Source of the DNA: a virus
IMG/VR virus record: IMGVR_UViG_3300031951_000941
Location: 1-28,469 of that record
Reading direction: 5' to 3' (one strand)
Length of the DNA: 28,469 nt
The notes under the pieces are model-generated. The model made no database searches. It was not told the DNA's origin and saw nothing but the letters and a program-made list of their open reading frames with translations. The position numbers and the translations under genes were made by a program. This document shows positions 1-28,469 of this stretch, in pieces (the first letter of the stretch is position 1; every line of letters begins with the position of its first letter).

Positions 1-227
1 CTCACGTCTACATTAAGTTTACGAAGAAGGGAAGATATACTTCTACCTTTGGAATCACATACCCAACAATGCCATCTTTGAGTATCTAAATTAACCTGCA
101 GTTTCTTTTTGTGGTGGTTACAAAAAGGGCAATGGTGGGCTTGTTCATTTCCTTTTAGAGATGAACCAACTCCCAATGCAGAGTCTAATATATTGATTAT
201 TTTTAATTTGTTCTTACCCGATAACAT
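1..227 (-). CDS. T4 gp61-like DNA primase, N-terminal zinc-finger part (cut by window edge)
   Basis: This is the first 75 codons of a gene that runs off the window. The translation starts MLSGKNKLKIIN and carries a CHC2-type zinc ribbon: CPFCNHH at about residues 33-39, then WHCWVCDSKGR at about residues 54-64, followed by SLLRKL. The pattern CPFC-x-H-x-KK, VN-x-x-T, WHCWVC, KGR is that of the T4 gp61 primase family, which makes RNA primers for lagging-strand synthesis with the gp41 helicase. The catalytic TOPRIM part would lie outside the window. The ATG at 225-227 follows a 67-base gap holding a host-like promoter, so the gene probably has its own transcript. Fold and family are clear; the full-length architecture cannot be judged. 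Confidence 0.88.
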   Translation of the reverse strand, partial: MLSGKNKLKIINILDSALGVGSSLKGNEQAHHCPFCNHHKKKLQVNLDTQRWHCWVCDSKGRSISSLLRKLNVDV

Positions 228-256
228 AATTTAGGTTATATCCACAAAAACTTATA

Positions 257-288
257 CAAATATACAACTTTTTTGTGTATTATCCAAA
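257..288 (-). promoter_or_regulatory. Bacteroidota-type promoter for the primase
   Basis: On the sense (minus) strand, TTTG (plus 285-288) is followed after 20 bases by TATATTTG (plus 257-264). This fits the Bacteroidota housekeeping-sigma pattern of TTTG/TTG at about -33 and TAnnTTTG at -7. It lies about 30 bases before the primase ATG. It differs from the ATATTTATA element seen before the structural operons. A base-level promoter in AT-rich DNA can arise by chance, hence moderate confidence. Confidence 0.5.
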
Positions 289-305
289 TTATTATTATCC
301 AAATT
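279..305. repeat. Short tandem repeat, 12 bases twice
   Basis: The 12-mer ATTATCCAAATT occurs at 279-290 and again at 294-305. One copy covers the last codons of the small gene ending at 295; the other carries the TTTG of the proposed primase promoter. It looks like a small slippage duplication that created or doubled the -33 element. Confidence 0.6.
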
Positions 306-498
306 TAGAATTTTTTACATCAATAAGAAAATCCGCTAAAAATTGAAGTTTTGCAGCTACTTGTTCTCTAGGTTGATTTGCTAGAACTATTTGTTTTAAA
401 TCTAATAATGATGCTGCTGCGATTGAATGTGCATCATCTTTTGAGTTTAAGTATGCATCGGAGATACCATACTTTTTTGAAATTTCAGTAAGTGTCAT
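295..498 (-). CDS. Small protein of unknown function (67 aa)
   Basis: I do not recognise this 67-residue protein. It starts MTLTEISKKYG and looks all-helical. Residues 2-13 (LTEISKKYGISD) could be a helix-turn-helix-like start, but the product is too short to be sure. There is no signal peptide, membrane segment or cysteine. It is the last gene of a three-gene unit (1148 to 295), 12 bases after the GIY-YIG gene stop, and it overlaps nothing. Its position between tail genes and the primase does not assign a role. The spacing, an ATG start and a complete frame support it as real. Confidence 0.6.
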   Translation of the reverse strand: MTLTEISKKYGISDAYLNSKDDAHSIAAASLLDLKQIVLANQPREQVAAKLQFLADFLIDVKNSKFG

Positions 499-510
499 AA
501 CGTTTGTTTA

Positions 511-918
511 TTAATATATATCCTTTCGGAAGAATTTTCCCATTAAATTTTCATTAATAGATTGTGGGTCACTCAAAACATCTAATTTGAACTGCCACCA
601 AACTTCCCAATATGTAAGTGATTTTTTACTAAAGCAGAATTGGATGATTTCTCTTTCAAAATCTCCACCTCTACCTTCTTTTACTTCTGATTTAATCCAT
701 TCGTTTGATGAATAGTATTTCTCCCAATCGGAAGCTTTACGAACTACTCTTTTACGAACTTTTCCCTTTAGGGGTTTTAAACGGCGAGTTGAAGTAAGTG
801 ATTTTTTACCAATATAGAATTTACCAGTTGGCGTGTGTATTATTTTATAGACAAACCCAACAGCACCTTCAGGTGTGTTTTCTTCTGTAACAATATTTCC
901 CTTAAATTTCCAAGACAT
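511..918 (-). CDS. GIY-YIG-family endonuclease-like protein (135 aa)
   Basis: The N-terminal half carries the two hallmark strands of GIY-YIG nucleases: GFVYKI at about residues 21-26 (the GIY position) and FYIGKKS at about 34-40 (the YIG position). A basic stretch with several Arg/Lys follows (RRLKPLKGKVRKRVVRK), then SDWEKYYSS. A later LTYWEVWWQF supplies a candidate catalytic Glu at about residue 104. The length fits a minimal single-domain phage enzyme without an added DNA-binding module. Such small GIY-YIG proteins in T4-like phages are often homing-type or DNA-processing nucleases. The start codon overlaps the upstream stop as TAATG, so it is translationally coupled to the 76-aa protein. 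The target is unknown. Confidence 0.75.
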   Translation of the reverse strand: MSWKFKGNIVTEENTPEGAVGFVYKIIHTPTGKFYIGKKSLTSTRRLKPLKGKVRKRVVRKASDWEKYYSSNEWIKSEVKEGRGGDFEREIIQFCFSKKSLTYWEVWWQFKLDVLSDPQSINENLMGKFFRKDIY

Positions 919-1148
919 TATTTTGTTTTAGAAGTCTGAATGGTATCAGTGTATTTTTTTGAACTATTGTATCCACCTGTTGTACCACCAATTGCACCAC
1001 CTCTAAATTTAGATAAATCAGAATTCATTAAATCTTTTGAATTTTGAAATGGTTGCTCTACACCAATAGGAGTTTTATCTACACCCTTTGTATTGGCTTT
1101 TGAATCGCTTGGTTTTTTAGTTAATAAAAGTTCTACTAATTTTGACAT
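918..1148 (-). CDS. Small Gly/Ser/Lys-rich protein of unknown function (76 aa)
   Basis: This 76-residue protein starts MSKLVELLLTKKPSDSK and has a Gly-rich middle (FRGGAIGGTTGG) and a Lys/Thr/Ser tail. It is probably largely disordered apart from the N-terminal helix. It has no cysteine, signal peptide or known motif. It is the first gene of a three-gene unit: an ATATTTATA element lies 20 bases before the ATG, and its stop overlaps the nuclease start. The promoter type and location beside virion genes suggest late expression, perhaps as a minor virion or scaffold-like component, but that is only inference. Confidence 0.6.
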   Translation of the reverse strand: MSKLVELLLTKKPSDSKANTKGVDKTPIGVEQPFQNSKDLMNSDLSKFRGGAIGGTTGGYNSSKKYTDTIQTSKTK

Positions 1149-1168
1149 GTCTATGTGTTTTACTTATC

Positions 1169-1177
1169 TATAAATAT
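1169..1177 (-). promoter_or_regulatory. ATATTTATA element before the 76-aa gene
   Basis: The sense strand reads GGTTATATTTATAG, with the 9-mer ATATTTATA 20 bases before the ATG. The same GGTTATATTTAT 12-mer recurs before the gene starting at 4003. It is a proposed phage late-promoter core. Confidence 0.5.
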
Positions 1178-1181
1178 AACC

Positions 1182-2042
1182 TTATGTATCAAAACGAATT
1201 ATAAAATTTACTGGATAATCAGGTATTGATTTAATTGGTTGTGGAAGTTTTGCTACCGCAACCATATTTAGTTGTTCATCATACAATCCTATTGTTGTAA
1301 TAAAAGGTGCTAAATAAGAACCAGTTCTATCTAATGATGAACTATATTCGTAATCGGCAAATCCACCCTTTTTGTTAGAATCTATTGATGAAGTAAAACT
1401 ATGAAGTTTTATTCTACCAACCGTTCCATCGGGATCATAATCAACCGCCGATGGATTTTGTGATACATTAAATTCGTTTTCTAATACTGATATAAAAATT
1501 TCATTTTCAAATATTGTTTTTGTAGAACGATAGTTTAAATTAAATGTATTTAACATTGAACCACTTTCAACATCTCTAGTAACAATCACCAAACCTCTAT
1601 CATAAAATATATTTCCCGCTACATTGCTACCAGAATCTAGAAGATTTGAGTATCCATCATCCGTATAGGTTTTTGAAGTTGTTTCATCTTCTAAAATAAC
1701 GGTACCCGGTTTTATACCTTCTCCATAATATACTTGGGAAATCGGTAATACAACCAATTGATTGTTTAAATTTCTTTCATCCGTAGATGCATAAGATTTT
1801 CTCCTTCCTACTTCCGTAAGGACTGAAGCAGTGGATGCATTTCTATAAAATTGTGCTTTAATAGAACGAAAAAGAGCCTGTTTAGAAATACCATATGATT
1901 TTTCTTCAATTTCTTCATCATAGTTTCCAAAACTACCACTCTTTGCAAATATCGGATTTATGTCATTTTCATCTAAAGTCCACTCTTTGTAAACTTTAAT
2001 AGGTCTTACCACAATATCCGATTTTGGAATTTCTTTAAGCAT
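1182..2042 (-). CDS. Virion/tail structural protein, paralogue of the next upstream gene (286 aa)
   Basis: This 286-residue protein has no signal peptide. Its C-terminal half matches the neighbouring 413-aa protein in order. FYDRGLVIV corresponds to FYPDRGIIVL, the LENEFNVSQNPS region to REFNYSNNPT, FITTIGLYDEQ to YLTTIGLYND, and VAVAKLPQPIKS to VAVAKTSQPIVKS; both end in a short beta-rich run. I recall similar C-termini in unassigned virion proteins of environmental myophages, but cannot name the part of the particle. It has its own ATATTTATA element and follows the terminator of the paralogue, so it is expressed independently. A tail or fibre component is likely; the exact role is unknown. 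Confidence 0.65.
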   Translation of the reverse strand: MLKEIPKSDIVVRPIKVYKEWTLDENDINPIFAKSGSFGNYDEEIEEKSYGISKQALFRSIKAQFYRNASTASVLTEVGRRKSYASTDERNLNNQLVVLPISQVYYGEGIKPGTVILEDETTSKTYTDDGYSNLLDSGSNVAGNIFYDRGLVIVTRDVESGSMLNTFNLNYRSTKTIFENEIFISVLENEFNVSQNPSAVDYDPDGTVGRIKLHSFTSSIDSNKKGGFADYEYSSSLDRTGSYLAPFITTIGLYDEQLNMVAVAKLPQPIKSIPDYPVNFIIRFDT

Positions 2043-2056
2043 TAAAATGAATTTTA

Positions 2057-2065
2057 TATAAATAT
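2057..2065 (-). promoter_or_regulatory. ATATTTATA element before the 286-aa virion gene
   Basis: Sense GAATATTTATATAA, 14 bases before the ATG at 2040-2042 and just after a terminator hairpin. It is one of eight copies placed before transcription units. Confidence 0.5.
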
Positions 2066-2075
2066 TCTACAAATG

Positions 2076-2098
2076 AAAAACCCCCTTTAAAGGGGGTT
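2076..2098 (-). terminator. Rho-independent terminator after the 413-aa virion gene
   Basis: A perfect hairpin with stem AACCCCC (plus 2079-2085) and GGGGGTT (2092-2098) around a TTTAAA centre. On the sense strand a short T run follows. It sits 21 bases after the stop of the 2120-3361 gene and is the strongest G/C stem in this region. Confidence 0.85.
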
Positions 2099-2119
2099 CT
2101 CAATATAGTTAAGATTTAA

Positions 2120-3361
2120 TTAGAATGATAATTTCACTTTAACTAAAACTTCTTTATCAAAAGATTTAACGATAGGTTGTGATGTTTTGGCAACAGCAAC
2201 ACATTCGTTTGCATCATTGTATAAACCAATAGTTGTTAAGTAAGTTTGTGGGTCAGTTTCAAATGTAGTTTCTACAAAAGAACCATCACTATTTACATAT
2301 GTTGGATTATTTGAGTAGTTAAATTCTCTATTAGTTGCTCTTACAAAGAAGTGTTGAGTAGAAATGTTTTCAGTTCTACGTGCTTCAAAATCACCACCAA
2401 ACTTAATAGCTGATAACAATTTGTATTGATTGAATTGTTCTCTATCTTGTGCTAAATTACCTGCTAAACTTCCACTAATTTGATAATTACCATCTTTAGT
2501 GTAAATAGTTTCAGTTGCAATTAAGTTTCCAACAACCGATGCAACAGCATCAGCGTTAAGAACGATAATTCCTCTATCAGGATAGAATAATCCAAATCCT
2601 TCACCATTTGAACCAGTTGGAGTTTTTATAGTTGCTTCATTTTCAGTTCCTAAATTAAGAGAACCAGAAACAACTTTAAATGTTCTACCACTTAATCCTA
2701 AATCATCACCAAATTTCTTTCCACTATTATCAATAAAAGTAAATGTACCGTTTGAACCTCTTAATTTTAATGACCAGTTACCAGCATCCATTTTTTCTCT
2801 ATAACGGCTTCTCGCAATGTTTATAAAATACAATGAATTTGCATCAGTAGCTGTACCTGCAGAATTCTCAAATGAGAATTTAGTATCGGTTGGGTCTAAC
2901 AACATTGCTCTATATTGTGCGTATGTTGCTTTGGTAGCTAATAAAGCAGAATCATTATCTGCTAAGTTCATAGAACCACTACCATTTACATGTCCATAAG
3001 CAATAGCAAATTGTACTTCTGCAGAATCGGAATATAATGCTGGATTATAATCATAAACATTAGTATAGTAATATCCACTTTGTGCTATTGATTGTGCGGA
3101 TGCTGTAAAAAATTGAGTTAAGGAACCAGAATCACCGGTCCATAGACCAGTTGTAACCACTTCTACTTTTGCGTTTACCTTATCAAAATCACCAAATCTT
3201 TTATAAATACCGGTTGTAACACCAGAAGTATTTGTTGCAATTTGTTGACCTGCAGGTAATACACTATTAATAAGTGATACTATCTGATTTGTATCAACCG
3301 TACCAGTATTAGCTAATGCTGCTATTTGGGCGGTTATATTAGGGTCATTAATTAGTGCCAT
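2120..3361 (-). CDS. Virion/tail structural protein (413 aa), paralogue of the following gene
   Basis: This 413-residue protein is rich in Ser/Thr/Asn/Gly and lacks a signal peptide. Its N-terminal ~150 residues (starting MALINDPNIT) include FGDFDKVNAKVEV, a Trp-containing turn (TGLWTGDSGS) and a helix with ATKATYAQYRAMLLDP. The central and C-terminal part aligns with the 286-aa protein at 1182-2042 (FYPDRGIIVL, REFNYSNNPT, YLTTIGLYND, VAVAKTSQPI). It thus looks like a paralogue with an extra N-terminal domain. It is the second gene of a two-gene unit, 18 bases after the 207-aa gene, and is closed by a strong terminator. The combination suggests a highly expressed virion protein of the tail or fibre system. 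Confidence 0.7.
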   Translation of the reverse strand: MALINDPNITAQIAALANTGTVDTNQIVSLINSVLPAGQQIATNTSGVTTGIYKRFGDFDKVNAKVEVVTTGLWTGDSGSLTQFFTASAQSIAQSGYYYTNVYDYNPALYSDSAEVQFAIAYGHVNGSGSMNLADNDSALLATKATYAQYRAMLLDPTDTKFSFENSAGTATDANSLYFINIARSRYREKMDAGNWSLKLRGSNGTFTFIDNSGKKFGDDLGLSGRTFKVVSGSLNLGTENEATIKTPTGSNGEGFGLFYPDRGIIVLNADAVASVVGNLIATETIYTKDGNYQISGSLAGNLAQDREQFNQYKLLSAIKFGGDFEARRTENISTQHFFVRATNREFNYSNNPTYVNSDGSFVETTFETDPQTYLTTIGLYNDANECVAVAKTSQPIVKSFDKEVLVKVKLSF

Positions 3362-3379
3362 TTTTTATTTCTTTTTTTA

Positions 3380-4003
3380 TTATGGTTTGTAAGTTACAGT
3401 TACTGGAATAGTTTGAGAACCACCGGTTTCATTACCATAAACTGTCAATGTAGTTGCAATATCAATTGTTAAGTTTGGATTAGGTGTAAATCTAAATTCT
3501 AATCCACTTACAACTTGTGCAGTTGTTGTGATTTCTTCTCCTAAAAATACTGGTACAGTTCCAGTTGCGGTTGCTCCTCTTACTACAGTAAGTGTACCTG
3601 CTCTTTGGTCTGCCAACACAACAGTGTAACCAGCACTACCATTTCCTGCTGGAGATGTAGTTGGTAATAAAGCAACACCACCTTCGGTTTGATTTACTGC
3701 TACTGACGGAACACCCAATCTTACAGTTGGGATTTGTGTAGTTCCTTTAGGAAGTGTTACCAATTTATATCTCAATACTTGAGTTTCATCTGGTGAAGCT
3801 TCCGTAATAGGAATTGCTCTGATTGCTGAATCATAATAAGCCGAACCCTTTGGGTGTGCTGGCTCATATAATGTGTAATCAATCTCATCATCACCTAAAG
3901 CGAACTTTGTGATGTTTAAAGACTGACCGGATGCTAATTTTTGTCTACCTTTTTTGGTAAGAATTGCATCAACTGTGATTTCGGTATTATCTAAATATGC
4001 CAT
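3380..4003 (-). CDS. Virion-associated fibre/tail protein (207 aa)
   Basis: The N-terminus contains TVDAILTKKGRQKLASG followed by NITKFALGDDEIDYTLY and a HPKGSAYYDSAI stretch. I recall this LTKKGR...FALGDDEIDY signature from many unassigned T4-like and environmental phage virion proteins. The C-terminal ~120 residues are Thr/Val/Gly-rich beta sequence (TVVLADQRAGTLTVV, VYGNETGGSQTIPVTV) like an Ig-type or fibre domain. There is no signal peptide. It is first in a unit with the 413-aa gene, 29 bases after a promoter-like element, and directly follows the giant tail gene. A fibre or fibre-attachment component is the best guess; receptor binding is not shown. Confidence 0.7.
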   Translation of the reverse strand: MAYLDNTEITVDAILTKKGRQKLASGQSLNITKFALGDDEIDYTLYEPAHPKGSAYYDSAIRAIPITEASPDETQVLRYKLVTLPKGTTQIPTVRLGVPSVAVNQTEGGVALLPTTSPAGNGSAGYTVVLADQRAGTLTVVRGATATGTVPVFLGEEITTTAQVVSGLEFRFTPNPNLTIDIATTLTVYGNETGGSQTIPVTVTYKP

Positions 4004-4032
4004 TTGATATTGTTTTTATCTTTGTTTTCTAA

Positions 4033-4041
4033 AATAAATAT
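4033..4041 (-). promoter_or_regulatory. ATATTTATT element (one mismatch) before the 207-aa gene
   Basis: Sense GGTTATATTTATTTTAG, 29 bases before the ATG. The 12-mer GGTTATATTTAT is identical to that before the gene starting at 1148. Confidence 0.45.
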
Positions 4042-4062
4042 AACCATTTAGTATTTTCAATT

Positions 4063-7000
4063 TTAATCTACTTCCAAAATTGGTTCTCCACTACCTCTAC
4101 CAGTCTTAGCAACTCGTAGAATATTAGGATTAGTTGTAAATGTTTCTACAGGATCTAAACCATCTGGTGTTGTTGCCGCCGTTTGTTTAGAACCTTTAAA
4201 ATATGAACGTTGTAAACCCTCACTTAATCCATTAACAAATTTGTAGTGGGTTGGAAGGTATCCATTAATTGCAGTTACCGCTGTTATATCGTTTCCTATC
4301 GCTATACTACCACTAAATGGTAACAATGAAACATAATATTTATCTTCATATGTTGTTATTGTACTATATACAATTGGACCAGATGTTGTAGTTGGATATC
4401 CTCCGGTTTGAACTTTTTTCTTCTTAGCTTTTGTTTCTTTAACTAAAAATGCACTAACTCTACTACCAGTTGTTTCCAAATTACCAAATACATCATCATA
4501 TGCTCTATAAACTGAATTACCTCTTTTCGCGTACAAACCAAATCCTAAATTAGCTCTTGAATTTTTATCCATTCCAATTTGTTCAACCGAAAACGCATCA
4601 ACTTCACCATATAAACTCGCTCCAGTTGGACACTGAATATTGATTGAACCCGTATTTGGATAAGTTGGGTATTCCGTTTCAAATAGCCCACCAACATTAT
4701 AATCAATAGTACCACCATAAGTAGGATTTGTACCTTCAACAATTGTTATAGAATCAGCATCTATGGTACTATCATAATTGTTTATATCGGTATTTAAAAT
4801 TGTTAAATTTGTTGCATCTAAATTACTTTCTTTTACATCGTAAGTAGATTCAATTTTATCATTTTCTTGATTATCAATATAAACTTCAAAATCATTTCTT
4901 AATGATTCAGGTTTGTTCCACTTAACTTTACTTCTTTCTAAAAAGTGTGGTTCAATTAATAATCCTTTAGAGATTTTAGCTCTTGCAGGTGATAAATCTG
5001 TCAGTACTTCAAATAATGATTTATCAATATATTTAACTAATTGAATGTATTCGTAAATATTTCTATTTTCTAATCTTTCAAAATAATATTCTCTTAATAC
5101 ATCTAACTGTCTATAATTTTCTCTGTATTCATCGGAAGGGTCTCCAATATAATTATCTATATTAAAATCTCCAAATGCTTTTAAGATATCCATATTCAAC
5201 TCCTTGATTGGGGAGAAGAACAATCCTAAACGATTTGAATCAACAGGTGCTCTATCAAACGCTTTTTCAGTTGCTCTAACTTTATATGAAAGATTTGTTT
5301 TTAATGTTTGTGTTTCAAATCTAATCTTATTAGAATAATTAAATCCTAATGATGGAACGGTAGCAGTTACAGTTCTTTCATATGGTGTATATTGATATGG
5401 ATAAGCAGAAGCAGAATACATATTACTTGCACTCGCAAAAGGTTCTCCATAGCTTGTGTTAATTGCAACATTCTTAATAAGTGAATCTTTTGTTCTATCT
5501 TTTGGATATTCAAAATCTAATCTGAAAACTAAATCTGCTGTGGATGCGGTATATGAGTTACCATTGATTGAATCAGGAAATAATGTATGATTTTCAAATT
5601 TACTTCTTTGTAGTGGAACTTCCCATAAACGTAATTCATCTACATTACCTTCAAATCCATTACCACCAATTTGTAAAGATGAACCACTTTCCCATTGACC
5701 ATCTCCCGTCAACAATGACATACTTACCGAAGTAATTATTCTTTTACCATCGGTTGTTGCTAACCATACTTCATATTGTGAACTTGCACCAGGATAGTTA
5801 TAACGATTAATAACAATATTTGAATAATTTTCCATAGAAATAGGAAAATCTAAACTACCGGTAACCAAATCAGGTCCATAAACATACTCTACGGTTGATG
5901 CAAAATAAGTTGTAGAAACTGATGCACTTATGAATGGCGTTTCAACATACGCAGACGCTCCCGCATCACCGCCAAAATTTAATTCCAATCTACCAAATGA
6001 GCCAGTTGTTTTATATAAATTTAATGCCCATTCACTTCCTGAAATTAGTGTTACATAATTTGTAGGAATCTTTGATGGTAAAATTCTAAATTCAATACAA
6101 TTAGGATAATCGCCAGTTTGTGCAGTTGTATGCCACGGAACTTTAATATTTGAACTACCATTTTGATTTAAACTTCCTGTTAAAAATATTGCTGCGGTTC
6201 TATCTTCAAATGTAAATTTACTACTTCCTCCTTTGGTTGGGTCTTGTGGTCCACCAAATTCCATTATTGTCAACATAGATTGAGGAACACCATAACAAGC
6301 CATTGCAGCCTTTAATGCTCTTCCAGTACCTTTGTGCTTTAATAGATATGGTAAGTTATTTAATATTCTTCTCCAAACTTCATTATTTGCTTGTTCAAGT
6401 GGCATTGAATATAAAGCGTTACCTTCTCTATTAGTACCATAAACATATTCCCATAAAAAGTTAGTATTAAAAGCCTTTTTGGGATTCCAACCCATAGATG
6501 CCAATAAAGGTTCAACCAAAGAATTTATTACACCTTTTGATTGCTTTTCTTCAATTAAATTATTTGATTTTAATGCATTTATATACACCCAAATAATATC
6601 AAAGTGTTGACCAATCATATCCAAAAATACTAAAAAGTCATTATTATTAAAGTCTTCTTGTATATAAAGTGGTATATTATTTGAAAGATAGTTTACATTA
6701 TATTTGTCATAAAATTCCGAAGAAGCTAAAATTGTGTTATACCAAGTTAGTGCTTGTGTTGTATTTGATTGGTATAAATAATATCTAAAAATACCATCTC
6801 CACCTTCTGCTAAAAATTTTGGATATGCTAATGAATTAGTAGATGTGTATAACCATTTTTCAAACCCATCAAAGTTTTGAATAATAGTATTGATTTTTTT
6901 AAGAAGTGAGCCTCTTTCATTTATTGAATCTGAACCATATAATATTGGAGTTTCATAAGATAATTCAAAATCACCTGTTTCAGTTGCTATAAATTCATCA

Positions 7001-9354
7001 CCATCAATCTCTGGCGTTCCTGCTCCTAAAACATCTTCGGTTAATACTCTACCTACATCAAATGTTTGCTCTGAAATTAAGTTGTATTTTTGAATATATC
7101 CTAGTAATAATTCTAATTTGTAAAAGAAGTTATTAACTCTTTCTTCGGCAGAACCAAAATGTACAAAATTATTCCAAACATATTCAGAACCGCTCACATA
7201 GGTGATATTCAATTTTGAAGTATCAATACCAGTATCTTGAACATATTTGTTATATAATAAATTCGTTGAGTATGAGCCCGTTGCTAACAAATCATCAAAT
7301 ACCTGAAATCCAATACCATTATCCGGTTCTACTCCAAAGTTAGGTCCTTTTAATGGTTTACATTCAAATGCACTATCACCTATCAATCTTATATTATCAA
7401 TAATTGGATTTGATAAAATTTTAGAAATCCAAACTTGTTGATTTTCTTGAACAGTAGTTGGAAGTGGTTCGTATAATTTTAAGATTAGGGAATTTTCAGA
7501 ACCTGTCCAAACTGTTATTAATTTATTATCACCTTCACCAAAATGTAATAAATGAGAAAGATACTTTGAAGTTCTTTCTCTTAAAATATTCTTATCAAAT
7601 TGAGAAGTTATAGCACTTGCTATTCTATTAATTGCTACTTCTCTTGGAATTGTGTATTGACTTTTTACAAACTTAATAGTTACAAACTCTTCCTTACCGA
7701 TTACAGTTTCATATCCGCTTATATTATAAGGAACTAATTTTAAATTAAGAACTATATTTAAAGTATCTTCGGCGATATTTTGTCCGCCTAAATTTAAAAG
7801 TTCTTTTACATTCAATTTTACAACCCCACTACTTCCAGCCTGAACATACTTATCTCCGTTAAAAATTCTTACATAATCGGTATCTACTGAATCAAATGAA
7901 ATTTCAAAATTAACATCAGTACCCGCAAAGTCTGGTCCAAATAATTCAGATGGGTATGAAATGTTTCTTATATCAGGAACTCCAACATATACTTCACTAA
8001 CTACATTTAGAGAAAATTCTAACGGGTCACCATCACCTACTCCTACATTACCCAATTGTAATCCAGTTCTTTTTTCTCGCGATGGTATTAAAACTATTCT
8101 ATAATTTCCTATTTTAGTAAACGCATCTGCTGGTAAGGTTATTATTGCTGTAGGGTCACCATTATCTAAATTTGAAAATTTAAAAACATCGCCGCCAATA
8201 TAAACTGCTAAATCACTAACACTACTGCTTTTTCTTATTGCAATAGGTAATTGAGATTTACTATTAATATTGTATTTTTTCAGTATTTCCGAATCAGGAT
8301 CTACAAATGAAATTGTTGGTTTATTCGTTATTAAAACTGGTGCTTGTATTGTTTCAATCTCAATCTTTAAATTACCATCCGCTACAAAATTTAATTGAAC
8401 AGTTGCATTTTCCGGTGTTATTCTTACTAAAGGTCCACCTGGTAAAAATTCTTCTATGTTACCATTTGAATCGGTTACTAAAATACGAGAAATTAAATAT
8501 TGAGTTTTATCAGCAGTATTTATTGAAATTGGAGTTCCCGCTAATTCCGTAAACGTATATTTTTTATTCGTAGTTAATGTGCTCGTATTTAATCCAATAT
8601 ACGAAACTGAATCTTGTAATCCAAATAGATTAACTTCAATTGTTACTTCATCTGATTTTACCGGTGTATCAATTGGTTTTGTATTTTCTAATTGAAAAAC
8701 AAAATCAACTAATTGATTACTTTCATCAAAAACAAATGGTTGTTGTATTCCATCTTTAAAATATTGAATTTTAAATTTGTATGGTGATATATTAGAATAT
8801 ACTGGTTGATTATCTCCCGTTAGTGGTTGAGAAAAATCCGGTATCAAACGAGTCTGATAACCAAATAAACTGTCACCTAAATTAATATTAGCTAAAGCAT
8901 TAAAATTAAATTGAATATTACGCTCAACACTTATAGTAAATTCATCACCCGTTTTGTATCCTTCTTTTAATACAGTAATTTTTTTTGAACCGTTTTGAAT
9001 TAAATCATCTAAAGATACATTAATTTTATCGGTAGTAGTTTTGAAACTATTTTCTCCATTAATAATAATTTGAGAAGGAACGTTTGAAGAAATGTTTACA
9101 ATTAGATTTCTGTTTTGATTAATTGTTCCTGCGGCATTTGGGTCATTTGAAATCGGAATGTTTGTTCCACCACCAGAAGAAATACCGCCTCCACCACCTG
9201 ACGATATATTACCGCCTGCATCAAAACCTGCGGTTATCTGTGTGGTAGTTCCAATACCATATCCACCCTCACCAAAATTTTGTGTTCCAAAACCTAAGTC
9301 AAAGAATGGATTTTCACCATCATCTAATCTATAAACTCTATCGTATCTTCTCAT
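4063..9354 (-). CDS. Giant multidomain tail protein with gpI-like and LamG-like parts (1763 aa)
   Basis: This is the largest gene in the window. The N-terminus is Gly/Ser-rich (residues ~30-75). Beta-sandwich-like segments follow to about residue 570, consistent with Ig-like or PEGA-like repeats (SSNVPSQIIINGE; KEGYKTGDEFTISVER). The middle, about 600-1050, is helical. It includes a stretch at about 985-1025 with WRRILNNLPYLLKHKGTGRA, which recalls the KGT segment of P2 gpI-type tail proteins that link baseplate to fibres. Residues ~1050-1260 look like a laminin-G/concanavalin domain ending NVDELRLWEVPL. The last ~450 residues mix helices and beta runs. It has no signal peptide. The gene stands alone after an ATATTTATA element and ends 59 bases before the next gene. 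A baseplate-to-fibre organiser with a sugar-binding module is inferred. Confidence 0.7.
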   Translation of the reverse strand: MRRYDRVYRLDDGENPFFDLGFGTQNFGEGGYGIGTTTQITAGFDAGGNISSGGGGGISSGGGTNIPISNDPNAAGTINQNRNLIVNISSNVPSQIIINGENSFKTTTDKINVSLDDLIQNGSKKITVLKEGYKTGDEFTISVERNIQFNFNALANINLGDSLFGYQTRLIPDFSQPLTGDNQPVYSNISPYKFKIQYFKDGIQQPFVFDESNQLVDFVFQLENTKPIDTPVKSDEVTIEVNLFGLQDSVSYIGLNTSTLTTNKKYTFTELAGTPISINTADKTQYLISRILVTDSNGNIEEFLPGGPLVRITPENATVQLNFVADGNLKIEIETIQAPVLITNKPTISFVDPDSEILKKYNINSKSQLPIAIRKSSSVSDLAVYIGGDVFKFSNLDNGDPTAIITLPADAFTKIGNYRIVLIPSREKRTGLQLGNVGVGDGDPLEFSLNVVSEVYVGVPDIRNISYPSELFGPDFAGTDVNFEISFDSVDTDYVRIFNGDKYVQAGSSGVVKLNVKELLNLGGQNIAEDTLNIVLNLKLVPYNISGYETVIGKEEFVTIKFVKSQYTIPREVAINRIASAITSQFDKNILRERTSKYLSHLLHFGEGDNKLITVWTGSENSLILKLYEPLPTTVQENQQVWISKILSNPIIDNIRLIGDSAFECKPLKGPNFGVEPDNGIGFQVFDDLLATGSYSTNLLYNKYVQDTGIDTSKLNITYVSGSEYVWNNFVHFGSAEERVNNFFYKLELLLGYIQKYNLISEQTFDVGRVLTEDVLGAGTPEIDGDEFIATETGDFELSYETPILYGSDSINERGSLLKKINTIIQNFDGFEKWLYTSTNSLAYPKFLAEGGDGIFRYYLYQSNTTQALTWYNTILASSEFYDKYNVNYLSNNIPLYIQEDFNNNDFLVFLDMIGQHFDIIWVYINALKSNNLIEEKQSKGVINSLVEPLLASMGWNPKKAFNTNFLWEYVYGTNREGNALYSMPLEQANNEVWRRILNNLPYLLKHKGTGRALKAAMACYGVPQSMLTIMEFGGPQDPTKGGSSKFTFEDRTAAIFLTGSLNQNGSSNIKVPWHTTAQTGDYPNCIEFRILPSKIPTNYVTLISGSEWALNLYKTTGSFGRLELNFGGDAGASAYVETPFISASVSTTYFASTVEYVYGPDLVTGSLDFPISMENYSNIVINRYNYPGASSQYEVWLATTDGKRIITSVSMSLLTGDGQWESGSSLQIGGNGFEGNVDELRLWEVPLQRSKFENHTLFPDSINGNSYTASTADLVFRLDFEYPKDRTKDSLIKNVAINTSYGEPFASASNMYSASAYPYQYTPYERTVTATVPSLGFNYSNKIRFETQTLKTNLSYKVRATEKAFDRAPVDSNRLGLFFSPIKELNMDILKAFGDFNIDNYIGDPSDEYRENYRQLDVLREYYFERLENRNIYEYIQLVKYIDKSLFEVLTDLSPARAKISKGLLIEPHFLERSKVKWNKPESLRNDFEVYIDNQENDKIESTYDVKESNLDATNLTILNTDINNYDSTIDADSITIVEGTNPTYGGTIDYNVGGLFETEYPTYPNTGSINIQCPTGASLYGEVDAFSVEQIGMDKNSRANLGFGLYAKRGNSVYRAYDDVFGNLETTGSRVSAFLVKETKAKKKKVQTGGYPTTTSGPIVYSTITTYEDKYYVSLLPFSGSIAIGNDITAVTAINGYLPTHYKFVNGLSEGLQRSYFKGSKQTAATTPDGLDPVETFTTNPNILRVAKTGRGSGEPILEVD

Positions 9355-9360
9355 CTAATT

Positions 9361-9369
9361 TATAAATAT
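9361..9369 (-). promoter_or_regulatory. ATATTTATA element before the giant tail gene
   Basis: Sense AAATATTTATAAATTAG, only 6 bases before the ATG at 9352-9354. If transcription starts a few bases downstream, as at T4 late promoters, this mRNA would be leaderless or nearly so. Confidence 0.45.
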
Positions 9370-9370
9370 T

Positions 9371-10678
9371 TTATTGTATGTTTTCTCTTTGATTCATGTC
9401 TCTTTCAAAAATTTGTTCTCTACCACTACCCGCTCCAAAAAAGTTATCATAAGAGCTTCCACCTCCTCCACCTCCACTTATGACATCAGATTTAACAGGT
9501 AAATCTATCCTAATTGGAGTATCATCTATAATTGGTTCTTTTGGTGGTGCATCTATAACTTTTATTTCACCAGTAGACGGTGTTTCCTTTTCCACCGGAG
9601 TTATTATTTGTGGTGGTGAGTCATCTATTGGTAGTATTGGTAAAAGTTTTTTCTTAAACTCTCTTTCAACAGTACTTATTTCTGGCTTCTCAATAAAAAC
9701 TCTTCTAGTTTCAGGTGTTCTTGCATCAATTTTTTCATCCAAAGTTTTTGTTTGTAAAATTTTTGCCGCATCATCCATACTAACATCAGTTGTATTTTTA
9801 GCCAATGGATTTAATTGTTCATCTTTTGGTGGAAGATAAAATGTAATAGCGTTTACAATTAAAATATCTAGCAATTTCATAATTGTAGCTTCCGATAATT
9901 GTAATGAAGGTTTTGTTTTTTTAGGTTTGCCGTAATTCGGGTCTTTAGGAAAAGATACTCTATTTGTAAATTCATATTGTGCAGATTCAATAAATTTTTT
10001 GTGAACATTTGCTGCAAATAAATCAAAATTTTGTATTTTATATTCCGTTTTCAGTTTATTATAAAATGCTTCTCCAAATGTTAATTTCAAAGTATCAATT
10101 ATTAATGATGGAGTTGTTGATTCAATCATTTTAAAAACATTATATATAATATCACTTTTAAAATCACCATTTGTATAAAAAATATTGAATCGGTTTTTAA
10201 TATCTTCTGCATTTGGACTTGTCATTAAAGGAAATAATCTTACTTCAGTTCTTGAAGGAGATATCTCACTAATCCAAACTTTGTCTTTTTCTTGATATGA
10301 ACCTAATCTTTTGTTTATTAATGAAATTTGTGTTTTAAAAACACCATTTGTAAAACCAGCTTCTTTTATTAATCTTTCAACATCAATAAAAAATTCAGAA
10401 GGTAAATTATTTCTTGTCATTGTTGTACCTTCTGCTAATAAAAAATAATTATTAATATTAGATGTTGTTAGTGGAATATATCTTACTCTGCCAAAACCTT
10501 TTTGTGGTAATTGGTTTTCCGAAGAATCATACATTATAAATTCAATCAAATCATCTTCACTTAATCCAAAGAAAGATTGCATATCACCTTCTTCAAAGAT
10601 TTTTCTATCTTTTGGATTAATTCTAAACGCTTTGTTTTGAACTACTTCTTTAAAATTTTTTAATCCTTCAGCTGCCAT
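9371..10678 (-). CDS. Baseplate/tail-associated protein with Pro-rich C-terminal arm (435 aa)
   Basis: Residues 1-260 look folded and begin MAAEGLKNFKEVVQNKAFRI. They contain an ISPSRTEVRLFP motif (about residues 146-157), which I recall from unassigned virion proteins near baseplate operons. Residues ~300-400 are rich in Pro, Ile, Lys and Asp (repeated PPK, DDTPIRIDLP and similar) and should be an extended arm. The end is Gly-rich (a GGGGGG run, then SSYDNFFGAGSGR). There is no signal peptide. It is the last gene of the gp25/gp6 operon, 2 bases after the coiled-coil fibre gene and 16 bases before the giant tail gene. A structural linker in the baseplate or fibre network is inferred; it has no clear T4 counterpart. 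Confidence 0.6.
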   Translation of the reverse strand: MAAEGLKNFKEVVQNKAFRINPKDRKIFEEGDMQSFFGLSEDDLIEFIMYDSSENQLPQKGFGRVRYIPLTTSNINNYFLLAEGTTMTRNNLPSEFFIDVERLIKEAGFTNGVFKTQISLINKRLGSYQEKDKVWISEISPSRTEVRLFPLMTSPNAEDIKNRFNIFYTNGDFKSDIIYNVFKMIESTTPSLIIDTLKLTFGEAFYNKLKTEYKIQNFDLFAANVHKKFIESAQYEFTNRVSFPKDPNYGKPKKTKPSLQLSEATIMKLLDILIVNAITFYLPPKDEQLNPLAKNTTDVSMDDAAKILQTKTLDEKIDARTPETRRVFIEKPEISTVEREFKKKLLPILPIDDSPPQIITPVEKETPSTGEIKVIDAPPKEPIIDDTPIRIDLPVKSDVISGGGGGGSSYDNFFGAGSGREQIFERDMNQRENIQ

Positions 10679-10680
10679 AA

Positions 10681-11712
10681 TTAACTACCTCCTGTCCATT
10701 TATCACCGGACTGTTTTTGTATTGATACTGGTACGGATACATTTGATTTTTCAGTTTTACATAACAATGCACCTTTGTAACTTTTATCTGAAGAAAAATT
10801 AACTCCAGCGGTTGGTCTAAACTCGTCTATTTTATTCTGAATTGTTTTTATTGTGATAAATTTAGTTTGTTTCGGTTTTAATGTAAATGAAGCAACGCTT
10901 TCAAATGAACCAGCTATTTCACCAATTTGTTCAAATGTTAATTTAATATCTTCTTTTGTAAAGTTATAAAATTCCAAATCTGGTCCATTAATCCACGTTC
11001 CTCTACCATCATCCTTTGCTCTACCTCTAAACGTTAAATCGTTTTGTCCAGCTTCTCCTTTTTGGATTACTTTTACTGAAAATTCCGTACTTACTCTTGC
11101 ACCTTCAGCCTGCTTAGCTTGTTTACCCTCAAGTATCTCTCTTAACTGGTCAGCTTGTTCTTTTAAAGATTGATTTCTTGCTGTTAATGATACTCTTTGA
11201 ATTGCTTCGGCAGTTCCTTTTTGTATAGCGTTTGTTAAATCATTAATAGTTGATGATATTTTTAAATTTGCTTGATTAAGTTGGTTTTCAAAAGATGCCA
11301 CTAAAATTTTTTGTGCATCTACATCAACTCTTAAACTTTCAGAAACAATTTCTAATTCATTTACTTTAGCTCTTAAATCTTCAACAATTGTATTTAATCT
11401 AACTACTTCCGCAGTTAAATCAATCACCGATTGAGTTACTTCATTATATACTGGTCTTGGAACATCATCATTAGGTGGCGGTGGTGCAATAGGTATAAGT
11501 TCAAATATTCTTGTATCTACTGACCTTATTAATTCCGCTTCATTATATTTTGGCTTTTCCAATCTAGCAGAAACTACACCATCTCTTGTATTATTTTCAT
11601 CAAATAAAAAAATATTATCCGATGGTCTGAATAATACACCAGAACCACTTACGGATAAATCTTTTACAAATTCTTCATTTGCAAGACCTGATATGTTTTT
11701 ATTATATGGCAT
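10681..11712 (-). CDS. Coiled-coil fibre-like tail protein (343 aa)
   Basis: Three regions can be seen. An N-terminal ~75 residues (SGSGVLFRPSDNIFLFDEN) end in a short proline run, IPIAPPPP. A long heptad-type coiled coil covers about residues 93-200 (SVIDLTAEVVRLNTIVEDL, then LKEQADQLREILEGK). A beta-rich C-terminal domain covers about 210-343 (FRGRAKDDGRGTWINGP, TLKPKQTKFITI). This head-shaft-tip layout is typical of trimeric phage fibres or baseplate spokes. The gene starts immediately after the stop of the DNRLRE-like gene (TAA directly followed by ATG), so co-translation is likely. The role as a short fibre or connector is inferred from layout and operon; no enzyme motif is visible. Confidence 0.65.
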   Translation of the reverse strand: MPYNKNISGLANEEFVKDLSVSGSGVLFRPSDNIFLFDENNTRDGVVSARLEKPKYNEAELIRSVDTRIFELIPIAPPPPNDDVPRPVYNEVTQSVIDLTAEVVRLNTIVEDLRAKVNELEIVSESLRVDVDAQKILVASFENQLNQANLKISSTINDLTNAIQKGTAEAIQRVSLTARNQSLKEQADQLREILEGKQAKQAEGARVSTEFSVKVIQKGEAGQNDLTFRGRAKDDGRGTWINGPDLEFYNFTKEDIKLTFEQIGEIAGSFESVASFTLKPKQTKFITIKTIQNKIDEFRPTAGVNFSSDKSYKGALLCKTEKSNVSVPVSIQKQSGDKWTGGS

Positions 11713-12786
11713 TTAGTTAGCTGCTAAGAAAAAAGTTAAATCATCATCCAAATATTGAACATTCCCATCCAAATCAACTTTAAATTCAATTTTATATGTT
11801 CTATTAGCTTCCCAGTTTGAAAAATCTAAATTAATAAAATTTCCATCCGTATCACAGCTAATTTTTGAATAATTACTAAAAGGAATTATAATATCATCCG
11901 AACTAAAATCTTTTATTTGATAATAAGTTGTTTGTGGTAGATATTTAACATCATTATAAGAAAACTTATTTGCAAAAGTTTTTAGAGGAAACAACTCTCT
12001 TCCAATTATTCTTAATTTATTAGTTGTCTCTTTTTTATATTCTTTCTTAAAATTTTTAATTCCTACTTTTATATCCTCTGCCGTCAAAGGTAATAATGAA
12101 CCAGTTTGAAAAGTTTGGTCATCCCAACCTATTCTAATTTTAGGTTGGTAAATAGTAAATGTTTCTTTACTAAATAATCTTACAATACCATAATCTTCAA
12201 CATCTTTTTCTTTTTCCAAATCATATCTTAATAAAAATCCTTCGTTTGGTATTGAACCACTCATCCAAGATTTTAATATAGGTCTTACATCCATTTGAAT
12301 GTCACCTTTTTCATAATTAAAAGCCTGTGATGCACTTTCATAACTCCACCATGTTCCACCAGCGCCGTTATTAACACTTGCAGAGGTATATGATGCTCTT
12401 ATATTATCGTCATCCCAAACAAGTTTTGTATCACCTTCTCTATAATTCCAAGTTACACCTTTGGTTGTTACCGCATCAAATCTAGTTCCAATACCCATTT
12501 CCCAACTTTGATATACTGCATTTGCAAATATCGTATATTCCAATGGTATTTCTTCACTTTGTGCTTCTTTCATCAAAAGGGTAGCCTCTTGTAGTTTCTT
12601 TGAACCATTTGATAATGAAGCAGATAAAAATCCAGTTTCAAATTTAATTAGAGCGTGTGATACATCTTTTACGTTTCCGAAATATACCTTACTAATTTCT
12701 AATATCTCATCCAAACCAGTATTTTGATTTGGCTGTTGTAGATAAACCGTTGCATCTTTTGATGCTGTTAAAAAATAATATGCCAT
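11713..12786 (-). CDS. DNRLRE-like beta-sandwich tail/fibre protein (357 aa)
   Basis: Residues 1-225 show the pattern of DNRLRE/CBM96-type beta-sandwich domains: a start with SKDATVYLQQPNQNTG, a conserved ALIKFE strand, LQEATLLM, and later DVRPILKSWMSGSIPNEGFLL, which matches the family's 'V..W..G...N.GFLL' strand. A second domain at about 240-357 contains RELFPLKTFANKF and YYQIKDFSSDDIIIPF. In bacteria DNRLRE domains sit in surface and carbohydrate-active proteins; in a tail operon this one probably decorates or forms a fibre. The start overlaps the gp6 stop by one base (TAATG), tying its synthesis to the baseplate wedge. No catalytic residues could be identified. Confidence 0.65.
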   Translation of the reverse strand: MAYYFLTASKDATVYLQQPNQNTGLDEILEISKVYFGNVKDVSHALIKFETGFLSASLSNGSKKLQEATLLMKEAQSEEIPLEYTIFANAVYQSWEMGIGTRFDAVTTKGVTWNYREGDTKLVWDDDNIRASYTSASVNNGAGGTWWSYESASQAFNYEKGDIQMDVRPILKSWMSGSIPNEGFLLRYDLEKEKDVEDYGIVRLFSKETFTIYQPKIRIGWDDQTFQTGSLLPLTAEDIKVGIKNFKKEYKKETTNKLRIIGRELFPLKTFANKFSYNDVKYLPQTTYYQIKDFSSDDIIIPFSNYSKISCDTDGNFINLDFSNWEANRTYKIEFKVDLDGNVQYLDDDLTFFLAAN

Positions 12787-14822
12787 TATCTTGCTCTACC
12801 TTTTATGTCTGCATCTGGAAATTTAATTTCAAATATAGACGGGTCCAATGAAGGGTAAACTGTTTTATTTTTTGTTGCTTCAACAATGTTATAAGCATTT
12901 GTTGAATACTGACCACCACACTTATTTGTAATTTCTAATTTAGAAACTGATTTTACACCTTCAACATTTGCTAGTAACAATTCAACTTCACTTAAATTAA
13001 TTGTTTGATTAAAAGTCCAATTATCAATATTGAAATAGTTTTGTAAATCTATAATACATTTTGCCAATACTTCGGATTTATTATAGTTTTCATAACAAAC
13101 TACCTCAAAATTTAATCCAATATTAATAATAAAACCATCTAAAATATTTACACCATCGGTTAATATTTTATATTCATTTAAATAAGTTTTTAAGTTTTCT
13201 TTTACAGCTCTATTAATTGGTGTTAGTTTTCCTAATCCATCATAACCCAACAAATATAAATTTATAGCAAATGGATTATTTTTTTCATTTTCATTGGATG
13301 TTTTACCAACTAAAAATTGTTCAATTCTTTGTTCAACAATCCCTCTTGATGGCTCATTATCATCTGAAAGATTTATAAAGTCCATTACAATATCAACAAA
13401 CTCTTGAAATCTATTTGGTGATGCCAAAATAGATGCAGGAGAATTATTATCAAGCGTTCCATCAGCAGTTGCAAAAGCTTTAGCAATTGCACCGTATTTT
13501 GTTGGCATTGATAATGCTCTTACTTGATAATCTCTTGCAGTAACAGCTCTATTTTGAGAACCAAAATTCGCTAATGCGTTTTCTCTGATTTCTTCTATGG
13601 TTTCACCACCTCTACCACCTGTTGCAGGTATTTCGTTTGTTACAGCTACAGAATTTTTAAGTGAATTATATGCACCAATTTGTGCTAAAGTTAAGTTTGA
13701 TAAGTCATCTTCGTATTCTATACCGGTAATTCTAGTAAGCTGTCCTGCTTCTATATTTGATGAAACTCCACCACCTACAAAATACTTTACCGTAATAGTT
13801 GTATTTGATGGCGATGTACCATATGTTTTTGTTTTTAAGAAGTTTGTTGGGTCAAATGATTCTTCTAATCTACTAATAGAATTTGGTAATCCTAACCCTA
13901 CGTTTTTAAGATTTGGAATTAATTGTTCATCGGATGCCGTTGGGTCACCAGCTCCAAATCTTATAGTTGTTGTACCATCCACATTTACTCTTGTTGTAAA
14001 TCTTCTTGAAGTTTTTATTGTTTTTAATACATAAGGTACAGTTTCCTTAAATTGTACTAAATCTGGATCATTTAATTCAGTATTTGGATAATCTAAAAAT
14101 ACCATTTCTTGTGCCAAATATGGAACTTCATACCACTTATTACCGTTTGAGTCCCTTACATCATAAATTGAAATAATATTTGTATCCGGTAAATCAATGG
14201 TTTGAAAAGATTGATACGTTCCAAAATCATAAGATTCTTCTTTAACTAATGCAGATATTGCCTGAACATACTTTTTAATAAGATATAATGTAGGTTCTCC
14301 AGTTACACTATCTCTTTGGTAAACCGTCACTTCTCTATTAGCGCTTTCAGAAAAATCTATTTTATCTATTGTTCTAAAATTAATTTGTTCGGATGATGAT
14401 TGAACAATCATTCCATCTTTAATTTTTAACATAAACCTTTCATCTGCTATATTAGCCGCGCCGTTTCCTATCGCTGGAACTATTTGATATACTGATAATG
14501 TTGTAGTTGAAGGAGATGTTACTTTTGGTCTATATCCTAAAAACTGCGATAATGCCATAACATTATTCAAATCTTCGGCAGTTGTAATTAACGATTCTTT
14601 TAAAGTATCATCAACATAAAAAGATAATACATCCCCAACATAAGATGCCATTTCAATAAACATCATACCCGGCGATGCTTCAGAAAAATCGGTATGAGTT
14701 TTTGGAAAATACGTTTTAGCAAATTCAATTAAATTTGCTTTAAAGTCATTAAAATCTTTATTAAGGTATTTAATATCTTTACCCTTATTTTTAAACGTCT
14801 TATTTAATGGTGTTAAACTCAT
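12786..14822 (-). CDS. gp6-like baseplate wedge protein (678 aa)
   Basis: This is the core wedge subunit that, in T4, forms the ring joining gp25, gp53 and gp7 and relays sheath contraction. The N-terminus has KYLNKDFNDFKANLIEFAK and FSEASPGMMFIEMASYVGD, then SFYVDDTLKE (about residues 45-76), a typical gp6/J-like start. A Baseplate-J-like centre includes GGRGGETIEEIRENA and NRAVTARDYQ (about 405-435). The C-terminal part has VNILDGFIINIGLNFEV, as in the last J domain. Length is close to T4 gp6. It follows the gp25 stop after one base and overlaps the DNRLRE gene, so gp25, gp6 and fibre proteins are co-translated. Identification is confident from motifs and the gp25 neighbour. Confidence 0.9.
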   Translation of the reverse strand: MSLTPLNKTFKNKGKDIKYLNKDFNDFKANLIEFAKTYFPKTHTDFSEASPGMMFIEMASYVGDVLSFYVDDTLKESLITTAEDLNNVMALSQFLGYRPKVTSPSTTTLSVYQIVPAIGNGAANIADERFMLKIKDGMIVQSSSEQINFRTIDKIDFSESANREVTVYQRDSVTGEPTLYLIKKYVQAISALVKEESYDFGTYQSFQTIDLPDTNIISIYDVRDSNGNKWYEVPYLAQEMVFLDYPNTELNDPDLVQFKETVPYVLKTIKTSRRFTTRVNVDGTTTIRFGAGDPTASDEQLIPNLKNVGLGLPNSISRLEESFDPTNFLKTKTYGTSPSNTTITVKYFVGGGVSSNIEAGQLTRITGIEYEDDLSNLTLAQIGAYNSLKNSVAVTNEIPATGGRGGETIEEIRENALANFGSQNRAVTARDYQVRALSMPTKYGAIAKAFATADGTLDNNSPASILASPNRFQEFVDIVMDFINLSDDNEPSRGIVEQRIEQFLVGKTSNENEKNNPFAINLYLLGYDGLGKLTPINRAVKENLKTYLNEYKILTDGVNILDGFIINIGLNFEVVCYENYNKSEVLAKCIIDLQNYFNIDNWTFNQTINLSEVELLLANVEGVKSVSKLEITNKCGGQYSTNAYNIVEATKNKTVYPSLDPSIFEIKFPDADIKGRAR

Positions 14823-14823
14823 A

Positions 14824-15264
14824 TTATGGTGCTATTTGCTGAACATTAAAAGAAACTTCATCGGATAGACCTGTGTTTCTACTTCTAAATTTTAAAGAAA
14901 TACCAACATAATTTCTATCTCTATTTTCGTTACTTATATCCACATTTATTTCATCTACTATAACATTAGGTAAATATCTATCTACCGAATCTGTAATTAA
15001 ATCTTGTATTTTTTCCTCAAAATCATCTTCTGTGATTTGTTCAAATAACACTGTTTCTATACCGGCACCAAAATCAGGATTCATTACTCTTTCACCTTTT
15101 TTAGTCAGTAACAAATTTTTAATATTAGATTTAAGTTGGTCTAATTCGGTAAAATTTTGTGTAAAAGCTACATTACTTATTTGTATAGGAATTCTAATAC
15201 CTAATGCATAATCTTCAAAAGGTTTAGTTTCAATTAATGGTTTTCTTCCTAATATTATAGCCAT
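14824..15264 (-). CDS. gp25-like baseplate wedge / sheath initiator (146 aa)
   Basis: This belongs to the GPW/gp25 family, which nucleates sheath assembly on the baseplate. Diagnostic features are DLNxxF-like early strands (NVAFTQNFTELDQLKSNIKN), the conserved LLLTKKGERVMNPDFG at about residues 51-66, and later the FEEKIQDLI...RYLPNV helix-strand unit. Length is near the family norm of 130-140. Its start overlaps the upstream stop as TAATG and its own stop lies one base before the gp6 ATG, the classic gp25-gp6 pair found in contractile injection systems. It lacks the fused lysozyme seen in some relatives; hydrolases are encoded further upstream instead. Confidence 0.92.
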   Translation of the reverse strand: MAIILGRKPLIETKPFEDYALGIRIPIQISNVAFTQNFTELDQLKSNIKNLLLTKKGERVMNPDFGAGIETVLFEQITEDDFEEKIQDLITDSVDRYLPNVIVDEINVDISNENRDRNYVGISLKFRSRNTGLSDEVSFNVQQIAP

Positions 15265-15731
15265 TACTTCTTAAATCTTTTTACAAGCTCAGAATAATCT
15301 CTATTCAACGCTTTATCTAATGATTCGTTACCGGTTTGAACACCTAATCCAGTTCTTTGTCCACCACCAGCAAATTCACCATAACCCATTTTTTCAGCTA
15401 TCGCTGTTTTACCTATAATAGACCCCATATCACCTTGTCCAAAACTCATAGTTCTATAGCCACCATCGTTTGATACTGCGGCTCTAGTTTCATTAAGAAT
15501 TTGGTTAATCATTGGGTTTTTAGTATAAGTTTTTTGTTCAACTACTTTAGGTTCATCATCACCCAAAATAGCTTTAGCCATACTTAATCCAGTATTTTTA
15601 GGTTGTTTTTGTTCGGAAATGGTTTTCTTTAATTCCGATTTAACTACCTCTTTTATAATGGTAGGAAGTTGTCTTTTTACTTCTTCTTTTACAAGGATTT
15701 GTATAGCTTCTAAAAGTTTATCAGTATTCAT
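15264..15731 (-). CDS. Tail-operon protein with coiled-coil N-terminus (155 aa)
   Basis: I do not recognise this protein. Residues 1-40 form a strongly predicted amphipathic helix or coiled coil (LLEAIQILVKEEVKRQLPTI, then KEVVKSELKKT). The rest is Gly/Ser/Gln-rich (MSFGQGDMGS, GEFAGGGQRTGLGVQTG) and ends in a basic helix ELVKRFKK. It is the first gene of the gp25-gp6 operon, 17 bases after a promoter-like element, and its stop overlaps the gp25 start. Position and layout suggest a small baseplate assembly factor or minor wedge component. No enzyme motif, cysteine or signal peptide is present. Confidence 0.55.
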   Translation of the reverse strand: MNTDKLLEAIQILVKEEVKRQLPTIIKEVVKSELKKTISEQKQPKNTGLSMAKAILGDDEPKVVEQKTYTKNPMINQILNETRAAVSNDGGYRTMSFGQGDMGSIIGKTAIAEKMGYGEFAGGGQRTGLGVQTGNESLDKALNRDYSELVKRFKK

Positions 15732-15748
15732 ATATCATTTGTTATGTA

Positions 15749-15757
15749 AATAAATAT
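15749..15757 (-). promoter_or_regulatory. ATATTTATT element (one mismatch) before the gp25-gp6 operon
   Basis: Sense TTTAAATATTTATTTACATAAC, 17 bases before the ATG of the 155-aa gene, in the 47-base gap after the lysozyme stop. Confidence 0.45.
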
Positions 15758-15778
15758 TTAAAGTCTTTATTTTTGGGT

Positions 15779-16747
15779 TTATGTAATAAAAAGAGTTGCT
15801 TCTTCCTTTCTTCTTCTAACTAATCCAGGTAAAACACTACCCCCAGCGGTTATTGGTCCAGCTGCAATTAGTTGAGATGCAGCTCCAAAATTATTACTAT
15901 TTAAAGCTTTAGCAAGTTCAACTTTTAAACTACCACAATTATAAACATAACTTATTAAAGAAGCCTTTTGTTTATTAGATAGACTATTAAAAACGGCTTC
16001 AGTTATTTTTCTTTCACCACTACCAACTAATCTATTTTTGTAAGGTCCTGAAACTTCATATTGTAACATTTTCAATGCCGCATCCACTGTGGTGGTATCG
16101 GTTTGCAATACATCTCTTATCTTTCCATCTGCACCAATAATTTTATCCGAGCCGAATCCTAATCTCCAAGCATTATAATCCCAAGCGGCTTTTGCGGCAA
16201 ATCCTTCATTTTTACCAATAAACTGTGCCGATAATGTAACCCAATCTGCACTAAAATTTAATGCACCTAAATCAACTGAAATCGCACCTGAAAATCCGGG
16301 TGTAAATCCCCCACCCGCTCTAAATCCTGAAACAAATGGTTTTCCGGTATTAAATGTCCCAACTTCTACTACATCATCTATATTTTTTACAGGTGTATCT
16401 TCATCTGGAATATTGCTCAAATCACTTTCTTTTTTTATTTTTTTATCTACATCTTCTTCACTTGTTCCATTTTGTAACTCACTAGATTGTAATTGAGATT
16501 GTTGTTCATCTACGTTTTCTTTTGCTGGAAAATCATCTTCGTTAAGCTGTGTTGGTGTGGGTCTAGCACTTTCTACATTATAACCCGTCCAAGTTACTAA
16601 ACCTGGAGCAGCAATAGTTGCAGGACCTGCTTGGTATAAAGTAGTCATATTTACAATACCACTTACAGTACCTAAATGTGCCTGGGCATATTTGATAAAT
16701 TCATCTACAATTAAGGCCGTATTTTGAGTTGGATTTACTGCTGACAT
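15779..16747 (-). CDS. Tail-associated lysozyme, T4-type GH24-like (322 aa)
   Basis: The C-terminal ~150 residues match T4-type lysozymes. There is a KNEGF motif with candidate catalytic Glu181, Asp190 exactly nine residues later as in T4 (E11/D20), then RLGFGSD. A distal helix NSLSNKQKASLISYVYNCGS follows, and RRRKEEATLF lies near the end. The third T4 catalytic position (Thr26) appears not to be Thr here. Residues 1-65 form a separate domain (TLYQAGPATIAAPG, WTGYN) that may dock it in the baseplate. Residues ~112-148 are a linker almost identical to one in the neighbouring CHAP protein. Role: local cell-wall cutting during tail penetration, as T4 gp5 lysozyme does. It lies three bases after the CHAP gene and is last in the spike operon. 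Confidence 0.82.
   Translation of the reverse strand: MSAVNPTQNTALIVDEFIKYAQAHLGTVSGIVNMTTLYQAGPATIAAPGLVTWTGYNVESARPTPTQLNEDDFPAKENVDEQQSQLQSSELQNGTSEEDVDKKIKKESDLSNIPDEDTPVKNIDDVVEVGTFNTGKPFVSGFRAGGGFTPGFSGAISVDLGALNFSADWVTLSAQFIGKNEGFAAKAAWDYNAWRLGFGSDKIIGADGKIRDVLQTDTTTVDAALKMLQYEVSGPYKNRLVGSGERKITEAVFNSLSNKQKASLISYVYNCGSLKVELAKALNSNNFGAASQLIAAGPITAGGSVLPGLVRRRKEEATLFIT
16330..16413 (-). repeat. Duplicated linker DNA, copy 1 (in lysozyme)
   Basis: This 84-base stretch aligns without gaps to 17362-17445, with nine mismatches by eye. It encodes an IPDEDxPVKNIDDV...TFNTGKPFVSGF linker. Confidence 0.9.
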
Positions 16748-16750
16748 ATA

Positions 16751-18151
16751 TTAACAAATTACTAATCCGGCTACACAACTTGTTTTTATTTCATGTGTTC
16801 TTAAATAATTATCCGCGCCATTACCATCAACTCCGAACCACTTATTACCTTCTTTTTTCCAAAAAATACCAATATGATTAAAAGGTACTGTTTTACCAGG
16901 CCAATGATAAATAACTGCCCAACCTGGTTGTGGATTCACACTTTCATGTCCACCGTTTCTCAAATCTATAAGTCTTCCATTAGCACCTGCCCATGCAAAC
17001 CAATCAGGTACCCAACTTCTTCTATAATCTCCATTAGGACCGTCACCGAATTTATTTGGATTTTTTGTTGCTTTAATACCAGCACCAGCTTCATCCCACC
17101 AGGTAGAAACGGTACATGCACACCAATGCGCAGGACTTGTTAATCCACAATTAGCTAAAATTTCAACTATTCTAGGATGTCCCCAATTAGAAAACTTTGG
17201 ATTTTCCGCAACTGGTGCTGGTGGTGTTACTGTTGCATCTCTTAATGCAATTGCCAAAACCCTTTGACCTAAAGTTGCATTTGGTGGAAAAGTTGGAGGC
17301 CCATAAGGTCCACCACCACCGCCAAATCCTCCACCAAACCCAGCACCCGCTTTAAAACCAGAAACAAAAGGTTTACCGGTATTAAAAGTCCCCGCTTCAA
17401 TTACATCATCAATATTTTTTACAGGTGCATCTTCATCTGGAATATCACTTGAATTTACGGTTGTTGTTTGAGTACTAACGTTTGTTTGAGTACTTGTTTG
17501 GGTTGTATTAGTTTGCGTATTATTTGTAGATTTTTCAACTGTTTGTGGTTCTAATGGTGTGTTTTTTAAAGGTATAGTATATTTTGTATTTTCTTCTAAA
17601 GCTCCTTCAAGATGATTTATTAAATCAGTATATGTATCTGCAATATCTTGTTTATTGTTTTCTAATGCAGTATCTCTTTTAGTTATTGCACTTTCTAAAT
17701 TTTCTTGATACTGAATTCTTTCTTGTGGAGTTAAATCAAAATTTGATTCAACGCTTAAAAGTGGTTTTTGCCAAACTCCAACGTTAGTTGCTCTATTATC
17801 ATTTACAGCAATGTTTTGAATTGCGTTTGGTACAGGTGGTAAAATAGTTGGTATAACATCATTACCCAAAATAGCCGTTGACCAATATATTTTAACCCCC
17901 TCTCCCATTTCTCCTACTAAATCATATGGTTGATTTGAAGTTAATCCTTTTTGTAAAGCACTTATAAATAATTGCTTCATACCTTCAACATCACCACTTC
18001 TTACTTTTGTTTTGTGAAACGCATCAAATCCTCTTTTAATCGCAGCATCATATTCTTTGGCATACGCGTCCGCTACAATTTCTATATTATTAATTGCATC
18101 TGGATTGTTTGAAACTCTTAAAATGTTATCTTTAAAAATTTGCCAAGACAT
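16751..18151 (-). CDS. Tail-associated CHAP/NlpC-type peptidoglycan hydrolase (466 aa)
   Basis: The N-terminal ~130 residues (MSWQIFKDNILRV; YDAAIKRGFDAF; EMGEGVKIYW) are helical and may dock to the spike. Residues ~140-190 look coiled coil. A Thr/Gln/Asn-rich spacer (~205-233), a duplicated linker (~236-273) and a Gly-rich hinge (~270-283) follow. The C-terminal domain (~295-466) has HWCACTVSTWWDEAG with candidate nucleophile Cys343 in the WCA motif, NPQPGWAVIYHW, and NHIGIFW with candidate catalytic His426. This is the Cys-His arrangement of CHAP endopeptidase/amidases. It probably cuts peptide bridges while the adjacent lysozyme cuts glycan strands. It overlaps the upstream gene stop by one base (TAATG). 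Confidence 0.8.
   Translation of the reverse strand: MSWQIFKDNILRVSNNPDAINNIEIVADAYAKEYDAAIKRGFDAFHKTKVRSGDVEGMKQLFISALQKGLTSNQPYDLVGEMGEGVKIYWSTAILGNDVIPTILPPVPNAIQNIAVNDNRATNVGVWQKPLLSVESNFDLTPQERIQYQENLESAITKRDTALENNKQDIADTYTDLINHLEGALEENTKYTIPLKNTPLEPQTVEKSTNNTQTNTTQTSTQTNVSTQTTTVNSSDIPDEDAPVKNIDDVIEAGTFNTGKPFVSGFKAGAGFGGGFGGGGGPYGPPTFPPNATLGQRVLAIALRDATVTPPAPVAENPKFSNWGHPRIVEILANCGLTSPAHWCACTVSTWWDEAGAGIKATKNPNKFGDGPNGDYRRSWVPDWFAWAGANGRLIDLRNGGHESVNPQPGWAVIYHWPGKTVPFNHIGIFWKKEGNKWFGVDGNGADNYLRTHEIKTSCVAGLVIC
17362..17445 (-). repeat. Duplicated linker DNA, copy 2 (in CHAP hydrolase)
   Basis: This is the partner of 16330-16413: a direct repeat with nine mismatches over 84 bases and the same reading frame in both genes. 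Confidence 0.9.
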
Positions 18152-18897
18152 TATTTAGATAGTTTTTGCATCCCCCAAGATACTAAATTAGGTTCTTCAT
18201 TTTTATAATTTTCTATAAATAATTCCACAGCTCTTCCTTCGGTAACTTTACCTTTAAATGTAAATGCTCCAACTGGACCAACATATCTATCTCCTTCGTA
18301 AAGTCCTACATCAATTCGTTTTCCATCCCATTCATATTTGTAAGCCACTTTTCCTTTAGATTTTCCTGCTATAGCTTCATCTATTACTTTCTTTTGATAC
18401 GCAAGTAATTCTTCTTTAGTTGCACTTCGGCTTTCAGGTCCTTTAAATGAAACTTCTCCATCATTAAATCTTGATTCCATATAAAAGTTTGGTAGATTAG
18501 CTCTCAAATATATTTTATAACCTTTGTATTCTTCTACAAAATTAGCTCTAGGGTCTTCTGGTGGTTTAGGTGGTGGCACTGGTTTTTGAACTGCGGGAGC
18601 TGGTGCGTAATCAAACTTCTTTTCTTCCTTTTGATAAATTGGTGGTTTTGGAGGAGTTTTTGGTTTGAATTTTTTTAATTGTGGAAATGCTGGTTTTTTA
18701 GGAATTTTAGGTAAATCTGGTATTCCCAATGAATCTTTTAATCCATTCAACAACTGTTTAATAGCGGCCGCTCCCCCATTAAATGCGTTCTCTAAACCAC
18801 CTTTTACCAAACCTTCTGCTTTTGCAGCATTTTCACCAACAGCGCCTTTTATAGCGCCCTGTCCTGCTTGTTTTGCTTTATCTAATTTTTCTGACAT
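18151..18897 (-). CDS. Spike-operon protein with Pro-rich middle (248 aa)
   Basis: The N-terminal ~55 residues are Ala/Gly/Lys-rich and amphipathic (MSEKLDKAKQAGQGAIKG; GGAAAIKQLLNGLKDSLG). Residues ~58-115 are a Lys/Pro arm (IPKKPAFPQLKKFKPKTPP; VQKPVPPPKPP). The C-terminal ~130 residues form a compact domain (EEYKGYKIYLRANLPNFYME; YKYEWDGKRIDVGLYEGDRY). I recognise no family. The N-terminus could be a membrane-active or core-packing helix, the arm could cross the baseplate hub, and the C-domain could bind a partner. It sits between the spike and the CHAP hydrolase, so a hub or tail-tip role is likely. It overlaps the CHAP start by one base. Confidence 0.6.
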   Translation of the reverse strand: MSEKLDKAKQAGQGAIKGAVGENAAKAEGLVKGGLENAFNGGAAAIKQLLNGLKDSLGIPDLPKIPKKPAFPQLKKFKPKTPPKPPIYQKEEKKFDYAPAPAVQKPVPPPKPPEDPRANFVEEYKGYKIYLRANLPNFYMESRFNDGEVSFKGPESRSATKEELLAYQKKVIDEAIAGKSKGKVAYKYEWDGKRIDVGLYEGDRYVGPVGAFTFKGKVTEGRAVELFIENYKNEEPNLVSWGMQKLSK

Positions 18898-18898
18898 A

Positions 18899-20134
18899 TT
18901 ACGCTGTTTGATTTATTTTACTTAAAATATCATTTAATTTTGATTTTATTTTTCCAAACTCCGGTCTATTTTTTGGTCCTTCCGCGGTTGGACCGGATGG
19001 AGTTAAAAATACCATAGTTCCTATTTGGTCAATTAGTTCCGATAATATTTCAACAAGCTTCTGTCCTTTAACTAAAGGTTCTAAATCTTTACTTCCTAAA
19101 AATATTGAACCATTACCAGTAAAAAAGTTTATATTTCTATCATTTGTTACAACATGAATATCTTCACCTACATTAACATTTATGCCTCGCTTATTATCAA
19201 TGGACATTCCACCATCTGAAATAAATCCATAATTGCCTTTTGAATAAAAAAGCATTTCAGCATTTCTTGCAGATAATATTATTCTACCAGAATTTATTAA
19301 TACTTGGTCACCTTTGAGTTCTGATGGATATGGTTTGAATGATAATGGTTTTTGTGAAAAATCCGTAGAACCTTTTTCATCAATTGTTCCAGGTATAAAA
19401 GGAACAACATACTGACCTGAACTCATTAATATTGTAGAACCATCTCTATTAATATCTTCGGTGATAGAACCAGATTTAGCCGAAAAAATTTGTGTTGATG
19501 ATGCTTCTCTATTTCTTATTGTTACAGTTGGTGAAAATGTACTGCCAGGATTATTGTATGCCGATAATCTAATACTTTGACCAAATCTTGATTCAATTAA
19601 AGTATCTCCTTCAAATAAAGATAATCTATGTATATTTGTGGGAGAAAATACTTTACCATAACCACTTTCATCAGGCGCTAGACCATCTGCACTACTTCTT
19701 GGTGTTTGTGTACTTGCTACATTTTGATAATGTTCTGCTTTATTTGCACCACTTAAATCTTCTCTATCACTATTAATATTTAAAAATCTTGCATTAATTG
19801 TATTTGCAGAACTACTTAAATTTTTATTTCCTGCTACATCTTTTGCGTATCTTCTATATGTGTATGTGGATTCAATTTGGATTATTTCTACCATTTCATT
19901 TCTGATAGGTAAATCAATAAAATTTTTATTATGCGGATAGGCTAAAGGTAAACTTTCTTTACTGGTAAATGTATTTCCAAATTTTCTAAACACAACTGCT
20001 CCTACATCACCAGGTTCAGTATAACGCGGATGTGTATTATCTAAAATAACATCATAAACTACTGCATAATTTTGTGAAAGATTTAAATCATTATTTTGAC
20101 TTAAATTACCTACACCATATCTATTAAAAGCCAT
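18899..20134 (-). CDS. gp5-like central spike / baseplate hub protein without lysozyme (411 aa)
   Basis: The N-terminal region (about residues 25-95) fits the OB-fold of T4 gp5 and gpV-type spikes: PGDVGAVVFRKFG, then AYPHNKNFIDLPIRNEMVEI. The EGDTLIESRFGQSIRLS signature (about 175-191) is typical of these spikes. Residues ~260-365 form short repeated strands (RIILSARNAEMLFYSKG; DIHVVTNDRNINFFTG) consistent with a triple beta-helix needle. They end at LGSKDLEPLVKGQKLVEIL, a conserved trailing helix in this family. In T4 a lysozyme is inserted between OB-fold and needle; here none is present, and lysozyme and CHAP genes lie two and three genes downstream. It overlaps the preceding stop by one base. 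Confidence 0.82.
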   Translation of the reverse strand: MAFNRYGVGNLSQNNDLNLSQNYAVVYDVILDNTHPRYTEPGDVGAVVFRKFGNTFTSKESLPLAYPHNKNFIDLPIRNEMVEIIQIESTYTYRRYAKDVAGNKNLSSSANTINARFLNINSDREDLSGANKAEHYQNVASTQTPRSSADGLAPDESGYGKVFSPTNIHRLSLFEGDTLIESRFGQSIRLSAYNNPGSTFSPTVTIRNREASSTQIFSAKSGSITEDINRDGSTILMSSGQYVVPFIPGTIDEKGSTDFSQKPLSFKPYPSELKGDQVLINSGRIILSARNAEMLFYSKGNYGFISDGGMSIDNKRGINVNVGEDIHVVTNDRNINFFTGNGSIFLGSKDLEPLVKGQKLVEILSELIDQIGTMVFLTPSGPTAEGPKNRPEFGKIKSKLNDILSKINQTA

Positions 20135-20526
20135 TACTTTACTGATTTTTTAAGTTCTTCTAATTCAAATTCCAAATCATCTACTCTTTCAACTTCTTGT
20201 TTAGTTTCTTCTAATTCTCTTAATAATTGATTCTTTTCAAATTCAGTAAGAAACCCATCTTGTCCTTCCGATTTCTTTTCAGAAGCAACAATTTTTTGAA
20301 CAATAGATGCCAACTTTACCAATTGGTCATCATTCTTTACTGAACTATCAATTAGACCATGCAATACAGGTCCTATGGTTGCAACATCACCCGAATGTTT
20401 AACCATTTTTTTAAGTTCTTCAATAAGTGAGCTTATTTTGTGTCTTTTAGATACCTGATTGTTATAGATATCTTCAAATAGGGAGCTTAAGTTTTTTCCC
20501 TTAAATATTTCAAAATCCGTTGACAT
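20134..20526 (-). CDS. Coiled-coil protein of the spike operon (130 aa)
   Basis: This 130-residue all-helical protein starts MSTDFEIFKGKNLSSLFEDI. The middle has KISSLIEELKKMVK and VATIGPVLHGLIDSS. The last ~35 residues are a dense Glu/Lys coiled coil (QLLRELEETKQEVERVDDLE, then LEELKKSVK). It contains no cysteine, signal peptide or enzyme motif. It is the first gene of the unit carrying spike, CHAP and lysozyme, 21 bases after an ATATTTATA element, and its stop overlaps the spike start as TAATG. A hub assembly chaperone or minor hub subunit is plausible, but nothing in the sequence assigns it. Confidence 0.6.
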   Translation of the reverse strand: MSTDFEIFKGKNLSSLFEDIYNNQVSKRHKISSLIEELKKMVKHSGDVATIGPVLHGLIDSSVKNDDQLVKLASIVQKIVASEKKSEGQDGFLTEFEKNQLLRELEETKQEVERVDDLEFELEELKKSVK

Positions 20527-20547
20527 ACTTTACTATTTTTGTATGTC

Positions 20548-20556
20548 TATAAATAT
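20548..20556 (-). promoter_or_regulatory. ATATTTATA element before the spike operon
   Basis: Sense TATACATATTTATAGACATAC, 21 bases before the ATG at 20524-20526, in the 50-base gap after the Ntn-hydrolase gene. No terminator hairpin was seen in this gap. Confidence 0.5.
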
Positions 20557-20576
20557 GTATAATGAAAAAAGTGGGT

Positions 20577-21407
20577 TTATAATTCTATAACCTCAATCTT
20601 TATCTTTGGTTGGTAATCTTTTGGAAGTTGGTTATTGATACCTTTAAACTCTTTAACTTTATTTTTAAAAATAGTGATTTCTAAAATACGGTCAGTAAGG
20701 TTCATTACAGTTTGTGAAGAAGTAGACATTTCAGATGTATCTCTTTTCATATTTAAAGCAGGCCTTTTTGGAAAGAATTCTTTTCTCATTGCCTGAGCTA
20801 TCTCTTTCCAATCCTCAACTTTATCAACTGATTTCTCTGCTGATATTTTTCTCATTTTAGAACTCAAATATTTTTCACCATGCGTATATCCTGCATCAGT
20901 AAAAAGATGTCCATGATTAGTACGAACAACAGGTGATTCGGAGTTTTGTATTTTTATATCTGGCTTATGTTTTGATGTAGTTTCAATACTAACCATATGT
21001 TTTGGGGATGAAACAAATGTGTGCCCTTTAAGTGATAATCCACTCTTACCCTTATATGTTACAGCAGCTTTTAGTGCTTCTTTAATTGATGGTTGTTTTA
21101 TAATGTTTCTCATCTTATCACCATCAGGACCCGGCTTACCGCCTTTCTTTACTATCTTTGCTTCTGCTTCGTCATGTCCCACTAATAGTGCAGAGTTTAC
21201 TACACCAATACCATGCTCATTTAATCCTTCACTCCAATCAGTAATTAAATCATGTAGGTATGCAACTTCAACACCATCTATTATAGTGTGAACAATTTCA
21301 AGTTCAGGATTATAAGTTCTATCCCTATTTTTAGCAAGGATAAACTTATCTCCAACTTCTTTAGATACAATAATACATTCGTTTATCATCTTGCTAAGCT
21401 TTTGCAC
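20577..21407 (-). CDS. Ntn-hydrolase-like protein with a predicted 10-residue packaging leader (about 276 aa)
   Basis: The body matches acyltransferase/amidohydrolase-type Ntn hydrolases (C45/C59/NRDE-like). A cysteine is followed by IIVSKEVGDKFILAKNRDR (the NRD motif), then GLNEHGIGVVNSAL and a distal TNHGHLF. In such enzymes the Cys must be N-terminal to act as nucleophile. In-frame starts are TTG (21410), GTG (21407) and ATG (21389). I prefer GTG because it gives a 10-residue leader, MQKLSKMINE, in register with the four genes upstream and ending INE directly before the Cys. Even from the ATG the product would begin MINE-Cys. The GTG start overlaps the upstream gene by 14 bases; the ATG leaves a 4-base gap. 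Substrate unknown. Leader function is inference. Confidence 0.72.
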   Translation of the reverse strand: MQKLSKMINECIIVSKEVGDKFILAKNRDRTYNPELEIVHTIIDGVEVAYLHDLITDWSEGLNEHGIGVVNSALLVGHDEAEAKIVKKGGKPGPDGDKMRNIIKQPSIKEALKAAVTYKGKSGLSLKGHTFVSSPKHMVSIETTSKHKPDIKIQNSESPVVRTNHGHLFTDAGYTHGEKYLSSKMRKISAEKSVDKVEDWKEIAQAMRKEFFPKRPALNMKRDTSEMSTSSQTVMNLTDRILEITIFKNKVKEFKGINNQLPKDYQPKIKIEVIEL

Positions 21408-22491
21408 CAACTACTGTAATAACTTTTTGATAAAAAGATTCTATATCCTGCATTTCATCAATCTTCACTTTAAGTTTATCTAAATTCTTTTTAATTGCGT
21501 TATCAAATGTCACATCGTAATTTGCACCTTGCTTTTTCTTAATCATTGCTACCCAAATTACTGCTTGCATTTCCAATGGTTTCATTCCAAATTTACTTGC
21601 CAATTCTTGCGTTAATTTTGCAATATAAACATAATTTGCAGTCTTACCTAAAAACTTTGATTTTTCTTTTTTATCCATATGTGGGTAAAAAAATGATGCC
21701 ATCCAAGTATCCATTGTAACCGGCAACCAACCACCTTCAAATTCGTAGTTTGGGTCTAATAGATTCAGAGTAAAAGAAAATACTTTTTCTGCTGATATTA
21801 CAGTTTCAGTTCCTAATGCTCCAGAAGGTGTAAAGTGTCTTGCTATCTCATTTACTACATCTGATTTAGAAAAGTTAAATCCTTTTGATGAATATAGTCT
21901 TAATGCTCTCACTAAATTAGAAAGATATGATGGTAAGTTTCTAACATTCTTAACCATTCTTTCAATTGTTTCCATATCTCTAAATTCACCAGCTTTGATT
22001 TTTTTGTATAAATCATTTGGTTGCATAGAAATCATTTCATTAAATCTTTCAATTCTTTTTGGGTCTTTAATATCAGCTTTTATACCTTCAAAACATCTTG
22101 CGGCTAATAAAAAGTTTTGTGCTAATTTATTTTGTGGTGAAAATATTGCCATTAAGATAAGAAATAAACATCCATCAGATTCACCCAATGCACTTAACAT
22201 CTTTTTATTCATATCTTCGTACCAACCCTTTGCTTCTAGTCCTGCTTCTAAAAATCCTTCTAAATTATCCAATACTCCTTTATCAACTGCAATAACATAT
22301 CCACCTTTCTCTAATTCATCAGGTGACATTTTTGTGAAATCGGGTTTAGGTGCTTCTGAAATGTTTTCAGTAATATCATCAATATCAGCACCAAATTTGG
22401 AAAATAAATTATCCAACGCACCATATTGAGATGCATTTAATTTGAATCTTTTACTATTAGTTTCTTTTATTAAGCTACCTAACTTTATCAT
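21394..22491 (-). CDS. Predicted head-packaged protein, HhH/DUF7178-like (365 aa)
   Basis: A longer frame opens at 22548, but I choose ATG 22489-22491. It overlaps the upstream stop as TAATG and gives the leader MIKLGSLIKE shared by its neighbours. The mature part is helical. It contains FLILMAIFSPQNKLAQN (about 110-126), KVFSFTLNLLDP (236-247), VTMDTWM (258-264) and LEMQAVIWV (306-314). This resembles an uncharacterised phage-associated family with a helix-hairpin-helix-like glycosylase/nuclease layout ('SP..N' helix, 'K...F..NL', 'vT.DtW', 'Qa..W'). I cannot confirm the match. If packaged, a DNA-binding or DNA-repair role on entry would make sense. The Asp in VTMDTW is the residue to test. 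Confidence 0.7.
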   Translation of the reverse strand: MIKLGSLIKETNSKRFKLNASQYGALDNLFSKFGADIDDITENISEAPKPDFTKMSPDELEKGGYVIAVDKGVLDNLEGFLEAGLEAKGWYEDMNKKMLSALGESDGCLFLILMAIFSPQNKLAQNFLLAARCFEGIKADIKDPKRIERFNEMISMQPNDLYKKIKAGEFRDMETIERMVKNVRNLPSYLSNLVRALRLYSSKGFNFSKSDVVNEIARHFTPSGALGTETVISAEKVFSFTLNLLDPNYEFEGGWLPVTMDTWMASFFYPHMDKKEKSKFLGKTANYVYIAKLTQELASKFGMKPLEMQAVIWVAMIKKKQGANYDVTFDNAIKKNLDKLKVKIDEMQDIESFYQKVITVVGAKA

Positions 22492-22973
22492 TACCCTTTG
22501 CAGGTTCTCCACCCACCACCTTTTGATTTGTAATTTTTTGCAGCCCATCCATTTGCATAAGCCGATGGATATACATCAAACTTTCTTTTTGCTGCCGCTT
22601 TTGATGCTGCCCATTTACCAGGATCGGTTGGACAATTCTTTTCTAAAAATAGTTGCATTGCTTCTTCAATCACTTCATGCTTCTTTCTACCTTGACAATG
22701 CGCTCTTTGTGAGAATCCTTTTGGGTTAGAACAATTGATTGATTTCTTATATTTTGCACTCCACTTCTCATTCATTTCGCCAAGTCCGCATCTTTCCATA
22801 AACTCATCAGCATTTACTTCAATTCCTTCTTTTTTGAAATCTCTTAATCTATCCAATGCCATTTGTTTGCGGTTATCTATATCTTTAACCTGAACTAGCA
22901 TTTCAACAATACCATCAATCATTTCTTTTTGATGTGGTTGTTCTTCTTTTAATAAATTACTTAACTTTATCAT
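22491..22973 (-). CDS. Predicted head-packaged basic Cys-containing protein (160 aa)
   Basis: The leader is MIKLSNLLKE, ending in an LKE site. A helical section follows (about 15-70), then a Cys/His/basic block, KWSAKYKKSINCSNPKGFSQ followed by RAHCQGRKK (about 70-98). A second basic block contains CPTDPGKWAASKAAAKRKF and AYANGWAAKNYKSKGGGW near the C-terminus. I recall both blocks as recurrent short motifs in small proteins of marine T4-like phages, without known function. The many Lys/Arg and aromatic residues suit nucleic-acid contact inside the capsid. The start overlaps the previous gene by four bases (ATGA) and the stop overlaps the next start by one. Confidence 0.72.
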   Translation of the reverse strand: MIKLSNLLKEEQPHQKEMIDGIVEMLVQVKDIDNRKQMALDRLRDFKKEGIEVNADEFMERCGLGEMNEKWSAKYKKSINCSNPKGFSQRAHCQGRKKHEVIEEAMQLFLEKNCPTDPGKWAASKAAAKRKFDVYPSAYANGWAAKNYKSKGGGWRTCKG

Positions 22974-23284
22974 GCTCCAGTTTTTACAAATGTTGGTTTT
23001 TGACCTTTTGATTTTTCACCACCTTTCTTAGCATCTCCTGCTTTAGACTGTGCTGCTCTTTTTCTTTTTACAAATGCTGCTCTACCATCAGGCCCTAACT
23101 TAGCTGCTTTTTCTTTTGATAAACAAGCTGCGTATGCATCGCCCGATTTACTATCACCACATTTACCTACCTTCTCACCTTTAGAGTTATATCTATCCCA
23201 ACCACCACCGGTAGTAGAACCAGTCTTACCTTTACCAAACCACTTACGAAGGTCTTCCGCCATTATATCTCTTAATAGTATCAT
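22970..23284 (-). CDS. Predicted head-packaged small basic protein (104 aa)
   Basis: The leader MILLRDIMAE has Met rather than Leu/Ile at position 8 but keeps Leu4 and Glu10. The mature part contains GGGWDRYNSKGEKVGKCGDS (about 27-46), SGDAYAACLSKEKAAKLG and then FVKRKRAAQSKAGDAKKG. It ends in a Gly/Lys tail, KGQKPTFVKTG. Two cysteines and a very high Lys content suggest a compact DNA-binding or DNA-condensing internal protein; this short family recurs in T4-like environmental phages as far as I recall. It starts at TAATG with the preceding gene and overlaps the next by ATGA, so its dose is linked to its neighbours. Confidence 0.72.
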   Translation of the reverse strand: MILLRDIMAEDLRKWFGKGKTGSTTGGGWDRYNSKGEKVGKCGDSKSGDAYAACLSKEKAAKLGPDGRAAFVKRKRAAQSKAGDAKKGGEKSKGQKPTFVKTGA

Positions 23285-23541
23285 TATATCTTTTCGTAAT
23301 AAACTGTCATACCTTCTTTATCTTCAATAGCGTATATATCACCTTTAAGTGAAGAAGTGTTTTTTATATCTTCAAAGTTTGCGGGAATTGCATCTTTTAC
23401 TTTTACTTGTCTTTGGTAAACCACTTTTTTATTACGTGATACAACGATTGTCCAAGGACCGGATTGCGCACCTTTTCTTACACCGGCCATCATTTTAGAC
23501 CAGTTTTTTCCTTCCATTAATAAAGATTGTAAACTTATCAT
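23284..23541 (-). CDS. Predicted head-packaged small protein (85 aa)
   Basis: The leader MISLQSLLME ends in an LME site. The rest is a compact ~75-residue alpha/beta domain: NWSKMMAGVRKGAQSGPWTI, VVSRNKKVVYQRQVKV, AIPANFEDIKN, then DIYAIEDKEGMTVYYEKI. The alternating strands and one helix resemble a small single-domain phage protein, but I cannot name a family. It has no cysteine and no signal peptide. It starts within TAATG after the membrane-anchored protein and ends within TAATG before the next. It is the first member of the leader-bearing run. Confidence 0.7.
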   Translation of the reverse strand: MISLQSLLMEGKNWSKMMAGVRKGAQSGPWTIVVSRNKKVVYQRQVKVKDAIPANFEDIKNTSSLKGDIYAIEDKEGMTVYYEKI

Positions 23542-24197
23542 TATTTTTTAACTTTGATTTTCCAATAAGTACCAAACCCAACATAAGGTGAAAATGCTCC
23601 ATTAGTTCCATCGGTTGTTCTATTATTCACACCAATACCTAATTGATATAATTTATCTTTTTTAGTTTTAAGAATTACACCTGCTCCAACTGCTGATACA
23701 TAATCTGCTTTGTTAAATCCAGCATTTATACCATAATATAATTGTGCTTTTGCAGGTTCTTTAACAATAAGTTCTTCTTTGATAATTCTTTCTTTAACTT
23801 TAGCATCCCAAGTTCTACCTAAAATTCTATTCTTTGTAATAGTATCGGTTAATGCAATAGTTCCCAAATCTCCATCTAATTTAAGAGTGTCTTTGTAAAC
23901 TACCTTTGCTAAATAATCTTTTAATAATGCTGCAGTATCTACATTTACTAATTCTTTAAGAACTAAAGTATCTACATCAATTACTTCATGTACAATATCT
24001 TTACCCTTTTTAGTTACCGTTTTAATTTTTTCAACTTCTACAGTATCAATTGTGTGCTTTATAACTTCATATTTTTTACCATCAATTCTGATAGTTCTTC
24101 CACCTGGCATAACTCCACCTGGGTTAAACCACTGTAATAAAATCCATATTACTAACGCTACGATAGCAATATTCTTAAAATTCAAGTATTTTTTCAT
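23541..24197 (-). CDS. Membrane-anchored protein with beta-rich C-terminus (218 aa)
   Basis: Residues ~10-24 (IAIVALVIWILLQWF) are one N-terminal membrane helix without a clear cleavage site, after a Lys-containing start. The sequence then gives a Gly/Pro turn, short beta/charged repeats (KYEVIKHTIDTVEVEKIKTV; VDTLVLKELVNVDTAALL), and VVYKDTLKLDG. The last ~70 residues look like outer-membrane strands (LYYGINAGFNKADYVSAVGA; LYQLGIGVNNR; YVGFGTYWKI). The likely topology is an inner-membrane anchor with a periplasmic stalk. A spanin-like or envelope-bridging role is one option; no family is certain. It heads the leader-gene unit, 18 bases after an ATATTTATA element, and lacks the packaging leader. 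Confidence 0.65.
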   Translation of the reverse strand: MKKYLNFKNIAIVALVIWILLQWFNPGGVMPGGRTIRIDGKKYEVIKHTIDTVEVEKIKTVTKKGKDIVHEVIDVDTLVLKELVNVDTAALLKDYLAKVVYKDTLKLDGDLGTIALTDTITKNRILGRTWDAKVKERIIKEELIVKEPAKAQLYYGINAGFNKADYVSAVGAGVILKTKKDKLYQLGIGVNNRTTDGTNGAFSPYVGFGTYWKIKVKK

Positions 24198-24215
24198 AAG
24201 ACGTATTTTTATAGG

Positions 24216-24224
24216 TATAAATAT
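24216..24224 (-). promoter_or_regulatory. ATATTTATA element before the membrane-anchor/leader operon
   Basis: Sense CTAATATTTATACC. The motif abuts the stop codon of the preceding gene and lies 18 bases before the ATG at 24195-24197. It would drive the six genes down to 20577. Confidence 0.5.
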
Positions 24225-25690
24225 TAGAATGCCAGTTTTGAACCAATCTGAATATTATGCATCAAATTGAAGTTTGGTGTTAATCCAATTACCGCTTTAT
24301 AGGATGCTCCGAAAGCAAACCTTCTACTCAATTTATATGCATAATCAGTTCCCACAATAAAGCCAGGTGAACGATTAACCATAGTTGCTAAAGTGTTTGT
24401 ATTATAACTAATTGGCTGGTTCATTACGAATACTGATGGAGATAATGTGGTTTTTTTATTGACTTGATAAGGTTTAGTCCAAAATCCTACAAACGAAGTC
24501 ATAAGAGAATAGTTGTAGCCGGTGTTTTCAGAATTTCTCATAACCAAATGAATAAGACCAGCGTTCATACCATATGTGCCATATTTAGGATGTGGTTTAA
24601 TATATGTGTATCCCTGCATTGCCATCCACGTTCCTTTTAGATATGCGAATGTTGCTGAATAAGAGTGGATACCATTTAGTTTACCTTCTTCAAAGTCCAT
24701 CTTAGTCATACCACCACTCACCGCATATTGGTCTAAAGTACTCCATATAAGTGCGGTAGCAGAATATGATTTATCACCCATTAGAGATGATTTAGAGATA
24801 CCAACACTCATCATCATAGATACCCTTTGGTCAGGTCCTTGCATACCTGCCAAATCGGATGAAAGTATCATTGGGTTTAGAGCTTGAACTCTACCTTTTT
24901 TCTTTTCTTCTTTTTTCTCCTCTTTCTTTTCTTCCTTTTTTTCTTCTTTAGACTCTTCCTTCTTCTCCTCTTTCTTTTCTTCCGATTTAGTTTCCTCTTT
25001 TTTCTCTTCCTGTTTTTGCTCTTGCTTTTGTTCTTCTTGCTTCTGCTCTTGCTTTTGTTCACTCTTTGTTTCTGTCTTTGTTTCAGATTTTTGTTCCGAA
25101 GAACCACCACCAGATGAACCACCAGAAGATGATGAACTACTGGATGATGAAGATGAACTACTACTGCTTGAAGATGAACTTGCAGGCGGTGTAGATGATG
25201 TTGATGCAGATGCTCCACTACTTGCAGCTCCCGCGCTTGCTGATGAAGATGCTGCGGATGAAGCTGAACTACTTGCTGCAGAACTTGCCGATGATGAAGC
25301 CGCTGAACTTGCGGCTGATGATGCTGCTGAACTAGCTGCAGAACTTGCTGCTGCCGCTGCTGTGTTTGCCGCCTGTGCGGTTGCTTGTGATACAGCTTGT
25401 GTTACTGTCTGCTGAACAACCTGATTAGTTGGGCAGGCCATAGTTGAATAAGCTGCATAAGTTGCATTAACCCAAACCTGAACTGCTCCACTTTGAACTT
25501 CCGCAGGAGTAAATGTTTTTACCTGATTGTAGAAAGATACCGTTGCAAAACCATTAGACATAGTTGTAGTGGCGATTTTTACTTCACCACTACACTTGTC
25601 CACATAGGTTTGTGTGTATATTTGTCCACTAGCTTTCCAGCTGAGACATATAATAAATAAAATACTTAATAGACCTTTTAATGCTTTCAA
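24224..25690 (-). CDS. Secreted protein with Ala/Ser and Glu/Lys tracts and a barrel-like C-terminus (488 aa)
   Basis: A signal peptide (residues ~1-22, MKALKGLLSILFIICLSW then KASG) is followed by a small Cys-bearing domain (to ~100). An Ala/Ser repeat (~107-163), a run of 18 Ser (~171-188), and a Glu/Lys/Gln tract (~198-264) built from KKEE units, likely a rigid single helix, come next. The C-terminal ~215 residues are beta-rich (GISKSSLMGDKSYSATALIW; FAFGASYKAVIGL) and end in Phe, as BAM-inserted outer-membrane barrels do. It probably sits in the host outer membrane with the helix as spacer. The 14-base gap to the upstream secreted gene suggests one transcript. Function unknown; receptor masking is a guess. 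Confidence 0.7.
   Translation of the reverse strand: MKALKGLLSILFIICLSWKASGQIYTQTYVDKCSGEVKIATTTMSNGFATVSFYNQVKTFTPAEVQSGAVQVWVNATYAAYSTMACPTNQVVQQTVTQAVSQATAQAANTAAAAASSAASSAASSAASSAASSSASSAASSSASSAASSSASAGAASSGASASTSSTPPASSSSSSSSSSSSSSSSSSSGGSSGGGSSEQKSETKTETKSEQKQEQKQEEQKQEQKQEEKKEETKSEEKKEEKKEESKEEKKEEKKEEKKEEKKKGRVQALNPMILSSDLAGMQGPDQRVSMMMSVGISKSSLMGDKSYSATALIWSTLDQYAVSGGMTKMDFEEGKLNGIHSYSATFAYLKGTWMAMQGYTYIKPHPKYGTYGMNAGLIHLVMRNSENTGYNYSLMTSFVGFWTKPYQVNKKTTLSPSVFVMNQPISYNTNTLATMVNRSPGFIVGTDYAYKLSRRFAFGASYKAVIGLTPNFNLMHNIQIGSKLAF
24899..25372 (-). repeat. Low-complexity coding tract: Ala/Ser, poly-Ser, Glu/Lys
   Basis: This covers residues ~107-264 of the secreted protein. It has short imperfect repeats of Ser/Ala codons and CTTCTT/TTCTTC-type units on the plus strand. 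It also opens long, spurious frames on both strands. Confidence 0.85.
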
Positions 25691-25704
25691 AAACTAACAA
25701 TTTA

Positions 25705-26535
25705 CTAGAAATTTAATCCTAATCCGAATTGAGAATAACCTCTAATTGGTTCGTGGTCAAATTTCAAAGTAAAGTTTTTGAAATCCCTCATTGCTCCAAC
25801 TTTAATTGATGCAAACTCTGAATAAGATTTAGGGAAGGTAATTTCGCCAATAGCATCTTTACCTCTATATCTTACTCTTTCATTTCCAAAACCTAACATA
25901 GCATGAACACCAGTTCTGCCAAATCTTTTACCAGCTCCTAAATATAAGCTTCGTTTTTTAACTAAATCGTTTATAAGCGGAAAATCAACTCGTGTGATTG
26001 TTCCATACGGAAAGAATGTTGAACGGTCTATTTCATAAGTGGAACTGAAATCCATTACAAAATATCCTCTATTACCGATTGTGAAAAATCCACCAATTTG
26101 CCTATCAGTTGTTTTGTGTAAACCGAAACTGATAATTGGTTTTTTTCCTTTAATGGTATCTCTCCTACCATCTTCGTAAACATATACTCTTTGTGGTTGT
26201 CTATATCCCCAATCATTCCAATAAAATGAAGGTGTATAGAAATTCCAACCAAATGCAGGTGCTCCCCACATATTCCATCTATTCCAACCCCATCCCCAAC
26301 CCCAATCATTCCATAACCAAGGGTTATTGTTAATGATTATGTTAGAGCCTGGTTTTGTTGGTTGTGGCCTGTTAAATTCTCTAGGTGAAGAATTTCTCCA
26401 CATACTTACATCACTTCTTTGTCCCATTATTGATGGACCTGATGGTGATGCTGATGGTGGATTACTTCTCCAAGAAGAGACTTGAGAAAATGCCACCATT
26501 GGTAGTAACATTATTAAGAATAAAATCTTTTTCAT
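25705..26535 (-). CDS. Secreted Trp/Asn-rich protein with barrel-like C-terminus (276 aa)
   Basis: The signal peptide is MKKILFLIMLLPMVAFSQ, cleaved near residue 18. Residues 20-65 are Pro/Ser-rich and residues ~70-110 are extremely Trp/Asn/Gly-rich (WNDWGWGWGWNRWNMWG). A beta-rich C-terminal domain (~130-276) contains YVYEDGRRDTIKGKKPI before it, then FGLHKTTDRQIGGFFTIGN and LYLGAGKRFGRTGVHAMLGF, and ends LGLNF with the terminal Phe of outer-membrane barrels. The gene has an ATATTTATA element and, unusually here, a strong Shine-Dalgarno AAGGAGG. I know no function; an outer-membrane protein made during infection is the best reading. Confidence 0.7.
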   Translation of the reverse strand: MKKILFLIMLLPMVAFSQVSSWRSNPPSASPSGPSIMGQRSDVSMWRNSSPREFNRPQPTKPGSNIIINNNPWLWNDWGWGWGWNRWNMWGAPAFGWNFYTPSFYWNDWGYRQPQRVYVYEDGRRDTIKGKKPIISFGLHKTTDRQIGGFFTIGNRGYFVMDFSSTYEIDRSTFFPYGTITRVDFPLINDLVKKRSLYLGAGKRFGRTGVHAMLGFGNERVRYRGKDAIGEITFPKSYSEFASIKVGAMRDFKNFTLKFDHEPIRGYSQFGLGLNF

Positions 26536-26539
26536 AAGT

Positions 26540-26546
26540 CCTCCTT
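26540..26546 (-). promoter_or_regulatory. Strong Shine-Dalgarno before the Trp-rich secreted gene
   Basis: Sense AAGGAGG lies 4 bases before the ATG at 26533-26535. Most other genes here have only A-rich leaders, as is usual in Bacteroidota, so this stands out and also fixes the start. Confidence 0.7.
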
Positions 26547-26557
26547 TTTTAGTTACC

Positions 26558-26566
26558 TATAAATAT
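26558..26566 (-). promoter_or_regulatory. ATATTTATA element before the secreted-protein unit
   Basis: Sense TTATATTTATAGG, 22 bases before the ATG, immediately after the T-run of a terminator. It ties the two secreted genes to the same control as the phage tail genes. Confidence 0.5.
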
Positions 26567-26593
26567 AAAAAAAGGGAGTTTAATACTCCCTTT
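26567..26593 (-). terminator. Rho-independent terminator after the lipoprotein gene
   Basis: A nine-base-pair stem, AAAGGGAGT (plus 26571-26579) with ACTCCCTTT (26585-26593), around a 5-base loop, with a T run on the sense strand. It lies 21 bases after the lipoprotein stop and separates that unit from the next promoter-like element. Confidence 0.85.
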
Positions 26594-26614
26594 TAATTTT
26601 TCTTTAACAACTTA

Positions 26615-27820
26615 TTAAAACCCTTTTGATGGGAATCTAGTCCATCCATTACTCCATACAGGTTTAGAAAGTGTTTCTAATTCTGATTTTGTATAAGTTT
26701 TTTCTACATTTCCTTCTCCCAATGCTTTTTCTTTCATTTGAGCTGCGGTGAAAATAGTTGATGTAGATTTGAAATTTAGAAGCGGGTCAAACGCTTGAAT
26801 TTCGTTGTTAAGAAATTTAGAAACCCCATCTTTGTATGCCTGTGCGGTTTCGTTACTTTCAATAGAGAATGCTCCCTTCTGATAACCCAATACCTTTGAG
26901 TTTGTTATTGTGAATTGCGTTGCACGTCTCCATCTTAAACCTAAATTGTGGTTTGATAATGCGGTTGCATCAAATGGTCCAATAAGAATCATACCATTTA
27001 ATTTAGGATGTGTAAAAGGTTGTGCAGTTGAACCCGTTCCATCGTTATCACATTCTACACCATTTCCAGCATCACCATTATCTACAAATTGTGGGTCTCT
27101 CTTTGCCACACCATTTGTTACAGTTCCAGTATATCCAAAATCAAAATCGTAATCATCATCTGCGGTTGCATATGCGTATAGATTTTTAGGTGATACAGTT
27201 CCACCAAAGAATTCAAATGCATCATCATTAGCGTAGATAGTTTGAACATTCTCAATGATTGTTCCACTACCAACTCCACCTAAAGTTAGTGCGTTAATTT
27301 CAGAGTTTGGCATTGCTGCAATACCAGCATATTCAATTCTTACATATTTTAGAACACCACTATTATCGTTGTCCAAAGTTCCACCATAAGCTCTACCTAC
27401 ACCACCTTCAATAGTTGGTTCAGTTGCTCTATTGGTTTTAGCCATACCCAATATTACAATACCACCCCAATCACCAGGTGCTCTTTGACCTTCTGGTTTG
27501 CCTGAAGTGAATACGATTGGTTTTGTTGGAGTTCCTTCCGCAATGATTTGTGCACCTCTTTCAATAATCAATGCGCCTTTCTCAGCAATATCAGATACGA
27601 TTGTTGTTCCAGGCTGAATGATAAGACGTGACCCATTTGTGATATAAACATATCCTTTTAATGTCCACACTTTATCTGCTGTTAGAGTGATAGTTTCTTG
27701 GTAAGTTCCATTAAGTGTTGTTGTAAGTGGAACATTGATTGGTCTATCATCACCACCCAAGTCTTTATTACAACTACTAAATAATCCTAATAATAAAATG
27801 ATTGCTAATAGCTTTCTCAT
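26615..27820 (-). CDS. Surface lipoprotein, beta-helix type, Bacteroidota (401 aa)
   Basis: A lipoprotein signal (MRKLLAIILLLGLFSSC) puts the lipidated Cys at residue 17. It is followed by NKDLGGDD, an acidic stretch like the export signals that send Bacteroidota lipoproteins to the cell surface. The body has regular beta-helix rungs: WTLKGYVYITNGSRLIIQPG, ALIIERGAQIIAEGTPTKPI, DWGGIVILG, VLKYVRIEYAG. Then come DDDYDFDFGYTGTV and an Asp-rich CDNDGTG that could bind metal. This family, often mislabelled as a transporter, is usual beside TonB-dependent receptors, and here its ATG overlaps the receptor stop (ATGA). It probably works with that receptor in uptake of an unknown ligand. It is typical of a host genome; carriage by a phage would be unusual. 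Confidence 0.82.
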   Translation of the reverse strand: MRKLLAIILLLGLFSSCNKDLGGDDRPINVPLTTTLNGTYQETITLTADKVWTLKGYVYITNGSRLIIQPGTTIVSDIAEKGALIIERGAQIIAEGTPTKPIVFTSGKPEGQRAPGDWGGIVILGMAKTNRATEPTIEGGVGRAYGGTLDNDNSGVLKYVRIEYAGIAAMPNSEINALTLGGVGSGTIIENVQTIYANDDAFEFFGGTVSPKNLYAYATADDDYDFDFGYTGTVTNGVAKRDPQFVDNGDAGNGVECDNDGTGSTAQPFTHPKLNGMILIGPFDATALSNHNLGLRWRRATQFTITNSKVLGYQKGAFSIESNETAQAYKDGVSKFLNNEIQAFDPLLNFKSTSTIFTAAQMKEKALGEGNVEKTYTKSELETLSKPVWSNGWTRFPSKGF

Positions 27821-28469
27821 AGATTCAAATTTAATGTTAATGAAATCGTTTGTTCGTTGTTTGTTTTTATTAGATTTCGGTTTTGTAACTTTTGGTAATA
27901 GATTGATGGTTGCGCAAATACATCACCTATTGCCAATTTTATTTCTCCTTTCGGAAGTTTATGTAAAAGAGTTATATCCAATACATCTCTACTATTTTCA
28001 AAAATGTTTGGGTAACCCTGAAATCCTACTGCTGATATTCTATCTCCAACTCTATTGTAAGTTAAGTTAATAGTATTGTTTTTTTTGTGAATGTTTATTC
28101 CTGCGTTTAACACATAGTTTGATTGTCCCTGCAATTGTCTTTTTACACCATTCACTTCTACTTCTGAATTCATTACCGAAGCATTTGTGTAGAAATCAAA
28201 CCAACCATTTATTTTCTTTCTTAATTCAAACTCTAAACCATATAGGATAGCTGAATTAGGATTTGTGTAAGTTAATAATAAGTTTGATGGAACTGAACCA
28301 TCTGCTACAATTTGTTCAATTGGTTTAATGAAGTTCTTGCCAAATAGAGAAAATGAAATGTTCTCACCTACCTTTGGATACCATTCGTATTTAAGGTCTA
28401 CATTATATATGTCAGATTTTTCTAACTTTGAGTTTCCTAATATTTGTGCGTTTCTTACAAAATCATAAT
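27817..28469 (-). CDS. TonB-dependent receptor, C-terminal barrel part (cut by window edge)
   Basis: The frame is open to the window edge, well beyond the first internal Met (28173), giving 217 residues of a C-terminal beta-barrel. It begins YDFVRNAQILGNSKLEKSDI then YNVDLKYEWYPKVGENISFS. 'GN..L..S..YN.DL.YEW.P..GE..S.S.F.K.F..PIEQ' is the hallmark of Bacteroidota TonB-dependent receptors. Later strands include YGLEFELRKK and YVLNAGINIHKKNNTINLTY, ending SLTLNLNL. Such receptors import large ligands using TonB energy. The plug and TonB box lie outside the window. The stop overlaps the lipoprotein start. Whether it belongs to the phage genome or to a flanking host segment cannot be decided here. 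Confidence 0.85.
   Translation of the reverse strand, partial: YDFVRNAQILGNSKLEKSDIYNVDLKYEWYPKVGENISFSLFGKNFIKPIEQIVADGSVPSNLLLTYTNPNSAILYGLEFELRKKINGWFDFYTNASVMNSEVEVNGVKRQLQGQSNYVLNAGINIHKKNNTINLTYNRVGDRISAVGFQGYPNIFENSRDVLDITLLHKLPKGEIKLAIGDVFAQPSIYYQKLQNRNLIKTNNEQTISLTLNLNL

Follow-up and report, generated by a model that had tools for sequence, protein, structure and literature searches.

The window analysed here is a stretch of 28,469 nucleotides from a virus (IMG/VR record IMGVR_UViG_3300031951_000941). Its minus strand carries the gene for a predicted cysteine Ntn hydrolase and, upstream of it, four genes whose products begin with CTS-like leaders (Table 1). All four upstream leaders are 10 residues long; the one of the 104-aa protein, MILLRDIMAE/D, ends in MxE, not LxE. 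The open reading frame 20577-21410 on the minus strand, from which a sequence-only reading of this DNA had started, is present and reads ...VQKLSKMINE-CIIVSKEVGDKFILAKNRDR. As that reading had stated, INE immediately precedes the Cys and NRD follows it, and K3-L4-S5 is common to the leader that results from the GTG codon at 21407 and to the leader MIKLSNLLKE of the 160-aa protein.

Table 1. Features of the window at and upstream of the Ntn-hydrolase gene. A slash marks the predicted point of cleavage.
Feature	Position	Strand	Remark
Ntn-hydrolase gene, from the natural ATG	20577..21389	-	270 aa precursor, 266 aa mature
RTNH, residues 156-159	20913..20924	-	invariant in alignments
NRD motif, residues 21-23, active-site candidate	21321..21329	-	invariant in alignments
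Codon of Cys5 = Cys1 of the mature enzyme, predicted nucleophile	21375..21377	-	invariant in alignments
Leader MINE; I-N-E = P3-P1 of the predicted head-protease site	21378..21389	-	
Upstream in-frame stretch with TTG 21410 and GTG 21407	21390..21410	-	stops in L006, L010, L033
358-aa protein, DUF7178-like part, CTS-like leader MIKLGSLIKE/T	21394..22470	-	
160-aa protein, CTS-like leader MIKLSNLLKE/E	22491..22973	-	
104-aa protein, CTS-like leader MILLRDIMAE/D	22970..23284	-	
85-aa protein, CTS-like leader MISLQSLLME/G	23284..23541	-	

The sequence-only reading had placed the start at this GTG, which gives a leader of exactly 10 residues in register with the four upstream genes. The register holds for those four genes, but the leader of the Ntn hydrolase has only 4 residues. 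In three near relatives with 89-91% identity (L006, L010 and L033) the frame is closed by a stop codon 4 or 5 codons before the ATG. Thus the protein most probably starts at the ATG at 21389 and its leader is MINE; the GTG start and the 10-residue register were rejected for this gene. Among the 82 loci compared, the GTG-bearing upstream stretch is shared only by L003-L005, whose gene is identical to that of the window, and the residues preceding MINE are unconserved among the relatives. Judged by these comparisons, the stretch upstream of the ATG is probably not translated into the Ntn-hydrolase protein. MINE is shorter than the T4-type leader of about 10 residues and lacks its targeting half, which is marked by hydrophobic positions 4 and 7.

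An AF2 model of the mature form, made with 42 aligned sequences, had a pLDDT of 90.4 and a pTM of 0.90. It matched the structures of CV2077 (3gvz, Z 21.1), NAAA (20.5), isopenicillin N acyltransferase (IAT, 20.0) and acid ceramidase (19.6), and those of bile salt hydrolase, penicillin V acylase and TANGO2 with Z about 17. Residue 1 of the model pairs with residue 103 of IAT, 126 of human NAAA and 1 of penicillin V acylase. In this structure prediction with Cys at residue 1, which had been suggested as a check, Cys1 takes the place that the nucleophile has in known Cys Ntn hydrolases. The mature form is therefore predicted to be a Cys Ntn hydrolase of the PVA/C45/NAAA type, with an alpha-beta-beta-alpha fold and the Cys as first residue of the mature chain. 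C1, N17-R18-D19, N53, N61 and R152-T-N154-H155 are invariant in the 42 mature sequences and form a candidate catalytic set, drawn from sequence only; Asn158 of the precursor, within RTNH, may correspond to the active-site Asn of Cys Ntn hydrolases.

Against the NCBIfam model NF040521 (C45), which has a cut-off of 85 bits, nine of ten proteins scored 25.1 to 39.2 bits and L309 had no match; the window protein reached 29.1 bits (E 6e-7 with hmmscan). A search of the window's own record with the NF040521 profile gave no candidate, although hmmscan of the protein did give this E value. Cys1 corresponds to profile position 90 in L423 and L431. The C45 prodomain of about 89 residues found no match, and L376, L377, L378 and L388, which have 40-99 upstream residues, match the profile from positions 97-103, so that similarity to C45 sets in at its Cys or later. 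The score below the cut-off and the missing prodomain thus speak for an own family of Cys Ntn hydrolases and not for membership in C45. For the window protein, Pfam and PHROGs yielded no convincing family. A sequence search of the PDB with profile A5 returned nothing related, and in BFVD only two entries matched at E <= 0.001.

Homologues were collected in five IMG/VR scans, each of which lists at most 80 loci and thus gives a sample, and in a search of named phages. Among the matches listed there are 352 loci, 350 of them with a complete N-terminus; L207 and L220, truncated at a contig end, were left out before counting. The loci are redundant, with contigs recurring across scans, and the counts given here are based on 182 distinct leader-plus-enzyme sequences or on 138 representatives; rows with fewer than 230 residues were left out of the tree. 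In the alignments made, the lowest identity of these homologues from viral contigs to the window protein is 38%. No relative turned up with the patterns used in two scans of 84,980 species of bacteria and archaea; the 50,697 phage records yielded matches in the Chryseobacterium phages MA9V-1 and MA9V-2 only.

Among the matches listed, 174 of the 182 distinct sequences bear a leader, mostly of 4 to about 30 residues. Glu occupies position -1 in 174/174, and position -3 is Leu or Ile in 171 of the 174 and Val or Met in 3. Hence the (L/I)xE-Cys, whose conservation the sequence-only reading had wanted to see examined, is kept as [LIVM]xE/C in all distinct leader-bearing homologues listed. The remaining 8 of the 182 are leaderless and begin with Met-Cys. 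The only residues found before the Cys in the distinct homologues with a complete N-terminus, again among the matches listed, are Met and Glu.

On the tree of the 138 representatives, 130 of which have a leader, Glu(-1) changes 0 times. Among these 130, P2 changes at least 54 times between 13 residue types, P3 at least 24 times (82 Leu, 45 Ile, 2 Val, 1 Met) and the length of the leader at least 43 times, where length was taken from the last Met before the Cys, which underestimates it in some rows; the open frame lacks an ATG in 7 of the 130. A fixed P1 together with a changeable P2 and length is the pattern expected of a site for a protease that reads P3 and P1. By itself the motif means little: in five related genomes [LI]xE stands before 59 of 2918 later cysteines (2.0%), and before 19 of 472 cysteines at residues 5-30, four of the 19 being copies of the Ntn-hydrolase enzyme. 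Since about 2% of cysteines have it, a lone [LI]xE-C is unremarkable, and the conservation throughout the family is the strong part of the evidence.

The leaderless sequences bear on the claim from the other side. The sequence-only reading had named, as evidence against itself, homologues with Cys directly after the initiator Met or without INE while the leader pattern is kept; such are the 8 of 182, and the other 174 are not of this kind. At least 3 switches between xE-Cys and Met-Cys were counted on the tree of 138 representatives. Because removal of Met also frees the Cys, we read Met-Cys as an alternative state, so that the head-protease route would be a repeated feature of the family, neither invariant nor universal. 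As far as the predicted N-termini tell, the Met-Cys members show that the enzyme can do without activation by the head protease.

A Peptidase_S77 (gp21-type) protease was found in 19 of 39 related records (7/14 and 12/25), including G001, whose Ntn-hydrolase gene is identical to the window's. No protease gene was seen in the window's own fragment or in the other 20 of the 39 records, many of which are fragments as well. The Gp23 capsid protein is present in 16 of 22 related records, many of the remainder being fragments. Capsid precursors have QLL[SD]E/A or QLVSE/A at the predicted processing point, before the predicted mature capsid protein. In MA9V-2 one site is common to the capsid protein (SEFINE/A), to the product of a small gene adjoining the protease gene (MKTFTYFINE/A) and to the Ntn hydrolase (AFINE/C), and three further N-termini carry it (MKNFFINE/S, MKNFFSFINE/A and MKNFFQFINE/S). 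In G034 the Ntn-hydrolase gene lies between the protease gene and the scaffold/capsid genes; head genes were present in the fetched flanks of only 13 of the 182. We found no virion proteomics for these phages, and in the available part of the MA9V-2 paper neither 'mass spectrometry' nor 'SDS-PAGE' occurs.

Leaders of this type are not restricted to the enzyme. Of the 1448 distinct same-strand ORFs of the loci, 52 have a strict CTS-like N-terminus, versus 4 of 5159 internal Met positions; the two figures are not strictly comparable, since an ORF was counted as soon as one Met within its first 45 residues fitted and the control was per Met. A strict CTS-like neighbour was present in the fetched flanks of 94/270 loci and of 0/29 no-leader loci. 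A looser scan of whole contigs gave 34, 31, 40 and 26 hits, with about 13, 18, 20 and 16 expected from internal Met; it is thus noisy, and only its MIKL-type leaders are trustworthy. At P2, 141 cargo leaders have mainly Lys (42), Asn (38) and Thr (14), and the 174 enzyme leaders have Asn (54), Ser (29), Lys (25), Gln (17) and Thr (15), i. e. they are alike except that Ser and Gln are commoner in the enzyme. The records G018, G019, G020 and G022, whose enzymes have no leader, carry the S77 protease, and G020 has CTS-like leaders elsewhere in its contig according to the looser scan. A coupling of leader loss to protease loss was therefore ruled out.

In some divergent members a CTS-like half precedes the site, as in L411 (MIKLRNLLHELNE/C), L427 (MIKLSQLLKSPIDE/C) and L392 (MKNLVRSILNE-VYQQQNKPDLIKE/C, ending in PDLIKE/C). 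At least seven distinct sequences (L309, L376, L377, L378, L388, L391 and L393, whose true starts are not all sure) have 40 to 334 in-frame residues from the first Met to the Cys, and all end in [LIV]xE/C. L376 consists of MIKLKDILKE, a linker and then GVNE/C. L309 (5560-6888) is a 442-aa ORF and a natural fusion, in which a CTS-like leader (MKFKKIISNLQE) is followed by a domain of about 130 aa, ESLDE/C and the Ntn hydrolase. About 90 or more in-frame residues stand before [LI]NE/C in L377, L378, L388, L391 and L393. The upstream part of these five reads like one small domain (KPYEFQPGDVVKN..GDLTYKV); in L377, L378 and L388, the three tested, it matched neither the C45 prodomain nor a PHROG. 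L308 (1593-3155) is an Ntn hydrolase with a domain fused to its C-terminus ('HDCSNPGP..YWSCRMW'), which by eye looks like a G001 protein that has a CTS and is encoded near the portal gene (L170 4939-5427).

We consider it likely that the gene encodes the precursor of a cysteine Ntn hydrolase that is activated by the head protease during head maturation, which would tie its activity to assembly. Sequence or prediction supplies the site and its conservation, the fold with the position of Cys1, and the protease with matching sites in related phages; packaging, the actual cleavage, activity, ejection and substrate we infer from them as follows. The enzyme would be made as an inactive precursor with its N-terminus blocked by the short leader. 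On the grounds of the conserved sequence and of the named homologies, we propose that the gp21-type (S77) maturation protease in the assembling prohead cuts after (L/I)xE, exactly before this blocked Cys. The cut would free the alpha-amino group and the thiol of Cys1; that the new N-terminal Cys then completes the active site is proposed from the fold prediction and from what is known of the family. Building of the head would thus probably both package the enzyme and switch it on: silent in the producing cell, it would become active in the virion and, should it be ejected with the DNA, in the next host as well. Its substrate might be some N-acyl amide; an N-acyl amide of the host is our guess, as lipid-amide and N-acyl hydrolases dominate the structural relatives.

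The original idea of a cut exactly before the Ntn nucleophile is thus strongly supported by xE/C in 174/174, by the fold and by the protease in the group; what counts against it are the 8 of 182 with Met-Cys, despite the protease in four such records. The small share of loci with a strict CTS-like neighbour (94 of 270) or with head genes in the fetched flanks (13 of 182) counts against it too, as do the 20 of 39 related records in which no protease gene was seen. Furthermore, the 4-residue leader of the window enzyme, without the equivalents of T4 residues 4 and 7, leaves its entry into the prohead unexplained. With somewhat less assurance, but still as the better bet, we take the group to be a widespread phage family without a C45-type prodomain, not found in cellular genomes here, that is activated in trans by the head protease and stays a zymogen until head maturation for delivery into the next host, while leaderless lineages have Met-Cys, the only other N-terminus found.

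A different possibility is autocatalysis: the precursor could remove its own leader in the manner of C45, NAAA and acid ceramidase, with Glu(-1) and Leu/Ile(-3) being required for self-cleavage. The profile similarity to the 'autoproteolytic' C45 model fits with this, and the B.subtilis PurF propeptide presumably likewise ends in Glu before Cys. One source, in its available part, describes self-processing for every known Ntn hydrolase (PMC9140057). However, the C45 prodomain of about 89 residues is without match, and conservation falls on the positions that define the T4 head-protease site, a motif that recurs in the capsid protein and in the cargo leaders of related phages. CTS-like halves, moreover, are not needed for self-cleavage, yet leaders contain them. 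We regard autocatalysis as unlikely, albeit as an explanation that deserves some weight.

We give distinctly less credit to an ordinary cytoplasmic enzyme that is never packaged, whose leader is either tolerated or removed by host peptidases and whose true state is Met-Cys. It would account for the 8 of 182 Met-Cys sequences and for very short leaders without a targeting half such as MINE and MKLSE, but hardly for a Glu(-1) that stays fixed in 130 leader-bearing representatives, with P2 and length free to vary, for the [LIV]xE/C kept by long-leader and fused members, or for the position of the gene inside the head cassette in G034. That the leader is a capsid-targeting signal only, with an incidental cleavage before the Cys and no Ntn activity, would agree with the CTS-like leaders on many unrelated proteins of these phages but is highly improbable in view of Met or Glu alone before Cys in complete N-termini, of Cys1, NRD and RTNH being invariant in 42 sequences, of the confidently predicted Cys Ntn-hydrolase fold and of at least 3 changes along the tree from Met-Cys to xE-Cys or back.

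Activation by the head protease, the reading we prefer, has its closest parallel in T4. The internal proteins and Alt of T4, which are cut by gp21, share with the phage enzyme a short N-terminal leader that ends in (L/I)xE, with determinants at P3 and P1, and the related phages resemble T4 in having a gp21-family protease and the Gp23 capsid protein. In the 10-residue leader of T4 IPIII, processing depends on residues 8 and 10 (P3 and P1) and targeting on residues 4 and 7 (PMC9026906). Whereas the cut in T4 releases cargo from the core, the predicted cut in the phage enzyme lies exactly before the nucleophile, and the leader in the window has only 4 residues. We found no report of a T4 gp21 cut that creates a catalytic N-terminus.

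IAT of the C45 family, NAAA and acid ceramidase resemble the phage enzyme in predicted fold and in the position of the Cys nucleophile; the C45 prodomain, however, has about 89 residues, whereas the phage leaders mostly have 4 to about 30 and end in a head-protease site. In bile salt hydrolase and TANGO2 the Cys is at chain position 2, as exposed in the 8 Met-Cys phage members. Together with penicillin V acylase these are Met-Cys or short-propeptide enzymes, whereas most phage members are not Met-Cys. Another packaged enzyme, the beta subunit of the virion RNA polymerase of the giant phage 201phi2-1, is processed by the prohead protease at TFE-275, according to the available part of the source (PMC5694885). 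As described there, its N-terminal propeptide is removed after xxE, like that of the phage Ntn hydrolase, but it has about 275 residues, and in that part of the text activity is not tied to the new N-terminal residue.

If the proposed activation is true, a second protease makes the nucleophile of an Ntn hydrolase, a class described as self-activating, and a virus times the activity of an enzyme to the assembly of its particle. The role of a T4-type head protease would then go beyond the clearing of the core to the switching on of cargo. Our search of the open-licence literature turned up no prohead protease described as generating an Ntn nucleophile, which is not proof of absence. [LI]xE directly before a nucleophile could serve as a marker for finding further assembly-activated cargo enzymes.

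Several minor observations concern other genes. Among the leader-bearing candidate cargo proteins, L308 865-1614 is AAA_33/Zeta_toxin-like with a score above the cut-off, and L012 3606-4370, L033 1589-2995 and L309 7696-8220 have weak sub-cut-off matches, Met-zincin, DHH and HAD-like; these candidates hint that the packaged enzymes may form a wider set than the Ntn hydrolase alone. An ORF at L170 11444-12778, DNA methyltransferase-like by eye, lies among head genes directly before the scaffold gene. In MA9V-2 the S77 prohead protease is part of a 1207-aa ORF (L265, 166979-170602 of the record), versus frames of about 197-224 aa elsewhere in the group, and the DNA polymerase (polymerase II, family B) is annotated in two parts with a TnpB-like gene among those between them (L264-L265, 149314-155537). 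In the window itself, 15779-16747 and 16751-18151 encode adjoining tail-region proteins with the common linker 'SDIPDEDxPVKNIDDVxExGTFNTGKPFVSGF', one of them with a phage lysozyme domain. At 511-918 lies a 135-aa ORF whose start is GIY-YIG-like by eye (VYKIIHTPTGKFYIGKK); ORFs of G038 and G039 with a similar start have ITE at residues 10-12.
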